Source: Caenibius sp. WL (GTDB lineage: Bacteria > Pseudomonadota > Alphaproteobacteria > Sphingomonadales > Sphingomonadaceae). From it: DNA of 64,000 nucleotides. Shown here piece by piece: positions 1 through 64,000 of the stretch. Position 1 is the stretch's first letter, and each line of letters starts with the position of its first letter. A model generated the notes under the pieces. The model had not been told where the DNA came from, did no database searches, and saw nothing but the letters and a program-made list of their open reading frames with translations. The stretch lies in contig NZ_CP081844.1 in NCBI RefSeq assembly GCF_019803445.1, positions 1,500,501-1,564,500 on the forward strand, read 5' to 3'. The position numbers were made by a program, and so were the translations under genes.

Positions 1-1258
1 GTACCGCCAGGCCCCAGACGCGCCCTTCGCGCAGGCTAGCGGGCGGGGCGATCCGTTCGAGCGCGGGAAATTCGGCCTTGGCGGCGGTGTTGGCGCTGGC
101 GGCGGCAGCGATCATCGCCCGCCCTTCGCCGTCGATGCCGATCCAGCGTTTGCGCAGCGCCCATTCCAGCGCCTCGTCCGCGCGCAGGTTGGGCTCGGTC
201 CGGTTGGCGGCCAGCGACAGCATGGTTGCCGCGTGGCGCAGCCGTTCCTGCCCTTTGCCGGCCATGTGGACCGCTGCTGCGGTCCAGCGGGTGATCGTCT
301 CCGCCTCGTCGGCGCGAATGCCCAGTTGCGTGGCAAATTCCGTTACCCCTGCAAGCAGGGGGTCTTGCGCCTGCTGCGCGGGGGCGAGTTGCTGATAAAG
401 CAGCCCTTCGCGCAGGCCCCAGGCGGAAAACACGATGCGCGCCGGGCGCAGGATCGCGATCAGGGCCGCCAGCAGCGCCGCCGCATCGGGCAGCATGGCC
501 AGGCGCGCGGTGGAAACCATCGGCACTTCGGTGGCGAGCTTGGCGCGTTCGATCACCTGACACAGCCTGAGCGCGTCGTCCGCCGCCATCGAAAACCCGT
601 GCGGATCGTCATAAGGCCAATCGAGCGCATGCATCGCGTAATGGGCGAGCGCCCGATGCGATCCGCCGACGAGATAGAGCGGCAGATCGGCCCCGCCAGA
701 CCATTCGGTGGCTTCGAGCATTTTCTGCACGTGGCGGGAAAAGCGCACGCTGCCTTCCGCGCGCAATTGCGGCAGGCGCAGCGTGCCCAGCGGCAGGCTG
801 GTGCCATGGTTGCGGATTTCGCCGTCGATATCGACCAATTCGAGACTGCCCCCGCCGAGATCGGCGACAGTGCCTTTCGCGCCGGGGAAGGAGGCGGTGA
901 CGCCGGTGGCGCTGGTGATCGCCTCTTCTTCGCCCGACAGCAGGCGCACATCGATGCCCAATGCGCGCACCGCGTCGAGGAAGGCCGGGCCGTTTTCCGC
1001 ATCGCGCGATGCGGCGGTGGCCACCGCATCGATATGGGCCACGCCGCGCAGGCGCAGGATCGCGGCGTAGCGCGCCAGCGCATCCAGCGCCATGCGCATC
1101 GATTTGGGGCTGAGCTGCCCGTTTTCGGCCACGCCCTTGCCGAGCCGCGCCGTCACCTTTTCGTTGAGCAGCACGGCAGGCGCGCGCGGCGGCCCGCCGA
1201 AAATCACCAGGCGAACCGTGTTCGAACCGATATCGATGACCGCGCGTTCTTCGGTCAT
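1..1258 (-). CDS. ppx: Exopolyphosphatase / pppGpp phosphatase (Ppx/GppA family), 3' end outside window
   Basis: Hydrolyses terminal phosphate from polyphosphate (or pppGpp) in the cytoplasm. The reading frame starts at an ATG at 1258 and stays open to the left edge, about 419 codons. The ASKHA phosphate-binding motif DIGSNTVRLVIF is at residues 9-20, and the second nucleotide/phosphate motif DLGGGSLE is at about 133-140. Family members are usually about 500 residues, so the C-terminal part lies beyond the edge. It sits 46 nt downstream of polyphosphate kinase on the same strand, the common synthesis/degradation pairing, so co-transcription is likely. Ppx and GppA cannot be told apart from sequence alone; the neighbour favours Ppx. 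Confidence 0.9.
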   Translation of the reverse strand, partial: MTEERAVIDIGSNTVRLVIFGGPPRAPAVLLNEKVTARLGKGVAENGQLSPKSMRMALDALARYAAILRLRGVAHIDAVATAASRDAENGPAFLDAVRALGIDVRLLSGEEEAITSATGVTASFPGAKGTVADLGGGSLELVDIDGEIRNHGTSLPLGTLRLPQLRAEGSVRFSRHVQKMLEATEWSGGADLPLYLVGGSHRALAHYAMHALDWPYDDPHGFSMAADDALRLCQVIERAKLATEVPMVSTARLAMLPDAAALLAALIAILRPARIVFSAWGLREGLLYQQLAPAQQAQDPLLAGVTEFATQLGIRADEAETITRWTAAAVHMAGKGQERLRHAATMLSLAANRTEPNLRADEALEWALRKRWIGIDGEGRAMIAAAASANTAAKAEFPALERIAPPASLREGRVWGLAV

Positions 1259-1304
1259 GACGGTGTGCCTGCCGGATCGGGGACCGTGTGGCTGACAGCG
1301 GCCA

Positions 1305-3497
1305 TCAGGCCGCCCCGCGCCGCAGCGAGAGCTTGGGCACCTTGCGCCCTTTGGCCAGCGCGGCCCCGCGCCCGGAAAGGGAAGGATTGGTCATGAAATA
1401 GCGGTGCAGATTGAATGGCTCGTCGCCCTTGTCCATGCGTCGATAGGTGCCATCGGGCTCCAGCAGCCAGCTTTGCTCCGTGTCCAGCAAATTCGCCAGC
1501 ATGACCTGATCGAGCACCTGATCGTGCACGGTGCTGTTGCGGATCGGGACCAGCAGTTCGACCCGGCGATCGAGATTGCGGCTCATCCCGTCGGCCGAGG
1601 AGATAAACACTTCGGCATGGGGATTGGGCAGCGCCGATCCGGCGGCGAAGGCCCAGATGCGGCTGTGTTCGAGGAACCGGCCGATGACCGATTTGACCGC
1701 GATATGCTCCGACATGCCGGGGATGCCCGGCCGCAGGCAGCAGATGCCGCGCACCACCAGATTGATTTCCACCCCGGCGTTGCTGGCGGCGTAAAGCCGC
1801 TCGATCAGCCCATCGTCGGTGAGCTGGTTCATCTTGGCCCAGATTGCGGCGGGTTTGCCCGCCTGGGCGTTCGCAATTTCGCGATCGATGCAACTGTAGA
1901 GCCTGTCGCGCAGATTGAGCGGTGAAATGGACAGCACTTCCATCTCGCGCGGTTCGACATAGCCGGTGATGAAATTGAACAGCCGCCCGGCATCGCGCGC
2001 CGCCTTGGGATCGGCGGTGAAGAAGCTGAGATCGGTGTAGATGCGCGCGGTGAACGGGTGATAATTGCCGGTGCCGAAGTGGCAGTAAGTCCGGTAGCTG
2101 TCCCCTTCGCGGCGCACGACCATCGATACCTTGGCGTGAGTCTTCCAATCGACGAAGCCGTAAATCACCTGCACGCCCGCCCGTTCGAGCTGGCTGGCCC
2201 AGAGGAGATTCTGTTCCTCGTCGAACCGGGCTTTCAGTTCGACCACGGCGGTGACGGACTTGCCCGCTTCGGCCGCCGCAATCAGCGCGGCGATGATCGC
2301 CGATTGCTTGCCCGCACGGTACAGCGTCTGTTTGATCGCCACCACATCGGGATCGGTTGCCGCTTGACGCAGGAAATCGATCACCACTTCGAAGCTTTCG
2401 TAAGGGTGGTGGACGATCAGATCCTTTTCACGGATCGCGGCGAAGCAATCGCCGTCATGTTCCTTGATCCGTTCGGGGAAACGCGGATTGTAAGGCTGGA
2501 ACTTCAGGGCCGGCCGGTCTTCATCGACAATCGTCGACAGGCCGGACATACCGACCAGTCCACCGGTCTTGATGACCATCGCCTGTTCGAGCCCGAGTTG
2601 ATCGAGCAGCAGTTCCTCGGCCGTCTGGTTCAGTTCGCCCTGCAATTGCAGCAGAATCACCTTGCCGCGCCGCCGCCGCTGGATCGCGCGGCGGAAATAG
2701 CGGACCAGATCTTCGGCATCTTCCTCGATTTCGATATCGCTGTCGCGCAGCACGCGGAACACGCCGTGCCCTTCGAAGCGGAAGCCGGGGAACAGGATAT
2801 CGGTGTAGCGGCAGATCAGGTCTTCGATGCTGATATAGACTGCCGTTGGCCCCGGCAGGCGGATGAAGCGCGGCAGGGCGGTGGGGATCAGCACCATTTC
2901 CATCACCGGCGACTGATCGGCGAGCCGGGTGAGCGAAAACAGGATGCCCATCCCCTGATTGGCGATGAACGGGAAGGGGTGCGCGGGATCGATCGCCTGT
3001 GGCGTAATGATAGGCAGCACCGCTTCGTGGAAATGCTTTTCCAGCCATTCCAGTTGTTCGGCGGTGAAAGGATGCCGTTCGCCGCTTACCAGAATGTCTT
3101 CACGGGCCAGCAGGCGCTGCAATTCATCCCACACCGCCTGCTGGTCGGTCAGCAGTTCGATCACCGCCTTGCGCACGGCGGAAAGCTGTTGCGCCGGAGT
3201 GAGGCCGTCGATGGAGATTTCGCCGATCTGGCGTTCGACCTGCCCGGCCAGCCCGGCCACGCGGACCATGGTGAACTCGTCGAGATTGTTCCCCGAGATT
3301 GATAGAAAGCGCAGCCGTTCCAGCAGCGGATAATCGGTGTTGCGCGCTTCATCCAACACGCGCCGGTTGAAATTCAACCAGCTCAACTCGCGGTTGAAAT
3401 AGCGCGCGCCGCCTTCGGGGACGGGCGGCAGCGCCGCCGCTTCCGGTTCGCCGCCGGTCGAATCGAATGTCTGTTGTTCCATGTCGGACCACTGCAT
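1305..3497 (-). CDS. ppk1: Polyphosphate kinase 1
   Basis: Reversibly transfers the ATP gamma-phosphate to growing polyphosphate chains. The 730 residues match normal PPK1 length. The N-terminal domain begins YFNRELSWLNFN (about 33-44). The autophosphorylated histidine is H454 in WKTHAKVSM, followed by the conserved YCHFGTGNYH segment (471-480). The second active-site histidine is in IGRFLEHSRIW near the C-terminal domain. The ATG at 3497 has an AGGA seven bases upstream; a second ATG at 3482 lacks a ribosome site, so 3497 is preferred. The exopolyphosphatase gene follows after 46 nt. Confidence 0.97.
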   Translation of the reverse strand: MQWSDMEQQTFDSTGGEPEAAALPPVPEGGARYFNRELSWLNFNRRVLDEARNTDYPLLERLRFLSISGNNLDEFTMVRVAGLAGQVERQIGEISIDGLTPAQQLSAVRKAVIELLTDQQAVWDELQRLLAREDILVSGERHPFTAEQLEWLEKHFHEAVLPIITPQAIDPAHPFPFIANQGMGILFSLTRLADQSPVMEMVLIPTALPRFIRLPGPTAVYISIEDLICRYTDILFPGFRFEGHGVFRVLRDSDIEIEEDAEDLVRYFRRAIQRRRRGKVILLQLQGELNQTAEELLLDQLGLEQAMVIKTGGLVGMSGLSTIVDEDRPALKFQPYNPRFPERIKEHDGDCFAAIREKDLIVHHPYESFEVVIDFLRQAATDPDVVAIKQTLYRAGKQSAIIAALIAAAEAGKSVTAVVELKARFDEEQNLLWASQLERAGVQVIYGFVDWKTHAKVSMVVRREGDSYRTYCHFGTGNYHPFTARIYTDLSFFTADPKAARDAGRLFNFITGYVEPREMEVLSISPLNLRDRLYSCIDREIANAQAGKPAAIWAKMNQLTDDGLIERLYAASNAGVEINLVVRGICCLRPGIPGMSEHIAVKSVIGRFLEHSRIWAFAAGSALPNPHAEVFISSADGMSRNLDRRVELLVPIRNSTVHDQVLDQVMLANLLDTEQSWLLEPDGTYRRMDKGDEPFNLHRYFMTNPSLSGRGAALAKGRKVPKLSLRRGAA

Positions 3498-3587
3498 CGT
3501 GCGATCCTATTACATTTCGATGACAGGCAAAGCCCGAATGGCCGAAGATCGCCGCGCCGTGATGCGCGGCCGACGCGCTGTCGGCGA

Positions 3588-4334
3588 TCAGGTGGCCGCA
3601 GGCTGCGCCGCGATGGTGTAAGCCGTCGGGCCGACAAAGCCGGTCAGCCAATCGCGGATCATCGCGCGTCCGGCGTCCACCGCGCCGGGGCCGAAGTCGG
3701 CGTGCGCCCGGCGCAGGGCCTGTTCGTCTCCGCCTGCTTCCACCACCGCTTCGGGCCATTGGTCGACCCAGGCATCGAAACGCGGATCGAGCCCCATTTC
3801 GGCATGGAATTGCAGGCCGAGGATATTGCGCCCCCGGCGGAAGGCCTGATGCCGATAGAGGTGGCTCGACGCCAGCAGTTCGACATTGTCAGGCAGCGTG
3901 AACGTATCGCCATGCCAGTGGAGGATCGGCGTATCGGCCAGGTGATGCAGCGGGTTGGCGGACACATCGTGATGGATGTGCACCGGATGGAAGCCGACTT
4001 CCTTGACCGGCCCGGCATAGACTTCGCCGCCCAGCGCCGCAGCCATCATCTGCGCCCCGAAGCAGACGCCCAGTGTCGGCCGGTCGGCTTCCAGCCGCCG
4101 GGCCAGGCGGCGCAACTGGCAGGCGATCCAGGGATAGCGATCCTGTTCGTACACCCCCATCGGCCCGCCCATCATGATGAGCAGATCGGGCGTGCACAGA
4201 TCGAGCGTGGCGAACTCGGGATCGGTCACGTCGATCCGGTCGACTTCGTAGCCGGCATCTTCGATAGGGGCGCGATAGCCGGCAATCCCTTCGTGGGGCA
4301 CGTGGCGGATGATGAGGGCGCGTTTCGGGGTCAT
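3588..4334 (-). CDS. Class I glutamine amidotransferase (GMP-synthase GATase-like)
   Basis: A stand-alone triad amidotransferase of 248 residues. The nucleophile is C91 in GVCFGAQ, and the partner residues are H177 and E179 in LQFHAEM, so the triad is intact. The start is placed at the ATG at 4334 (MTPKRALIIRH), because upstream in-frame codons encode no conserved sequence. No synthase partner is adjacent, so the amide acceptor cannot be named; homologues are often annotated as GMP synthase-like or gamma-glutamyl-hydrolase-like proteins. It lies about 90 nt upstream of ppk1 on the same strand. Confidence 0.88.
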   Translation of the reverse strand: MTPKRALIIRHVPHEGIAGYRAPIEDAGYEVDRIDVTDPEFATLDLCTPDLLIMMGGPMGVYEQDRYPWIACQLRRLARRLEADRPTLGVCFGAQMMAAALGGEVYAGPVKEVGFHPVHIHHDVSANPLHHLADTPILHWHGDTFTLPDNVELLASSHLYRHQAFRRGRNILGLQFHAEMGLDPRFDAWVDQWPEAVVEAGGDEQALRRAHADFGPGAVDAGRAMIRDWLTGFVGPTAYTIAAQPAAT

Positions 4335-4450
4335 CGCTGGATCATGCGGATAAGTGTTGCGGCCTGAACCGGTGATTGACCGGCCCAATCTGTTTAAACT
4401 CTCGTTCGGGAATTGGAATTGGTCTCTGTCTGTTGGGGGATAAAGTCTGG

Positions 4451-5374
4451 CTATTCTTCCAGGGGCAGGAAATCGGGCACCGAAAGATAGCGTTCGCCCG
4501 TATCGTAATTGAAGCCGAGAATACGGGTATCGGGCGGTAGTTGCTGCCGCTGGTGCTCTATCGCGGCCAGCGTCGCGCCGGACGATATGCCCACCAGCAG
4601 CCCTTCCGTCGTGGCGGAGCGGCGGGCCCAGTCCTTGGCCTCGGCCGGATCGACACGGATCACGCCGTCCAGCAGTTCGGTGTGCAGATTGGCGGGAATG
4701 AACCCCGCGCCAATCCCCTGGATGGGATGCGGCGCGCCCTGGCCGCCGCTGATCACGGGGGACAGAGTGGGTTCCACCGCGAAGACCTTGAGATCGGGCC
4801 AGACTTTCTTCAGCGCCTGCGCCACCCCGCTCACGTGGCCGCCGGTGCCTACCCCGCTGATCAGCACGTCAATCGGGTGATCGGCGAAATCGCGGCGGAT
4901 TTCCTCCGCCGTTGTCCGCGCATGGATGGCGGTGTTGGCCGGGTTTTCGAACTGTTGCGGCATCCATGCGCCGGGCGTGCGGGCCTGCAATTCCAGCGCA
5001 TGCTCGATTGCGCCCTTCATGCCCGTTTCACGCGGGGTGAGCGCAAATTCCGCGCCATAGGCCAGCATCAGCCGCCGCCGCTCGACCGACATCGATTCCG
5101 GCATCACCAGAATCAGGCGATAGCCTTTCACGGCGGCAACCATGGCAAGACCGACGCCGGTGTTACCCGACGTCGGCTCGATGATCGTGCCGCCGGGCGC
5201 CAACTCGCCACTCGCCTCGGCAGCTTCGATCATAGCCAGTGCGATGCGATCCTTGATCGAACCGCCGGGGTTCGACCGTTCGGATTTCACCCACACATCC
5301 GCATCGGGAAACAGGCGGGACAGGCGGATATGCGGGGTGTTGCCGATCGCATCGAGTACGGAATTCGCTTTCAC
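4451..5374 (-). CDS. cysK: Cysteine synthase A (O-acetylserine sulfhydrylase)
   Basis: A PLP enzyme that makes L-cysteine from O-acetylserine and sulfide in the cytoplasm. It has 307 residues, the usual length. The PLP lysine is K41 in GGSIKDRIA. The asparagine loop TSGNTG is at 68-73 and the phosphate-binding loop is [10 protein letters not shown]. Its start codon overlaps the stop of the upstream hydrolase gene by 4 nt (5371-5374), so the two are probably co-translated. CysK versus a cystathionine-synthase-like paralogue is decided by the short length and the lack of a C-terminal regulatory domain. Confidence 0.95.
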
Positions 5375-6027
5375 CGGCCGATTTCCAGACGCGTTTCGCG
5401 CGCGGCGAGATGATCGGCGTTGCGGCCGGGCACGAGCGCGGCCGGGCGCGGAGCGACGGCGGCGATCAGGCGATCGAGCAGATAGCGGCCATAGGGCCAG
5501 TTGCCGATGCCCGAATCCGCGTTGATATGCCCCAGCGGGCCGACATCGACCAGCCGGCTACCCCAGATGCGGGCCAGCTTCTTCGCCTGCCCGAACGGGA
5601 TATAGGGATCGTTCTGGCTGGCCGCGAGAATCGAAGTGAACGGCAGGCGCTGGCGCACCACGGGGGCGAACCCGGCGATGCGCGCATCGATGGCAGGCCC
5701 TTCCACCTGCGGCGGGGCGACCAGGAGCGCGCCCAGCACCTTGCTGTCGGCGCCGGGCCGTTCCAGTGCGTTCCACCAGCCGACGGCGTGGCAGCCGAGG
5801 CTGTGCGCGGCGAGGATCACCGGGCGATTGCTCGCGTGAATGGCGGCATTCAGCTTGTTCACCCAGGTGTTGCGGTGCGGATTGTCCCACATGCCCAGTT
5901 CGACGCGCACGCAATCGGCGTGTTCGCGTTCCCACAACGTCTGCCAGTGGCGCGGGCCGCTGTCGTTCAGGCCCGGGATGATCAGGATCAGCGGGTCTTT
6001 GTTATCGTGTCGGTGGGATGTCGCCAT
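5371..6027 (-). CDS. RBBP9/YdeN-type alpha/beta serine hydrolase
   Basis: A small alpha/beta hydrolase of 218 residues. An N-terminal strand [12 protein letters not shown] leads to the nucleophile S76 in AAHSLGCHA. The NDPYIPF segment carries the likely acid and [11 protein letters not shown] the likely catalytic histidine. The RBBP9/YdeN family has this short lidless fold; substrates are generally unknown. It is first in a two-gene unit with cysK (4-nt overlap), which suggests a link to cysteine or thioester metabolism, but that is only contextual. Confidence 0.88.
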
Positions 6028-6282
6028 CTTGTGCTCCTGCGGTTCGATGGTGTGCTGCGGGTTTCTATAATTCCTATATAACTGATAGGGTATTGGTCTG
6101 TCGATGAAGCGTTGCTATCGCGCGCCCAATTCCTGGTTTTCGCTTATCCGGTTGATTTCGCGGCAATTGATGCCCGACGCTGCGGCGACGGCGACGGCGA
6201 CAGAGCTGGCCGGGCCCGGCGGCAGACTATCCGGCTTCGGGTTGGCGATATCGGCGGGGGATAGCGCGATTCGCGCCGCGGT
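6028..6282. other. Intergenic region upstream of the hydrolase-cysK unit
   Basis: No gene is recognised. The part next to 6027 (about 6064-6095) is AT-rich, with CTATAATTCCTATATA-like sequence, and probably holds the promoter of the hydrolase-cysK unit on the minus strand. The rest, toward 6282, is GC-rich and featureless by eye. Confidence 0.4.
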
Positions 6283-7086
6283 TCAGACGATCCCCGCAAC
6301 ATAGACCACCAGCCAGGCGGCCGGCAGGAACAACAGTTGCGCCAGCAGGGTTCCGGCCACCCGGCTCAGGGAAAGCCAGACGATCGTGCGACGGAACATC
6401 GGCTCGCTGACCTGCCCGGAAATCACGTCATCGGTCATGACCGAAAGCTGCGGATCGATCAGGATAAACAGCAGGATGGTGGCAAATCCGTTGACCACCG
6501 CCGAAAGCTGGGACGCGGTGACGCGGTAATCGGGAAAGAGATAGCCGGCATAGAGCGAGGCGACCACCCCGACCGTCAACAGCGCCTGCGCCAGGACATT
6601 GAGCGCGATCACGCTGCGCGAAACCCCGCGCGGTTTGCGCAACTGGGCGATGTGGGCGACTTTCGGGGCGGTGCTGGTGCGGCGCAGATAGCCCAAACCC
6701 CCTTTGGCGAAAGCGTGCATCACCAGTTTGGGAATCGAACGGTGATCCTGAAAATCGTTGATTGCGCTGCAAAACCAGCGCTGCACCGTGGGAATCAGCA
6801 AAGTGCCGAGCACGGTGGCGGCCGTGGCCGAAAACAGGATCATGCGGAAATCGGCCAGCAGATGATCGCCCGCGCCGGTAGCCAGCGCGCTTTCGATTCG
6901 TTTGGCCAGAAACGGCCCGAGAAAGCTGTTCGACAGGCGCGACAGCAGCACCAGCACATTGAACAGTGCAAAGGATATGGCGATCTTGCGGGTGCGCACC
7001 CCGGCGATACGCGCGGCGTAAGCCAGCGCCCCGATCAGATTGATACCGAAAGTCAGCAGGCAGATAACCGCAAGTTGCACATCCAT
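6283..7086 (-). CDS. amj: Lipid II flippase Amj family membrane protein
   Basis: A polytopic inner-membrane protein of 267 residues with about six hydrophobic segments. The N-terminal signature LAYAARIAGVRTRKIAISFALFN at about 22-44 followed by LSRLSN resembles Amj (YdaH) of Bacillus subtilis, an alternative lipid II flippase that can replace MurJ. The next gene upstream, 80 nt away, encodes a polyprenyl-phosphate-sugar-type glycosyltransferase. A role in flipping a lipid-linked sugar for the neighbouring glycan locus is therefore possible, but not shown. Confidence 0.75.
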   Translation of the reverse strand: MDVQLAVICLLTFGINLIGALAYAARIAGVRTRKIAISFALFNVLVLLSRLSNSFLGPFLAKRIESALATGAGDHLLADFRMILFSATAATVLGTLLIPTVQRWFCSAINDFQDHRSIPKLVMHAFAKGGLGYLRRTSTAPKVAHIAQLRKPRGVSRSVIALNVLAQALLTVGVVASLYAGYLFPDYRVTASQLSAVVNGFATILLFILIDPQLSVMTDDVISGQVSEPMFRRTIVWLSLSRVAGTLLAQLLFLPAAWLVVYVAGIV

Positions 7087-7157
7087 GGGCGCGCTCCAGA
7101 AACGGAGGCTCTCATAAGGCGATTGCGGTTAAATTCCTACTTATTTAATCGGAATAT

Positions 7158-7167
7158 AACAGCTGTT
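7158..7167. repeat. 10-bp perfect palindrome before Amj
   Basis: AACAGCTGTT overlaps the end of the GT39-like gene. It is followed by an imperfect ATTCC/GGAAT inverted repeat (7133-7137 and 7151-7155) in AT-rich sequence. This lies in the likely promoter zone of the Amj gene; function is unknown. Confidence 0.3.
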
Positions 7168-8828
7168 CACCGTGCGGAGCGCGGGGCAAGGCGATAGACA
7201 TATGTCACCGGGCCGCCGCTTTCCCCCGCGCGCGGTGCGAAATAGGCTTCCAGCGCGGCCCCTTCCAGCACCACGCGATAGCGCTGCAACGCTTCTGCAA
7301 AGGCAATGGGGGCGGCGCGATAGCGATCGTAATGCGTCACGATGGCATAATCCGCCCGGCAACTGGCGATCCTTTCCAGCGCGACATGGCCGAGATCGAC
7401 AGTCGGGCTGGCGGCGCGCTTGTTCTCCACTTCGCCATATTCGATCTGTCCGCCCAGGGCTTCGCGCGCATCGATGCATCCCGCCGCGCCGAGCGGGAAG
7501 ATCACCCGCCGTCCGTCGCGCAGAAGATCGATAGCGGCTTCTTCCACCAGCACCGAATGCCCGGCGGGCACATGCTGGCGTATCCAGAAAGTCGCTGCCT
7601 GCCGCGTATCGTGCGCGCGCTCCGCCGCGCGGGATTGGCCGGTCTGCAGCATCGGCACCGCCAGCAGCGCGCACATCAGCGGCAGGGCAGCCCAGGCCGC
7701 TTTGGCCGGGAGGCGCGCCCGCAACCTGTCATGCAGGGCGCAAAGCGCATAAGCCAGAGCCAGCGCCAGGAACGGCAGCAGCGGCACCACCCAGCGCACC
7801 CAGACGAGATGCTGCGCGCAGAGCACGGCAAGCAGGAGCAGGATCACCGGCAGCACGACAAGCGCCCAGCGCCTGTCCCGCCATGCGGCGCAGGCCAGCC
7901 CGGCACCGGCCAGCGCCAGCCCCGCCATGCCGAACGATCCCGCCAGCGGCCCAGTGATGTACCAAGCGAGATTGGACAGGAAGCCCCCGCCGGTCGCGCC
8001 GGGATGGATGGTGCGCGCTTCCCCCGCCAGATCGCGCAGCACCGCCGGATAATCGAGCAGGAGATAGGGCGAGGCGAGGAACAGCGTGGCGACAGCGGCT
8101 ATGGCGAACAGGATCACCAGATCCCATTCGCGCTGCCCGGCGCGCAGACGGGCGAACCCTGTGCACAGCGGTGCAATGGCGATCAGCGCGGCGGGCCACT
8201 TGGTCGCGGCGGCAAGGCCGACCCACAGACCGGCCAGCACATAATCCCGCTCCCGCCCGTCGCGCAGGATGGCCAGCGCGGACAATGCGCCCAGCAGCAT
8301 GAAAACCGAAGCCTGCATATCGGTGCGGATGATCTGCGAATATTCGATATGCACCGCGTTGATCGCCAGCATTGCCGCCGCGATCAGCCCGATCCGTTCA
8401 CCGCCCAGCCGCTTGCCGATACGATAGGTGAGCACGATGCAGACCAGCGCACAGGCCATGACGAACAGCCGCGCGGGCAGGAACACGATGCCCGGATCGG
8501 CATAGACCGCCTCGGCAAACCCTTCGGCCCCGGCAAAGCGGCCGGTCAGCATGCCCAGCATCCCCACCGCGAGGCAGACGAGCGCGAGGCAATAGAGCGT
8601 GATCGTGCCGGGGTGGCCGAACCATCCGGGATTGAGAGTCCTGTTCCGCAGCATGTCGAATGCCGTCATCATGAACAGCGGCTCGTCCGGATCGTTCAGC
8701 GCGGGCAGGCCGAAAGCGATTCCGTGCAGCCGCAAGGCGGCCGCCAGCGCGAGAATGGCAAGGAGAAGGGCGGGCGCGATCCAGCGCGCCGGGCCTGCTT
8801 TACGGAGTTGGGGGAAGGGGTCCGTCAT
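7167..8828 (-). CDS. ArnT/PMT-like (GT39-type) membrane glycosyltransferase
   Basis: An integral membrane glycosyltransferase of 553 residues with about ten to twelve transmembrane segments. The first external loop has the acidic motif NDPDEPLF (D46, D48, E49), typical of GT-C enzymes that use polyprenyl-phosphate sugars. The C-terminal ~130 residues form a soluble domain. The start at 8828 (MTDPFPQL) is chosen because it gives a standard N-terminus before the first membrane helix. It is divergent from rfbF with only 28 nt between the two start codons. Acceptor unknown; it may modify a surface glycan or protein. Confidence 0.8.
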   Translation of the reverse strand: MTDPFPQLRKAGPARWIAPALLLAILALAAALRLHGIAFGLPALNDPDEPLFMMTAFDMLRNRTLNPGWFGHPGTITLYCLALVCLAVGMLGMLTGRFAGAEGFAEAVYADPGIVFLPARLFVMACALVCIVLTYRIGKRLGGERIGLIAAAMLAINAVHIEYSQIIRTDMQASVFMLLGALSALAILRDGRERDYVLAGLWVGLAAATKWPAALIAIAPLCTGFARLRAGQREWDLVILFAIAAVATLFLASPYLLLDYPAVLRDLAGEARTIHPGATGGGFLSNLAWYITGPLAGSFGMAGLALAGAGLACAAWRDRRWALVVLPVILLLLAVLCAQHLVWVRWVVPLLPFLALALAYALCALHDRLRARLPAKAAWAALPLMCALLAVPMLQTGQSRAAERAHDTRQAATFWIRQHVPAGHSVLVEEAAIDLLRDGRRVIFPLGAAGCIDAREALGGQIEYGEVENKRAASPTVDLGHVALERIASCRADYAIVTHYDRYRAAPIAFAEALQRYRVVLEGAALEAYFAPRAGESGGPVTYVYRLAPRSAR

Positions 8829-8856
8829 CGTCACGAACGCAAGACGTGGAGCGATG

Positions 8857-9630
8857 ATGCGAACCGTAATTCTGGCCGGGGGGCTCGGCACCCGGCTCGG
8901 CGAGGAAACCGCCGTTCGTCCCAAGCCGATGGTGGAAATCGGCGGCATGCCGATCCTGTGGCATATCATGAAAATCTATTCGGCCGCCGGGCTCAACGAT
9001 TTCGTGATCTGCCTCGGCTACAAGGGGTATCTGATCAAGGAATTCTTCGCGAACTACTTCCTCCACACCTCCGACGTGACGATCGACCTGCGCAACGGCA
9101 ACGGGATGGAAGTCCATCAGGCGCGCAGCGAACCGTGGCGGATCACGCTGGTCGAAACCGGCCCTGAAACGATGACCGGCGGGCGGCTGGGCGCGATCCG
9201 GCCCTATCTCGAACCGGGGGAGCCGTTCTGCTTCACATATGGCGACGGGGTGGCCGATATCGATATCGCCGCGCTGGTGGACTTCCACAAGAGGCATGGG
9301 CAGCGTGCCACGATCACCGCCGTGGCCCCGCCGGGCCGCTTCGGCGCGCTGGAATTCGACCGGCAGCGCGTGATCGATTTTCGCGAAAAGCCTGCTGGCG
9401 ACGGTGGGATGATTAACGGCGGGTTCTTCGTCGCCGATCCTTCGGTGCTCGATCTGGTGGAAGGACCGGACACCGTGTGGGAAAGCGGGCCGCTGGAACG
9501 GCTGGCGCGCGGGGGCGAACTCATGGGCTATCGCCACGATGGCTTCTGGCAGCCGATGGATACCCTGCGCGACAAGAACTATCTCGAAGACCTGTGGGCC
9601 ATGGGCAAGGCGCCGTGGAAATGCTGGTGA
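8857..9630 (+). CDS. rfbF: Glucose-1-phosphate cytidylyltransferase
   Basis: Makes CDP-glucose from glucose-1-phosphate and CTP, the entry step to CDP-linked deoxysugars. It has 257 residues, the family length. The nucleotide-binding start MRTVILAGGLGTRLGEET is followed by VRPKPMVEIGG, and the body is highly conserved (YGDGVADIDI, FWQPMDTLRDK). Two tandem ATGs occur (8854, 8857); the second matches the family N-terminus. The stop overlaps the start of rfbG by 10 nt, so the two are translationally coupled. Confidence 0.96.
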   Translation: MRTVILAGGLGTRLGEETAVRPKPMVEIGGMPILWHIMKIYSAAGLNDFVICLGYKGYLIKEFFANYFLHTSDVTIDLRNGNGMEVHQARSEPWRITLVETGPETMTGGRLGAIRPYLEPGEPFCFTYGDGVADIDIAALVDFHKRHGQRATITAVAPPGRFGALEFDRQRVIDFREKPAGDGGMINGGFFVADPSVLDLVEGPDTVWESGPLERLARGGELMGYRHDGFWQPMDTLRDKNYLEDLWAMGKAPWKCW

Positions 9631-10706
9631 GCGCGCCTTGGGCCGGGCGCCGCGTTCTCGTCACCGGGCACACCGGGTTCAAGGGGAGCTGGCTGGCACT
9701 ATGGCTCCATACCATGGGGGCGAAAGTCACCGGCTATGCCTTGCCCGCGCCGACCGAGCCGAGCCTGTTCGCAGCCGCGCGGTTGGCGGAACTGATCGAT
9801 CATCACGAAGGCGATGTGCGCGATTGCGGCGCTCTGTGCGCACTGGTGGAACGGGTGCGGCCGGACGTGATTTTCCATCTCGCCGCGCAGCCGCTGGTGC
9901 GCCTGTCCTATGCCGAGCCGGTGGAAACCTACGCCACCAATGTCATGGGCACGGTGCATGTGCTGGAAGCGGCGCGGCGGGCCGGGGGCGTGCGGGCGAT
10001 CGTCTGCGTCACCAGCGACAAATGCTATGAGAACCGCGAATGGGTCTGGCCCTATCGCGAAAGCGATCCGATGGGCGGGCACGATCCCTACAGCAGCAGC
10101 AAAGGCTGCGCGGAAATCGTCGCGGCGGCGTGGCGCCGTTCGTATTTCATGGATGGCGGCCCTGCGCTGGCGACCGTGCGCGCGGGCAATGTGATCGGCG
10201 GCGGGGATTGGGCGCAGGACCGGCTGGTGCCCGATCTCGTCCGCGCGTTCGAGGCCGGCATTGCTCCGCTGATCCGCTCCCCCGATGCGGTGCGCCCGTG
10301 GCAGCATGTGCTGGAAGCGCTGGGCGGCTATCTACGGATTGCCGAACGCCTGCTGGATGGCGAGCGGACTTTCGCCGATGCATGGAATTTCGGCCCGGCG
10401 GACGAGGATGCGCGGCCCGTGTCATGGATCGTGGAACGGATGCGCGCGGCCTGGGGCGGCGATGCCGGGGCGGCCGTGCCGGATACGAGGCCGCGCCCGC
10501 ATGAGGCGGGATTGCTGCGGCTCGACTGTTCCAGGGCGCGCGCGGCGCTCGGCTGGCGTCCGGCGCTGACGCTCGATCAGGCGCTCGGCTGGATCGTGGA
10601 TTGGCACAAGGCTGTCGGCGCGGGCGAGGATGCGCGCGCGGTGACGCGGCGGCAGATCGCGGCCTATGCTGCGCTTTCCGGGGCAGGGATCACCCGCGCG
10701 GCCTGA
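9621..10706 (+). CDS. rfbG: CDP-glucose 4,6-dehydratase
   Basis: An extended SDR enzyme that converts CDP-D-glucose to CDP-4-keto-6-deoxy-D-glucose. It has 361 residues. The NAD site is GHTGFKGSW (16-24); the active site is TSDKCYEN (131-138) and Y157-SSS-K161. The C-terminal WNFGP segment is typical. Its 3' end overlaps that of the convergent GtrA gene by 17 nt. Together with rfbF it supplies a 4-keto sugar nucleotide for the enzymes encoded on the opposite strand. Confidence 0.96.
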   Translation: MLVSAPWAGRRVLVTGHTGFKGSWLALWLHTMGAKVTGYALPAPTEPSLFAAARLAELIDHHEGDVRDCGALCALVERVRPDVIFHLAAQPLVRLSYAEPVETYATNVMGTVHVLEAARRAGGVRAIVCVTSDKCYENREWVWPYRESDPMGGHDPYSSSKGCAEIVAAAWRRSYFMDGGPALATVRAGNVIGGGDWAQDRLVPDLVRAFEAGIAPLIRSPDAVRPWQHVLEALGGYLRIAERLLDGERTFADAWNFGPADEDARPVSWIVERMRAAWGGDAGAAVPDTRPRPHEAGLLRLDCSRARAALGWRPALTLDQALGWIVDWHKAVGAGEDARAVTRRQIAAYAALSGAGITRAA

Positions 10707-11094
10707 ATGTCACCCGGCTGTGCCAGAAATAGCTGCCGACGATCAGCGCCAGAGTGAACCCCGTCTGCGCCACGGCGGGCGGCACTTCGGCCCCTTCCAC
10801 CAGCAGCGGCAGCGTGGCCCAGTTCACCGCATAGTTGAACAGGTAGAAGCTGGCGAAATGGGCGAATTCGCGCAGCACGTTGCCGCGCGTGCGGAACACG
10901 GCGAGCTTGTGCAGCGTGAACGCGAAGCACAGGCACACCGCTTGCGCCACGGCGAGCGCGACCATGTAATGCGTGCGCAGCCACGGCACGGCCCACAGCA
11001 GCAGCGGATAGAACGCCAGGCCCAGCGCGGTGTTGATCCCGCCCGCGACGAGGAAGCGCAGCGGGCGCTCGCTCTTGCGGGCCAGCGTTGTCAT
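10690..11094 (-). CDS. GtrA-like small membrane protein
   Basis: A 134-residue protein with four hydrophobic segments. FLVAGGINTALGLAFYPLL at the N-terminus is the GtrA-family signature, and Phe/Arg-rich SYFWHSRVTFRP at the C-terminus is also typical. GtrA proteins are thought to help flip undecaprenyl-phosphate-linked sugars for glycan decoration. The start at 11094 overlaps the stop of the ThDP gene by 4 nt. It is the last gene of the polysaccharide operon. Confidence 0.88.
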   Translation of the reverse strand: MTTLARKSERPLRFLVAGGINTALGLAFYPLLLWAVPWLRTHYMVALAVAQAVCLCFAFTLHKLAVFRTRGNVLREFAHFASFYLFNYAVNWATLPLLVEGAEVPPAVAQTGFTLALIVGSYFWHSRVTFRPRG

Positions 11095-12914
11095 TCCTCC
11101 TCCAGCAAGGCGATGCGCATGTTGTCGCGCAGCACCTCGCGCGGGAGGAAGGGGGACAGGTCTTCCAGCGCGGGGGAGGTGATGCGGCCATCGGGATGCT
11201 GCTTCGCGCCCAGCTTGGGGGCGAAAGCCACGTGTTCGTCGACCATCAGTTCGCATAACACCGGGCCATCGTGGGCCAGCGTTTCCGCAATCGCGCCGGC
11301 CAGTTCGCCGTGCGATCCGGCGCGGCGATAGGCGAATCCGAACGCCGCCGCGATGCCGCTGAAATCGGGAAAAGTAACGTTGCTTTTTGGGCCGCCGCCG
11401 ACTTCCACCCCGTTGAAGAAATTGCGGTGGGTCTGGAAGATCGAGACATAGCCGCTGTTGTTGATGAGGAAGACCTTGATCGGCATGCCGTAGCCCGCGA
11501 TGGTCTGCATTTCCTGCAGGTTCATCATGATCGAACCGTCGCCCGCGATGGCGATCACGCGCCGCTGGCCTTTGCTGGCGACATGGGCGCCGATGGCGGC
11601 GGGCAGATCGTAGCCCATCGTCGCGCAGCCCGAATTGGTCCACAGCCGCTGCCCACGCCGGAGCCGCGCCGCCTGGAAGCTGACCACGCAGGCGCTGCCG
11701 TTGCCGGTGACGACGATATCATCCTCGTCCAGCGCGTCGAACAGGGCGTCCATCGCGGCATAGGGGTGGATCAGCGGGCCATGGTCCCGGTATTCGGGCA
11801 GCACGGCGGGGAAGCGGCGATTGCGTTCGCGCGACCAGTCCAGCCATTCGCGATGCGCGGCGCCGGGCCCCGGATAGGGTTGCGCCAGCAGTGCGGGGAT
11901 CAGGTCCTTCAAATCCGCCACCACGGGCCAATCGGGCGTAACCGTGGGCTTGCGCAGTTCCAGCGGATCGATATCGACCCAGATCTTGAACGCTTCGCGG
12001 GCGAAGCTGGCCCAGTTGTAGCTGACCTGGCGGATGTTGAGGCGGCTGCCGAGGATCAGCAGCAGATCGGCGCTTTGCGTCACCATGTTGCCGCCGCGGT
12101 CGCCCACGGTGCCGGGCCGCCCGCAATAGAGCGGGTGATCGTTCCACAGCGCATCGTGCGCGTTCCATCCGGTGACGACGGGCACGCCGAGCTTGTCGAT
12201 CAGCGCGAGGAATTGCGCATGCGCGCCCGATAGCCGCACCCCGCCTCCGGCGAACACCACCGGCCGTTCGGTGCGGGCGATCCGGGCCAGAATATCGCCT
12301 GCAACCATGCTGCAATCGGTATGCCGCCACGGTTCGTCCAGTTCCGCCGGATCGAAGCCGGGCAGCAGATCATCGGGATCGATCTTCGCGGCCTGCACGT
12401 CGAGCGGGATATCGAGCCAGACCGGGCCGGGCCGCCCGCTGCCGGCGAGGTACAGCGCCTTTTCGAGGTGGTAGCGGATCGTGCGGGGATCGGTCACCAT
12501 CGCGGCATATTTGGTGATCGGGCGGACCAGTTCCTCGATATCCAATTCCTGATCGCCGAACTGGCGCAGCGGCAGGCCGGTGTGGCGCACGGTGGTTTCG
12601 GTCTTCACCTGCCCCGAAATTACCACCATGCCGATGGAATCGACCCATGCGCCATAGACGCCGGTGATCGCATTGGTGCCCCCGGGGCCGGATGTGACAT
12701 TGACCACCGCCAGCCGGTTGGTGAGGCGATAATAAGCCTCCGCCGCCATGGCGAGCGCCTGTTCGTGATGCGTGAACGTGGTTGTGAGCGCGGGATGCGT
12801 GCCGAGCGAATGGTTGAGATGCATCGCCCCGCCGCCCGTCAGCATGAAGACATCGCGGATGCCGCGCTGCGCAAGAGTTGCGGCGATCCAGTCGGAAAGT
12901 TTTACAAGGCTCAT
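11091..12914 (-). CDS. ThDP-dependent acetolactate-synthase-like enzyme of sugar pathway
   Basis: A thiamine-diphosphate enzyme of 607 residues with all three domains. The cofactor-activating glutamate is E51 in FTHHEQALA. The ThDP/Mg motif runs from GDGS at 458-461 to NN at 485-486. It sits among nucleotide-sugar genes and far from any ilvN or branched-chain genes, so it is unlikely to serve valine synthesis. By analogy with YerE of Yersinia, which adds a two-carbon unit from pyruvate to a CDP-4-keto sugar, it may act on the RfbG product. The dideoxygenation genes needed for yersiniose are absent here, so the sugar would differ. Five nt separate it from the epimerase gene. Confidence 0.85.
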   Translation of the reverse strand: MSLVKLSDWIAATLAQRGIRDVFMLTGGGAMHLNHSLGTHPALTTTFTHHEQALAMAAEAYYRLTNRLAVVNVTSGPGGTNAITGVYGAWVDSIGMVVISGQVKTETTVRHTGLPLRQFGDQELDIEELVRPITKYAAMVTDPRTIRYHLEKALYLAGSGRPGPVWLDIPLDVQAAKIDPDDLLPGFDPAELDEPWRHTDCSMVAGDILARIARTERPVVFAGGGVRLSGAHAQFLALIDKLGVPVVTGWNAHDALWNDHPLYCGRPGTVGDRGGNMVTQSADLLLILGSRLNIRQVSYNWASFAREAFKIWVDIDPLELRKPTVTPDWPVVADLKDLIPALLAQPYPGPGAAHREWLDWSRERNRRFPAVLPEYRDHGPLIHPYAAMDALFDALDEDDIVVTGNGSACVVSFQAARLRRGQRLWTNSGCATMGYDLPAAIGAHVASKGQRRVIAIAGDGSIMMNLQEMQTIAGYGMPIKVFLINNSGYVSIFQTHRNFFNGVEVGGGPKSNVTFPDFSGIAAAFGFAYRRAGSHGELAGAIAETLAHDGPVLCELMVDEHVAFAPKLGAKQHPDGRITSPALEDLSPFLPREVLRDNMRIALLEEE

Positions 12915-12919
12915 GGCTG

Positions 12920-13936
12920 TTATCCGTGGGAGAAGCCGTGGGAAAAGGCGGTGCGCCGGATCGCTTCATCCAGCGCGACAGTGGGCCGCACGCCCAGTTC
13001 CCGCCGGATCAGCGCGGTGGAAGGGACATAGCGGCCGGGGTTCCAGCCGGGATCGGGGCGGCCGAGGATTTCCACCTCCGGCGCGCCGAGCACGCGGGCG
13101 GTCAGCCGGGCGAGATCGGCAATCGAAACCGCCTCCTCCGATCCGACATTGTAGGCGGCGCCCGCGCGGCCCGCGATCAGCGCGGTCCACATCCACACCG
13201 CGAGATCGGCGGCATAGAGGTAGGACCGCACGGCGGTGCCCGCGCTTTCCACCCGGATCGTGCGGCCGGCCATGGCATCGCGGATGAAGTTTCCGGCGGC
13301 GAAATGGATATCGAGCGACAGCAGCGGCCCCAGCAGCGCGAAAATTCGGGTGGTGACCACATCCAGCCCAAACTGCCTGCCGTAAATCGCGCAGAGCATT
13401 TCCGCCGCGCGCTTGCCTTCGCCATAGGCCGATTGCGGATCGCGCGGATCGGGCGCGCCGGGCCATGTTTCGGGCACATGGGGCACATCGGGTGGCTGTG
13501 CGCCGTAAACCGCGCCCGAACTCATGAACATGATCCGCCCCGCCTGCCAGCCGCGCGCGCAATCGAGCATCCGGCGGGTGCCATCGACAATCGTGGTGAA
13601 CATGCAGAGCGGATCGTGTGCGTTCAATGCCGCGCTGGCATCGGCCGCGCCGTGAATCACATGCGTGAAGGGGCCCGGCGGCGGTGTGAAGCGGGCGATG
13701 TCGCCCGCGATCAGATGGAAACGCCGCGCCAGATGCGGCGCCTGTGCCGCGAACCGCGCGGGGTCGCGGCTGAGCAGCACGGCCTCCACCGCAATCGGCG
13801 CGCGGGCCAGCGCTTCCAGCATCCAGCGGCCAATGAAGCCGGTGCCCCCGGTCACGAACAGCCGCGCGCCATCGAGACGCGGCCATAGCGGGGCGAGCGC
13901 CGCGTCCATTGCGGCAAGGTCGGCAGGCGGGATCAT
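12920..13936 (-). CDS. NAD-dependent epimerase/dehydratase (extended SDR)
   Basis: A 338-residue nucleotide-sugar enzyme. The Rossmann motif TGGTGFIG is at 29-36, SSGAVYG at 140-146, and the catalytic Y171-GEG-K175 follows. The start at 13936 overlaps the stop of the upstream gene by 4 nt. It lies directly upstream of the ThDP enzyme, so it may be the reductase or epimerase that finishes the sugar made from CDP-4-keto-6-deoxyglucose. Exact reaction unknown. Confidence 0.87.
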   Translation of the reverse strand: MIPPADLAAMDAALAPLWPRLDGARLFVTGGTGFIGRWMLEALARAPIAVEAVLLSRDPARFAAQAPHLARRFHLIAGDIARFTPPPGPFTHVIHGAADASAALNAHDPLCMFTTIVDGTRRMLDCARGWQAGRIMFMSSGAVYGAQPPDVPHVPETWPGAPDPRDPQSAYGEGKRAAEMLCAIYGRQFGLDVVTTRIFALLGPLLSLDIHFAAGNFIRDAMAGRTIRVESAGTAVRSYLYAADLAVWMWTALIAGRAGAAYNVGSEEAVSIADLARLTARVLGAPEVEILGRPDPGWNPGRYVPSTALIRRELGVRPTVALDEAIRRTAFSHGFSHG

Positions 13937-15234
13937 GCGGCGCTCAACCCCACGTGCGGAGCGTGGTGGCGATGCGCGCGGATCGCACGGTCGAGCGTGT
14001 CGAGCGCCAGCATCCACACGATCAGCACGATAAGCCCGGGGCGCAGGAAATGGCCCACGGTCAGCCCGAAAGCGGGATTGACGGTGCGTTCGCTCAGCCA
14101 GCTGTTGGTGGTGAGTTGCAGCACTTGCGCCAGCGGCCAATCGCCGACCACGCACAGCAGATAGCCGCAGGTGAGCGCGATGATCGGCCCGGGCCGCCGC
14201 CACGGTTCGAGGAACAGCAGGAACAGCAGGAACACCTGGGTGTATCCGCCGGGCGATTGGGTGACGAGGTAGGCCCCCAGCATGATCGCCGCGATGCGCG
14301 ACAGCGGCACCGCTTTCGGCTGCACCCAGCTTGCCGCCAGCGCGGCCAGCGCCATCGCCTGGGTGCAGCGGATCACGATGGGCACCAGCATCTCGATCGT
14401 TTCGACAAGGCGCGAAGGCACGAATCGCAGCAGCGGAATGCCCGCTTCGCGCAGTGCGAGGAACGGGGCGTAGCTGGTCGAATAATTGACTTCGTTCCAC
14501 ACCTGCGCGCCCTGGAACACCACCCAGTGCGCGGTGTTGGAAACCAGTTCCATCGGCGTGCCGCCGCCCACCCACGCCAACGTGGCAAGGTAGAGCGCGA
14601 CAGTGGCGATCCCCGCCAGTTCGAGCATGCGCCAGTCGCGCTTCACCGCCAGCGCCAGCGCGGGCAGCACGAGATAGGGCTTGAAATTGATCGTCACCGC
14701 CATGCTCAGCCAGCGCCATGCTTTCGATTGCATCAGCGGGCCATAGGCAAGCATGAAGAACGGCAGCGCGACGAGGATCAGATTGCCCCGTTCGAGCGTG
14801 AACAGCAGCGGCAGTCCGAGCCCGAAAGCCAGCGCGCGCATCGGCGCGGTGTAGCGGTCCGCCCGGTGGAAACTGGCCCACGCGATCACGACGTTGAGCG
14901 CGTAGAATCCCATGATCGTCCCGCGCGCCAGCCAGTCGCAATCGCGGGCATAGAGCGGTGACTGGAGATAGCAGCCCGGCAGGCTGAACGTGTCCAGGAA
15001 AACGAAGGACAGCGGCGGGTATATGCTTCGCCACACATCGTAGATGCCCTGGCGATTGGCCCAGTAGGCGGTGTTGAACCAGTCCATGAACGTGTCGTTG
15101 GTGTCGAACACGAACGGTTGCGGGAGATAGCCGGTCAGCCGGAAGAACAGCCAGGTGGCGAACGCGCTGGCCAGCACCGCGAAAGCCAGCGTCATTTCCG
15201 GCAGGAGATGGAAGAAGCGCGCGGCGGGATTCAT
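13933..15234 (-). CDS. GT87-like polytopic membrane glycosyltransferase
   Basis: A hydrophobic protein of 433 residues with roughly ten membrane segments. An early periplasmic loop is acidic and aromatic (FVFDTNDTFMDWFNTAYW) and precedes SIYPPLSFVF. Further on, TLERGNLILVALP and NFKPYLVLPALAL resemble the GT87 (DUF2029) mannosyltransferase family. It could transfer a lipid-linked sugar or act as a polymerase-like protein in the cluster. It overlaps both neighbours by 4 nt. Confidence 0.7.
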   Translation of the reverse strand: MNPAARFFHLLPEMTLAFAVLASAFATWLFFRLTGYLPQPFVFDTNDTFMDWFNTAYWANRQGIYDVWRSIYPPLSFVFLDTFSLPGCYLQSPLYARDCDWLARGTIMGFYALNVVIAWASFHRADRYTAPMRALAFGLGLPLLFTLERGNLILVALPFFMLAYGPLMQSKAWRWLSMAVTINFKPYLVLPALALAVKRDWRMLELAGIATVALYLATLAWVGGGTPMELVSNTAHWVVFQGAQVWNEVNYSTSYAPFLALREAGIPLLRFVPSRLVETIEMLVPIVIRCTQAMALAALAASWVQPKAVPLSRIAAIMLGAYLVTQSPGGYTQVFLLFLLFLEPWRRPGPIIALTCGYLLCVVGDWPLAQVLQLTTNSWLSERTVNPAFGLTVGHFLRPGLIVLIVWMLALDTLDRAIRAHRHHAPHVGLSAA

Positions 15235-16199
15235 GGCTGGTACGGCGCGGCGTGGGGGGAGGGGGAGAAGTTGATCCGTTCCGCCTCGATCACCAGCGGC
15301 ACATGGCGGCAGCGTTCGGAAAGGATACGCGTCTGTTCGCCGATCAGGCCGAGAAACAGCAGCATGACGGCGAACATGCCGGTCAGGATCGTCAGGCCCA
15401 GCAAGGGCCAGGCCGGTCCGCCGAGCAGCAGCGCGGCAAGCGTGCCACCGGCGAGCAGCAGCGCGGCAAGCCCGGTCCACGCGGCGAGGATCACCGGCAG
15501 CCGCAGCAGGTTCTTGCCCGAGGACGCGACCCCGGACAACGCGAAGGAAAACAGGCTGGCAAAGGTGTTCTTGCTGTCGCCCGCAGCCCGTTGGGGCCGG
15601 TCGAACGGGATCAGCGCGATGGGGTATCCGCTTTCCACCAGCATCCCGCGGAAGAACGGTTCAGGCTCGTTCCAGCGGGCAAGGGTGTCCACCACTTCCC
15701 GGCTGTAGAGGCCGAAACCGGTGACGCCGGGCAGCACCGGATAGTCGCCGAAGCGGTTGAGGAAGGCATAGCCGAGATCGCGCGTGATCGCGACGGGCAG
15801 GGCGGTCTTCTCGCTGCGCCGCTGCGCCAGCACGATCGGCGCGCCTTCGCGCCAGCGGCGGACGAATTCGCCGATCATCGCGGGCGGGTCCTGGAAATCG
15901 GCGCACATGCCGATCACGGCCGCGCCGCTCGCCTGATAGATGCCGTAAGTGGGCGAACGCATCTGCCCGAAATTGCGGGTGTTGAAAATCGCCCGGATAC
16001 GCGGGTCGGCGGCGCAGACTTCGCGGATCAGCGCGCGGGTGCGGTCGGTCGATCCGTTGTCGATCAGGATGATCTCGTGCGAAGCGGCGCAGCGTTCGGC
16101 CTGTTCGGTGACAGCGGCGCAGATCGCGCGGACGTTGTCCTCCTCGTTATAACACGGGATGACGATGGAGAGTTCGGGCCGGGGGCTTATCGCGCTCAT
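15231..16199 (-). CDS. GT2 family glycosyltransferase, DPM1/ArnC-like
   Basis: A 322-residue enzyme with an N-terminal GT-A domain (LSIVIPCYNEEDN, LIDNGSTD, CADFQDPP) and two C-terminal membrane helices (about 237-260 and 267-292). This layout is that of polyprenyl-phosphate-sugar synthases such as ArnC and GtrB. It may charge undecaprenyl phosphate with a sugar for the GtrA-like protein and the GT-C enzymes in this locus. 4-nt overlaps on both sides. Confidence 0.88.
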   Translation of the reverse strand: MSAISPRPELSIVIPCYNEEDNVRAICAAVTEQAERCAASHEIILIDNGSTDRTRALIREVCAADPRIRAIFNTRNFGQMRSPTYGIYQASGAAVIGMCADFQDPPAMIGEFVRRWREGAPIVLAQRRSEKTALPVAITRDLGYAFLNRFGDYPVLPGVTGFGLYSREVVDTLARWNEPEPFFRGMLVESGYPIALIPFDRPQRAAGDSKNTFASLFSFALSGVASSGKNLLRLPVILAAWTGLAALLLAGGTLAALLLGGPAWPLLGLTILTGMFAVMLLFLGLIGEQTRILSERCRHVPLVIEAERINFSPSPHAAPYQP

Positions 16200-17326
16200 G
16201 CCGCATCGCCCTTGCGGGCGCCGCGCAGGCGCAGGTCTATCCCCGTGGCGGGTGCGTAGATTTCGGTGAACAGCGCGATCAGCGCCAGCAACCCCAGCAG
16301 AGCAACGGCGGGAATGTTATACTTGCGATCGGCATCGACATGCGCGGCCTCTATGGCCTGCACATCGGTGGCGGTTTCCCCGGCCACTGCTTCCACCGCG
16401 ACTTCTTCCGAAGAACGGGTGTAAACCTCGTGTAGCGCCTGGGCGAAGCGATAATCGCGATAGAGCGCGAGATATTCGTTCGACAGGCCGGAAAGCCCCG
16501 CGACATTGAGCCCGGCGGCGCTGCGATCGGGCACGGCGGTGCGGGCGATCTGCGCACGCAGCGAAGCGACCTCGGCCTGCGCGGCTTGCAGTTGCGGGTT
16601 TTCCGGCCCCTGGAATTTTTCCAGCATTTGCAGTTCGACCTGCTTGGCCTGCAACTGCGCTTCCAACCGGGTGCGCAGCGACAGGGCGGAGCCCAATTCC
16701 ACATCGGGTTCGGCCAGGCTGTTCTTGCGGCGGAAGGCATCGAGCGCGGTTTCGGCGGCAACCAGCCGCGCCGATGCCTGCTGGAAGCGGTTCATCACCA
16801 CTTCCTGCTTGCGCTCGATGCGATCCTCGTCGAGCCGGACGATCCGTTCGCCGATGGCGTGGACGAACGCGGTGGTGAGCGCTTTGGCTTCCCCGGCATC
16901 GTGGGTGCGCACGGTGATTTCGAGAATGCCGCCGGTCAGCGAATGGACATCGACCTTGCGGGCCAGCGCGACGCGCGCCTTGCCGATGTTGGCATAGCCT
17001 TGCGGGCCGACCAGCTTGAGGCGGCGGATCACGTCGTCGGTCACTTCGGTGCTGCGGCCGATGGCGAGATAGAGATCGATCGGCTGGCGCGCCCCGCCCA
17101 GCAGCGCGGCAAAGCCCTGGAACTGGCCGCCGAGCGCGTTCATCGTCGATCCCAGCCCGATGGTGTTGCTGTCCTGCGGCACCATCTTGGCGCGCGCGAC
17201 GTAGGGGCGGGGAAACGCGCAGAGGATCGCCAGCAGCAGCGCCAGCACGGCATAGCCGATACGGCGCCGGCGCGGCGTGTTCCAGGCGGCTTTCGCCTGC
17301 GTGATCAGGGCGCCGGCGCGGTTCAT
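16196..17326 (-). CDS. Polysaccharide co-polymerase / export inner-membrane protein (Wzz/KpsE-like)
   Basis: A 376-residue protein with membrane helices at about 23-39 and 340-360 and a long periplasmic part rich in Ala/Gln/Glu that is probably coiled coil (about 175-270). There is no cytoplasmic tyrosine-kinase domain, unlike Wzc. This size and topology fit the KpsE-type (PCP-3) proteins that link an ABC exporter to the outer-membrane channel, but no ABC exporter genes are in the window. The next gene upstream encodes the outer-membrane partner. Confidence 0.82.
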   Translation of the reverse strand: MNRAGALITQAKAAWNTPRRRRIGYAVLALLLAILCAFPRPYVARAKMVPQDSNTIGLGSTMNALGGQFQGFAALLGGARQPIDLYLAIGRSTEVTDDVIRRLKLVGPQGYANIGKARVALARKVDVHSLTGGILEITVRTHDAGEAKALTTAFVHAIGERIVRLDEDRIERKQEVVMNRFQQASARLVAAETALDAFRRKNSLAEPDVELGSALSLRTRLEAQLQAKQVELQMLEKFQGPENPQLQAAQAEVASLRAQIARTAVPDRSAAGLNVAGLSGLSNEYLALYRDYRFAQALHEVYTRSSEEVAVEAVAGETATDVQAIEAAHVDADRKYNIPAVALLGLLALIALFTEIYAPATGIDLRLRGARKGDAA

Positions 17327-19209
17327 TCGATCAGCGCCTTGATCGAGGCCGCGCCGATCAGCCCGCCGAACAGCGACCCGGTGATATCGCGCAGGCGGGC
17401 CCAGAATTCGCCGCGATTGGCGTTGATCGGGACATAGATCAGATCGCCGGGCAGAGCCTTCTGCCCCAGCGCCCGCCCGCCTTTGGCCAGCACGGTGCCG
17501 TTGGCGCGCACGACGAAGATTTCCTTCTTGTCGCCCATGCGCTGTATCCCGCCTGCCGCTTCGACGAATTCGCGGATCGTGCGCCCGTCGCGATAGGCGA
17601 ACGAGGCCGGGCTGGGCACCGCGCCGAACACGCCCACCGTCACCGGGCGCGGCGGCACATGGATCGTGTCGTTGTTTTCCAGAACCAGATCGCCGGGCAA
17701 TTCGCGGGACGTGACCGGCAGATCGAATATCAGCCGCCCATCGGGCTTGCGTTCGCGCAACTGGGCGACGATCGCGCGGACAAGCGTGAGGTTTTCCGGG
17801 CGGACCATTTCCGCGCGGCGGACGGATGTGACCGGCTGCGCGGTCAGCAGCAGTTCGGCATCGCGCAAGGCGCGATCATAACTGTGCTGTTGCTGTTGCT
17901 TCACGCTTTCGCGGGTGATGACGCTGGCATAGGGGAAGGCCTCGGCCGTGAGGCCGCCGGCCCTGGCGACCACTTCGGACAGGGGTGTGCCGGGGCGGAA
18001 ATAGTAGCGGCCCGGCCGGGCCACTTCGCCGCTGATCGTCACCAGCACCGATTGCCCCTGCTGCGGATGGGCGATGGCCATGTTGGTCAGCACCCGGATC
18101 ACATCGCCCCGCCGAATCTTGCGCACCCGCGCGTCCCCGGCGCTGATTTCCTGCCAGCCGCCGTCGGTCTGGCCCAGCGAGTCGAGCAGCATCAGGCGGC
18201 TGGCGTCCGCCACCGTGCTGATGCCCCCGGCATAAAGGATGGCGTCGTTCAGCGTCTCGCCCGGGGCGGCTTCGAAAATCGCCTCGCGGTTGACGCTGCC
18301 GAGCACCGCCACCTGTTCGCCCGCCGGAGCGATATAGAGGACATCGCCGTTCTGCAGCGCGATATCGCCGCTGCGGTCGCCTTTCAGCAGCAGGTCGTAA
18401 AGGTCGAAGTCGGACACCAGTTTGCCGCCGCGGCGCACCTGGATCGAACGGAAACTGCCGCCGGTGGACGGGCCGCCCGCCGCCAGCACGGCATTGGTCA
18501 GCGTGGACAGGCTGCTGAGTGTGTAGGAACCGGGCGTGGTGGCGAATCCGGTGATATAGACGGTGATCCCATGCAGCCGGGCCACGGTCACGTCGAGCTG
18601 GAAATTGCGGTACTGCCGGGAGACTTCGCGCGCGATCACGCCGTGCAGATCGCCATAGCGCACACCGCCCACCATCACCGCGCCGATGCGCGGCACGAAA
18701 ATGCGCCCCTCGCGGTCGACTTTCAGGCGCAGGTCGGACGATTGCACCGAACCCGACAGGCCGAGCAGGATCTCATCCCCCGGATTGATGCGATAGTCGG
18801 TGGGAATCGCGGTGGTCGCCGGTGCGGTGAAATCGCGTGCATCGGGCAGCAGCAGTTCGTAGCCGAAGCGGCGGATCGGCTTGCCTGCCACACGGGTGAC
18901 GAAGCTTTCGTATTCGCTGAACGGCGGCGGCGGCTTGATCGCCACGGGCGCCGGGGTGGCGGGGGACGGTGCATCGTCGGCCGCCTCGGCCGGCGCGCCG
19001 GCAAGCACCGGCGGCTGGTAGATGTTCGACGGCGTATCGGGAATGGCCACCTGTGTCGCGGCGGCGGCGGGGCCGGCGGTCCGGCTGTCGCGGCTGTCGA
19101 CACTGCCGGTGGCGGCGACCGGCGGGGCCAGTTGGGCAGCGGCGACAGCCGGCGCCAGAGCGAGCGCCAGAACGCTCCCCGAGAAGGCGAAACGGAGCAG
19201 GGGATTCAT
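17323..19209 (-). CDS. SLBB-domain polysaccharide export outer-membrane protein (Wza/KpsD-like)
   Basis: A 628-residue secreted protein with a signal peptide at 1-25, then an Ala/Pro-rich linker to about residue 95. The poly-export domain is at about 139-212 (YRINPGDEILLGLSG), and several SLBB repeats follow from about 215. There is no lipobox cysteine. The start at 19209 overlaps the previous gene's stop by 4 nt. It forms the outer-membrane exit for the glycan; the length is closer to KpsD/VexA than to the 380-residue Wza. Confidence 0.9.
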   Translation of the reverse strand: MNPLLRFAFSGSVLALALAPAVAAAQLAPPVAATGSVDSRDSRTAGPAAAATQVAIPDTPSNIYQPPVLAGAPAEAADDAPSPATPAPVAIKPPPPFSEYESFVTRVAGKPIRRFGYELLLPDARDFTAPATTAIPTDYRINPGDEILLGLSGSVQSSDLRLKVDREGRIFVPRIGAVMVGGVRYGDLHGVIAREVSRQYRNFQLDVTVARLHGITVYITGFATTPGSYTLSSLSTLTNAVLAAGGPSTGGSFRSIQVRRGGKLVSDFDLYDLLLKGDRSGDIALQNGDVLYIAPAGEQVAVLGSVNREAIFEAAPGETLNDAILYAGGISTVADASRLMLLDSLGQTDGGWQEISAGDARVRKIRRGDVIRVLTNMAIAHPQQGQSVLVTISGEVARPGRYYFRPGTPLSEVVARAGGLTAEAFPYASVITRESVKQQQQHSYDRALRDAELLLTAQPVTSVRRAEMVRPENLTLVRAIVAQLRERKPDGRLIFDLPVTSRELPGDLVLENNDTIHVPPRPVTVGVFGAVPSPASFAYRDGRTIREFVEAAGGIQRMGDKKEIFVVRANGTVLAKGGRALGQKALPGDLIYVPINANRGEFWARLRDITGSLFGGLIGAASIKALIE

Positions 19210-20033
19210 AAAACGGCGTTTTCCATGCGGGCAAGGCCCGTGGCGGGGGTGAGAAGCGCGGCGGCGGCAATATCCCACAGCGCCGGGCTGGCGGCGGCCA
19301 GCACGCCCACACCGGGGCTGCCAATGCGGAACGGGCTGCCGTCCCAATGGGTGGCGCGGCCACCCGCTTCCTCCAGGAACAACACGCCGGCGGCATGATC
19401 CCACGGGAGAATGCGCTGATAGAGAGCGATATCGTCTTCCCCCAGCACGAGGCGGGCATAACTTTCCGCCGCGCAGCGCGGGATAGGAACGACGGCGAGC
19501 GCGCGTGCTCCCTCAAGAACGCGCGCCCGCCGTCCGGCTGACAGGAATTGTGTGCCGAGCGTAGCCCGGGGAGGAAACAGCCCGGTTCCCGCTGCGCGAA
19601 CCGGAAGCCTGTCACACGTTGCGCCTTGGCCGCGCCGCGCGTGGCACAGGCGGCCGGACAGGGGATCGAGAAGCCATCCTTCCTGCACCGTGCCATCCGC
19701 GACCAGCGCGACCATCATGCCGAACGGGCGGCGCCCCGCCGCGAAATTGGCTGTGCCGTCGAGCGGGTCGATCAGCCAAACCAATCCACGGTCCAGATCG
19801 TCGAGCAGTCGCGGATCCCTCGATGCCGCTTCTTCTCCGACGATCCGCGCGCCAAGGCCCAATCCGGCCAGGCGATCCTGCAGCCTGATTTCCGCTTCAT
19901 GATCGACGCAGGTGACGATTTCGCCGGGACTCTTCTCGGCGATATCGTCCGCGCCAAGCATGCAGAAGCGGGGCCGCACCACATCCTCGGCGACCTCGCG
20001 CATGATTGCGGAAACCATATCCTGCAAAGCCAT
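19206..20033 (-). CDS. Inositol-monophosphatase family phosphatase
   Basis: A 275-residue Mg-dependent phosphatase. Metal-ligand motifs are all present: GEE at 66-68, DPLDGT at 89-94 and WDHAAG at 211-216. The family includes inositol-phosphate, 3'-phosphoadenosine-phosphate and sugar-phosphate phosphatases. The position between the aldolase gene (3 nt gap) and the exporter gene (4-nt overlap) argues for a role in sugar-phosphate processing within the glycan pathway. Confidence 0.88.
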   Translation of the reverse strand: MALQDMVSAIMREVAEDVVRPRFCMLGADDIAEKSPGEIVTCVDHEAEIRLQDRLAGLGLGARIVGEEAASRDPRLLDDLDRGLVWLIDPLDGTANFAAGRRPFGMMVALVADGTVQEGWLLDPLSGRLCHARRGQGATCDRLPVRAAGTGLFPPRATLGTQFLSAGRRARVLEGARALAVVPIPRCAAESYARLVLGEDDIALYQRILPWDHAAGVLFLEEAGGRATHWDGSPFRIGSPGVGVLAAASPALWDIAAAALLTPATGLARMENAVL

Positions 20034-20036
20034 GGT

Positions 20037-20849
20037 TCAGGCGGACAAAGTCACGATCCGGGGGCGCATCGCGGCGTGGCAGCGATCCTGCATCATGCGG
20101 ATGCGGGCCATGTCCTCACCGGCGATCGTGCCGTAGTAATCGCGCTTGTTCTCCAGCCAGGCCAGTTCGAAAGCCACCGCGTTGGCGATGCCTTCCTCGA
20201 ACACTGGGGTATCGGCCAGCGCGCCGTCGAACACGATCTTGCGCGTTTCGAACCGGTCCAGCCGGGTCTGCCGCACTTCGCGCAGGACCGGCGCGGCTTC
20301 GAGCGCGACCGACCCGCCGACCACCAGATCGAAATCGGCGCGGGCGCAGGCTTGCGCCACTTGCAGCACCGCATCGGTGATCATGCGCTGGTTGATGGCG
20401 TTGCGCGGCAGCCCGCGCGACAGCGTGAAATCGACGCGGCCGAACACGATGCCATCAAGCTTGCCCTGCGCCAGCGGCAGCATCGCATCGAGATTGCGCA
20501 GCGTGGTTTCGGTTTCGAGATTGAACAGGAATTCGGTGCCTGCCGCATCCGCGCCATAGACCGTGTCCCTGGCTTCGATGAACTTGCGCAGGGCATAGGG
20601 CGTTTCCACCATCGGGCCGATGATATAGCCTGCCCCATAGAGACGTGAGGCATGCAGATCGGACACGGCTTCGCAGCCTCCGATCTTGAGCGCCAGCTTG
20701 AGATCGGCCCGGAAGACCAGTTCGGTCAGGCGGAGCAGTTCGTCGGGCCGTGTGCCCTCTGCCTCGAATTCGGCTTTCACGGCGACGACGCCGTAATGAT
20801 CGCGCCCCTTCTTCAGCATGTCGAGCATGCGGCGTTCGGTCAAATTCAT
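20037..20849 (-). CDS. HpcH/HpaI aldolase/citrate lyase family protein
   Basis: A 270-residue TIM-barrel-like protein. Segments such as LALKIGGCEAVSDL, GPMVETPYAL, FLFNLETETTLRN and GIVFGRVDFT fit the PEP-binding aldolase/CitE superfamily, with the acidic metal ligands plausible in NLETE and GRVD. A strong ribosome site AGGAGGAGG precedes the ATG at 20849. It is the first gene of the polysaccharide operon. A pyruvate-type aldolase next to a pyruvate-using ThDP enzyme suggests a shared small carbon donor, which is inference. Confidence 0.75.
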   Translation of the reverse strand: MNLTERRMLDMLKKGRDHYGVVAVKAEFEAEGTRPDELLRLTELVFRADLKLALKIGGCEAVSDLHASRLYGAGYIIGPMVETPYALRKFIEARDTVYGADAAGTEFLFNLETETTLRNLDAMLPLAQGKLDGIVFGRVDFTLSRGLPRNAINQRMITDAVLQVAQACARADFDLVVGGSVALEAAPVLREVRQTRLDRFETRKIVFDGALADTPVFEEGIANAVAFELAWLENKRDYYGTIAGEDMARIRMMQDRCHAAMRPRIVTLSA

Positions 20850-20907
20850 CCTCGGCCTCCTCCTGTGCGTAGAGCGGTTGACAGCAGGGAGACGGATCAG
20901 GGCGCGG

Positions 20908-20947
20908 ATTTCCGCAAAAAACCGGGCGCAAAAGTTTTTGCGGAAAT
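20908..20947. promoter_or_regulatory. Perfect 13-bp inverted repeat in divergent promoter of glycan operon and M23 gene
   Basis: Arms ATTTCCGCAAAAA (20908-20920) and its exact complement (20935-20947) are separated by 14 bp. The element lies 58 bp upstream of the aldolase start and 39 bp upstream of the peptidase start. It could be an operator for a dimeric regulator or an RNA hairpin; the low-GC stem without a following T-run argues against an ordinary terminator. Confidence 0.6.
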
Positions 20948-20986
20948 GCGTTGCGGGATCGGCCGGGCCGCTCCGTCATCGGGGCG

Positions 20987-21703
20987 ATGTCCCTACGCCT
21001 TTCTTCATGGCTGTGTGTCGCAATGTGTCTTGCCCCGTCCATTGCGGCCGTCGCGCCTTGCGCCGCTCAGGAATTGCCTGGCGGCGCAAGCGCGGCCTTT
21101 CGCGGCAAGATGCAGGACTGGCCGGGCGACAGTGCGCCTGCGCTCCCCGCCATGAGGCGCGCGGAGCCTGCCGCAGGCGGTGCGGCTGGCGAAAGCGGGG
21201 CCGCCGCCTTGCCGCGCCTGTCGTCCCGCTTCGGCTATCGCGCTCATCCCATTCTTGGCCGCCGCGCCTTGCATGCGGGGATCGATATCCCCGCCGATCA
21301 CGGCACACCGGTGCAAGCCTCCGAAACCGGCATGGTGACCTTCGCGGGGGTAAGAGGCGGCTATGGCAAGATGGTGGAGATCGATCACGGGCAGGGGCTG
21401 CGGACCCGTTATGCCCATCTGTCGCGGATCGCGGTGGGTGGCGGCACACCGATTGCGCGCGGACAGATCGTCGGCCTGATCGGATCGACTGGGCGTTCCA
21501 CCGGCAACCATCTCCATTTCGAAGTGCGGGTGCATGGGCGGGCAGTCGATCCGCTCGGCTATATCGGCATCGGCGGCACGGGCCGCGCGGCAGGCGGTTC
21601 ATCCTATGTTTTCGCCCAGGCCGCCGCGCCGGAAGCGCCACACCTGTCGGCCTATGCCCGCGCCCGGATGGAAGCAGGACAAGCGGGTGGAAGCGGGCTA
21701 TGA
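20987..21703 (+). CDS. Secreted M23 (LytM-type) metallopeptidase
   Basis: A 238-residue periplasmic protein with a signal peptide at 1-27 (cleavage near CAAQ). The zinc site is complete: H96 and D100 in HAGID, and H175-L-H177 in NHLHFEV; H144 in RYAHLS is also conserved. The family cleaves peptidoglycan cross-links or activates amidases. It is divergent from the polysaccharide operon and shares its upstream region, which contains the 13-bp inverted repeat. The start at 20987 gives a proper signal peptide. Confidence 0.92.
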   Translation: MSLRLSSWLCVAMCLAPSIAAVAPCAAQELPGGASAAFRGKMQDWPGDSAPALPAMRRAEPAAGGAAGESGAAALPRLSSRFGYRAHPILGRRALHAGIDIPADHGTPVQASETGMVTFAGVRGGYGKMVEIDHGQGLRTRYAHLSRIAVGGGTPIARGQIVGLIGSTGRSTGNHLHFEVRVHGRAVDPLGYIGIGGTGRAAGGSSYVFAQAAAPEAPHLSAYARARMEAGQAGGSGL

Positions 21704-21810
21704 TCGGCCTGACGGTGTTCGCAGGCGCCGGTCCGGCCGGAAAGGGGCTGCTGCCCTCAAGCGGGCGCGGCGGTATGGCCGGTGGATGGATACGCTGATA
21801 TTTGGCCGGA

Positions 21811-22329
21811 ATGATGAATCAGGAGGAACAGGTTCAGGGCTTGCAGCTTGTGCTGCTGAACGAACGCGGGCGCCTGCTGCGGTTCCTCGCTGCGCGCGGG
21901 GCCGGAGACGAGGCCGAGGATGTGTTGCAGGACCTGTGGCAGCGCGTGGCCGCCACGCCCGCGCAGCCGATCGCGGAGCCGCTGTCCTATCTGTTCCGCG
22001 CGGCGGAAAACATGATGCGCGACAGGCGCCGTTCCAACGTCAGCCGCGAACGGCGCCAGCATGCCTGGCACGAAGCCGGGCCCACCGCGCAGGAACAGCC
22101 ATCGGGCGAACGGGCGCTGATCGCCCGGCAGAACCTGCGCGAAGTGGACAGGGTGCTGGCCGCGCTGGGTCCGCGGGTGGACCGGGTGTTCCGCCGCTAT
22201 CGCGTGGATGGTGTCGGGCAGGCGGCGATCGCGGGTGAACTGGGGATCAGCCTCAGTTCGGTGGAGAAGGATCTGCAGAAGGCCTATCGGGCGCTGGCGG
22301 AACTGAAGGAAAGACTGGATGCGGAATAG
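21811..22329 (+). CDS. ECF-type (FecI-like) RNA polymerase sigma factor
   Basis: About 172 residues. Region 2 is at about 15-75 (LLRFLAARGAGDEAEDVLQ and the RAAENMMRDRRRS -10 recognition segment). Region 4 is at about 110-165 (GQAAIAGELGISLSSVEKDL), a helix-turn-helix. Two tandem ATGs (21811, 21814) are possible starts. It is followed by a FecR gene (27 nt) and an STN-type receptor gene, the standard cell-surface-signalling order. Confidence 0.92.
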   Translation: MMNQEEQVQGLQLVLLNERGRLLRFLAARGAGDEAEDVLQDLWQRVAATPAQPIAEPLSYLFRAAENMMRDRRRSNVSRERRQHAWHEAGPTAQEQPSGERALIARQNLREVDRVLAALGPRVDRVFRRYRVDGVGQAAIAGELGISLSSVEKDLQKAYRALAELKERLDAE

Positions 22330-22356
22330 AGCCGGTGTCTGCGTCATGAAAGCGCT

Positions 22357-23355
22357 ATGAGCAAACACGCACACGAGGACGGCATCGGGGCGCAGGCGCG
22401 CCGATGGGTGATGGCCACGCACGATCCGGCATTCGCCGGGTGGGAGCGCCTGTCCGAATGGCTGGAGCAGGACCCGGCGCATCTGCTGGCTTATAACGAA
22501 GCGCTCGATCTTGATGATTGGGCGGCTGAAACTCTGGCGGTGGGCGCGGCGCAGGCGGACGAAACGCCGGTGCACGAAATACCGGCGGAGAACGAGGCCG
22601 AAAACGTGGTCGAATTCGCACCGCGCCCGCGCAACCGGCGCTGGTTCCTCGGCGTGGGCATGGCGGCGGCGGTCGTCGCGGCGCTGGGCGGCTGGACAGT
22701 GCTCGAACAGCTCAACAACAGCACGATTTCCACGCAGCCGGGCGAGCGGCGCACGGTGCAGCTTGCCGATGGATCGAGCGTGATCCTCAACGGCGGCACC
22801 ACGATCCATCTCGACAAGCGCACGCCGCGCGAAGTGGAACTGGCGGCGGGCGAAGCGCTGTTCACCGTCCGCCATGACGAAAGCGATCCTTTCGTGGTGA
22901 TGGCGGGGGGCACGCGGTTGCTCGATGCGGGAACGGTATTCAACGTCCTGAGCGAGGACGGATCGATCGATGTCGCCGTGGCGCATGGCGCGGTGATCTA
23001 TGAACCGGCGGCCGATGCGATCCGGCTGGATGCGGGCCAGGCGCTGCACCGTTCGGGAAAGAAGGCGCGGCCGGTGCTGCGCAAGGCCGATACCGCCACG
23101 GTCGGCAGTTGGCAGAACGGCACGTTGCAGTATGACGATGCCACGCTGGATGCGGTGGCGCGCGATCTGCAACGCAACACTGGGCTGGACGTGCGCGCCG
23201 ATCCCTCTATCGAGACACTCCGTTTCACCGGAACGCTGAGCGTGGCGGGATCGCCGCAGGATGTGTTCGCCCGTGTCGGGCCGCTGCTTGGCGTGCGGTT
23301 CGCGCCGGATGGTTCCGCATGGAAGATGATGCCCGCCGATGGTTCGCGCCCTTAG
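22357..23355 (+). CDS. FecR-family anti-sigma / sigma regulator
   Basis: A 332-residue inner-membrane protein. The N-terminal cytoplasmic domain is about 1-92, a single membrane helix is at about 96-115, and the periplasmic FecR domain begins TQPGERRTVQLADGSSVILNGGT. A C-terminal DUF4974-like domain that would contact the receptor STN domain follows. It holds the sigma factor inactive until the receptor is occupied. The last 17 nt overlap the receptor gene. Confidence 0.93.
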   Translation: MSKHAHEDGIGAQARRWVMATHDPAFAGWERLSEWLEQDPAHLLAYNEALDLDDWAAETLAVGAAQADETPVHEIPAENEAENVVEFAPRPRNRRWFLGVGMAAAVVAALGGWTVLEQLNNSTISTQPGERRTVQLADGSSVILNGGTTIHLDKRTPREVELAAGEALFTVRHDESDPFVVMAGGTRLLDAGTVFNVLSEDGSIDVAVAHGAVIYEPAADAIRLDAGQALHRSGKKARPVLRKADTATVGSWQNGTLQYDDATLDAVARDLQRNTGLDVRADPSIETLRFTGTLSVAGSPQDVFARVGPLLGVRFAPDGSAWKMMPADGSRP

Positions 23356-25828
23356 CTGCCTGCCCGTGCTTGCCGCGCTGATCGCCACGCCTGCCTATGC
23401 GGGCGACACGGCGGCGCGCGTCCATGTCTCTTCGGGCCCGTTGCAGGCAGCGATCGGCGATCTTGCCCGCCAATCGGGCGCCAGCATCGGCTTTCGCGAC
23501 CGGGGGCTGGCGGCGGTGCGGGTGCGCGCGGTCAATGGCACGATGTCGGTGGAGAAGGCTCTGGCGGTGATGCTGCGCGGCACCAGGCTGCGCGCCCGCA
23601 AAGTCGCCCCGGCCAGCTACCTGATCGAACCCGCGCCGCGCGCCGCGCAAGGCCCGCCCCGCCGGCCGCCGCCGCAGAACGCGGGACCACGGCCCGCGCC
23701 ACCGCCGGTGGCCGTGCCGCCGCCACAGGAAATCGTGGTCACCGCCACCAAACGCGATATCCCGCTCGGTGCCTATCCGGGCGGGTTTCAGCGTATTGAT
23801 GGGGAGGATATTTCGACCGCCGACGCCGCGCGCGGATCGGCCGCGATCGAAACCCGGCTGGCCAGCGTGGTGACGACGCATCTGGGGCCCGGCCGCAACA
23901 AGATATTCATTCGCGGGATTGCCGATTCCAGCTTCGTCGGCCCGACTCAGGCCACCGTTGGGCAATACTGGGGCAACAGCCGCATCACCTACAGCGCGCC
24001 CGATCCGAGCCTGCGCCTCTATGACGTGCACAGCGTCGAAGTGCTCGAAGGGCCGCAGGGCACGCTCTACGGCGCGGGCTCGCTGGGCGGGGTCGTCCGC
24101 GTGGTGCCGCATGCGCCCGATCTGGAACGGGTCGGCGGCGCGGCATTCGGCGGCGTGCAGGCGGTGCAGCATGGCCAGCCGGGGGTGGATGGCGGCGGAA
24201 TCCTCAATCTGCCCTTGGTCGAAGGCCAGCTCGGCCTGCGCGCGCTGGCGTTCGGTGCGATCGAAGGCGGCTATATCGACGATACGCGGCGCGGGCTGAA
24301 GGATGTCAACGATGTCCGCACCATCGGCGGGCGGGTGGCGTTGCGCTGGGATCCGGGCAACGATTGGATAGTCGATCTCAGCGCCGTGGGCCAGCGGATC
24401 AAGGGCGCGGACAGCCAGTATGCCGAGCACGGCAGCGGGCTCAGCCGTGGCAGCGGTATCGCGCAGCCCTATCGCAACGATTTCTGGCTGGCCGATATGA
24501 TCGTGAGCAAATCGTGGGGGCCGCTCGAACTGACCACCTCGGTGGGATACACGCGCCAGTACGTGTCCGAGCAGTTCGAAGGCGCGGAACTGGTGGAGCC
24601 GACAGATCCCGCCCAGGCCCCGACTGCCACGACGATTGCGGCGTACAATCAGAAAAACCACATCGAAATGCTCACTGCCGAAACCCGGTTGGCGCGAAAG
24701 GACCGGGACGGCAAGGGCTGGCTGATCGGCCTCAGCCTGTTGAGCAACGAAGCCCGCGTGCGCCGCACGATGGACGGCGCGGTGCACGATACGCCGCTGA
24801 CCGGGGTGCGCAACAAAGTGCGCGAAGTAACGCTCTACGGCGAAGGAACCGTGGAACCGCTCCCGCGCCTGACGCTGACACTGGGCGGGCGGCTGACCCA
24901 TTCGCGGCTGACGGGCGCTTCTTCCGACGTGCTGGAAACGGTGGCCGACAGTCTCTCTCCGGAAGCGCGCAAAGGGCGCAAGGAAACCCGCCTTCTGCCT
25001 TCGGCGGCGCTGGCTTACCGGCCGAGCGACAAGCTGACGCTGTTCGCGCGCTATCAGCAGGGGTTCCGCCCCGGCGGGATCGCGGTGCGGCGCGAATTCA
25101 TTCAGCGCTACAAGGGTGATCGTGTCGCCACGTTCGAAGGCGGCGCGCGTTATCACGACGCGGATTTCGATATCGAGGCGACCGGTTCGTGGACCATGTG
25201 GCGGCATATCCAGGCCGATATGATCGACGGTTTCGGTTTCCCCACCACACTCAATGTCGGGAACGGGCGCGTGCTCTCGCTCGGGCTGTCCTCCCGCTGG
25301 CGTCCGGCGCGCGGGCTGGAAGTGGATGGCGCGATCTATTTCAACGACAGCAAAGTGTCCGATCCATCGGATCTGGCGCTGACTATCGGCGCGAACACGC
25401 TGCTGGCGGCGGGCTTCGCGGAGGGGGCGGACTTTGCCGACGCCAATGCCGCCGCGCGCCGTCTGGCGCAGAAGGACATGCGCCGCCTGCCCAATATCGC
25501 CGATCTCAGTGGGCGGCTGGGCGTGTCGTACAGCGCACCGCTGTCGGACACGGTGGACCTGCGGGCGCGCGGCTATCTGCGCTATGTCGGCAAGTCGACA
25601 TTGGGTGTGGGGCCGATCCTCGGGCAATTGCAGGGCGATTACGTCGATACCGGGCTCGAAATCCGGATCGGGCAGCCAACGCGCGGCGTCACTCTGTCGC
25701 TGACCAATCTGTTCGATGGGCGCGGCAACCGCTTTGCGCTGGGCTCGCCCTTCCTGCTGCGCGAACGCAACCAGATCACCCCGTTGCAGCCGCGCACGAT
25801 CCGGCTGGGGTTCGATATGAGCTTCTAA
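23339..25828 (+). CDS. TonB-dependent receptor with N-terminal STN signalling domain (FecA-type)
   Basis: An 829-residue outer-membrane receptor. Signal peptide at 1-21; STN domain at about 23-98; then a Pro-rich linker of roughly 30 residues; TonB box region EIVVTATKRD near 135-145; plug with LEGPQGTLYGAGSLGG; and a 22-strand barrel ending in FDMSF. The STN domain and the sigma/FecR genes upstream show that it signals its own induction. The ligand is not evident: no siderophore or degradation genes are adjacent, only an FMN reductase gene 86 nt downstream. Confidence 0.94.
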   Translation: MVRALSCLPVLAALIATPAYAGDTAARVHVSSGPLQAAIGDLARQSGASIGFRDRGLAAVRVRAVNGTMSVEKALAVMLRGTRLRARKVAPASYLIEPAPRAAQGPPRRPPPQNAGPRPAPPPVAVPPPQEIVVTATKRDIPLGAYPGGFQRIDGEDISTADAARGSAAIETRLASVVTTHLGPGRNKIFIRGIADSSFVGPTQATVGQYWGNSRITYSAPDPSLRLYDVHSVEVLEGPQGTLYGAGSLGGVVRVVPHAPDLERVGGAAFGGVQAVQHGQPGVDGGGILNLPLVEGQLGLRALAFGAIEGGYIDDTRRGLKDVNDVRTIGGRVALRWDPGNDWIVDLSAVGQRIKGADSQYAEHGSGLSRGSGIAQPYRNDFWLADMIVSKSWGPLELTTSVGYTRQYVSEQFEGAELVEPTDPAQAPTATTIAAYNQKNHIEMLTAETRLARKDRDGKGWLIGLSLLSNEARVRRTMDGAVHDTPLTGVRNKVREVTLYGEGTVEPLPRLTLTLGGRLTHSRLTGASSDVLETVADSLSPEARKGRKETRLLPSAALAYRPSDKLTLFARYQQGFRPGGIAVRREFIQRYKGDRVATFEGGARYHDADFDIEATGSWTMWRHIQADMIDGFGFPTTLNVGNGRVLSLGLSSRWRPARGLEVDGAIYFNDSKVSDPSDLALTIGANTLLAAGFAEGADFADANAAARRLAQKDMRRLPNIADLSGRLGVSYSAPLSDTVDLRARGYLRYVGKSTLGVGPILGQLQGDYVDTGLEIRIGQPTRGVTLSLTNLFDGRGNRFALGSPFLLRERNQITPLQPRTIRLGFDMSF

Positions 25829-25844
25829 GGAAGGGGTGATTGGG

Positions 25845-25869
25845 GAACCGGTCTTGCCGGGCGCGGTTC
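25845..25869. terminator. Inverted repeat after receptor gene, possible weak terminator
   Basis: Arms GAACCG (25845-25850) and CGGTTC (25864-25869) lie between the receptor stop and the reductase start. No T-run follows, so termination is uncertain. Confidence 0.3.
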
Positions 25870-25914
25870 TCTTGCCAGGTGCCGGATTTCCCGGCGTGAC
25901 GAGAGGAGAGGCCG

Positions 25915-26463
25915 ATGCCGGTGAATGTTGCAGTGCTGGTCGGCAGTTTGCGGGCCGGATCTTTCAATCGTTCGGTCGCCGATGCAATCGCGGAACTGGC
26001 CGCGCCGAAACTGGCGCTGAAGCGGATCGAAATCGGCGATCTGCCCTTTTACAACGAAGATCAGGAAAAGAATCCGCCCGAACAATGGCTGCGGTTCCGC
26101 GAGGAAATCCGCGCGGTGCAGGCGGTGCTGTTCGTGACGCCGGAATACAACCGCAGCGTGCCCGCCGCGCTGAAAAACGCCATCGATGTCGGATCGCGCC
26201 CCTATGGGCAAAGCGTATGGGACGGGAAGCCCGCCGGGGTGATCAGCGCCTCGCCGGGGCTGATCGGCGGCTTCGGCGCCAACCATCATCTGCGCCAGTC
26301 GCTGGTTTTCCTCAACATGCCGGTGTTGCAACAGCCGGAAATGTACCTTTCCAAAATCAACGGCGCGATCGACGATCACGGCAGGTTGACGGACGAGAAC
26401 GTCCGTTCCTTCCTTGCCAAATTCGTCGATGCCTATGCCGACTGGATCGCGCGGACGGGCTGA
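25915..26463 (+). CDS. NADPH-dependent FMN reductase (ChrR/YieF-like)
   Basis: A 182-residue flavodoxin-fold enzyme. The FMN phosphate loop is GSLRAGSFNRSVADA (10-24) and the second flavin contact is TPEYNRSVPAALKNAIDV. Family members reduce quinones, chromate or ferric/azo compounds with NAD(P)H. A GAGAGGAGAGG ribosome site precedes the ATG. It may be co-transcribed with the receptor 86 nt upstream, which would fit reductive release of a metal from an imported complex; this is inference. Confidence 0.9.
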   Translation: MPVNVAVLVGSLRAGSFNRSVADAIAELAAPKLALKRIEIGDLPFYNEDQEKNPPEQWLRFREEIRAVQAVLFVTPEYNRSVPAALKNAIDVGSRPYGQSVWDGKPAGVISASPGLIGGFGANHHLRQSLVFLNMPVLQQPEMYLSKINGAIDDHGRLTDENVRSFLAKFVDAYADWIARTG

Positions 26464-26485
26464 TCGCAGCGCTGCGTCCGGGCGG

Positions 26486-27169
26486 TCAGAGCGCGGCCCG
26501 CGCTTTCACCACGCCATCGATCAGCGCGCGAAAGCCCGCTTCCAGAATGGCATCGGGATCGACCGCGCCGACCCATGGGGAGGTTTCCGCAATCAGCGCC
26601 CGCTGTTCGGGCGTGAGATAGGCGAGGCTGTCGGCGAGATCGAGCTGGTCGCCGCTTCTGACATCTTCCATGTCGGCGGCGAGGTAAGTCCGCACCAGCC
26701 CCACGGTCCCGGCAAGGAACCATGACAGCGTTTCGACCAGGGCGCGCTTTTCGAACCCCATCTGGCGCAGCAGCATCAGCACCGGCATCTGCACCCGCAG
26801 CCATGGCCCGGAAAGCTTGTCATCCCAGCCCATCAGCATCAGCACGCCCTGATGGCGGCGATAGAGCGCGGCCACTTCCTTCTGCCAGAACAGCAACTGA
26901 TTCACTGGCGGCTCGCCTTCCGGAAGATCGGGAAAATCGCGAAAAGCGGCGACGGACATGGCGGTGAGCAATGAGGTCCAGGTCGGAAAATAGCGGTAGA
27001 GCGCCGACGCGGTGACATTGAGTTGCCGCGCGATGGCGGCCAGCGAAAGCTCCGCCGAAGGGCGCGCATCGAGCATGGCGAGCGCGGTTTCGACAATCGC
27101 TTCGGAAGATAAAGTCGCCGGGCGGCCGCGTGGGCGTGGTTCCAATGCGGTCACTTTCAGTCCGGCCAT
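26486..27169 (-). CDS. TetR-family transcriptional regulator
   Basis: A 227-residue regulator. The N-terminal helix-turn-helix is at about 20-65 (SSEAIVETALAMLD, LSLAAIARQLNVTASALYRYFPTW). The C-terminal helical ligand domain includes a LMGWDDKLSGPWLRVQMPVL segment of the type in the TetR protein at 41725-42396. It converges on the FMN reductase gene with 22 nt between stops. Target unknown. Confidence 0.9.
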   Translation of the reverse strand: MAGLKVTALEPRPRGRPATLSSEAIVETALAMLDARPSAELSLAAIARQLNVTASALYRYFPTWTSLLTAMSVAAFRDFPDLPEGEPPVNQLLFWQKEVAALYRRHQGVLMLMGWDDKLSGPWLRVQMPVLMLLRQMGFEKRALVETLSWFLAGTVGLVRTYLAADMEDVRSGDQLDLADSLAYLTPEQRALIAETSPWVGAVDPDAILEAGFRALIDGVVKARAAL

Positions 27170-27349
27170 ATACTCTCCCCCTGTCGGCCCCGCCTGTTCC
27201 GGCGCGGCTCGTTTCGCCTGATCGCTGCATTCGCGATGCGACCATCACCCCCGGTAATAGGATATAGCATGCGGGAGAGAAACGATGAAAATCCTAATCC
27301 GCATCGCGGGGATTTTCAGCGCGCGGCGCACGGGCCGTGCGCGCTTGCG

Positions 27350-27865
27350 CTATCCGGCGGGCGAATAGGGGCGGTTGCAGTGGGCTACGAAAGCGGCGAT
27401 GGCTTTGGCCCCAGCGCGGGTGCCGGCCATGTCGTAAATTTCGCCGGCAAGCGTCATGCGCAGCCAGCCGTTGGCCGCGAACGCCGTGATGAAAGGCGCA
27501 TTTCCGGCGATTTCCTGCGATGTGAAACTGGGCATATCGTCGATCTCGGACGGCTCGAGCGTGCCTTTCACGCGCAGCGTCTGGTCGCCGGACGCCAGTG
27601 TGATTTCGCGCAGATCGTCCGATCCGGCGATCAGGCCCGCGAAAATGCGCCCGCCTCCTTCTTCGCACGAGAAGTTGAGCGGCTGGTCGTCCGTCTCCGG
27701 CACTTCATAGGCGAGAATTGCCGGGCGGCCACGTTCCTGTTCATCGATGCGCAGAGCCCAGTCGTAGCCTTCGGTGGGCTTCGGCGCCTGCGCTGCGGGT
27801 GCGGCTGCGGCGCCGGTGGCGGCGAGGGCGATGATGGAGCAGGCGGTGACGAAATAATGGTGCAC
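27350..27865 (-). CDS. Hypothetical periplasmic protein
   Basis: A 171-residue protein with a clear signal peptide at 1-22 (ATGAAAAPAAQA). The mature part is an acidic beta-rich domain with two cysteines (NFSCEEGGG, AHCNRPY). No family was recognised. It is on the same strand as the upstream histidine kinase gene and 85 nt from its stop. Confidence 0.7.
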   Translation of the reverse strand: MHHYFVTACSIIALAATGAAAAPAAQAPKPTEGYDWALRIDEQERGRPAILAYEVPETDDQPLNFSCEEGGGRIFAGLIAGSDDLREITLASGDQTLRVKGTLEPSEIDDMPSFTSQEIAGNAPFITAFAANGWLRMTLAGEIYDMAGTRAGAKAIAAFVAHCNRPYSPAG

Positions 27866-27950
27866 GGTGGTTCCCCTGTTGGCCGTGTTGGATGCGCCAT
27901 CGGTCTTTGATGATGCGGAAATGACTGGTGGATGAATGCCATGCCGGGCA

Positions 27951-29291
27951 TCATGGCCAATACAGGCGAACGCAAAGCCCCCGTTCCGGCGCGTCTTCCA
28001 GCGTCAGCGCGCCGCCACTGGCGGTGACGAAATCCTGCGCGATGGCCAGGCCCAGCCCATGGCGCGCGCCGCGTTCGTCCAGCCGCACGCCGCGGCCAAG
28101 CACCGCCCCGCGCAAGGCTTCGGGAATGCCGGGGCCATCGTCCGCGATAGTGATCCAGCACCCCCGGTCATCGCGCCCGCCAGCAATGCGGACCGTGCTG
28201 CGGGCATGGCGCGCGGCATTTTCGATCAGCGCGCCGAGCGTTTCCAACACCGCTTCGGCGCTCATCGGGATGGTAAGATCGGCCGGCAGGCGATTGTCGA
28301 GTGAGAGGCGCGCGCCATCGGGCGTGCGTGCGACCACGGCCAGCACGCGGTCGGCCAGCGGGCGCACGGCGGTGCTCTGATGCTCGGGCAAAGGCCCGGT
28401 GCGGGCCAGTTCCCCTTCCACCGCGCCTGCCAGCAGCGACAGGCTGTGCGCCATCTCCCGCGCGGTCGCGGGGGCGAGATTATCGATCTGGAGGCGCAGC
28501 GCGGTGATCGGCGTTTTCAGCGCATGGGCGAGGTCGCGGGCGCGCTGGCGGGCTTTCTCCACATCTTCGGCGCGGCGGTCGGCAAACGTGTTGATCGCTT
28601 CCGTCAGCGGACGGATTTCCACCGGGTGCCCGTGCTGTTCCAGGCGGGCTTCGGGCCTGCGCGTCATCGCATGCACCTGTTTGCCCACCCGGCCCAACGG
28701 TTGCAGCCCCAGGCGCACCTGCAACCATGCCGCTGCGGCGAGAGCCAGCCAGAGCACCGCAAGAAAAATCGCCGATTCCTGACCGAATGCGGCGCGGGCC
28801 GTGGCAACGGGGCGGCGGTCGGCGGCGACTTCTACCAAGAGATCGGGGCCGCCCGGGTCGAGCCTGACATGCCGGGCGGCGACCCGCACATGCGCTTCGA
28901 AGGGGCCTTTCGCGTTGAACGCGTGCCAGCCGCGCCCGCCCATGCGGGGTGACAGGGGCAGGGCGCCATCCCATAACGAACGCGAACGCAGTTCCCCCGC
29001 CGGTGCGCCGATCCGCCAGTAGAGCCCACTGGCGGGCCGGGTAAAGCGGGGATCGGCCGGTTCTTCCCGCAGCAGCGGACGTCCGTCGGGGCCGAGTTCC
29101 AGCGCGGTGATCAGCGCGAGGCCGTGGCGTTCCAGTTCGGTTTGCAATTGCCGTTCGGCATGGCGTTCGAACAACAGGCCGAGCACCAGCCACGCCGCGA
29201 TCAGCGCCAGCGCGATCGCCGTCCCGGCAAAGAACAGCAGCCGCAGGCTGAGCGAACGGTTGAAAGCGGCGGGCAGGCGAGGCGCTTTCAT
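27951..29291 (-). CDS. Sensor histidine kinase (PhoQ/QseC-like)
   Basis: A 446-residue membrane kinase. Helices are at about 18-42 and 172-192, enclosing a periplasmic sensor of ~130 residues; HAMP follows. The phospho-acceptor is H256 in RDLAHALKTPITAL. ATP-binding motifs are ENAARHA (N box), DDGPGIP (G1) and GARHGLGLAIAQ (G2). It overlaps the response-regulator gene by 4 nt. The sensed signal is unknown, but PepSY proteins encoded on both sides suggest envelope stress or divalent cations. Confidence 0.94.
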   Translation of the reverse strand: MKAPRLPAAFNRSLSLRLLFFAGTAIALALIAAWLVLGLLFERHAERQLQTELERHGLALITALELGPDGRPLLREEPADPRFTRPASGLYWRIGAPAGELRSRSLWDGALPLSPRMGGRGWHAFNAKGPFEAHVRVAARHVRLDPGGPDLLVEVAADRRPVATARAAFGQESAIFLAVLWLALAAAAWLQVRLGLQPLGRVGKQVHAMTRRPEARLEQHGHPVEIRPLTEAINTFADRRAEDVEKARQRARDLAHALKTPITALRLQIDNLAPATAREMAHSLSLLAGAVEGELARTGPLPEHQSTAVRPLADRVLAVVARTPDGARLSLDNRLPADLTIPMSAEAVLETLGALIENAARHARSTVRIAGGRDDRGCWITIADDGPGIPEALRGAVLGRGVRLDERGARHGLGLAIAQDFVTASGGALTLEDAPERGLCVRLYWP

Positions 29292-29944
29292 GCCGCTGTC
29301 AGGCTGTATCCGAAGCCCCGCCGGGTGGTGATGACATCGGCCCCGAGCTTGCGCCGCAAGCGCGCGACGAGCGCTTCGATGGCATTGGCTTCCATCGCTT
29401 CCACCCCGTGCAGCATCTCGGACAGTTCCGCCGCGCTCAACGGGCGGCCGCCGCTGTGCGCCAAGGCGTGCAGCAGGCGGTATTCGAGCGGGGACAGCGC
29501 AATGTCCACGCCATCGACATGGGCCTGCATCCGCCGGGTGTCGAGCGTGAGCGCGCCGAAGGTCAGCACCGCTTCGGCAAGCCCCGCGCTGCGCCGGATC
29601 AGCGCGCGCACGCGGGCCACCAGTTCGGCGGGCTCGAACGGCTTGGCGAGATAATCGTCCGCGCCCGCCTCGATCCCTTCGACCTTTTCCAGCCAGCCGC
29701 CGCGCGCGGACAGGATGATGATGGGGAAGGTGCGCCCTTCCGCGCGCCAGCGCCGCAGCACGCTCAACCCGTCGAGCCGGGGCAGGCCGAGATCGAGGAT
29801 CACCGCATCGAAATCCTCATCGCCGCCCATCACCCAGGCGTCTTCGCCATCGCTGGCCCGGTCCACCACGAAGCCGGCCCGCGCCAATGCGTCGCTCACC
29901 CCGTGGGCAATCGCATCGTCATCTTCGACCAGCAGCAACCGCAT
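29288..29944 (-). CDS. OmpR-family response regulator
   Basis: A 218-residue regulator. The receiver phospho-acceptor is D51 in AVILDLGLPRLDG, with the acidic pocket EDD at 7-9 and the conserved Lys in YLAKPFEPAEL. The C-terminal winged helix ends with VEAMEANAIEALVARLRRKLG and ITTRRGFGYSL. It is between a PepSY lipoprotein gene (3 nt upstream) and the kinase gene (4-nt overlap). Confidence 0.95.
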   Translation of the reverse strand: MRLLLVEDDDAIAHGVSDALARAGFVVDRASDGEDAWVMGGDEDFDAVILDLGLPRLDGLSVLRRWRAEGRTFPIIILSARGGWLEKVEGIEAGADDYLAKPFEPAELVARVRALIRRSAGLAEAVLTFGALTLDTRRMQAHVDGVDIALSPLEYRLLHALAHSGGRPLSAAELSEMLHGVEAMEANAIEALVARLRRKLGADVITTRRGFGYSLTAA

Positions 29945-29947
29945 CGC

Positions 29948-30343
29948 TCAGTCTTCTTCCACTTCCAGAATGGTGCCGCGCCGCGCGTCGATCTTCACTT
30001 CCATGGAGCGCCCCTCGGGCGTGAGGATCTTGACTTCATATTCGGGGATATCGTCGTCATCGTCCAGTTCGGCATCGATCACTTCGCCGGGCACCGCCTT
30101 TTGCGCGATCTGGAGGATGCGGGCGAGCGGCAGGCGCTCGGCATCGCGGGGCAGGGCGCGGGGCGCGGCGCCCGACGATCCGGCCACTGTGATCGGCGGT
30201 GCGGCGGGCGATGCGGACGTTGCATGGGCAGCGGCAGGCGGGGATAGGGCCTGCTGCTTGTCCGCCTGCTGGCGCGGCGCATCGCCGCACGCGCAGAGCG
30301 CGCAAAGCAACGCGAGAGGGGCAAGGCGGGCGGACAGGCGCAT
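29948..30343 (-). CDS. PepSY-domain lipoprotein
   Basis: A 131-residue protein with a lipobox LCAC (cysteine at about residue 18) and a low-complexity Ala/Pro linker. A C-terminal PepSY domain is at about 72-131 (ILQIAQKAVPGEVIDAELD, YEVKILTPEGRSMEVKIDA). It is the first gene of the lipoprotein/regulator/kinase operon. PepSY proteins are often regulated by such PhoPQ-like systems. Confidence 0.85.
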   Translation of the reverse strand: MRLSARLAPLALLCALCACGDAPRQQADKQQALSPPAAAHATSASPAAPPITVAGSSGAAPRALPRDAERLPLARILQIAQKAVPGEVIDAELDDDDDIPEYEVKILTPEGRSMEVKIDARRGTILEVEED

Positions 30344-30366
30344 CGCCCCCCTTTGCCCCAGCGAAC

Positions 30367-30383
30367 CTGACACCGCGCTGACA
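30367..30383. promoter_or_regulatory. CTGACA direct repeat, candidate response-regulator site
   Basis: CTGACA occurs at 30367-30372 and 30378-30383, an 11-bp period typical of OmpR-family dimers on direct repeats. A CTGTCAG copy in opposite orientation is at 30399-30405. All lie between the divergent PepSY genes. Binding is inferred. Confidence 0.5.
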
Positions 30384-30464
30384 TCTGCCGTGGCCCCGCT
30401 GTCAGCAAGCCCATGCCAAAGTCGCTGCATCACCACGGATGTGATGAAGCAGAAGGACCGAACC

Positions 30465-30830
30465 ATGAAATTCAAACTACCGCTCGCCGCCCTTGCCATC
30501 GCTGGTGCCGCCGCCGGTATCGCAGGGGGCGCCGCCGTTGCCGTGGCCGCCCAATCGCCTGCGCCTGCCGCGGCCAAGGGCGTGGCCTATTGGGATGGCG
30601 TCCATTGGGATGATGACGACGATCACGGCATCCGCACGCGCACACCGCTGCCGCTGCCCAATGCCGCGGCGCTCAAGCGCGCGGGCATGGTGCGGGTGAC
30701 CGAAGTGGAACGGGATGACGGCTATCTCGAAATCGAAGGCTACGATGCCAACGGTTACGAACTGGATATCCGCATGGATGCGCGGGGGCAGCGGGTCTTG
30801 TCCGTCCACCGCGATACGGATCGCGACTGA
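30465..30830 (+). CDS. Periplasmic PepSY-domain protein
   Basis: A 121-residue protein with a signal peptide at about 1-29 (AVAVAAQS). An acidic patch WDDDDDHG is near 48-55. The PepSY-like domain follows (MVRVTEVERDDGYLEIEGYDANGYELDIRMDARGQ is split over about 75-110). AGAAGGA precedes the ATG at 30465. It is divergent from the two-component operon and so a likely regulatory target. Confidence 0.82.
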   Translation: MKFKLPLAALAIAGAAAGIAGGAAVAVAAQSPAPAAAKGVAYWDGVHWDDDDDHGIRTRTPLPLPNAAALKRAGMVRVTEVERDDGYLEIEGYDANGYELDIRMDARGQRVLSVHRDTDRD

Positions 30831-30840
30831 TCCGGCCTTT

Positions 30841-30866
30841 CCGCCCGCGCCCTGGGGCGTGGGCGG
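30841..30866. terminator. GC-rich hairpin between convergent genes
   Basis: A 12-bp stem with one G-T wobble (arms 30841-30852 and 30855-30866, CCGCCC to GGGCGG ends) lies between the convergent PepSY and DUF333 genes. It has no T-run on either side, so it may serve as a transcription or RNA-stability barrier in both directions. Confidence 0.5.
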
Positions 30867-30869
30867 GGT

Positions 30870-31106
30870 TCAGGCGCCAGCATCCTTGTGGTGCTGGCGG
30901 AACAGCTCCCATTCCTCGATCACGCGGCCATCGGGCAGGTGGCAATAGCCGGTCTGGCCGCCGGGGGCGTTGCGGATTTCCAAAGTGCCACCCTGTTCGG
31001 CGCAATAGACCGACGCCGGGTTCGCCATGCCGACCGGCTTCGGTTCGGGCGGGGCGGATGCGCACCCGGCAAGAGCCAGCATCAGCGCGGCGGGCACAAT
31101 CTTCAT
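30870..31106 (-). CDS. DUF333 small lipoprotein
   Basis: A 78-residue protein with lipobox LAGC (cysteine 15). The DUF333 domain has NPASVYCAEQGG (29-40), GYCHLPDG and EEWELFR at 64-70. Function unknown; members are outer-envelope lipoproteins with a conserved cysteine pair. Confidence 0.88.
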   Translation of the reverse strand: MKIVPAALMLALAGCASAPPEPKPVGMANPASVYCAEQGGTLEIRNAPGGQTGYCHLPDGRVIEEWELFRQHHKDAGA

Positions 31107-31194
31107 TTTGCATCTCCTCTGCCAGCCGATCCGGGAACAGCGCGTTGTCCGCCTCTTGTACGGGGGGCTGGCGCTTGGGAACAATCCTGCCGGG

Positions 31195-32046
31195 TCATCT
31201 GGCGCGTGCGGACCTGATGGCGAGAACGCCCGCCATCCTTTCGACCAGTTCGGCGACGGGCCCGGCGGTTTCCCAGGCATAGATCGAAAGGGCCATCGGC
31301 TCTTCGCGCCCGAACGGGGCATATTGCCTTACGCGATAGCTCGCCGCCGCGCTTCGCGGGAGGAGGGACAGACCCAGCCCCGCCTCCACCGCGACCAGCA
31401 CATTGTGCAGGCTGCTGCCGAGAAAAGCGACGTACCAGCGGAGCTGTTCCTGCTCGATCCGGGCGAACATCGTTTCGCGATAGAGGCCGCCCGGCGGAAA
31501 AGTGACCAGCGGCAGCGGATTGGGCCATGCGCCCGCCGCATGGGCGCTTTCGAACCAGGCCATCGGTTCGGGAAACGTCGCCCGGCAATCGGTGGCGGCA
31601 GCCGCTTCCTTGACGATCGCGATATCGAATTCGCCCGCGCGATAGCGTCTGGTCAGGTCGCGGCTGAGCCCGGCGGCGACATCCAGCCTGATCTCGCGAT
31701 GGTGGCGGGCGAATTCGGCGAACACGGTGGCCATTTCCGCGCTGACGATATCTTCAGGCACGCCGATGCGGATGGCGCTGGTTCCGGCCGGATCGCCCAG
31801 CGCCGTTTCCGCTTCTGCCTGCAAGGCGAGGATGCGGCGGGCATAGCCCAGCAGCCGCTCGCCCGCGGCGGTCGGTTCCGCCGGGCGTGCCGCGCGGTCG
31901 ACCAGCGCCGCGCCGACGGCTTCTTCCAGCCGGGCCAGTTGCTGGCTGATGGTCGATTGCGTCATGTTCAGCCGCCCGGCCGCCAGCGTGAAACTGCCCG
32001 CATCGACGATGGCGGTGAAAGCGCGCAGCAGGCGCGGATCGAGCAT
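31195..32046 (-). CDS. LysR-family transcriptional regulator
   Basis: A 283-residue regulator. Helix-turn-helix at about 18-37 (FTLAAGRLNMTQSTISQQLARLE); periplasmic-binding-like effector domain from about 88. It is divergent from the ankyrin gene, with 174 nt between, so the ankyrin/deaminase/transporter group is its likely target. Confidence 0.92.
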   Translation of the reverse strand: MLDPRLLRAFTAIVDAGSFTLAAGRLNMTQSTISQQLARLEEAVGAALVDRAARPAEPTAAGERLLGYARRILALQAEAETALGDPAGTSAIRIGVPEDIVSAEMATVFAEFARHHREIRLDVAAGLSRDLTRRYRAGEFDIAIVKEAAAATDCRATFPEPMAWFESAHAAGAWPNPLPLVTFPPGGLYRETMFARIEQEQLRWYVAFLGSSLHNVLVAVEAGLGLSLLPRSAAASYRVRQYAPFGREEPMALSIYAWETAGPVAELVERMAGVLAIRSARAR

Positions 32047-32220
32047 GGTTTCTGTCTCCTCCGTTCAATGCAGATCGGTGGCTATTCAGAATTGTAATGG
32101 GATGCATGGATACATTTAATTTTTCAATGAAGCCATCGGCATCTATATCGGGAACGAGGCCATGCGACCGCAGCAGCCATGCGGGCAGGCCCTTTCGCCA
32201 GCCATCGCGGGAACCGAAAC

Positions 32221-32886
32221 ATGCTTCGCCGTTCGATCCTTACAGGTGCGTTGTTGCTGGCGCTGTCCCTTTTCGTCGCGACAGGAGGTTCCTTGCCCGA
32301 AACCCCCTTGCATGCGGCAGCGCGCGAGAATGACCTTGCCGCGATCAAGCATCAACTGGCCCAAGGCGCCAATATCGAAGCGCGTGATGATACCGGCGCG
32401 ACCGCGCTGCTCGTTGCCACGCATGCCAATCGGGTCGAAGCGGCCCGTGCGCTGATTGCGGCGGGGGCGGACGTCAACGCCAAGGACAAGATCGGGGATA
32501 GCCCCTATCTCTATGCCGGCGCGCGCGGGCATCTGGCCATTCTCAAGCAGACTCTCGCGTATGGCGCGGATCTCAGGAGCGTCAACCGCTATGGCGGCAC
32601 CGCGCTGATCCCGGCGGCCGAACGCGGCCACGTCGAAACCGTGCGCACGCTGATAGAGGCCGGTGTCGCGGTCGATCACGTCAACCGGCTGGGTTGGACC
32701 GCGCTGCTGGAAGCCATCATTCTGGGCAGCGGGGGCGATGCGCACCAGCAGATCGTCGCAGCGCTCATTGCCGCAGGGGCGGATGTCAACCTGCCCGATA
32801 GCGATGGGGTTACCCCGCTCCGGCATGCGCGGGCGCGTGGTTACAAAGCGATCGAGGCGGCTCTCGTGGCTGCCGGGGCGCATTGA
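32221..32886 (+). CDS. Exported ankyrin-repeat protein
   Basis: A 221-residue protein. The N-terminus (MLRRSILTGALLLALSLFVA) is a signal peptide or anchor. About five ankyrin repeats fill residues 25-221 (TPLHAAARENDLAAIKHQL, ADVNAKDKIGDSPYLYAGA, GGTALIPAAERGHVETV, GWTALLEAI, DGVTPLRHARARGY). It binds a protein partner, not identified. It heads a plus-strand group with a deaminase (16 nt) and a transporter (4 nt). Confidence 0.85.
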   Translation: MLRRSILTGALLLALSLFVATGGSLPETPLHAAARENDLAAIKHQLAQGANIEARDDTGATALLVATHANRVEAARALIAAGADVNAKDKIGDSPYLYAGARGHLAILKQTLAYGADLRSVNRYGGTALIPAAERGHVETVRTLIEAGVAVDHVNRLGWTALLEAIILGSGGDAHQQIVAALIAAGADVNLPDSDGVTPLRHARARGYKAIEAALVAAGAH

Positions 32887-32902
32887 TGAAAGAGCGGGAC
32901 CA

Positions 32903-33376
32903 ATGACTGACGCAAACCGTTTCCTTGACCAGGCGATTGCCCTTGCGCGTGCCAATATCGGCCAGGGCGGCCGCCCTTTCGGTGCCGTCGTGGTTCGGGA
33001 TGGTGCGGTGATCGCCACCGGGGTCAACGAAATCCACGCCACCTGCGATCCCACCGCCCACGCCGAAATGACGGCGATCCGCGCCGCCAGCCGGACGCTG
33101 GCCTCGCCCGATCTCACGGGCTGCGCGGTCTTTGCCAGCGGCCACCCATGCCCGATGTGCATGGCGGCGATGCGGATGGCCGGTGTCGGCGCAGTGACTT
33201 ACGCCTATTCCAACGAGCAAGGCGAACCGTTCGGCCTGTCGACGGCGGCGATTTACGCCGATCTCGCCCGGCCCTTCGCCGAACAGACGATGGCCATCCG
33301 CCATCTCCCTGTGGCGGGGCAGGATCATCCGCATCTCTACGCTGAATGGCAGGCCGCGCAGGACAAGCGGGCATAA
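32903..33376 (+). CDS. Nucleoside/guanine deaminase (CMP/dCMP deaminase family)
   Basis: A 157-residue zinc enzyme. The active site is H53-A-E55, with zinc cysteines C83 and C86 in PCPMC. RPFGAVVVRDG and the C-terminal HLYAEW fit guanine-deaminase-like members more than tRNA adenosine deaminase. The 4-nt gap to the CynX/NimT-type transporter suggests a shared nitrogen-compound role. Confidence 0.88.
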   Translation: MTDANRFLDQAIALARANIGQGGRPFGAVVVRDGAVIATGVNEIHATCDPTAHAEMTAIRAASRTLASPDLTGCAVFASGHPCPMCMAAMRMAGVGAVTYAYSNEQGEPFGLSTAAIYADLARPFAEQTMAIRHLPVAGQDHPHLYAEWQAAQDKRA

Positions 33377-33380
33377 GCGC

Positions 33381-34604
33381 ATGACCGGCGAACAGCCTTC
33401 GCGGGCCGCCCGCGTGCTAATGCTGATGGCTGTTGCGCTGGTCGGCCTCAATCTCAGGCCGTTCATCACCGCCATCGGGCCGCTGGCCGCCGATATCGGC
33501 GCGCAGACCGGGCTCGATCTTAAAGGTATGGCGCTGCTGACGCTGGTGCCGATGGTGTTGATGGGCGTCTGCGCGTTTGCCGGGCCTTTCCTGCAGGCGC
33601 GGATCGGCGCGCGGCGGGCCGTTATCGCGGCGCTGGCTGTGCTGGTGCTGGGCTCTTTGTTGCGGCTGTTCGCCGCCACCGGCTGGCAGATGGTCGGAAC
33701 GGCGGCCTTATTGGGGCTGGGAGCAGCCGTGGTGCAGGCGGTGTTTCCCGGCATCGTGAAGCGTCAGTTCCCCCGCCATGTCGGCGTGGTCATGGGGCTC
33801 TATTCGGCGATGCTGATGGGTGGCGGTGCGCTGGGCGCGCAGATGGCGCCGCTTGTCGCGCAGAAGGCGGGCGATTGGCATGCGGGGCTTGCCTGGCTGG
33901 CCATGCCCGCCGTCGCCGCGCTGTGCCTCGCCGCGCGCTATCTGCCGCGCGACACGGCGGCCGGGCAGGGGTGGGCGATTGCCACAGGCTTTCTCCGCCG
34001 CCCGCGTGTGTGGCTGCTGATGGCCTGCTTCGGTCTGGTGAACGGCGGGTATTCGACCGTGGTGGCGTGGCTGGCGCCGTTCTATCGCGAACAGGGATGG
34101 AGCGCTGCCGCCAGCGGCAGCCTGTTGGCCGCCATGGCCCTGTCGCAAGGGGCGGCTGCCCTGATCCTGCCGGTCCTTGCGGGCCGGGGCGAAGATCGCC
34201 GCCGCTGGCTGTGGCTGACGCTGGCGATGCAGGTGGCGGGGTTCGGTGCGCTGGCGCTATGGCCCGAAGCCGCGCCGATGCTGTGGGCGGTGCTGCTGGG
34301 CGCGGGGCTGGGCGGCTGTTTCGCGCTGTCGCTGATCGTGGCGCTCGACCACTTGCCCGATCCGGCGCAGGCGGGCGCGTTGTCCGCATTGATGCAAGGC
34401 GGCGGTTTCCTGATTGCGGCGCTGCCGCCATGGATCGTGGCCGTGCTGCATGACGTGACCGGCAGTTTTCTGGCCGGATGGGTGCTGCATCTGGCGTGCG
34501 TGGTCGTGGTCACGGCGCTCTATCGGCAAGTTTCGCCGGACAGTTATGCCATGGCGATGAGCGCGCCGCCTGACCGGGGCATCGCGCTCATCAGGAACAC
34601 CTAG
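33381..34604 (+). CDS. MFS transporter, CynX/NimT family
   Basis: A 407-residue permease with about twelve membrane segments. LVGLNLRPFITAIGPLAADI near 18-37 is the CynX/NimT signature. The family includes cyanate and 2-nitroimidazole transporters. It follows the deaminase gene by 4 nt. The stop codon overlaps that of the convergent TonB receptor (34601-34604). Confidence 0.9.
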   Translation: MTGEQPSRAARVLMLMAVALVGLNLRPFITAIGPLAADIGAQTGLDLKGMALLTLVPMVLMGVCAFAGPFLQARIGARRAVIAALAVLVLGSLLRLFAATGWQMVGTAALLGLGAAVVQAVFPGIVKRQFPRHVGVVMGLYSAMLMGGGALGAQMAPLVAQKAGDWHAGLAWLAMPAVAALCLAARYLPRDTAAGQGWAIATGFLRRPRVWLLMACFGLVNGGYSTVVAWLAPFYREQGWSAAASGSLLAAMALSQGAAALILPVLAGRGEDRRRWLWLTLAMQVAGFGALALWPEAAPMLWAVLLGAGLGGCFALSLIVALDHLPDPAQAGALSALMQGGGFLIAALPPWIVAVLHDVTGSFLAGWVLHLACVVVVTALYRQVSPDSYAMAMSAPPDRGIALIRNT

Positions 34605-36901
34605 AATTCCACTTTCAGATCGAGGCCGTAAGTACGGGGCGTTTGAAAGCTGCCCATAACCCATGTGTCCAGCAACGGGAAAAGGAACTCCAGCTTATCG
34701 GAATCGGTCAGGTTCTTGCCCCAGACCGAAATCGCCGCCTTCCCGCCGCCAAGCGGGATTTGCGCCAGCGTTATGCGTGCCCCCAGTTGCCAGGTGGAAG
34801 GAATGACCAGCGCCCTGTCCAGCGCGAGATCGGCAGCGGCAAGGTTGGAGCATCCGGTAAGCGGGGATTGAGTCGACCCGATGGGGCACTGCATCCGGTA
34901 GTGGCGGCCGATGTACTGGCCGTCCAGACGGAGGCTGAGCGTCGATCCGTTGGCGAACGGTTGGAACTCGTAATTGGCCGCAAGATACGCCGTGTGGCGG
35001 GGCTGATAGGTTCGGACGTTGGTCGAAATCTTCACATCGGTGAAGCCGTAGTTGCCCGTCAGGGCAAGGCCGGAAAGGGGGATGATGGTGGTCTCGATCT
35101 CGAAGCCCCGGTCCCGCTCCGAACCGGCATTGAGCAGAATGTTGCCCCCTTGCGTGGGATCGAACCCGGCCACTTGCAGGCTCTTGCGCCTTGCCTGGAA
35201 CACCGCGGCATTGATGCGAACATGCCGGTCGAAAAATTCGGTCTTGGCGCCGATTTCTATGGATTTGACCGTTTCAGGGCGAAACGGATTGCCGTTCAGG
35301 ACGCCGCCGGACACGAAGCCGGTGGCATATTTTGCATACACGCTGCTGTTGGCAGAAAATGCGTATCTGAGGGAAGCATCGTAATCGATTCTGTCCTGCT
35401 TCACGGTGACTTTGCCGCGCGGAGAGCCATCGCCGCGCGGCGCGGCGATCAGATCGTTTTCCGTGCGGCTGTCCCATGAGTAGCGAAGGCCGCCTGCCAC
35501 TTCCAGTTCAGGCGTCAGCTTGTATTCGGCATGGGCATAGGCCGCGAACGATGTGTTGCGGAGATTTTGCAGGGCGTTGGCGAGATAGGAATCAGGATTG
35601 ATAAGCGGAATCTCCGCCCCCGGCGCGTGGGATTCGCCAAAGATCACGGGGCTGTTGCGTGACGCCTTCTCATGAAAGTAGAACAGCCCACCCACCCAGT
35701 TGAGCCGGTCCGATTGGCCCAGCAGCTGGAGTTCCTGAGACCATTGCTTCTGCCGCTTGAATTCACTTGCGGCCAATGCCTGGAATTCGTTCCCGTTGCC
35801 GGACGGGTCGAACAGGATATTGCCGTCAAGTTCGCTCGACGAACGCTGGGTGAAACCGCGCAGACCGGCGAGATACTTGAGCGTGACACCATCGGTGATA
35901 GCGTAGGTGGCCGTAAGACTGTGCCCCCATGTGCGCTGTGAGGCCGGACCCATGCCGTCGAGCGGTAACGTCTTGAGGCGCTTGATGCCGACGACATTGG
36001 TGCCCCCCAGCGCAGGCTGATTGTCGAAGCCGGTGATGGCGCTGAATACCGGACCGGCGTTGAGCAATTGCATCGCCACGAGGGAACCTTGCCAGTCGGT
36101 CCAATCGAATTTGTAATCCACGGTCAGATTGTCCAGCCCGTTGAAGCGAAGCGCGAAGAGGACCGATTCCGTATTGTTCGCGCCGAAAGTTTTGACGGCG
36201 GTCTTCGAACCGTGTGGCGGCGCATAGTGAAAAGTCCGGATCGGACCGCTGTTGCGCGCCCAGCCATCGTTTTCGTCATGAACATAGGTGAGGCGGGCAG
36301 AAAAGCCGTTCCATTCGGGCGTATTGAGCGTGAAGCGTCCTCGCCCGCGATTGTAATTGCCCAGCGTCGCTTCGGCGATAACGCCGAATTCGCCCGATGG
36401 CGCGGCGGTGCGAAACGAGACGGCGCCCCCGGTGGCGTTTCTGCCAAACAGCGTCCCTTGCGGGCCGCGCAGAATTTCGATCGTTTCGAGGTCCGCCATG
36501 TCGAAAGACGAATTGCTCGGCCGCCCCAGATAGATACCGTCCACGTAGAGCGCGACGCCGGAATCCAATCTGAAATCGGAAGAACCCGCTGAAATGCCTC
36601 TGATGTTGAACTGGGGCGCGGTCGGTTCGCCCGTCTGCTTCTGAATCAAGACGTTGGGGGCGGTCTTCCCGATATCCTGGAAGGAACGGATTTGCAGATC
36701 GGCGAGCATTTCCTGATTCATTGCGGTGATCGCGGATGGCACCTGCTGGATGCTTTCCGAGCGTTTGCGCGCTGTCACCACGATATCCTGCAGAGCGCCG
36801 ACCTCTCCCGCGGCGATCGATGGTGCGGCATTCCGCGCATGCGCGTGTCCGCCGATGGTTAACGCGAAGATGGCGGATGAAATGAGCAAATATCCCTTCA
36901 T
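34601..36901 (-). CDS. TonB-dependent receptor
   Basis: A 766-residue outer-membrane receptor. Signal peptide at 1-22; TonB box DIVVTARKRSES near 39-50; plug with ILRGPQGTLFGRNATGGAVS; and a barrel ending LDLKVEF with the terminal Phe. There is no STN domain, so it does not self-signal. It is last in a minus-strand catabolic run and is typical of sphingomonad receptors that import aromatic or terpenoid substrates rather than iron. Confidence 0.94.
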   Translation of the reverse strand: MKGYLLISSAIFALTIGGHAHARNAAPSIAAGEVGALQDIVVTARKRSESIQQVPSAITAMNQEMLADLQIRSFQDIGKTAPNVLIQKQTGEPTAPQFNIRGISAGSSDFRLDSGVALYVDGIYLGRPSNSSFDMADLETIEILRGPQGTLFGRNATGGAVSFRTAAPSGEFGVIAEATLGNYNRGRGRFTLNTPEWNGFSARLTYVHDENDGWARNSGPIRTFHYAPPHGSKTAVKTFGANNTESVLFALRFNGLDNLTVDYKFDWTDWQGSLVAMQLLNAGPVFSAITGFDNQPALGGTNVVGIKRLKTLPLDGMGPASQRTWGHSLTATYAITDGVTLKYLAGLRGFTQRSSSELDGNILFDPSGNGNEFQALAASEFKRQKQWSQELQLLGQSDRLNWVGGLFYFHEKASRNSPVIFGESHAPGAEIPLINPDSYLANALQNLRNTSFAAYAHAEYKLTPELEVAGGLRYSWDSRTENDLIAAPRGDGSPRGKVTVKQDRIDYDASLRYAFSANSSVYAKYATGFVSGGVLNGNPFRPETVKSIEIGAKTEFFDRHVRINAAVFQARRKSLQVAGFDPTQGGNILLNAGSERDRGFEIETTIIPLSGLALTGNYGFTDVKISTNVRTYQPRHTAYLAANYEFQPFANGSTLSLRLDGQYIGRHYRMQCPIGSTQSPLTGCSNLAAADLALDRALVIPSTWQLGARITLAQIPLGGGKAAISVWGKNLTDSDKLEFLFPLLDTWVMGSFQTPRTYGLDLKVEF

Positions 36902-36916
36902 GGAGCCTCTCCTTCT

Positions 36917-37384
36917 TTATTTGCGATTGCTGTCGGGGCGGCGGGCGGCCTTTATCGCCACGGCCGGATGCGTCTCGCCGAGGCGGTCGAGCCCTTCGGC
37001 GATTTGCCGGGTGTCCAGATATTCGCGAACGGAGACGATCTTGCCGCCGCGCACCTGGTAGATCATCACGTAGTCGTTGGCGTACGGCTCGCCGGTCCGG
37101 AATCTCCCGTCCGAACGCAGTTCCACCGCGACCTTGTCCCCGTCCGCGATCATGCTTCTGATCGAGAAACGCAGCGGGGCATCGAACCATGGGGCAGAAG
37201 CTTCCGCGATGGCGGCAACCTCTGCCTTGCGGAATGAACCGCTGCCTTGCCAGTTTCCGGCGACCCACCATTCCGCCTCATCGGCAATCAGTTCGTTCGC
37301 ATCGTTTCCGCCGGCGACAAGGCGAGCGATATACTGCTCGACCACGGCGCGGCTTGCAGATGTCCTGTCATCCACACCGCTCAT
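36917..37384 (-). CDS. SnoaL/NTF2-like protein
   Basis: A 155-residue alpha+beta-barrel protein. WWVAGNWQGSGSFRKAEV and YANDYVMIYQVRGGKIVSVREYLDT are the typical SnoaL-like segments. Such proteins are isomerases, cyclases or dehydratases of small hydrophobic ligands, or ligand-binding only. It overlaps the next SnoaL-like gene upstream by 4 nt and is 15 nt from the TonB receptor. Confidence 0.85.
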   Translation of the reverse strand: MSGVDDRTSASRAVVEQYIARLVAGGNDANELIADEAEWWVAGNWQGSGSFRKAEVAAIAEASAPWFDAPLRFSIRSMIADGDKVAVELRSDGRFRTGEPYANDYVMIYQVRGGKIVSVREYLDTRQIAEGLDRLGETHPAVAIKAARRPDSNRK

Positions 37385-37824
37385 TTGCGGCTTCCGGAGG
37401 CAATGCGGTTCTCATCGAAAATGGCCCGCCAACTGGCAATCTGGCCGTTCCCGTTAAAGACCATCATGTTCGATGATCTGAGGGTGGCGCTGCCTTCACC
37501 TGCCTTTTCGACATCGACCACCCAGGTCATCAAGGCTTCGTTGGAGCAGATCAACAGATCATCCAGAGTCATGGAAAACGACCAGCCCTGGGCCAGGCAG
37601 TCGCTGAAGAACTGGGAAATCGCCTCTCTCCCACGAATTTCCGGAAGGCCGACCGGGTCCACGAAAACGATATTCTCATCGCATAACGACGCTCTCGCGC
37701 TCACATCGGCGGTGCGATAGGATTCGATCAGGTTTTCAATAGTCTGAGCGATGCGCTTGTGGGTGGCGCGGTCGTTCACGGACGCAAGCATGCCCAGCAT
37801 GGCGCCATGCACTTCTGACGTCAT
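37381..37824 (-). CDS. SnoaL/NTF2-like protein
   Basis: A 147-residue second member of the fold: ENLIESYRTADVSARASLCDENIVFVDPVG at the start and SSNMMVFNGNGQIASWRAIFDENR at the end. It differs from its neighbour and is not a recent duplicate. Paired genes suggest a heteromer or successive steps on the same imported compound. Confidence 0.83.
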   Translation of the reverse strand: MTSEVHGAMLGMLASVNDRATHKRIAQTIENLIESYRTADVSARASLCDENIVFVDPVGLPEIRGREAISQFFSDCLAQGWSFSMTLDDLLICSNEALMTWVVDVEKAGEGSATLRSSNMMVFNGNGQIASWRAIFDENRIASGSRK

Positions 37825-37850
37825 TCTCGTAATCCTTTGAGTTTTCGGCT

Positions 37851-38864
37851 CTATTTTTTAATCTTTTCGGCAAATCCGCCGTAAATTATGGAGCTTCCGC
37901 GCGCGATGGCATTGTGCGGCACCGTTTGCGGGGGCTCGCTGATCGCCATCAGCGCACGCATGTCTTCCTCATCCAGTTCGACCCGATTCGAGCTCAGACA
38001 ATCGGCAAGCTGGGATAGGGTGCGAGCGCCGATCACGGGGGTGACGCCGGGTTGGGCATTGAGCCAGGCCAGAGCGACCGCGGCGGAGCTGCAGCGATGC
38101 TTGTCCGCGATTGCGGTAACCTGCCCGGCGATCTCCGCCACATGGCCCCCGGCTTCCCGATAGGGAACAATGTCCAGCCGGCGTTGTTCTCCGGATGATT
38201 TGAGATACTTGCCCGTCAACGCCCCCATCGCCAGCGGCGACCAGGCAAGGACCGAGAGGCCCAGCGTTCGCGCCATCGGCAAGGTTTCGAGTTCCGCGCT
38301 GCGTTCGGCCAGGCTGTATTCCACCTGGACGGCCGCGAACGCTGTCCAGCCGCGCAGATCGGCCAGAGTGTTGCATTGGGCGATGATCCAGGTCGGAGCG
38401 TTGGAAATCCCCACATGGAGAACTTTGCCTTCGCGCACCGCATCGTCCAGCGCCCGCATCACCTCCTGCGGCGCCACGGTGAAATCCCAGGCATGAATCC
38501 ACAGGATATCGACGTAGTCCGTCTGCAATCGCCGCAGGCTGCGTTCGAGCGAGCGCCGAAGCGATTTGCGGTGATTGCCCGCCATGTTCGGATCAGGGGC
38601 ATTGGCGAAGTTCGTGTATTTGGTGCCGATCACCATCTCGTCGCGGTGGCCGTGGATCATGCTGGCGATGATTTCCTCTGATCGGCCATCGGCGTAGATT
38701 TCGTTTGCGGTATCGAGGAAATTGCCGCCGGCATCGCGATAGCGCGCGTAGATCTGGGCGGAAACTGCCTCGTCCGATCCCCAACCGGCGGCGCCGAACG
38801 TCATCGTGCCCAGGCAGAGGTCGGAAACACGCAATCCGCTGTTCCCTAGCAATCTGTATTGCAT
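37851..38864 (-). CDS. Aldo/keto reductase
   Basis: A 337-residue TIM-barrel NADPH oxidoreductase. The catalytic set is complete: D51, Y57, K82 and H124 in ILWIHAWDF. The C-terminal IGARTLSQLADCLSS binds the cofactor phosphate. The start at 38864 gives the usual MQYRLLGNSGLRVSDL opening. It is 26 nt upstream of the SnoaL-like pair and 134 nt downstream of the AraC gene on the same strand. Confidence 0.92.
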   Translation of the reverse strand: MQYRLLGNSGLRVSDLCLGTMTFGAAGWGSDEAVSAQIYARYRDAGGNFLDTANEIYADGRSEEIIASMIHGHRDEMVIGTKYTNFANAPDPNMAGNHRKSLRRSLERSLRRLQTDYVDILWIHAWDFTVAPQEVMRALDDAVREGKVLHVGISNAPTWIIAQCNTLADLRGWTAFAAVQVEYSLAERSAELETLPMARTLGLSVLAWSPLAMGALTGKYLKSSGEQRRLDIVPYREAGGHVAEIAGQVTAIADKHRCSSAAVALAWLNAQPGVTPVIGARTLSQLADCLSSNRVELDEEDMRALMAISEPPQTVPHNAIARGSSIIYGGFAEKIKK

Positions 38865-38998
38865 GGCTGACTGCCCCCTCCCTGATCGGCGCGTGTTCCT
38901 CGTCCTGCCGATGGTGTGATTACAGCGCAATTGCCGAAAGAAACGAGGTCATTTGTGTCCACAAACCGGTCATTAACGGTGCGCCGCCGGCCGGTGGG

Positions 38999-40060
38999 TT
39001 ATCGGGGGCGTCTGTGGTTCCTGCGGAATTCCGCAGGGGATACCCCTGTCCAACGCAGGAAGCTGCGCCGGAAGTTCGCCACGTCGGTAAATGCAAGTCT
39101 GTCGGCAATCTGCGACAGCGTTTCCGGCGATTCCGCCAGCAATGCCTTGGCGACGTCGCAGCGGCATGCGTCCTTTATGCCCTGGAAGGAACGATTTTCC
39201 TCCGCCAGCCGTCTGCGCAATGTAGTCAGGCTGACGTTGAATGTCGCTGCAATATCGGGCAGGCGCGGTGCATCCCCGCCGTGAAGCGCGGAAAGGTAAT
39301 AGGCTTGGACCCGCTCCGCCAAAAGCCAGCCGTCGTAGTCCGGCGGCATGAGATCGAAAGGAAAGAACTGGATCAGTTCCATCAGTTCCGAATAGCTGCG
39401 GATCACCCGGCTGTTGAGACATTCAGCGCTGAAAGAAAAGCCATTGTCCTTTTGCGAGGTATGCCACTGACCAGAAAGCAGGCTGCTGACCCAGACATTC
39501 GATACTGCCGCCGTGTGACGGACGGAGACATCCGCGATGTTGAGATCGTGCCCGATCAGCCAACTGAAAAGTTGCGCAAAGGAATGGAGCCCGGCGACGG
39601 TCACTAGGCAGTTGTGCAAGCTGTTCGGCTGATCGGACGCTGAATCCATATAGAACCAGCATCTGCCGTCATGAAGGGATGTGCCCACGGCCGTCCGCCC
39701 ATGTGTGAACACTTCGAAAAAGCGGCTGGCCGTCGCGATCGCTTGTCCGAGAGTGGGGCACGCGATCAGCGCATAGCACATCATCTGGAAACCGTTTTCA
39801 GGAAGCGCCGGCGCGAAGTTGTTGCGTTCGCAAGCCTTGCGTTCCGCATTCAGAACCACGGCTTCGAAAAGGCGCGACAGTTCCTGTCGGTTCAACGCGG
39901 ACAGCGGTCGGAAGGAAGGCCCTTGTTCCAGATTGATTCGGGCGGCATCGAGCATTTCGTCGAGCGAGAAATCCAGCCGCTCGATCAGTTCCATCAGTTC
40001 GCGCGCGACCAGTGACATATCGTACCGGCGGGCAGTTTTCGCGACATGCTTCGTGGCCAT
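38999..40060 (-). CDS. AraC-family transcriptional regulator
   Basis: A 353-residue regulator. N-terminal ligand-binding domain of the OruR/arabinose-binding type (about 20-220) and a C-terminal double helix-turn-helix (LPDIAATFNVSLTTLRRRLA near 270 and LSQIADRLAFTDVANFRRSF near 318). It starts 10 nt after the carboxylesterase stop and is followed by the aldo/keto reductase gene, which it probably activates. Confidence 0.92.
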   Translation of the reverse strand: MATKHVAKTARRYDMSLVARELMELIERLDFSLDEMLDAARINLEQGPSFRPLSALNRQELSRLFEAVVLNAERKACERNNFAPALPENGFQMMCYALIACPTLGQAIATASRFFEVFTHGRTAVGTSLHDGRCWFYMDSASDQPNSLHNCLVTVAGLHSFAQLFSWLIGHDLNIADVSVRHTAAVSNVWVSSLLSGQWHTSQKDNGFSFSAECLNSRVIRSYSELMELIQFFPFDLMPPDYDGWLLAERVQAYYLSALHGGDAPRLPDIAATFNVSLTTLRRRLAEENRSFQGIKDACRCDVAKALLAESPETLSQIADRLAFTDVANFRRSFLRWTGVSPAEFRRNHRRPR

Positions 40061-40069
40061 TCAGCCGCC

Positions 40070-41686
40070 TCAAAACGCCAGCGCGGCGAGCGCGTTCAGG
40101 ATATCGCCGTGCGTGACGGGTTCGAGGCGGGTTCTTCCTGTATCGAAAGCGAGCTGTGCGGGCCGCGCCGGATCAAACCGGGGCCAGTCGGTCGGTCCGC
40201 CGGTTCGCGGTGTTCCGTCGCGGGCAAAGCTGGTCCAGTATTGCAGCATCCGGGCGGAGAGGTTTCTGTCCGCCTCGTCGGCAAGATCACCTTTGAAAGG
40301 GAAGCGGTCCAGCGTTCCGAAAACGTAGAATATCTCGGTGCCATGGGGCGCGCCGGGCACGGTTTTACGAGTCTGGGCGGGCCTTGCGTCAAACCGGTAG
40401 AGCCATACTGGCGCGGCTTGGAAGGCTTCCCTTGCGACTTTGAACGTCATCGCGCCGAGGAAGGCATCCGAACGCACCATGCCATCGGCCCTTGCCGCGT
40501 TTCCGTTGGCTGCTGCGGCGTAGTGCGCATGGATGGCGGAGCGCTTGTCCGCGGGCACATGCGCCAATATCTGCGCGGCGGTTTTGGGCATGATCGGAAT
40601 GGTGGTGTAACCGCCATCCGCGAAGCTCCACACGTCGCCTTCGAGGCTGTTGCTGCCAACGATCATGGGGATATGCGCCTGCCGGCGGGCGGCAAAAATC
40701 TCCGCAAGCGTGGCAGGCAGGACCTGCCCATCCACCATCGGCCCGCTGGTTTGCATGATCGCCATGATTTCAGCCATTGTTGGCGCGGCGGGCGCCACGC
40801 GTTCCACGGGCAGGGCCCGGAGAGCTTTCAGGGATGCGGCATCATCGCCGTGAATTCCCAGGCTCTCCGCCCAGGTGCGGCCCATGCTCTCGGCGGAGGG
40901 GGCTGACGGTGTATCACGCGCGATGTCGCGCGCGTTCATCCTCACGGCGCCGGATTCGACGATGGCCTTATGGAAAAGACCCCGCGCCAAGGGCGAACCC
41001 ATCAGCGCCAGAGTTGAAAAACCCCCCGCGGATTCGCCAAACAGCGTGATGTTGCCGGGATCGCCCCCGAACGCCGCGATGTTCCGCTGGACCCAGCGCA
41101 GCGCGGCGATCTGGTCCAGCAGTCCATAGTTTCCACGCGGCGCGCCGCTTTGCTCCTTGCTCAGGGCCGGATGAGCAAAGAAGCCGAGCCGCCCGAGCCT
41201 GTAATTGAGCGTCACCAGAATCACGCCATGCCGGGCAAGCGCGCTGCCATCGAATTGCCGTTCCGATCCTGCGCCCGCGATAAACCCGCCGCCATGAAGC
41301 CAGACCATGACCGGCAGCTTGCGCTTCGCGTCCGGTGCGCCATCAGGCGCCCAGATGTTGAGATAGAGGCAATCTTCGTCCGTCTTTTCCAACGGGGAAA
41401 GTTGCGTGGGCGTGACAAGCGTTTGTGGGCAGCTTGCGCCGAACTGAGTGGCTTGCCGCACGCCTGTCCATGATGCGGGGTCCTGCGGCGCGCGCCAGCG
41501 CAGTTCCTTGACGGGCGGTGCAGCGAACGGGATGCCTTTCCACGAAAGGATCGTGCCATCGGCGGTCCCGGCTATCCGGCCGGAAGCGGTTTCGACAATC
41601 GGGGCGGAGGGGGAAGCCAGACCCGGTGCCGGGATCGACAGGGCGAGGCTCGCCACGAGGGCGCATACCAGACGTTGTTTTTGCAT
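40070..41686 (-). CDS. Secreted type B carboxylesterase
   Basis: A 538-residue alpha/beta hydrolase with signal peptide at about 1-24. Oxyanion HGGG at 131-134; catalytic S219 in LFGESAGG; E349 in NSLEGD; H448 in GAPHGTE, so the triad is intact. Type B esterases hydrolyse bulky esters, often of natural products. It starts 38 nt after the TetR stop, so the TetR gene, the esterase and the downstream genes may be one transcript. Confidence 0.94.
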   Translation of the reverse strand: MQKQRLVCALVASLALSIPAPGLASPSAPIVETASGRIAGTADGTILSWKGIPFAAPPVKELRWRAPQDPASWTGVRQATQFGASCPQTLVTPTQLSPLEKTDEDCLYLNIWAPDGAPDAKRKLPVMVWLHGGGFIAGAGSERQFDGSALARHGVILVTLNYRLGRLGFFAHPALSKEQSGAPRGNYGLLDQIAALRWVQRNIAAFGGDPGNITLFGESAGGFSTLALMGSPLARGLFHKAIVESGAVRMNARDIARDTPSAPSAESMGRTWAESLGIHGDDAASLKALRALPVERVAPAAPTMAEIMAIMQTSGPMVDGQVLPATLAEIFAARRQAHIPMIVGSNSLEGDVWSFADGGYTTIPIMPKTAAQILAHVPADKRSAIHAHYAAAANGNAARADGMVRSDAFLGAMTFKVAREAFQAAPVWLYRFDARPAQTRKTVPGAPHGTEIFYVFGTLDRFPFKGDLADEADRNLSARMLQYWTSFARDGTPRTGGPTDWPRFDPARPAQLAFDTGRTRLEPVTHGDILNALAALAF

Positions 41687-41724
41687 TCCGCTTCCTCTCC
41701 CATATGCGATCGATGCCGGGTGGT

Positions 41725-42396
41725 TCAGTCGGCGCTCCCGGCGCTGTCCAGCAGCACTTGCAGCCCGCCGACTATATGGCGAAACCCGAAGTCCAGTATC
41801 TCGGAACCGGGCGTTTCGGCATGGTGGCGATGCACCCGGCGCAGCAATGCCCGCTGCGCCGGTTGGAACGGGTCGAGCGCGTCTTCGCTAAACCCGCGCA
41901 CCTGTTTGGGGGCGGTGATGTAGCCCTGGATAAACCCCAGCGATGCGTGGCTGAACCATCGCAACATATAGGCCAGCCGTTCGTCATCCGGTTCCTGTTC
42001 TGACAGGACCTGCACCAGGGGAAGCCAGACCCGAAGCCAGCCGGGGGAGAGATGCTCATCCCAGGCGATCACCTCCAGAGCGATGGGGTGGCGCTGGAAA
42101 TGCACGGTCAGGACCCGCAGCCATTCCAGAACGAATGCCTGCCACTCCCCCGATTGTTCGGGCAGTGCGATCTGGTTGAACGCCCGCTCCGCCACGGCAT
42201 CGAGCAGCGCATCCCGGCTCGGAAAATAGCGATAGAGCGCCATCGGGGCCGCGCCCAGACGCTTGGCGAGTTTCGCTACCGTGAAGCCTGCCACCCCCGT
42301 TCCTTCCACCATGGCCAATGTTGTGGTGACGATCTGTTCGCGGGAAAGGCGGCTGGGGCGGCCAGGGCGGCGGGCAACGGGCGCGGCAGTGTTCAT
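41725..42396 (-). CDS. TetR-family transcriptional regulator
   Basis: A 223-residue regulator. A basic N-terminus (RRPGRPSRLSREQI) leads to the helix-turn-helix FTVAKLAKRLGAAPMALYRYF near 37-57. Codons upstream of the ATG at 42396 run through the operator region and are unlikely to be translated. It is divergent from the dioxygenase gene; the two 23-bp palindromes between them are probable autoregulatory sites. Confidence 0.93.
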   Translation of the reverse strand: MNTAAPVARRPGRPSRLSREQIVTTTLAMVEGTGVAGFTVAKLAKRLGAAPMALYRYFPSRDALLDAVAERAFNQIALPEQSGEWQAFVLEWLRVLTVHFQRHPIALEVIAWDEHLSPGWLRVWLPLVQVLSEQEPDDERLAYMLRWFSHASLGFIQGYITAPKQVRGFSEDALDPFQPAQRALLRRVHRHHAETPGSEILDFGFRHIVGGLQVLLDSAGSAD

Positions 42397-42433
42397 GCCA
42401 TGATGATTAGTGCTGTCGGCTCTTTCAGACAAG

Positions 42434-42456
42434 GTTTGCGTATCTCTTACACAAAC
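42434..42456. promoter_or_regulatory. Palindromic operator 1 of the TetR/dioxygenase promoter
   Basis: GTTTGCGTA-N5-TACACAAAC, 38 bp upstream of the TetR start codon. It shares its arms with operator 2, 46 bp away. Architecture is typical of a TetR dimer site. Confidence 0.75.
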
Positions 42457-42479
42457 TCTTGACCAGTGATCGGGGAAAG

Positions 42480-42502
42480 GTATGTGTACGTCATACACAA
42501 AC
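42480..42502. promoter_or_regulatory. Palindromic operator 2 of the TetR/dioxygenase promoter
   Basis: GTATGTGTA-N5-TACACAAAC, 38 bp upstream of the dioxygenase start codon. The right arm is identical to that of operator 1, the left arm differs at two positions, and the spacer length is the same. The arrangement is symmetric about the two divergent genes. Confidence 0.75.
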
Positions 42503-42539
42503 TCCGTCCGGATGCGGAGATTCAATTCGGGAAAGAGCG

Positions 42540-43547
42540 ATGCCGACCATCACCAATCAGCATGAATCCGCCCGTTCACTGGCCCTCTGTGCCGATGTGG
42601 AAGCGGGCAAGCGGAACCTCGACGCGTTCGGATATACCGTTCACGAGAATTTCATCCCACCCGAACAGGTCGCAGCGTTGCGGGAGCGCGTGCTCGAACA
42701 GGCCGAAATGGAATTGGAGGCCGGGGTCGCAAGCATCTCCGCCAGCGGGCACGCGGGCAAGGATCGCCACTATGGCGGCCGGGATGAAACCGCGCTGCCC
42801 ATTTCGCAACAGGTGGGTTTCTTGCCCAACAAGGGCGCGGAATTCCGCGCACTCATGCATCACCCGATTGCGCTGGCCTATGCGCGCCATGTGTTTCGGG
42901 GGGTTCCGTTCAACATTGTCTCGCAAAGCGCCCTGATGCTTCGCAACGGCGGGAAACGGCAGGTGTTGCACGCCGATCAGCAGGCTTGGCCGTTCGCGAC
43001 CCCTGTTCCGGTCATGATAAACGTGACTGTGGCATTGTCCGATTATGAAGCGGATATGGGGGCAACCAATGTGGTGCCCGGCAGCCATCGCTTTCCTTCT
43101 CCCGATCTCGACATGCCGCATGAGGAGGCGGCCGCGAGCATCGGCAGCGCGCTCCTTCCCATGGTCTGCAAAGCGGGGGACGCATTGGTTTTCGAAAGCC
43201 GCACATGGCACTGTCAGGGGGATTCCGTTTCGGACAAACTCCGCCTCGGCATCGGCAGTGTCTATGGCATGCATATGGTGAAGCCGCAGGATTTCTATCC
43301 CGCAATCATCCATGATTCCGTTTACGATCACCTGTCCGAGGAGGACAAGGATATGCTCGGCTTCACAGTGCATTATGAATACGGGGGCAGGATCGGCCCG
43401 AGGAACGCGCACGATCTGAGAGCCAACACCAACTGCCGCCACCCCTATATTCCCGAGCTTCGGCGTGACGGATCGGGCGATGAAGCGGTGCTGTATGAAA
43501 ACATGCGCGTCGCCAAAACGGACGTTCTCTCTCACCCCGTGGCTTGA
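42540..43547 (+). CDS. Phytanoyl-CoA dioxygenase (PhyH)-family Fe(II)/2-oxoglutarate oxygenase
   Basis: A 335-residue non-haem iron oxygenase. Facial triad H144-x-D146 in VLHADQQ and H224 in RTWHCQGD; R235 in DKLRLG may bind 2-oxoglutarate. The start at 42540 follows a GAAAGAG ribosome site and both operators. The family hydroxylates CoA esters or free natural products. It is controlled with the TetR gene and followed, after 342 nt, by an acyl-CoA ligase gene. Confidence 0.9.
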   Translation: MPTITNQHESARSLALCADVEAGKRNLDAFGYTVHENFIPPEQVAALRERVLEQAEMELEAGVASISASGHAGKDRHYGGRDETALPISQQVGFLPNKGAEFRALMHHPIALAYARHVFRGVPFNIVSQSALMLRNGGKRQVLHADQQAWPFATPVPVMINVTVALSDYEADMGATNVVPGSHRFPSPDLDMPHEEAAASIGSALLPMVCKAGDALVFESRTWHCQGDSVSDKLRLGIGSVYGMHMVKPQDFYPAIIHDSVYDHLSEEDKDMLGFTVHYEYGGRIGPRNAHDLRANTNCRHPYIPELRRDGSGDEAVLYENMRVAKTDVLSHPVA

Positions 43548-43889
43548 GGCGCTGCGTGCGAGCGGGGGAATTCCAGCCTTTTGATTGGCCCGCGCCGCTC
43601 CGCGTTGTGCGGCGTAGAATCGGCAAACGGGCCCCGATTTCTAAAGGCTCGCTTCACTGTTTGAAAATGTTGGTTTTTGGATACATGTTCGTTTTGAAAG
43701 ATATTTTGCCCTTCCTCAGGCGCGAATTTGCGACATTAGGGATGCCTCGACGCACGTTGAGGGGCGGGGTGAAGAAGAGTGTATAGGGCATCGGTGCCCA
43801 TCAGGACTGTCTGGAATGGGCGGTGTCCGGTGGCGCTCCCATAGCTTGCGTTTTTCCCTGTCTCTCGCAGCTTGCTCAAGGATTAGCAG
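43548..43889. other. Intergenic region before acyl-CoA ligase
   Basis: No gene is recognised in these 342 nt. The central part (about 43645-43720) is AT-rich compared with its surroundings. A weak promoter-like pair TTGAGG (43757) and TATAGG (43782) faces the ligase gene with a long 19-bp spacer. Confidence 0.4.
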
Positions 43890-45602
43890 ATGTCCCATAC
43901 TCAGCCCGAAGCGCATTCCGGATTGCTCGCCATCGACCCATTGACCGCGCCCGGTGCCCCGTTCGAACTGGTCGAGGAGATGGTCGACGGGCGCATGTGC
44001 CGGGTGTTCCGGCACGGGCCGCGCGCGATTGGCGATGTCTATGCGGCAGCCATGGCGCACACCGATGCGCTGTGCCTTGCCGGGCCCACCGGCACGCTCA
44101 CCTATAGCGAACTGTTCGGCAAGGCGGCGGCGCTCAAGGCGGCTCTGGCCGGGGAAGGGCTGGGCAAGGGCGACCGGATCGCCATCGCCATGCACAACCG
44201 GCCGGAATGGATCATCGCTTTCGTCGCGGTTTCGGCGCTCGGCGCCACGGCCGTTCTGGTCAACTATCGCGCTTCCGCCGGGGAACTGACGCTGGCGCTC
44301 GAAGACACGCAGGCTAAGGCTTTGATCGCGGAACCCGCCATTGCTGCGCAGGTCGAAGAAAGCTGGCGCGCGCAGCGGCCGGTTATTCTGACAGCGGATG
44401 AGGGGAGCGAAGCGCTGCCCGGCACGCTTGCGTTCGATGCCTTGCTGGCGCGCCATGCGGACGCCCCATTCGCGGCTGCGGCGATGGGCCCGGATGACGA
44501 AGCGGTGGTGATCTTCTCCACCGGCACCACGGGCGCGCCGAAAGGCATCCTGCTCAGCCAGCGCGCGCTGATGACCACGATCATGGGCATCGATTACAGC
44601 ATGGCCAATGTCGCCATCCAGGCGGGTGCGCCGCTGGAAAGCCTGACGGTCAGACCAACGGCGCAGCCCAGCGTGATGCTGGTCTATCCGCTGTTCCATT
44701 CCTCCGGCCTCAACGCGGTGCTGCTGCCCAGCCTGCGGCGCGGAGGCAAGATCGTGATGACCGGCAAATGGCGCGTGGGCGAAGTGATCGATCTGCTGGA
44801 GCAGGAACGGCTGGCCGGGTTCTCCGGCTCGCCCGCGATGCTGTGGGATCTGCTCAAGGCGCCGCGCGAAGGCCGGGATTTGTCCAACCTGCGTTTCCTC
44901 TCGGTCGGCGGGCAGGGGATTACGCCGAAGCTGCTGACGGAACTCACCGCGGCTTTCCCCGGGGTGATGGTCAGCAACGGCTATGGCCAGACGGAAACCG
45001 GCTCGGTCAACGGCATCGCCGGGCAGAGCCTGCTGGATCGCCCGACATCTTCGGGCCGCCCGATTCCGATTGTCGACGTGCGCATCGTCGATGATGCGGG
45101 GGCCGATGTGGCGCCGGGCGAAGTGGGCGAAATCTGCATCGCCGGGGCGACGATCATGATCGGCTATTGCAACCGGCCCGAAGATACCGCGCGGACGAAG
45201 CAGGACGGCTGGATCGCGACCGGCGATCTCGGGCGGATCGACGCCGATGGATATCTCCATGTCGTCGACCGGAAGAAGAACATCGTCATTTCCGGCGGCG
45301 AAAATATCGGCTGCGCCGAAGTCGAAGCGGTGGCGCTGGCTCATCCGGCGGTCGATCAGGCGGCTGCTTTCGGTATTCCGGACGACCGGCTGGGTGAAGT
45401 GCTGCTGCTGGCGGTGGTGCTGCGCCCGGGGCAAGCGGCACACGCGGCGGCGATCATCGATTACTTCGCCGGGAAGATCGCCCGCTACAAGGTTCCGCGT
45501 GGCATCCTGTTCACAGACGCGCTCCCGCTCAATGCCCTGGACAAAGTCGACCGGCGGGCACTCGCCGCAATCGCGGCGAAGCGGCAGGCGGTAAGCGAAT
45601 AG
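43890..45602 (+). CDS. AMP-dependent acyl-CoA synthetase/ligase
   Basis: A 570-residue ANL-superfamily enzyme that activates a carboxylic acid to its CoA thioester. ATP loop FSTGTTGAPKG near 208-218; NGYGQTETGS near 363-372; TGDLGRIDADGYLHVVDRKK near 442-461; and the C-terminal catalytic Lys in PLNALDKVDRR. It could activate the acid set free by the neighbouring carboxylesterase, so that the pathway enters beta-oxidation. Substrate not deducible. Confidence 0.93.
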   Translation: MSHTQPEAHSGLLAIDPLTAPGAPFELVEEMVDGRMCRVFRHGPRAIGDVYAAAMAHTDALCLAGPTGTLTYSELFGKAAALKAALAGEGLGKGDRIAIAMHNRPEWIIAFVAVSALGATAVLVNYRASAGELTLALEDTQAKALIAEPAIAAQVEESWRAQRPVILTADEGSEALPGTLAFDALLARHADAPFAAAAMGPDDEAVVIFSTGTTGAPKGILLSQRALMTTIMGIDYSMANVAIQAGAPLESLTVRPTAQPSVMLVYPLFHSSGLNAVLLPSLRRGGKIVMTGKWRVGEVIDLLEQERLAGFSGSPAMLWDLLKAPREGRDLSNLRFLSVGGQGITPKLLTELTAAFPGVMVSNGYGQTETGSVNGIAGQSLLDRPTSSGRPIPIVDVRIVDDAGADVAPGEVGEICIAGATIMIGYCNRPEDTARTKQDGWIATGDLGRIDADGYLHVVDRKKNIVISGGENIGCAEVEAVALAHPAVDQAAAFGIPDDRLGEVLLLAVVLRPGQAAHAAAIIDYFAGKIARYKVPRGILFTDALPLNALDKVDRRALAAIAAKRQAVSE

Positions 45603-45970
45603 ACAAACGCTCCCTGACGATCGGTGAGGGTGAAGGCCAACACCGATTTCAGCGGCGATGTGAGTGACAGCTCGTCCCTGTCAAACGCGATTATCACTAC
45701 CCCCCGGCACCGACCGCTTCGGAGCAGGTGCCGCTGCTTTGAGCAGGCGTTTCGCCGCGATAGGCGGCGCCAGCCCCGCGCAAGCCGGGATCGAAGTCAG
45801 GGAAAGGAAGTGGTGCTCAGGGTGATTGCCATCTCTCAGGGAAGCTGCCTGAGCGGACATGCCAACTTCGCGAACATTTGAATGGTATTAAGCGCGAGGT
45901 CCGGGCTTCTTTTCCCCATTCCGCAAACGTCCGCCAGCCAATCTATCGCGCTTGCTTCGATGCATCGTCA
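45603..45970. other. Gene-free region, possible insertion-sequence remnant
   Basis: These 368 nt between two convergent genes hold no convincing gene. The stretch at about 45612-45705 has the look of IS-element end sequence in its non-coding strand (a short frame reading RDELSLTSPLKSVLAFTLTD), but no transposase or terminal repeat is found. Recognition is from memory and weak. Confidence 0.25.
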
Positions 45971-46744
45971 TCAGGAAAGATATTCTGCGCCCCCTTCAAC
46001 GCCAAGAACCTTGCCTGTCACCCAGCGCGATGCATCGGATGCAAAGAATAGACACGCTGCGGCGATGTCCTCCGGTTGCCCGAAGGTGCCGAGCGGAATG
46101 AATTTGAGCATACTCTTGGCCACGTCCGGGGTGCTTTCGAAATAACCCGCCAGCGAATCCGTGAGGATAGGACCCGGCTCGATCACGTTAACACGCACGT
46201 GAGGAGCGTAATCCTGAGCAAGATTACGGGACATCTGGTTTAACGCAGCCTTCGCCGCGCCATACGCGCTGAAGTTCCTCTGCGCGAAGCGTGCTGCAGC
46301 GGAAGAAATATTGATTACCGATCCACCACCGCTTTCACGCATTGCGCCAGCGACCTTCTTCGTCAGCAGGAACGCCGGAGTAACGTTCCAGATCAGTGCT
46401 TCATTGAACTGTTCCGCGCTGGTCTGGTCGGGATCGTTCGGGCCCGTTCCGCCTGCGTTGTTCACGAGAATGTTAATCTTGCCGAATTCGGACAAGGTGC
46501 GGGCAACCAGGGCGTCGAGGGATGCCTCGTTACTGACATCGCAAACAACTGTGAGCGCACGCCGTCCTAGGTCGTGGATTTCACGCGCAACGACATCCAG
46601 GTCCTCCTGGCGGCGTGCGGCAAGAACGACATCGGCTCCCGCCTGCGCGAAAGCGATTGCACAGGCGCGACCAATGCCACGGCTCGCGCCGGTCACGATC
46701 GCAACTTTGTCCGTCAACGCAAACATGGCGGGAACATTGTTCAT
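45971..46744 (-). CDS. SDR-family oxidoreductase
   Basis: A 257-residue classical short-chain dehydrogenase. Cofactor motif TGASRGIG at 18-25, NNAGG at 95-99, S148, Y161 and K165 (YGAAK). It resembles hydroxysteroid or 3-oxoacyl reductases. Alternative start Met7 at 46726. It converges on the acyl-CoA ligase gene. Confidence 0.92.
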   Translation of the reverse strand: MNNVPAMFALTDKVAIVTGASRGIGRACAIAFAQAGADVVLAARRQEDLDVVAREIHDLGRRALTVVCDVSNEASLDALVARTLSEFGKINILVNNAGGTGPNDPDQTSAEQFNEALIWNVTPAFLLTKKVAGAMRESGGGSVINISSAAARFAQRNFSAYGAAKAALNQMSRNLAQDYAPHVRVNVIEPGPILTDSLAGYFESTPDVAKSMLKFIPLGTFGQPEDIAAACLFFASDASRWVTGKVLGVEGGAEYLS

Positions 46745-47181
46745 AAGTCAGTTCACCTGAGTACAAAAATGTCGGGATCATTAAACGAGGAGGCAAGCGC
46801 TTCCGATGCACAAATTTTAGATACTAGTCCAAATTTTTCAGGTCAACAGAGGATACCTTCGGATGTCCGCCATTGCATCGCGTATCCGTCAGGGTTTCAG
46901 GATGAATTGGATTGAGAAATGTCAGTATCCCCTTTCCCCACATAGCGGAAATTAGCCTGATCGAACCGACCGCCAATCATGCCGCGCTGCGGCGCGCGCG
47001 CGATCGTTCAGAGTTGTCATTGCATCCCCGGGGATTTTTCCAGCCGGAATGCTGAGTGGCAAAACCTCGTGGCCTGAGCCTTCCGCAGCAAAGAGCGGAA
47101 ACTCTCGAACGGAGAGAGGTGCGCATCGAACTGTCGGCATCCCACCGTCGGGCGACGGTCGCGGCGGCGGGATATATCCAG
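46745..47181. other. Intergenic region, 437 nt
   Basis: No gene is supported. The part near 46805-46840 is AT-rich and carries two CAAATTTT copies about 19 bp apart around ACTAGT, probably in the promoter of the SDR gene at 45971-46744. The rest is unremarkable. Confidence 0.4.
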
Positions 47182-47823
47182 TCATTCCGCCTTATCGGCG
47201 GCGAACTGGAGCCCGGCAGTGCCGCCGGTCTCGATAAACAAGTTCATGAAAGCGGGCACTGTCTCTGCACGCTTCCAGTCGCGCTGAAGCTCGCAGAACA
47301 ATTGTGGCACAGAGATCATCTTGCCACCAGCTTGCTCGATTCGGCGCAACGCTGCCTCGTGCGCGGCGACCGACGTGCCGCCGACCGCATCGACGGGAAC
47401 ATAGACCTCATAGCCTTCGGCGAGTGCGTCGAGCGCCGGGAAGGTCAGGCACGCCTCGGTCCACAGCGCGGTCATGATTAGCTTCTTGCGGCCAGTCTTC
47501 TCCACCGCCTTTTTAAACTCAACATCTTCCCACGAGTTGATCGTCGTGCGGTCGTAGGTCGGATAGCCTTCGAGTGCCTTGCGCACCTGGGGCACGGGTG
47601 GCTTGTTGAGTCCGGTCTCGACGTTCACCGTCGAGTGGATCACCGGCAGCCCGTAAGCCACCGCCGCCTTCGCACAGCCGACGATGTTGTTGACCAGGAG
47701 CTGGCGGTCCATCGAGGCGATCGAGTTCACCTGGACAGCCTGATAGTCGATGATGATGAAGGCTGCGTTCTGCGGAGTGAGCAGATGATCGGCCTTGGGA
47801 TCGCGGATCGGTTCACTGGACAT
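47182..47823 (-). CDS. Isochorismatase-like cysteine hydrolase (YcaC type)
   Basis: A 213-residue hydrolase of the isochorismatase superfamily. D26 in IIDYQA and the nucleophile C125 in LWTEACLTFPAL are present. The YcaC group has unknown substrates, probably amides or nitriles. The pirin gene lies 141 nt upstream on the same strand, and the pair is commonly found together in proteobacteria. Confidence 0.9.
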   Translation of the reverse strand: MSSEPIRDPKADHLLTPQNAAFIIIDYQAVQVNSIASMDRQLLVNNIVGCAKAAVAYGLPVIHSTVNVETGLNKPPVPQVRKALEGYPTYDRTTINSWEDVEFKKAVEKTGRKKLIMTALWTEACLTFPALDALAEGYEVYVPVDAVGGTSVAAHEAALRRIEQAGGKMISVPQLFCELQRDWKRAETVPAFMNLFIETGGTAGLQFAADKAE

Positions 47824-47964
47824 GGATATATTCCTTCCTTCGTTTCAGACGCTCGCCGTGGCGCCGCGCGGGTGCAGGCCCGGCGGTGAGGGACGGAAGC
47901 GAGCAATGCCGTCCCAACTGCATGAAAGATGGACCCACCACATGACGGTGGCGGGGCCATCCAC

Positions 47965-48834
47965 TCAGGCAGCAATCCTCGCGAACCGGCCGCTGTTATA
48001 GTCGTCAATGGCCTGGCGGATTTCTGCCTCGTCGTTCATTACGAACGGACCATGGCCGACGATCGGTTCGTCGATCGGCTCGCCAGTCAGAACCAGCAGC
48101 TTCGCATCGCCATCGGCATGGACGCTGACGCCGCTGCCTTCGCGGCCAAGTAGGATCATCTCGGCCTCGCCCGCGCCCTGCGCGCCGTTGACCGTGACAT
48201 GGCCGGTCAGCACGACCACCATGGCGATGTCGCCTTCAGGCAGGTCGAGAGTGGCATCGGCGTCACGACTGAGCGCTACATCCCAGATGTTAATTGGTGT
48301 GAATGTCCGCGCCGGTCCCGTCACGCCGCCGAACTCGCCAGCGATTATCCGGGCCTTGCCAGCGCCTTCGGGCAGATCGACCGAAGGGATGTCGGCGGCG
48401 ACGATGCCCTGGTAGCCGGCCGGAGCCATCTTGTCCTTGGCTGGCAGGTTGACCCAGAGCTGGATCATGCGGAACGGGCCGCCGGTCTTGGCAAAGGCCG
48501 GTGAACGATACTCCTCATGAATGATCCCGCCGGCTGCCGTCATCCACTGCACGTCGCCGGGCCTGATGACGCCACCATTACCGGAGGAATCCCGATGCTC
48601 GACCTCACCGTCATAGACGATGGTGACGGTCTCGAAGCCACGGTGTGGATGCTGGCCGACGCCGCGCCGATCCGTGGTCGGCTCGAAATAATGCGGCCCC
48701 GCATAGTCGAGCAGCAGGAATGGGCTAATGTGTGCGCCCAGAGAATTATAGGAAAAGAGCGAACGAACGGGGAAGCCGTCGCCAACCCAGTGGCCGCGAT
48801 TGTTGCCGTAACGGCCTAGGATTTGCTTGACCAT
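47965..48834 (-). CDS. Pirin-family protein
   Basis: A 289-residue bicupin. Metal ligands H62, H64, H106 and E108 are present in QHPHRGFE and GGIIHEE. Some members are quercetin 2,3-dioxygenases, others redox sensors. It is divergent from a LysR gene (116 nt). Confidence 0.93.
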   Translation of the reverse strand: MVKQILGRYGNNRGHWVGDGFPVRSLFSYNSLGAHISPFLLLDYAGPHYFEPTTDRRGVGQHPHRGFETVTIVYDGEVEHRDSSGNGGVIRPGDVQWMTAAGGIIHEEYRSPAFAKTGGPFRMIQLWVNLPAKDKMAPAGYQGIVAADIPSVDLPEGAGKARIIAGEFGGVTGPARTFTPINIWDVALSRDADATLDLPEGDIAMVVVLTGHVTVNGAQGAGEAEMILLGREGSGVSVHADGDAKLLVLTGEPIDEPIVGHGPFVMNDEAEIRQAIDDYNSGRFARIAA

Positions 48835-48950
48835 GTTTCGTCTCCGGCACGAGGCGCTCCTTGGCTTCCTCGCTGTTGCACCGAAAATAGACCTACGACG
48901 CTGCGGTCGGAAGATTGTGAATCCTGTCGCTGCGTCCTATAAATGGGACG

Positions 48951-49868
48951 ATGCAAGACCTCAACGACTTCTATTACTTCGTCCAGACGGTCGATCATGG
49001 CGGCTTCGCGGCTGCCGGACGCGCGCTCGGCGTCCAGAAATCCAAGCTCAGCCGCCGCATCCTGTTGCTGGAAGAGCGCTTGGGCGTGCGTTTGCTCAAC
49101 CGCTCTTCGCGTCACTTCTCCGTCACTGAGATCGGCCGCGAGTTCTATGATCGTTGTGTCGCCATGCTGGTCGAAGCCGAGGCCGCCGAACAGGTGATCG
49201 CGCAGATCCGTGCCGAACCGCGAGGCATCGTCCGGGTAAGCTGCCCGGTCGCGCTCGCCAACTTCCAGTTCGGCGCACTGATCGCCCGGTTCATGCTCGA
49301 AAACCCCGCCGTCGAAGTGCATCTGGAAAGCACGAATAGGCGCATCGACGTGATCGCTGAGGGCTTCGATATTGCGATCCGTGTTCGCTTCCCGCCGCTA
49401 GAGCCGACCGATCTCATCATGCGCCGCCTTGATGAGAGTACGCAGTGCCTAGTCGCCAGCCCGACGCTGGTTGCTGCAGCGTTATCATCACCAGGCGATC
49501 TTGCCGGGCTGCCAAGCCTCGATCTCGGTCCCCCGCATCGTGAGCATCATTGGCGGCTCAGTCATGACGATGGTCAGGAGGCGGTCATTCCACACCGGCC
49601 GCGTCTTGTTACCGATGACATGGCGGCATTGCGCGAAGCAGCGATGGCCGGTGTGGGTATCGTTCAGCTTCCGACGATGATGATCTGGGGAGACATAGAA
49701 GCCGGGCGGCTCATGCATGTTCTGCCGGCCTGGCAGCCTCGTGCCGGCATTGTCCATGCGGTGTTTCCCTCACGGCGAGGCTTGCTGCCGTCCATTCGTG
49801 CGCTGCTCGACTTTCTCGGCCGCGAATGCGCGAAGCAGCGCCAAGCGGTTGGGAACATACCATCATAG
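48951..49868 (+). CDS. LysR-family transcriptional regulator
   Basis: A 305-residue regulator. Helix-turn-helix FAAAGRALGVQKSKLSRRI near 18-36; effector domain from about 92. Divergent from pirin and likely its controller. A small inverted repeat CGTCC-N8-GGACG (48933-48950) directly precedes its start codon and may be an autoregulatory site. Confidence 0.93.
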   Translation: MQDLNDFYYFVQTVDHGGFAAAGRALGVQKSKLSRRILLLEERLGVRLLNRSSRHFSVTEIGREFYDRCVAMLVEAEAAEQVIAQIRAEPRGIVRVSCPVALANFQFGALIARFMLENPAVEVHLESTNRRIDVIAEGFDIAIRVRFPPLEPTDLIMRRLDESTQCLVASPTLVAAALSSPGDLAGLPSLDLGPPHREHHWRLSHDDGQEAVIPHRPRLVTDDMAALREAAMAGVGIVQLPTMMIWGDIEAGRLMHVLPAWQPRAGIVHAVFPSRRGLLPSIRALLDFLGRECAKQRQAVGNIPS

Positions 49869-50849
49869 CGTTCTGCTTGACTTGGGAAGAGTTGAAAATG
49901 GGCCACCGGCACCTCAAAAGCGATGATTGACTAGTTCTCATCTTCGTCATCTCGGGTGCGCCATGCCTCTAGAAGCACGGGAATCTGGCATTTCGGGCTG
50001 AGACCATTTCCGAACGAACGAGAGAACTCTGGCTGTTATTGGGTCGTGAAGCGACAGTCTAGTTTTAGGCCGGCAACGACGAAAGCTGACATTCTGGTGA
50101 TGCAATGGCCACGTCAGCGCCGCCAACTATCGGACATTCCACGCTTGTCGTTGGGGGGGCGAAACCTGCCGTTGATTAAGATCGCGTGCTATGATCGCGT
50201 TTTGCCGCCTGTGGTCGGCGCCGCGATGCTGCCGTTTCGTGATGGAAAGGGCCATCCAGCGCCGCGACCTACCTGTCGAGCTGCGATTGTATTGCCGGCT
50301 GGTAGGTGCGAGCACGCATCAACTCCTCCATGGCAGGAAAGCGCGCACGAAAAGTCGCTCACCGAGTCGGTTGTGGGCTTCGGGCGCAATTATCGCGGGG
50401 TCCTTATTGGCCGTTATGGTGACGAAACGGCAGGTCTATTTCACGACGCTAATGATTTCTTCGCGTGCCGGGGCGCACTTACGCCGGAAGATCAGCCAGA
50501 GCCCTTGCGAATCTCCGTAGGTGGAAAAGCAATAAGTGGTTTCCCCGAACACATCTGCGACAATTAATCCCGATCGCTGTATCGCCCACAATACGCATTC
50601 TGGACTTTGAGACCGGTTGCCCGCATCGTTGATCGCGTCGCTCCCTCGATTGCGGCCGCCAGCAGCGCCGAATGGAACGAGCAACATGCAAAGTTCCACT
50701 AATACGCCAACGAATACTCATGACATTCTCTTGAAAAATGCCATGAGCGCATTTGTCGATCATGGCCGGAGTGTCGGCTAAAAACTGCCTGTCAGGATAC
50801 ACCGATAAGTCGGATGGTCATCCGTCAAACGAACCACCGGCTGATACCA
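49869..50849. other. Gene-poor region, 981 nt
   Basis: No reading frame shows recognisable domains, consistent codon use or a good ribosome site. Base composition is visibly lower in GC than the first 30 kb. The stretch separates two regulator/oxidoreductase modules and may hold degraded genes. Confidence 0.4.
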
Positions 50850-51623
50850 TTACTTGGTCGTATAGCCGCCATTGACGAGGATGGTCTGTCCAGTCATCCA
50901 CCAGCCTTCCGAAACCATGAAGCGGATATAGGGGACAATGTTCTCAATGTCAGTCAGGCCCGTCTTCGAGAACTTCGAGAGTGCTGCTGCGGTCTTGTGG
51001 TAGGCAACGGCATCCTCGCCCTCGGCCGGATAAAAGAAGGGTGTGTCCATCGGGCCGGGGCCGATCGCGGTCACCGAGATGCCGCGCTCGCCGAATTCCT
51101 TCGATGCCGCCCGGGTAAAATGCTCGACCGGCGCCTTGGTGCCGGCATAGCTCGAATAGAAGGGCGTGAACGCTCCCAGCAGCGAGGTAACAAGCGTGCA
51201 GATCTTGCCGTTGTCGTTGAGATGCTTGCCAGCTTCCTTGATGAAGAAGAAGGCGGACTTGGCGTTGATCGCGCTCATCTCGTCATATTCGGCTTCCGAG
51301 ATTTCGGCCATCGGCTTCTTGAGCACCTTGCCGACTGTGTTGATGGCGATGTCGGGCTTGCCGATGGCGGCAACAGTGTCAGCGAAGAGCTTTTCCATTG
51401 CACCGGCTGTGGTGAGATCGGCCTGGAAGGCGACGACTTCTGCGCCCGCGACCTTGATGGCAGCGATCGTGGCGTCCGCATCCGCCTTCGTTGCCGCGCT
51501 GTTGTAGTGGATGGCGATCGCCTTCGCGCCATGTTCGGCGAGGTCGCGTGCGATCAGCCCGCCGAGATTCTTCGCACCACCGGCTATGATGACGGTTTTG
51601 CCCTTGATGCTGTGATTGGTCAT
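50850..51623 (-). CDS. SDR-family oxidoreductase with atypical cofactor motif
   Basis: A 257-residue short-chain dehydrogenase. Catalytic S147, Y159 and K163 are conserved, but the glycine motif is AGGAKNLGG (14-22), and NTVG (95-98) replaces the usual NNAG. It is close to FabI-like or 3-ketoacyl reductase outliers. Divergent from the LysR gene at 51763 (139 nt), its likely regulator. Confidence 0.9.
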   Translation of the reverse strand: MTNHSIKGKTVIIAGGAKNLGGLIARDLAEHGAKAIAIHYNSAATKADADATIAAIKVAGAEVVAFQADLTTAGAMEKLFADTVAAIGKPDIAINTVGKVLKKPMAEISEAEYDEMSAINAKSAFFFIKEAGKHLNDNGKICTLVTSLLGAFTPFYSSYAGTKAPVEHFTRAASKEFGERGISVTAIGPGPMDTPFFYPAEGEDAVAYHKTAAALSKFSKTGLTDIENIVPYIRFMVSEGWWMTGQTILVNGGYTTK

Positions 51624-51762
51624 GGGATGGCCTCCTTTGCCAATATGGCGACCACGTCAGCGGCCGCTTTCATGGCAAGAAAATACTGGCTAGCATTGAA
51701 CGATAAAGGCGATCATTTTGACATCACCTGTCAGAAAATCTGCATAATGAAGGCCTTTTCGC

Positions 51763-52662
51763 TTGGATCGTATTGATCTGTTTCGTATTTTCTCCCGCGT
51801 CGTCGAGTGCGCGAGCTTCACCCGCGCCGCCGATACGCTCGGCGTCCCACGCTCGTCGGTGTCGGCAGCGGTGCAGGAACTGGAGGGGCGCGTCGGCGCG
51901 CGGCTGCTCCATCGCACCACACGTCGTGTCTCACCGACCCAAGACGGCACAGCTTTCTATGAGCGTTGCCAGCGGCTCATCGCCGAGGTGGAGGACACGG
52001 AAAACCTGTTTCGGCAGACAGCAGCTCAACCATCCGGCAGATTGAAGATCGACGTTCCCGGTCGGATTGGGCGGCTTATCATTGCGCCAGCGCTTCCTGA
52101 ATTTCTCGACTGTTATCCTCAAATCGATGTCGATCTCGGTGTCACCGATCGCGCGGTGAATCTCGTGGAGGACAGTGTGGATTGTGTGTTGCGGGTCGGG
52201 CCTCTGAATGACTCTGGCCTGATAGCACGGCCGATCGGCAGGCTGGCGCTGGTCAATGTCGCAAGCCCCGCCTATCTGAAGCGTCATGGCATGCCTGAAA
52301 GTCCCAACGATCTTGGTGCCCACTGGGCTGTTAACTATGCCTCCCCTTCCAGTGGCCGGGTCGAGGAGTGGGAATGGATCGAGGATGGCAAACTACGCAC
52401 TACGCCGCTGCGGGGCCGCGTCACGGTCAACAGCGCCGAAGCATACATCGCCTGCTGTCTTGCAGGACTCGGCTTGATCCAGATTCCTGCTTACGATGTC
52501 AGACGGCATCTGGAAGCGGGAGAGTTGGCCGAGGTGATGGTGAACTATCGGGCAGAGCCCATGCCCATGACCCTGCTTTACCCGCATCGTCAGCATCTCT
52601 CGCAGCGACTGCAGGTCTTTGCCGATTGGCTCGAAGCATTGCTCAAGAGTCATGTTCTATGA
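51763..52662 (+). CDS. LysR-family transcriptional regulator, TTG start
   Basis: A 299-residue regulator. MDRIDLFRIFSRVVECASFT is the normal LysR start, and its first codon is TTG at 51763. Helix-turn-helix near 18-37; effector domain from about 88. Controls the divergent SDR by position. Confidence 0.92.
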   Translation: MDRIDLFRIFSRVVECASFTRAADTLGVPRSSVSAAVQELEGRVGARLLHRTTRRVSPTQDGTAFYERCQRLIAEVEDTENLFRQTAAQPSGRLKIDVPGRIGRLIIAPALPEFLDCYPQIDVDLGVTDRAVNLVEDSVDCVLRVGPLNDSGLIARPIGRLALVNVASPAYLKRHGMPESPNDLGAHWAVNYASPSSGRVEEWEWIEDGKLRTTPLRGRVTVNSAEAYIACCLAGLGLIQIPAYDVRRHLEAGELAEVMVNYRAEPMPMTLLYPHRQHLSQRLQVFADWLEALLKSHVL

Positions 52663-52855
52663 TTTCCGAGACTGCCTACGCCTGTCTCGTCTATACTAGT
52701 CGTTCATTATCTACCTTGAGTTCATTGATAGCAGTCATGCATTCAGATCGATTCAGGTCACGAAAGTGAACCTGTAGACAGCAGACCGTGCGCATGACCA
52801 TATGGATCTCGCACTCCCATTTATGGCCTCAGTTTATAAGCGTCAGCAATAAGCA

Positions 52856-53731
52856 TTAGGTGTTCCCAACCCGAACGGGAAGGCGCTTGGCCATATCATT
52901 CATAAACTGCCGTGTTGCTTGGTCCATCGGCACATCATCGCGAACCACAAGATGTAACCCTACTCCGAGCTCTTCGTGCAGCGGTGTCACCCGGTTTAAT
53001 CTGGGCTCTGAATCTGCAACGAAAGTCCACAGGAAGGCGGCGCCCAATCCTTGTTCCGCGGAGCCGCGCAAAGCCGACCAGTTATCTACATAAGCCGATA
53101 CGCGAATGGTGCGGCAAAAAATATCGTCCCACTGCTTCATCGCTCTTACTCGGGACGAACTGGTGCAGCGTACCCAGTCATATTCCTGCGGGGCGAGAGC
53201 GCGCCCTTTATGATCGAGATAAGTGGTCGATGCATATCCTGCCTGTCGTAGGGTAGCGATGCGGATGCCGCGCAGGTGCCTTGGCAGCGGATCGACCAGA
53301 CAAAGGCCCACTTCGCACTTGCGGGTGACAACATCGTCTTCCGGTTCATGGGATGTGCTGATGCGCAGCCGGATATGCGGATGCAGACGCGAAAAATCCG
53401 TTAGATCCTGCAAGAACTCAGAACCAAGCTCGGCTGCCACGGCAACACGAAGCTCGACTTGCTCTGCGTCCGCATTTGCCGAAAGTACCGCCTCAAGTTC
53501 TGTAACGAGGGCTTCGATCTTATCTGCAATGGTCAAGACCTGATGGCCGGCCGAAGTCGGATGATAGCCGTCCTCTCCTTGTTCAAATAACGGTATGCCC
53601 GCCTGATGCTCCAGTCGTTCAAGGCGGCGGCCGACAGTTGTGCGGTCCACACGCAGCCGTTTGGCCGCGGCGGTATAGTTGCCCGCACGAACAGTGGTGA
53701 GGAAGAAGCGTAGGTTATCCCATTCGATCAT
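52856..53731 (-). CDS. LysR-family transcriptional regulator
   Basis: A 291-residue regulator. MIEWDNLRFFLTTVRAGNYT opens the helix-turn-helix domain (YTAAAKRLRVDRTTVGRRLE near 19-38). Start set at 53731; upstream codons lie in the shared promoter. Divergent from the Rieske oxygenase gene with 133 nt between, and the likely activator of that operon. Confidence 0.93.
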   Translation of the reverse strand: MIEWDNLRFFLTTVRAGNYTAAAKRLRVDRTTVGRRLERLEHQAGIPLFEQGEDGYHPTSAGHQVLTIADKIEALVTELEAVLSANADAEQVELRVAVAAELGSEFLQDLTDFSRLHPHIRLRISTSHEPEDDVVTRKCEVGLCLVDPLPRHLRGIRIATLRQAGYASTTYLDHKGRALAPQEYDWVRCTSSSRVRAMKQWDDIFCRTIRVSAYVDNWSALRGSAEQGLGAAFLWTFVADSEPRLNRVTPLHEELGVGLHLVVRDDVPMDQATRQFMNDMAKRLPVRVGNT

Positions 53732-53766
53732 ACGCGAATATTTGCACGGCGAGAGGCGCAAGTCGC

Positions 53767-53780
53767 GTGCAAATTTGCAC
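53767..53780. promoter_or_regulatory. 14-bp palindrome in LysR/Rieske promoter
   Basis: GTGCAAATTTGCAC is a perfect palindrome. Half-sites TTTGCAC (53741-53747) and ATTTGCCC (53831-53838) flank it. This multi-site pattern suits a LysR tetramer on the divergent promoter. Confidence 0.6.
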
Positions 53781-53864
53781 CCTGTGATGTGCGGACTGCG
53801 ATCTTGTCTTGAGGCAGTCTGAGACACAAAATTTGCCCGAGATCCACGCAATTCGGAGGGGGCA

Positions 53865-54947
53865 ATGGCATCTACAGCAAACTATAAACTCGGCGAATTC
53901 GATTACCCACGTGGTTGGTTCATGATCGGCGATGCCGCACAAATGGGGCCTCAACCCGAAACGGTGCACTTCTTCGGCAAGGATATGGTCTTTTATCGCG
54001 GTGCAAGCGGTACGCCTTATCTAGTCGATGCCTATTGCCCGCACATGGGGGCTCATCTTGGTATCAACAGCACGTCCTATATCGTGCGGGACGGAGAGCA
54101 CGTCGACGGGGAATCCATTCGTTGCCCTTTCCACGGATGGCGGTTCGGGGCTGACGGGCGATGCAACGCTATTCCCTACTCACCCGATTTCATTCCCAAG
54201 GCCGCTCGTCTCACGACCTATCCCGTCATCGAACGGGCTGGTATTATCTGGATGTGGCATGATCCAGAAGGGCAGGAGCCGGATCAGGATCTGCCTGCCT
54301 TCGCCGCATGGGATCTGGAGGATGACGGTTGGGTGCGCTGGGTGATCGACGATTTTGGCACCCTGGCCCTCCATCCGATCGAAATCGTCGATAATATGGC
54401 TGATTTTGGCCACATGGGCCCGATCCATGGCAGTCTGGACAATCAGTACTTTGACAACGTTTTTGATGGCCACAAAGTCATTCAACGCTTCGATGCCGGG
54501 CACCGTACACTGACAGCTGATACGGGCGAAACTCTGTCACTCGACACTTGGTACGAAGGTCCCGCCATTCTTCAGGCTGACATGCGCGGTACGTTTCCAT
54601 CCCATATGTTGATCGCGCACACGCCTGTGGACGATGGCACGGTCCGAGTATGGCACGCGCTCATGGTGAAAATGCCGACAGCTGAAGCGGCACTAGCAGA
54701 TCTGCAAGTGGCACGTGGATACCAGAAGGCTAGTCACGATGCGTTAGCTCAAGACGTCGAGATCTGGGCAAACAAGCAAGCCTGCTTCAATCCCATGCAA
54801 ATCCCGGCTGACGGCCCTTATGGCAAGGTGCGGATATGGTATAGCCAGTTCTACAACCCGCGCAGCAAGACGACCGCGATTCAGCAGCGCGTGAACGGAC
54901 AAATTGTCACATATGGGGAAAAGAGAGTGGTGGAGCGCGCGGCATGA
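53865..54947 (+). CDS. Rieske-type ring-hydroxylating oxygenase, oxygenase subunit
   Basis: A 360-residue oxygenase. The [2Fe-2S] ligands are C58-x-H60 and C87-x2-H90 (CPHMGAHLG, CPFHGW). The catalytic iron site is in DNMADFGHMGPIHG with D180, H183 and H188. The length and the HMGPIHG pattern resemble 3-ketosteroid 9alpha-hydroxylase (KshA) and related single-subunit enzymes. No reductase or ferredoxin gene is adjacent. GGAGG precedes the ATG. The GST gene overlaps its stop by 4 nt. Confidence 0.93.
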   Translation: MASTANYKLGEFDYPRGWFMIGDAAQMGPQPETVHFFGKDMVFYRGASGTPYLVDAYCPHMGAHLGINSTSYIVRDGEHVDGESIRCPFHGWRFGADGRCNAIPYSPDFIPKAARLTTYPVIERAGIIWMWHDPEGQEPDQDLPAFAAWDLEDDGWVRWVIDDFGTLALHPIEIVDNMADFGHMGPIHGSLDNQYFDNVFDGHKVIQRFDAGHRTLTADTGETLSLDTWYEGPAILQADMRGTFPSHMLIAHTPVDDGTVRVWHALMVKMPTAEAALADLQVARGYQKASHDALAQDVEIWANKQACFNPMQIPADGPYGKVRIWYSQFYNPRSKTTAIQQRVNGQIVTYGEKRVVERAA

Positions 54948-55669
54948 CGGGCGCCTCCACCGTCAAATTATATGGCATGGCCAGCCCCAACGTTCGCAAG
55001 ATCACCATCATGCTTGCGGAGCTGAAACAGGCATACAGCTTTCATCACATCAATGTGTTTCGGGGTGAGCAGTTCACTCCGAAATTCCGCCAGCGCAATC
55101 CCAACGGCAAGGTTCCGGTGCTGGTGTACCAGACAGAGGAAAACGGGCCGGAAACCATCATCTTTGAATCTGCGGCAATCCTGATTCATTTGGCTGAACG
55201 GTTTGGCCGGTTTTTGCCGAACAGAGAGCCAATGCGATCAGCTGTGATGCAATGGCTGATGATACAGGCCTGCAACATTGGCCCATTGCTAGGCCAACTC
55301 AATCATTTCACCTTCGCTGCCCGGCAAGATAATGACTATGCTTTCGCCCGTTATCGCCGCGAAGCAGAGCGTCTCTATCGCCTGCTCGATGAACGGCTCG
55401 CACAGACTCGCTATCTTGGCGGGGACGAATACTCCATAGCCGATATCGCGACCTATCCGTGGAGCCTCTATCTGGAGCAGCATGGCTTTGCTCCAGATCA
55501 ATTCGCGCACCTGGGGGCATGGCGGCAGCAGGTCGCAAGGCGTCCCGGGGTCATTCAGGGCATGCAGGCAGTTGCAGAAAGCGAGGCTATAGATACGTTC
55601 GCATTTGAAACCGCCTCCCCGCGTGATCGCGATCGATTTTTCGGGATGACGACCCCTTTTGGAAAATAA
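54944..55669 (+). CDS. Glutathione S-transferase (Ure2p/YfcG-like)
   Basis: A 241-residue two-domain protein. Thioredoxin-fold N-terminus with KLYGMASPNVRKITIML and NPNGKVPVL and FESAAILIHLAERFG; helical C-terminus with YSIADIATYPW. SPN at the active site is typical of the nu/Ure2p group, which has disulfide-reductase or glutathione-peroxidase activity. Coupled to the Rieske gene, so it may handle an electrophilic oxygenation product. Confidence 0.92.
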   Translation: MTGASTVKLYGMASPNVRKITIMLAELKQAYSFHHINVFRGEQFTPKFRQRNPNGKVPVLVYQTEENGPETIIFESAAILIHLAERFGRFLPNREPMRSAVMQWLMIQACNIGPLLGQLNHFTFAARQDNDYAFARYRREAERLYRLLDERLAQTRYLGGDEYSIADIATYPWSLYLEQHGFAPDQFAHLGAWRQQVARRPGVIQGMQAVAESEAIDTFAFETASPRDRDRFFGMTTPFGK

Positions 55670-55950
55670 AGGCCAGCCTTCTCGATGCCGTCATCAGTTT
55701 GTTTTCTGTCACACGTGTTCGAACGGGCTCACGGCTTTTCCTCCAGCGCGGCGTTGATCATAGCGCGCCAGATACGAAAGCACAGATACAATCGACGTGA
55801 TCAATATCCTCGGCGGTTCGAGTTCCACTTCTTTGCCGAGCCTTACGCTTTGACTTCTAGGTGGCAGGCTGCGTCGCAGGTTTAGGTCGTTAGTGGACCG
55901 ATCGACGGATGGACGGAAATTGCCGAATGGTCGGCCTGCGGATCACAAAA

Positions 55951-55989
55951 TTACACTTCACGCCTAGGGTAGATCAGGCCAAAGTGTAA
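55951..55989. repeat. Inverted repeat TTACACTT / AAGTGTAA
   Basis: Arms at 55951-55958 and 55982-55989 are exact complements, with an inner GCCT/AGGC pair (55962-55965, 55976-55979). It can fold as a bulged hairpin. It may be a terminator of the convergent units, an operator or a mobile-element end. Confidence 0.4.
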
Positions 55990-56035
55990 CGTCTGGCATA
56001 GGCGTTCGGACCGTCCGCTTTGTTGGCGTGTCTGA

Positions 56036-56149
56036 TCAGGCAGGTTTTTGGTCGAAAACTTCAATAGCTGCCATGGCAATAGGTTCACCAGCCGTACGAA
56101 TAAGCCCGCCGACAAAGGCGGCGTTCGCGCGCTCCAGGATAGCGCGCCA
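56036..56149 (-). pseudogene. Possible fragment of a hotdog-fold thioesterase
   Basis: About 37 codons ending at a stop read AAFVGGLIRTAGEPIAMAAI, which looks like the C-terminal beta hairpin of PaaI-type thioesterases. No N-terminal part is found in frame. It lies just after the methyltransferase stop. Very uncertain; it may be chance. Confidence 0.2.
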
Positions 56150-56210
56150 TTTCGGCGCGGGCCGGCAAGTTTGAGTGCATGCCGCATGGGGTGCTGGCGC
56201 GTAATGCTCA

Positions 56211-56921
56211 TCAAGGGGCCATATCCTGGAACAGACGTTCGATAGCGATGCGAAAGGGCGCACGCCGGATAATGCGCGCCGCCTCTGGATTGATCCCGGC
56301 ATTGGCCAATACGGGAGGCCATTCTTCCGGTCGCATGGAACGCGCGATTGAGAGCTGCCCGTCCTCGCGCACAATGCGGTGTACTCCCATGACACGGGCC
56401 AGCAGAGGAAATCCGTAATAAGCGAAGGCATGGCGATGCAGGTCGCAGATCAGCCAACCGCTACGGGCGTTATTTTCCATATATTGCACGAAGCGCGTCA
56501 GTTGATCGTCTCTCATGTGATGGGCGACCTGGCTGCTCACGATGAAATCGAAGCGTTCGGGTTGGTCGGCGTAGTTGCCTGTGCGATAGTCCACGTTCAG
56601 GTTTGCCGGCGTCGCTGCACGGGCCAGTTCCTCGCTGGCTGGGTTGAGATCGACACCCACCAGTTTGGCGATGATATTCCGTCTCGCCGCCCATCTGGCT
56701 ATTGTGCGCAGCAGGTCGCCATAGCCGAAACCGACATCCAGCAGGCTGAACGACCGGCCATTGCCAAGCGCCCGTATAAGGAAGGCGGTTGTGGAATGCG
56801 CAGTGAATGTCCAACGGTTGACCAGCGCCAAGTCGCGCAAGACATTGCCATAAGTAAGCGCATCGAGATCAGGCGCATCCATTTGTTCGTCTTGACGCGA
56901 CCGGACTGACAGATTGGTCAC
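56211..56921 (-). CDS. Class I SAM-dependent methyltransferase
   Basis: A 236-residue methyltransferase. SAM motif I LLDVGFGYGDL is at 60-70, and the acidic residue after strand 2 is VGVDLNPASEE. FDFIVSSQVAHHM is motif IV. The GTG start at 56921 overlaps the cupredoxin stop by 4 nt (GTGA); an ATG at 56882 is an alternative. Methyltransferases of this type accompany type III PKS and FAD reductase genes in many bacteria, where they methylate the phenolic product. Confidence 0.9.
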   Translation of the reverse strand: MTNLSVRSRQDEQMDAPDLDALTYGNVLRDLALVNRWTFTAHSTTAFLIRALGNGRSFSLLDVGFGYGDLLRTIARWAARRNIIAKLVGVDLNPASEELARAATPANLNVDYRTGNYADQPERFDFIVSSQVAHHMRDDQLTRFVQYMENNARSGWLICDLHRHAFAYYGFPLLARVMGVHRIVREDGQLSIARSMRPEEWPPVLANAGINPEAARIIRRAPFRIAIERLFQDMAP

Positions 56922-57331
56922 TGCACCACGATCTCGCCCGTCATGCCAAAAGAGCTGTGCATGAAGTGGGTGCAGCGCAGCTTGTATGTTCCTGCATGCG
57001 GAGGGATGAAGCGCACATCGATGCTTTGCTTCGCACCGAGCGCGATTTTGCCACCCGAGATCTTCGCGCGATCTGAGTCCATGATCGTCGCCGCGGCAAA
57101 AAATTCCTTCGCTGCAAAATCGTGTCCGCCCGATGCCTGATTTGCCAGATGCAGATCATAAGCCTGCCCGTGCTTCAAGGTTATCGTGGATGGGGTGAAG
57201 CGAAAGTTGGAGAGCTGTACGTTGACCGTCTCGGCGCGGGACCAGTCGGGCAAGGCTGGCGGACTTTGCGAGGCCGCCTGTACGGGTGCAAGCATCAAAA
57301 AGCTCACAGAGATCATGTGGCGAACAATCAT
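56918..57331 (-). CDS. Secreted cupredoxin (blue copper protein)
   Basis: A 137-residue periplasmic protein with signal peptide at about 1-20. The single domain has the type 1 copper ligands H70 (SGGHDF), C120, H122 or H125, and M130 in the C-terminal loop RCTHFMHSSFGM. Such proteins carry one electron. It is translationally coupled to the methyltransferase and divergent from the PKS operon. Confidence 0.88.
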   Translation of the reverse strand: MIVRHMISVSFLMLAPVQAASQSPPALPDWSRAETVNVQLSNFRFTPSTITLKHGQAYDLHLANQASGGHDFAAKEFFAAATIMDSDRAKISGGKIALGAKQSIDVRFIPPHAGTYKLRCTHFMHSSFGMTGEIVVQ

Positions 57332-57350
57332 GTCCGACCTCCTGCAACCT

Positions 57351-57379
57351 CTTGGCCAGGAAAACCTTTCGTGGCCAAG
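57351..57379. promoter_or_regulatory. 8-bp inverted repeat in divergent promoter of PKS cluster
   Basis: CTTGGCCA (57351-57358) and TGGCCAAG (57372-57379) are perfect complements 13 bp apart. The element is 19 bp upstream of the cupredoxin start codon and 120 bp before the DUF2147 gene. It could be an operator or a 5'-leader hairpin. Confidence 0.5.
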
Positions 57380-57499
57380 GTCTGCAATATTATCTCATTG
57401 TTTGACCACGCATTAAAGCACTATTTGAGCGGCTCGCGGGGCTTGCCGGAAGCGGAGAAAAGGCGCAATCTTCATTGCATTTCGTGCGGGAGCGTCGCG

Positions 57500-57937
57500 A
57501 TGAACGGTATATGCATGGCGTCTGCCTGCGCACTCGCGATTTCCTGCTTCCCGCAAGTGGTTGCAGCGCGCACGAGCGTCTATGGGCGGTGGCTCACCGA
57601 TGACAGGGCCGGAGTGGTAGAAATCAATTCGTGTGGCAATGCGCTTTGTGGCAAATTGGTGGCCGTGCTCGACCCGAAGGCACCTGATCGCGACATCAAC
57701 AATCCCGATCCCGCGCGTCGCAGCCGTCCGCTGGTGGGTGTTGCCATCCTGACGGGACTTGTGCGCGACACCGATGGTTGGAGTCATGGCCAAGCCTATG
57801 ACCCGAAAGCAGGCCGCACCTACCGCGCTGCAATACGTCTGGTACGGGATGACAGGCTCGATGTGACCGGATGCATCCTCTTCATCTGCCGCACCCGGCA
57901 CTGGACCCGGTTCAAGGAGAATGCGGATGACCTATGA
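57500..57937 (+). CDS. DUF2147 secreted protein
   Basis: A 145-residue protein with an N-terminal signal peptide (about 1-22). The DUF2147 core reads VYGRWLTDDRAGVVEINSCGNALCGKLV, then GWSHGQAYDPKAGRTYRA and a C-terminal GCILFICRTRHWTR. Family function is unknown; the fold is lipocalin-like and may bind a lipid. It is first in the plus-strand operon, and its end overlaps the acyl-carrier-protein gene by 11 nt. Confidence 0.85.
   Translation: MNGICMASACALAISCFPQVVAARTSVYGRWLTDDRAGVVEINSCGNALCGKLVAVLDPKAPDRDINNPDPARRSRPLVGVAILTGLVRDTDGWSHGQAYDPKAGRTYRAAIRLVRDDRLDVTGCILFICRTRHWTRFKENADDL
57914..57919 (+). promoter_or_regulatory. Ribosome binding site deciding the ACP start
   Basis: AAGGAG lies 7 nt before the ATG at 57927 but only 1 nt before the in-frame ATG at 57921. 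The ACP therefore starts at 57927 (MTYEDIL). Confidence 0.75.
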
Positions 57938-58157
57938 AGATATTCTGGCCTTGGTGGCCGATGAGACAAGGCTTCCGGTCGAACGGCTCCAGCCGGATTC
58001 CACGCTCGCCACGCTCGATATTTCCTCAATAGATATGGTCAGCATGCTCTTCGAACTCGAAGATCGATATGGGATCGAACTTCAGCCCGAGGATCTCACG
58101 CGGGATATGACCTTGCGGCAACTGTTCGAGCGCATCGGCGTTGCCGTGCCGCAATGA
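57927..58157 (+). CDS. Acyl carrier protein
   Basis: A 76-residue acidic four-helix protein. The phosphopantetheine serine is S34 in LDISSIDMVSM, aligned with the DSL motif but with Ser before it instead of Asp. It carries acyl chains as thioesters. The stop overlaps the ketosynthase start by 4 nt, so ACP and ketosynthase are made together and form a dedicated pair. Confidence 0.9.
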   Translation: MTYEDILALVADETRLPVERLQPDSTLATLDISSIDMVSMLFELEDRYGIELQPEDLTRDMTLRQLFERIGVAVPQ

Positions 58158-59362
58158 CCAACCGTGTGCTCATTACCGGCATGGGCTGTGTCAGCGGGCT
58201 TGGTTACGGCGTCGATGTGAACTGGCAATCGGTGCGCGATGGGCGCGGCGCGATCCGCGCGTGCGATCCTTCCGGCATAGCGGCATGGGTTGCTGAGGAG
58301 GAAAAGGCAGCACCTCTGCTGAAGAGCGTGGATCCGGGCCAGCTCCGTCGGCTTGGTCGGCTTGACAGGCTTTCCGAATTCGCGCTCGAAGCCGGGCTGG
58401 AAGCCGTTTCGGATGCTGGACTGATGCGGCATCCGTCATTGGCACAACGAACCGCGATTATGCTCGGATGCGGCAGCGGCGGTAACCTCACTATCGAAAC
58501 CGCGTATGAGCGGCTTTTTGCGAGAGGCCAGCCGAAGGTCCATCCCCAGACAATACCCAGTTCGATGCTGGCGGCGCCCGCAGCGCATTTGTCCTTGCTG
58601 TTGGGGGTTCGCGGTCCTGCACTGACTTTGTCGGGCGCCTGCGCTTCATCGGCTCAGGCACTGGGCGAGGCCATGCATATGATCCGCGCCGGACGGGCAG
58701 ATGTCGTTATCGCGGGCGGGGCGGAGGCGTGTCTCACGCGCGGCTGCCTTGCCGGGTGGCAGTCGCTGGGTGTGCTGGCCCCCGATACCTGCCGCCCTTT
58801 CTCGCGTGATCGCCAGGGAATGGTTCTTGGCGAAGGGGCCGCCGTGCTGGTACTGGAGAGCGAAAGCCATGCTCTGGCCCGCGGTGCGCGCGTCCACGGC
58901 GAATTGGCTGGCTATGGTATGTCGAGCGATGCCACCCACATGACGGCACCCGATGTCGAGGGAATTGCTGCCGCGATCCGTGCCGCGCACGAAGATGCCA
59001 CCATTGCCTGCGATGCTCCGGCGCTCATATCGACGCACGGCACCGGCACAACGCTCAACGACATCGCCGAAACCGCCGCGATGCATCAAGTCTATGGTTC
59101 CGCACTGGCACGTCACCGGGTTATCGCGACAAAGTCCGCGCACGGGCATATGATCGGTGCGACCGGCGCAATGGAGTTTTTGCTCGGCTTGGTGGCTCTT
59201 TGCAGAGGCACCGCCCCGCCGGTGATCAACTATCTCGGCCCCGATCCCGAGTGTGATCTGCCTCTGGTACTCGAACCGCAAGTCTTCGAACCGGAAGTCC
59301 TGATCTCCAGCAGCTTCGCCTTTGGAGGGCTCAACGCAGTTCTCGTGGGACGGCGCGTATGA
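58154..59362 (+). CDS. Beta-ketoacyl-ACP synthase (FabF/KAS II type)
   Basis: A 402-residue condensing enzyme with the complete Cys-His-His site: C163 in SGACASS, H295 in STHGTGT and H332 in KSAHGHMIGATG. Thus it is a true condensing enzyme, not a chain-length factor. With the adjacent ACP it could make or elongate a 3-ketoacyl starter. No ketoreductase, dehydratase or malonyl transferase is next to it, so housekeeping enzymes must supply those steps. Stop overlaps the type III PKS start by 4 nt. Confidence 0.94.
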   Translation: MTNRVLITGMGCVSGLGYGVDVNWQSVRDGRGAIRACDPSGIAAWVAEEEKAAPLLKSVDPGQLRRLGRLDRLSEFALEAGLEAVSDAGLMRHPSLAQRTAIMLGCGSGGNLTIETAYERLFARGQPKVHPQTIPSSMLAAPAAHLSLLLGVRGPALTLSGACASSAQALGEAMHMIRAGRADVVIAGGAEACLTRGCLAGWQSLGVLAPDTCRPFSRDRQGMVLGEGAAVLVLESESHALARGARVHGELAGYGMSSDATHMTAPDVEGIAAAIRAAHEDATIACDAPALISTHGTGTTLNDIAETAAMHQVYGSALARHRVIATKSAHGHMIGATGAMEFLLGLVALCRGTAPPVINYLGPDPECDLPLVLEPQVFEPEVLISSSFAFGGLNAVLVGRRV

Positions 59363-60447
59363 CCTCCACCGTGGCCCACATCAACCGCATCGGAACCGCC
59401 AACCCGCCGTTTGAGGTGCATGACGCGTTCCTTCGTTTCGTATCTTCAGAACTGCCCGACAAACGAATGCTGTACCTGTTTGAACGCATGGCTGCACGTT
59501 CCGGGATCGAACGGCGCTATTCCTTCCTGGAGCCGATAACGCTGGAAGACGGCACGATCACGGATGCCGAAGGGTTTTATGGAAATGGCCCCTGGCCATC
59601 GACTGCGGCCCGGATGGCGCGCTACAAACGCGATGCCCCCCGCCTTGCGTTGAACGCCATTGCCGCGCTCGGCACGGATATCGACAAGACGAAAATCACC
59701 CACCTCATCGTCGCATCATGCACCGGCTTCATGGCTCCGGGGCTGGATCAGGTAATCGTGACCGAGGTAGGCCTCAATCCCGATGTGGAGCGTACCGTCG
59801 TCGGCTTCATGGGCTGCTACGCGGCGGTCAACTCGCTGCGACTGGCCCATCATATCATCCGCTCCGAGCCTGATGCGCGTGTGCTCGTGGTCACGCTCGA
59901 ACTGTGCAGTATCCATTTCCAGCGCAACCATGATCTTCCCAGTCTCCTCGCTATGCTCCTGTTTGGAGACGGCGCGGCGGCGGCGCTGGTCACGGCGGAA
60001 CCTCGCGGCATCGGCCTGCGCGACTTCCGGGCGATGACGATACCGGAAACCACCGACGCGATCACCTGGGCCATTCGCGATCAGGGTTTTGACATGCATC
60101 TTGGCGGTGAAGTGCCTGCGCGCATTTCCGCCGCGCTCGCCGAAGAGACTATGCGTAGCGACTGTCATGGCCTGCTACGCGGGCAATCGCCCGATGATTT
60201 CGCACTATGGGCGGTCCATGCAGGCGGGCGCACCGTGCTCGACGCGGTGCAACAAGGGTTAGGTCTTCCGCCTGACGCGCTTGCCACTTCGCGATCCGTC
60301 CTTCGCGACCGGGGCAATATGTCATCTGCGACGCTCATGTTCGTTCTTGCCAGCATGCTTGCAGGCCAGTCGCGGGGGCCGGGTCTGGCGCTGGCTTTTG
60401 GCCCTGGTATGGCGGCAGAAAGCTTCCGCTTCACCTTCGAGGGGTGA
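59359..60447 (+). CDS. Type III polyketide synthase (chalcone synthase-like)
   Basis: A 362-residue homodimeric synthase. Catalytic triad C153 (VVGFMGCYAA), H287 (WAVHAGGR) and N320 (DRGNMSSAT) is intact; the cyclisation-loop motif FGPGMAAE is at 347-354. Such enzymes extend an acyl-CoA or acyl-ACP starter with malonyl-CoA and release alkylpyrones, alkylresorcinols or chalcone-like rings. Placement after ACP and ketosynthase suggests a fatty-acyl starter handed from ACP. Confidence 0.95.
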   Translation: MTSTVAHINRIGTANPPFEVHDAFLRFVSSELPDKRMLYLFERMAARSGIERRYSFLEPITLEDGTITDAEGFYGNGPWPSTAARMARYKRDAPRLALNAIAALGTDIDKTKITHLIVASCTGFMAPGLDQVIVTEVGLNPDVERTVVGFMGCYAAVNSLRLAHHIIRSEPDARVLVVTLELCSIHFQRNHDLPSLLAMLLFGDGAAAALVTAEPRGIGLRDFRAMTIPETTDAITWAIRDQGFDMHLGGEVPARISAALAEETMRSDCHGLLRGQSPDDFALWAVHAGGRTVLDAVQQGLGLPPDALATSRSVLRDRGNMSSATLMFVLASMLAGQSRGPGLALAFGPGMAAESFRFTFEG

Positions 60448-60448
60448 C

Positions 60449-61549
60449 GTGGTCGACGCTCTCATTCTGGGTGGAGGCCTTGCCGGCAGCGCCGCCGCAT
60501 GCCTGATCGCACGCGGCGGAAAAAAGGTGAGCCTGTTGGAACGCGAGACCGGCCCCCATCACAAGGTCTGCGGCGAATTCCTGTCGATTGAGGCGATAAA
60601 CCATCTTCACCAGCTAGGTGTCGATCCCCTTGCGCTTGGCGCCGTACCGATTGGTCGGATCCGTCTCGTGCAAGGCCATTGCGAGATCGAAGCGGCACTG
60701 CCATTCACTGCATTAGGTCTCAGCCGTTACACGCTCGATGAAGCACTGATCAGAAAGGCTGAGATGAGCGGTGCGCACATCCAGCGCGGTGTGCGGGTGC
60801 TTGAACTCAACGGGCATATCGCACGCACGGCACAAGGGGAATACGAAGGCCGTCAGGTCCTGCTCGCAACCGGCAAGCTTCCGATCCGCGAACAGGGCGT
60901 GGCACTTCCCGGCCGCATCGAAGATGGCTTCATCGGTTTCAAAATGCATTACCGGCTAGCCCCGATTGCCGCAGAGCAACTGGCAGGCACCATTATGCTG
61001 GCGCTGTTTAATGGCGGCTATGCGGGGCTCCAGCTAGTTGGGCGGGGCCGCGCCAATCTCTGTCTTTTGCTGCGCCGCAAAACATTCTTGCGGCTTGGCG
61101 GCGAGTGGGGGGCGGTATGTGAATGGCTCGAGAGTAGCCCCATCGTGCAACGGATGCTGGCAAATGCCGAGCCGCTGTTCGAAAAACCGGTGGCAATCGC
61201 TAACCTGACCTACGGCCGACCGTCTCGCGATCACACCTCAGCGAAAGTGTTGAGCCTGGGTGACCGGTGGGCGATGACACCCTCGCTTACCGGCGATGGC
61301 ATGGCGATAGCCCTGCGCAGCGCTTTTCTGGCCGCGCACTGCGTCCTTTCGGGACATGATGCCCCGATTTATCACAACCTCCTTGCTTCCCAGACCCATC
61401 GGCAGATTGCTCGGGCAATGACCATTCAGAATGGTCTGGAACTGCCGGTGCTGCGGTTCGCCGCATATTACCTCGCGCGCCTCCACCCCAAAATTCTCAC
61501 CCGCGTCGTGGAAGCAACGCGCCTACCCTTTTGGCACAATACACTCTGA
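60449..61549 (+). CDS. FAD-dependent oxidoreductase, geranylgeranyl-reductase-like
   Basis: A 366-residue flavoprotein. The dinucleotide motif GGGLAGSAAA is at 8-17 and ends in the ribose-binding E31 region (LLERETG); VCGEFLSIEA and LSLGDRWAMTPSLTGDGMAIAL (split by the FAD ribityl loop) are typical. The GTG start at 60449 lies one nt after the PKS stop. This enzyme family accompanies type III PKS and methyltransferase genes in several phyla and probably hydroxylates or reduces the polyketide. Confidence 0.9.
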   Translation: MVDALILGGGLAGSAAACLIARGGKKVSLLERETGPHHKVCGEFLSIEAINHLHQLGVDPLALGAVPIGRIRLVQGHCEIEAALPFTALGLSRYTLDEALIRKAEMSGAHIQRGVRVLELNGHIARTAQGEYEGRQVLLATGKLPIREQGVALPGRIEDGFIGFKMHYRLAPIAAEQLAGTIMLALFNGGYAGLQLVGRGRANLCLLLRRKTFLRLGGEWGAVCEWLESSPIVQRMLANAEPLFEKPVAIANLTYGRPSRDHTSAKVLSLGDRWAMTPSLTGDGMAIALRSAFLAAHCVLSGHDAPIYHNLLASQTHRQIARAMTIQNGLELPVLRFAAYYLARLHPKILTRVVEATRLPFWHNTL

Positions 61550-61560
61550 TCGGAACCTCA

Positions 61561-61636
61561 TGGGAGCAGCTTAATCATAGGTATGATGGCATTCGCCGAC
61601 GAAGGCGACATTCAGACAGACTTTAAGCAGCTCCCA
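61561..61636. repeat. Inverted-repeat element, possible MITE or hairpin terminator
   Basis: TGGGAGCAGCTTAA (61561-61574) and its complement with one mismatch (61623-61636) enclose 48 bp. The short inner pairs ATCATA/TATGAT and CGCC/GGCG add structure. It lies 12 nt after the flavoprotein stop. It could terminate the biosynthetic operon or be a small non-autonomous mobile element. Confidence 0.45.
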
Positions 61637-61700
61637 AACCCGTCATCCATTCAGATTGCCTGACCTGTGCACTTGCCCTCCCATCAAAGCGGGGGCTTGT

Positions 61701-62999
61701 TTACTTGCGTTGCAGATCGATATCGCGTTGCCGTCGGTGGAGTTGTTCCTGCCGCTCGGCCGGCGATATTCGAGGGACTCCGGTCGGGAGTGCTTGCGAA
61801 AGCCGTTCGACATCCACCAATTTCACGATTGGAGCCTCTGAAGCTGTCAACGGCCTTTCCAACCCCTGCCAGCGTATGAACATCAAGCCGGTTCGATGAC
61901 CGACAGGGTCCAGCCAGTTTGCGACCCCCGGATCTCGCAAGGAGATAACGTACGTGTATGAGCCGTCAGGATTGGGCTTTGCCTGTTTGTCCGTAAGACT
62001 ACTGGTATGCCGGGCATATTCGAAGGGCACATACAGGTTGCTACCCAATTGAAAGCCGAGATACCGGGCATTCCCCTTATTTAATGTGATCACCAGTGCT
62101 TGGTCTTCGGCGAGAGAGAAATGTCCCCCGGTGTTGTACTGGCCCTGGAGTCCACCACTACCCGTTGATCGGGGGGTGGGTAATGTGTTTACCGGAATGT
62201 TGAAGTTGTATTTGTAGGGTGTCTCGATCCACAGTCTGAGTGCTTTCGCGAGACCGGCCGCAGCCCTTTCAGCAAGGACTGTGTCATCGGCCTCCGGCAG
62301 AGGTTGCCCATCGACCCTTTCGACTTGCAGGGACATTGGCGCCGCGCCCCAATCATCCATGGTGTCGCGGATCATCAGCAGGCTCGACCCTTCTACCAGC
62401 TGGATGTAGTTCGCCCGGCCATTGGCAGGTTCGCTGCCGAGTTCGATCGTAAATGCCCCATCGGGGGTGCTTTTGAGCATCTCGGACGAAAGAGTCGCAA
62501 AATTGCGGCCCAGGCGGCCACCTTCGAATGGAGCGGTATCCTTCAATTCAAACGACACGTGAGCAGCCCCACCCAAACGCCCGGTTACGCGATAACGATA
62601 GGCTGGTGAGACTGGGATGAAGCGATAGATATTGTCGGGATTGACCAAGCCATACTGGGCTCCGGGGAACCCATTATAAAGCACATGAGGGCGCGACGGG
62701 TCCGAATTGGCCACTACCAGCGCAACGCAATATGCCAGATCGCGAACATATGGTTCGATCTCGGTACGGTCCTTGTCCGTAAGATATCCGTGATTGGCTT
62801 TGAGATAGGCGATTGATTGCCCAATCTCTCTCTGCACGACATCGCTCGCAACCAGGCGTCGAGCTTTTGCCTGGAGCCGATCTTGCTCGGCAGTCAACAA
62901 TACGTGCGTATTCCGGCCTGGGGCTTCGGCCGCACTCACGAATGGCGAAAGAGTGCAGAGAAGAGCACCGGTCACGCTTGCAAACAGATAATTACGCAT
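61701..62999 (-). CDS. DUF1214/DUF1254-type secreted protein
   Basis: A 432-residue protein with signal peptide at about 1-24. The C-terminal DUF1214 domain is seen in ARYLGFQLGSNLYVPFEY, PNPDGSYTYVISLRDPG and HRTGLMFIRWQGL. Function unknown; members are widespread in sphingomonads and mycobacteria near catabolic genes. It converges on the biosynthetic operon and is 23 nt downstream of the SDR gene. Confidence 0.85.
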   Translation of the reverse strand: MRNYLFASVTGALLCTLSPFVSAAEAPGRNTHVLLTAEQDRLQAKARRLVASDVVQREIGQSIAYLKANHGYLTDKDRTEIEPYVRDLAYCVALVVANSDPSRPHVLYNGFPGAQYGLVNPDNIYRFIPVSPAYRYRVTGRLGGAAHVSFELKDTAPFEGGRLGRNFATLSSEMLKSTPDGAFTIELGSEPANGRANYIQLVEGSSLLMIRDTMDDWGAAPMSLQVERVDGQPLPEADDTVLAERAAAGLAKALRLWIETPYKYNFNIPVNTLPTPRSTGSGGLQGQYNTGGHFSLAEDQALVITLNKGNARYLGFQLGSNLYVPFEYARHTSSLTDKQAKPNPDGSYTYVISLRDPGVANWLDPVGHRTGLMFIRWQGLERPLTASEAPIVKLVDVERLSQALPTGVPRISPAERQEQLHRRQRDIDLQRK

Positions 63000-63022
63000 G
63001 ATTGTCTCCGACGACCAGAATG

Positions 63023-63817
63023 TTAGATGCGTTGAGAAGAGATGTTTCCACCATCTACAACCAGCTGTGCAGCAGTGATGTAGCTCGCCTCGGCAGAAAG
63101 AAGAAAACGGACGACGCGGCCAATTTCGTGAGGTTGACCAAGCCGTTCGAGCAATATTCGTTTTTCGAAGGAGTTCGCGGGAAGTCTATCAACCGCCGGC
63201 TTGGTCATGGGAGTCATGATCAAACCAGGGGAGAGCGAATTGATCCGGATGCCGTCGCGGGCCAATCGGTCTGCCAGTGAACGAACCAGGGAAACCATCC
63301 CGCCTTTCGCGGCAGTATAAACGGGATTCATGTGGTTCCCGAGAGTGGCGTTGATTGAAGCAATGGCCACCACTGCGGAATCGGGCTGCGCCTTTAAATC
63401 CGGTAAGATTGCTTGCACCAGGAATGCCAAAGAGCGCAGATGGATTGCCATGCCCTCGTCCCAGGATTGTAGCGTAAGCCCATCGAGCGAAGCTGTATCG
63501 ACAATGCCCGCCGCGTGGACCAGGCCACCTATATTGGGCAAGCTATTGCGTGTTTGCTCGACTCCCTCGATGATCCCATCCGCGCGCCGCAAATCGATTT
63601 CGATGGCAGTCGTGGGAACATTGTATCGGGAAGCGATGGATGTTGCGGCTTCTTGGGCGCGACCCCCGTCGATATCCCAGATTGCGACCGGGCGGCCGAC
63701 CGCCGCGAGGCATTCCGCGGACGCCAGCCCAATACCAGAAGCACCACCCGTGATGATGACGCCCGTACTCGGGGTGTCGAGGCAGACATTCGGATTCACG
63801 ATACTTACTCCGTTCAC
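63023..63817 (-). CDS. SDR-family oxidoreductase
   Basis: A 264-residue classical SDR. TGGASGIG at 23-30, acidic D48 after strand 2 (NAD preference), S154, Y167 and K171 (YTAAK). The start is the GTG at 63817. Located between a DUF1214 gene and a TonB receptor, all on the minus strand and likely one transcript. Confidence 0.9.
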   Translation of the reverse strand: MNGVSIVNPNVCLDTPSTGVIITGGASGIGLASAECLAAVGRPVAIWDIDGGRAQEAATSIASRYNVPTTAIEIDLRRADGIIEGVEQTRNSLPNIGGLVHAAGIVDTASLDGLTLQSWDEGMAIHLRSLAFLVQAILPDLKAQPDSAVVAIASINATLGNHMNPVYTAAKGGMVSLVRSLADRLARDGIRINSLSPGLIMTPMTKPAVDRLPANSFEKRILLERLGQPHEIGRVVRFLLSAEASYITAAQLVVDGGNISSQRI

Positions 63818-63846
63818 ATTTGCTCTGCTTCGGAAACTATTGAAAT

Positions 63847-64000
63847 TCAGAACTCAAAGGACAGTTCGACGCCGTATGTCCGAGGTTCGCCATAGATCGC
63901 AGCCGGAACAAACCCCTGATAATGGGCTATATAATACTTTTTGCCCGTGAGATTTTTGCCGAACGCCGAAAGCTTCCATTTACCAAAGCCGATGGGAATG
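63847..64000 (-). CDS. TonB-dependent receptor, C-terminal end only
   Basis: The last 50 codons of a gene entering from the right edge. WKLSAFGKNLTGKKYYI and EPRTYGVELSFEF are the final barrel strands and terminal Phe of a TonB receptor, as in the receptor at 34601-36901 (TYGLDLKVEF). The N-terminal part is outside the window. Confidence 0.88.
   Translation of the reverse strand, partial: IPIGFGKWKLSAFGKNLTGKKYYIAHYQGFVPAAIYGEPRTYGVELSFEF

Follow-up and report, generated by a model that had tools for sequence, protein, structure and literature searches.

A Caenibius type III polyketide synthase cluster with a NodF-NodE-like acyl carrier protein-ketosynthase pair in front

Here, we describe a seven-gene locus of Caenibius sp. 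WL, lying within the 64,000-nucleotide stretch of DNA that was analysed (the window). A reading of the open reading frames together with a Pfam scan confirmed the genes, coordinates and overlaps given in the original prediction (Table 1), with the Pfam matches of all seven products exceeding their curated cut-offs (27 bits for the PKS domains). The five plus-strand genes, in the order DUF2147, ACP, KS, PKS and FAD enzyme, are joined by overlaps of 11, 4 and 4 nt and then by a 1-nt gap, and on the minus strand the cupredoxin gene overlaps the methyltransferase (MT) gene by 4 nt. The FAD enzyme also resembles the geranylgeranyl-reductase superfamily (TIGR02032, 76 bits, under the cut-off of 158.8). 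No sigma-70-like promoter was found inside the divergent intergenic region, the scan of 56000-61800 staying at the level of shuffled sequence, and promoters and terminators together gave a signal no better than shuffled sequence. By the Pfam scan, the cluster has neither a ketoreductase nor a dehydratase; combined with the comparison of loci, it also showed the conserved block to be free of acyltransferases and acyl ligases.

Table 1. Genes and intergenic region of the locus, in window coordinates
Feature	Length	Position	Strand	Basis
SAM-dependent methyltransferase (MT)	236 aa	56211-56921	minus	Methyltransf_25 42.8 bits
Cupredoxin, small blue copper protein	137 aa	56918-57331	minus	Cupredoxin_1 34.8 bits, Copper-bind 30.9 bits
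Divergent intergenic region	168 nt	57332-57499	between two transcription units	gene coordinates
DUF2147 protein	145 aa	57500-57937	plus	PF09917 113 bits
Acyl carrier protein (ACP)	76 aa	57927-58157 (alternative start 57921)	plus	PF00550 (PP-binding) 45.4 bits
NodE/FabF-type ketosynthase (KS)	402 aa	58154-59362	plus	ketoacyl-synt 154 bits
Type III PKS	362 aa	59359-60447	plus	Chal_sti_synt_N (PF00195) 89.1 bits, Chal_sti_synt_C (PF02797) 76.0 bits
FAD-dependent oxidoreductase/monooxygenase	366 aa, GTG start	60449-61549	plus	FAD_binding_3 27.4 bits (cut-off 22)

Both condensing enzymes have the intact active sites first claimed for them, the catalytic residues being present in the alignments. In the KS, Cys163, His295, Lys327 and His332 are found in all 40 KS rows, and the carrier serine of the ACP, within LDISSID, is conserved in all 28 ACP rows (read by eye). 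Of the 115 PKS rows, 107 keep the triad Cys153/His287/Asn320 unchanged; the remaining eight are distant or fragmentary sequences that were set apart (Asn in seven, Ser in one). The PKS model (pLDDT 89.8) adopts a thiolase-type fold whose best structural match is 4b0n, a type III PKS (Z 43.8, 348 residues, rmsd 2.3). Against the model for DpgA (dihydroxyphenylacetyl-CoA synthase; NF042429) the PKS scores 125.9 bits, where the cut-off is 425. Trp237, which by alignment occupies the place of CHS G256, a position that we take to indicate product class, is present in all 115 PKS rows. As a sign of an alkylresorcinol product it was dropped, and is not diagnostic, because among the alignments listed, which do not extend to ArsC, PKS11, an alkylpyrone synthase, also has a tryptophan at the aligned place.

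A type III PKS with a methyltransferase and an FAD oxidoreductase is the make-up of SrsABC. This combination was rightly held to be a known one (PMC10896814, PMC8776678), and a same-strand PKS-MT-FAD arrangement is found in 82 of the 112 distinct PKS loci that we compared. The PKS, MT and FAD oxygenase are the ordinary set and the ACP-KS pair in front of them is the unusual part. The locus set was drawn by PKS similarity, after removal of seven duplicates and of L050, which had no PKS match. In it, 25 loci (including the window and one KS fragment at a contig edge) have a KS immediately in front of the PKS, preceded by an ACP in 24, and the remaining 87 have no KS match anywhere (four of them with less than 1.3 kb of upstream DNA), so the ACP-KS pair was rejected as a general partner of the PKS family. 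Among 397 genomes of the bacterial family, 190 hold a PKS relative (E<=1e-50), which is absent from all three same-genus genomes searched. The cluster KS, at >=60% identity, occurs in six, the same six that hold the closest PKS; it adjoins the PKS in five, the sixth being split over contigs. Its presence in 6/190 genomes with the PKS versus 0/207 without it (Fisher p 0.012) is weak evidence, since the KS has one origin in the family.

Within the branch of the window, the ACP, KS, PKS, FAD and MT genes recur together in all nine loci. Outside 56179-61549, between a point some 9 kb upstream of the PKS and the end of the window, no other window ORF is found again in these nine loci at E<1e-15 over half the ORF, within the reach of the relatives' contigs, and the recurrence of the five genes is therefore more than chance. 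The joint conservation of ACP, KS and PKS in relatives, on which the original prediction had staked itself, was thus observed; the full seven-family order was observed only in a few Novosphingobium, and the unit that is conserved is ACP-KS-PKS plus MT and FAD. Publicly sequenced carriers include N. pentaromativorans US6-1 (JI59_RS20370-RS20395), S. yanoikuyae CC4533 and N. resinovorum.

To what is this KS related? Its identity as a housekeeping FabF was rejected, as it scores 350.6 bits against TIGR03150 (equivalog cut-off 493.75) and falls in a separate clade of the tree. Sphingomonad host-type FabFs form their own clade (support 100/100) at 33-35% identity to the cluster KS; the FabFs in these trees are from sphingomonads only and not from other phyla, and the KS fragment of L082 and, in one tree, L162 (identical to L161) were left out. 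After its own clade, the best of the plasmid matches listed, at 41-43%, include NodE-type enzymes encoded beside NodF. The likeness to rhizobial NodF-NodE lies in the adjoining ACP and KS genes and in a KS 41.6% identical to NodE over 406 aa; in the two annotated loci examined (L190 and L194), the NodE-type KS adjoins an ACP gene (named NodF in one) and nodABC. By these comparisons the ACP-KS pair resembles NodF-NodE rather than host FabF; a NodE-specific ancestry would be conjectural, given that FabF was drawn from sphingomonads alone and that solved FabF-type enzymes match the KS at up to 261 bits (phmmer). NodF-NodE produce a specialised acyl chain carried by an ACP of their own (PMC5080398, PMC9542644), and deletion of NodE leads to loss of polyunsaturated and >C18 acyl chains (PMC5080398; the NodE/NodF labels are reversed in the text used); we propose a like role here. 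Unlike NodFE, which serve the NodA acyltransferase beside nodABC, the present pair has a type III PKS as partner, and Pfam found no nodABC or N-acyltransferase family among the 14 genes of 50850-63817 (one gene had no match); hence, even if the pair should operate in the manner of NodFE, it does not belong to a Nod system. Elsewhere, similar ACP-KS pairs were seen by eye to adjoin acyltransferase-like or export genes.

In trees of the two enzymes, two separate KS clades (100/100 and 96/99) accompany two separate PKS groups, both with the order ACP-KS-PKS-MT-FAD. The second KS-bearing lineage is that of the Acetobacteraceae and relatives, Lichenicoccus roseus (L134) among them with an ACP-KS pair in front of its PKS. 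Going by these trees, the pair was apparently joined to the PKS family twice independently. In addition, across 21 loci the pairwise distances of ACP, KS, PKS and FAD are correlated with one another (r 0.85-0.90; 0/999 permutations as high), to which shared species history contributes.

The two remaining families are less constant. The DUF2147 protein has an apparent signal peptide, and its model (pLDDT 79.3) matches the HP1028 lipocalin with a Foldseek E of 4e-8 and, over 119 residues, a Z of 13.2 at rmsd 2.8, the second-ranked entry having Z 8.0; it models as a secreted lipocalin-like protein with a calycin/lipocalin barrel, a fold that by itself shows no ligand. The cupredoxin likewise has an apparent Sec signal peptide and, by eye, a complete type 1 copper site with His-Cys-His-Met ligands, in the motifs GGHD and CTHFMHSSFGM that it has in common, with small changes, with L060, L071 and L080. 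It is present in 8 of the 112 PKS loci. By counts and distances made by hand, 65 of the 397 genomes contain the cupredoxin family (E<=1e-14), and 48 of these also have the PKS at E<=1e-50, compared with 142 of the other 332 (Fisher p 5e-6, a test that ignores kinship). Cupredoxin and PKS are less than 10 kb apart in only 3/48 genomes (the present one, G046 and G164) and less than 25 kb apart in 11/48, the eight further genomes having them some 19-24 kb apart in three genera. As a core member the cupredoxin was rejected on these distances; it is an optional extra, with some loose linkage to the PKS family. The proposal that the secreted copper protein takes part in periplasmic electron transfer with a quinone-like product is, with so few loci holding it and some of those broken, a suggestion at most.

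Could the locus be a loose neighbourhood, in which only the PKS, MT and FAD enzyme form a pathway and the ACP-KS pair, DUF2147 and cupredoxin are hitch-hikers? The cupredoxin and DUF2147 genes are patchy and sometimes broken across loci, the former lying more than 25 kb from the PKS or on another contig in 37/48 genomes, and the MT has a history of its own, its branch grouping with the MTs of L060 and L133 (SH-aLRT 95), whose clusters have a PKS of a different clade. However, the genes overlap, the block has identical limits in all nine loci of the branch, ACP, KS, PKS and FAD co-diverge, and DUF2147 recurs in two positions but only in KS-bearing loci, and we regard this explanation as very improbable.

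Another option is that the PKS uses ordinary acyl-CoA or AcpP-bound chains and that the ACP-KS pair serves some other purpose by making a further fatty chain (for example an ester on the product, or a membrane lipid), being merely co-regulated. The usual view of type III PKSs is that they accept any CoA thioester available in the cell. Of CHS K55, R58 and K62, the latter two are presumably contacts for the CoA phosphate, and since their equivalents are retained in the PKS, it may also take acyl-CoA. Two basic residues, R43 and R47, are present whether or not the locus has a KS. Five positions (62, 68, 75, 79 and 189) tell the sphingomonad KS-bearing from KS-less PKSs; they were rejected as signs of ACP docking, none being common to the whole second KS-bearing group, and the alignment holds no residue change common to both KS-bearing groups as a whole. 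The PKSs of L086 and L091 sit inside the KS-bearing clade without a KS, and in the second PKS group three of eight show none (one, L129, with no more than 1.5 kb of upstream DNA); a KS is thus dispensable to the PKS, which tells against the mechanism favoured below. The retained R43 and R47 and the KS-less members of the clade, together with the 87 loci that have no KS match and the acyltransferase-like or export genes beside similar pairs, lend this option some weight. Against it stand a conserved block with neither acyltransferase nor acyl ligase, the 4-nt overlap of KS and PKS in the window, and the identical gene order of the two KS lineages, and we consider it rather unlikely.

It is also conceivable, if doubtful, that the KS yields an unreduced beta-ketoacyl-ACP, which the PKS takes up directly, either as its starter, following the germicidin logic, or, by CsyB-like coupling, as the second partner; the head group would then be a pyrone or of diketide type. 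The cluster's want of a ketoreductase or dehydratase would fit, but is not telling because NodFE likewise have no known reductases of their own and use those of the host. CsyB is among the structural matches listed for the PKS (Z 43.0), but the 50 listed span only Z 42.1-43.8 and the ranking does not discriminate. Germicidin synthase, Gcs, is reported to use a beta-ketoacyl-ACP starter, in a study that PMC6274091 cites.

The point in the original prediction that fatty-acyl starters can be passed to type III PKSs is borne out for ACP-bound ones (PMC6274091, PMC8086630), with precedents in ArsA supplying ArsB/C, in Gcs and in SCO7671 (PMC6274091), and in CylB/D/H supplying CylI (PMC8086630). In Azotobacter vinelandii ArsABCD, a dedicated fatty-acid unit beside the type III PKSs supplies ACP-bound chains (PMC6274091, PMC3098273), as proposed here, but that supplier is a large type I FAS and not a discrete ACP and single KS accompanied by an MT and an FAD enzyme. 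The cylindrocyclophane CylB/CylD/CylH/CylI system has a free-standing ACP with PKS machinery, and a type III PKS that finishes the chain into a resorcinol; there, in contrast, type I PKSs extend the chain and an AMP-binding enzyme, a halogenase and a dimerising enzyme take part (PMC8086630). Cyanobacterial HidABC and a planctomycete T3PKS operon have a type III PKS, methyltransferase and FAD oxidoreductase and make long-chain alkylresorcinols, but are described in PMC10896814, in the parts that treat them, without ACP or ketosynthase and with another gene order. Acetobacteraceae clusters have the same PKS, MT and FAD core, the part of PMC8776678 that names Lichenicoccus roseus stating their product to be unknown and making no mention of ACP or ketosynthase alongside. 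Gcs is similar in being able to accept acyl-ACP (PMC6274091). In agreement with the original prediction, literature searches found, among the papers listed, no characterised cluster with this gene set and no paper on the operon. Gcs differs from the present cluster in drawing on primary fatty-acid synthesis and is not known to have a private ACP-KS pair. With ArsB/C, CylI and Gcs already known as ACP-fed type III PKSs, the cluster is a variation on a known theme.

The best reading of these comparisons is a specialised-lipid cluster in which a NodF-NodE-like ACP-KS pair has been added to the common type III PKS, MT and flavoprotein set. In the mechanism that we favour, at a probability of roughly 60%, this NodFE-like module would supply the PKS with a dedicated chain, acyl or beta-ketoacyl, assembled on the module's own ACP, and the MT and FAD enzyme would tailor the lipid. 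The small ACP would be activated by a host phosphopantetheinyl transferase, and the KS would condense a primed acyl chain with malonyl-ACP, a product that host FabG, FabZ and FabI may reduce, or leave unreduced or unsaturated. The ACP would then pass the acyl (or beta-ketoacyl) chain straight to the PKS cysteine, and the PKS would add malonyl-CoA units and cyclise them into an alkylresorcinol- or alkylpyrone-type ring, to be oxidised by the FAD enzyme and methylated by the methyltransferase. In this lineage, the secreted lipocalin-like DUF2147 protein and the secreted cupredoxin would be periplasmic partners of the finished lipid, carrying it or acting on it. The substrate, its direct transfer, the tailoring order, the product class and the periplasmic handling are what we infer. 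As for the original prediction that a dedicated ACP/KS pair feeds the PKS, linkage, co-divergence and the apparent double joining argue in its favour, feeding itself is something we infer, and the pair is now refined to NodF-NodE-like.

If this mechanism is true, the operon, whose five genes include a private ACP and KS, would amount to a natural type II-to-type III relay of very small size. It would be a tractable case for ACP docking on a type III PKS and for a side chain set by one KS. More speculatively, and improbable in full, NodFE-like pairs could be portable starter cassettes, plugged at least twice independently into one alphaproteobacterial type III PKS family and passing an unsaturated or beta-keto chain straight from their ACP to the PKS. 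The Novosphingobium product would on this view be a redox-active lipid, for which a dedicated lipocalin acts as carrier and a dedicated periplasmic cupredoxin as oxidant or reductant. The finding suggests that the NodFE logic of legume symbiosis may be a general cassette with several partners.

The seven genes that the original prediction placed in two divergent units match the gene coordinates and Pfam assignments exactly: a minus-strand methyltransferase (MT) and cupredoxin, and a plus-strand DUF2147 protein, ACP, ketosynthase (KS), type III PKS and FAD oxidoreductase. Catalytic motifs of the ACP, KS and PKS are intact, and the host genome (3.49 Mb, two contigs) has one match each to Chal_sti_synt_C and to the phosphopantetheinyl transferase family PF01648. 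The best-supported reading is that a supply unit resembling the rhizobial ACP-KS pair NodF-NodE serves the type III PKS.

Type III PKS, methyltransferase and FAD enzyme are a common combination. A PKS match (E<=1e-50) occurs in 190 of 397 genomes of the family Sphingomonadaceae. The distinct PKS loci number 112 (window counted in, 7 duplicates removed), and at 82 of them same-strand MT and FAD genes follow the PKS. The trio is also reported from Acetobacteraceae, its product given as unknown (PMC8776678), and planctomycete type III PKSs from such operons make pentadecyl- and heptadecylresorcinols (PMC10896814).

The unusual part of the cluster is the ACP-KS pair ahead of the PKS, found directly 5' of it in 24 of the 112 loci. 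One further locus (L082) has a KS fragment at a contig edge, and the remaining 87 lack a KS match, four of them having less than 1.3 kb of upstream DNA. Across the 397 genomes (E<=1e-60), KS relatives form clear tiers: 60-66% identity in five genomes besides the window's own, 41-43% in four, and a housekeeping FabF tier at 34-37%. The genomes with a top-tier KS, six in all, coincide with those whose PKS scores highest; the two genes adjoin in five, while G423 has them on separate contigs, each gene truncated or close to a contig end. Among named loci, the closest PKSs are mostly from Novosphingobium, plus Croceicoccus and Sphingobium. In the PKS tree, the KS-bearing sphingomonad enzymes form one clade (25 rows, SH-aLRT 98); 23 of these carry a KS, the exceptions being L086 and L091. 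A second group (8 rows, SH-aLRT 84) comprises Acetobacteraceae, Rhodospirillales and two MAGs labelled as Burkholderiaceae, with the order ACP-KS-PKS-MT-FAD in five rows. Three loci labelled Burkholderiaceae (MAGs) and Actinobacteria (L121, L124, L126) carry alphaproteobacterial-type clusters and are likely misbinned contigs.

Where did the ketosynthase come from? KS trees separate the sphingomonad cluster KSs (100/100), the second-group KSs (96/99) and sphingomonad FabFs (100/100), with KSs of other contexts falling between these clades. Because the cluster KSs of the two PKS groups form separate clades, the trees point to one PKS family having recruited an ACP-KS pair twice; their deep branches are weak (82-86%), L186 and L188 are long, and a single ancient origin is a formal alternative. 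The plasmid collection holds 461 records matching the window KS; among the 40 listed, five sphingomonad records (63-80%) are followed by Xanthomonas sacchari (43%), rhizobial records (about 41-42%) and one Pseudorhodobacter, and one KS neighbour among the listed matches is annotated NodF. In both annotated rhizobial loci inspected, the ACP-KS pair adjoins a LysR gene and nodABC. NodE is 41.6% identical to the window KS over 406 aa and host-type FabF 33-35%; since solved FabF-type enzymes also score well, the label "NodE-like" reflects architecture and similarity rather than a proven clade. Beside four of five other sphingomonad KSs (L184-L188, L185 being the exception) an ACP gene was seen by eye, amid acyltransferase-like, glycan or exporter-like genes; these are possibly NodFE-like cassettes with non-Nod partners.

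Features by locus
Locus	Position	Observation
Window	56211-61549	Seven-gene cluster
Window	53865-55669	Overlapping genes for a KshA-type Rieske oxygenase and a glutathione S-transferase, two LysR regulators upstream; no conservation with cluster in the nine loci of the window's branch
Window	61701-62999, minus	432-aa protein, apparent signal peptide, no Pfam match at E<=1e-5
L184	9366-10906	Other sphingomonad KS, about 41-43% to window KS
L185	9472-10689	As L184
L186	9320-10794	As L184
L187	9303-10810	As L184
L188	9412-10931	As L184
L193	4698-6218	Xanthomonas sacchari plasmid; ACP-KS adjoining GNAT, arginase and aminotransferase genes
L086	9998-12914	PKS-MT-FAD without ACP-KS; natural test of KS contribution
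L091	9873-12825	As L086
L071	8275-8504	DUF2147 gene broken, cluster otherwise recognisable
L074	8213-8557	DUF2147 gene degenerate, cluster otherwise recognisable
L073	7792-8198	Cupredoxin gene broken, cluster otherwise recognisable
L087	8072-8464	As L073
L060	9339-18124	Type III PKS of another clade, convergent MT, cupredoxin, distant FAD gene; sigma-factor/anti-sigma-like pair (by eye)

Under the supply-unit reading, an ACP-bound chain would pass directly from the cluster ACP to the type III PKS. We infer this transfer from linkage, order, overlap, the two apparent origins and a conserved block without any acyltransferase; against it stand the KS-less members of the KS-bearing PKS clade, the basic residues retained at the putative CoA site of the PKS, and the absence of a convergent residue change in KS-bearing PKSs. 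Acyl-ACP is accepted by the type III PKSs ArsB/C, Gcs and SCO7671 (PMC6274091) and CylI (PMC8086630), and nodE deletion causes loss of polyunsaturated and >C18 chains (PMC5080398).

Over 21 loci, pairwise distances of ACP, KS, PKS and FAD enzyme correlate at r 0.85-0.90, and those of the MT less (0.79-0.85). In the window's branch the MT lies upstream and divergent, with no MT match downstream of the PKS, and nests with the MTs of L060 and L133 (SH-aLRT 95), whose clusters belong to another PKS clade; L060 also has a cupredoxin that shares 59% identity with the one in the window. Another type III PKS cluster therefore probably supplied the MT and perhaps the cupredoxin as well, and L060 is likely kin of the MT donor. 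Novosphingobium pentaromativorans US6-1 pLA3 has the gene set of the window's cluster without an annotated cupredoxin, and S. yanoikuyae pKN1 has ACP-KS-PKS-MT-FAD.

The DUF2147 protein and cupredoxin look like accessory handling proteins. DUF2147 matches occur in 11 of the 112 loci (window counted), all KS-bearing, either 5' of the ACP or 3' of the FAD gene. The structure modelled for it (pLDDT 79.3, from 7 sequences) is closest to HP1028, a lipocalin of H. pylori, by a clear margin over the remaining entries, which suggests that the protein binds a lipid outside the cytoplasm. Cupredoxin matches occur in eight of the 112 loci; the ligands for copper are intact in L060, L071 and L080 and in likely lipoproteins of L072 (second copy; the divergent copy is a fragment) and L084. 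Where surveyed family genomes have both a cupredoxin relative and the PKS, the two lie within 10 kb in 3/48 and within 25 kb in 11/48. A repeated spacing of about 19-24 kb between them in eight genomes of three genera (G144, G187, G238, G252, G270, G344, G397, G416) hints at an older linkage. The electron transfer originally proposed for the cupredoxin is a guess.

Among the literature matches listed, in a coverage mostly outside subscription journals, we found no recognisable description of an ACP-ketosynthase-type III PKS operon, and the accessible parts of four reports mention sphingomonad T3PKS clusters in gene lists or as antiSMASH entries and not otherwise (PMC9716278, PMC9723273, PMC13292080, PMC9281055). 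Since the public US6-1 annotation already contains the cluster genes, the finding here is the architecture and its interpretation, as a variant among type III PKS systems fed by an ACP.
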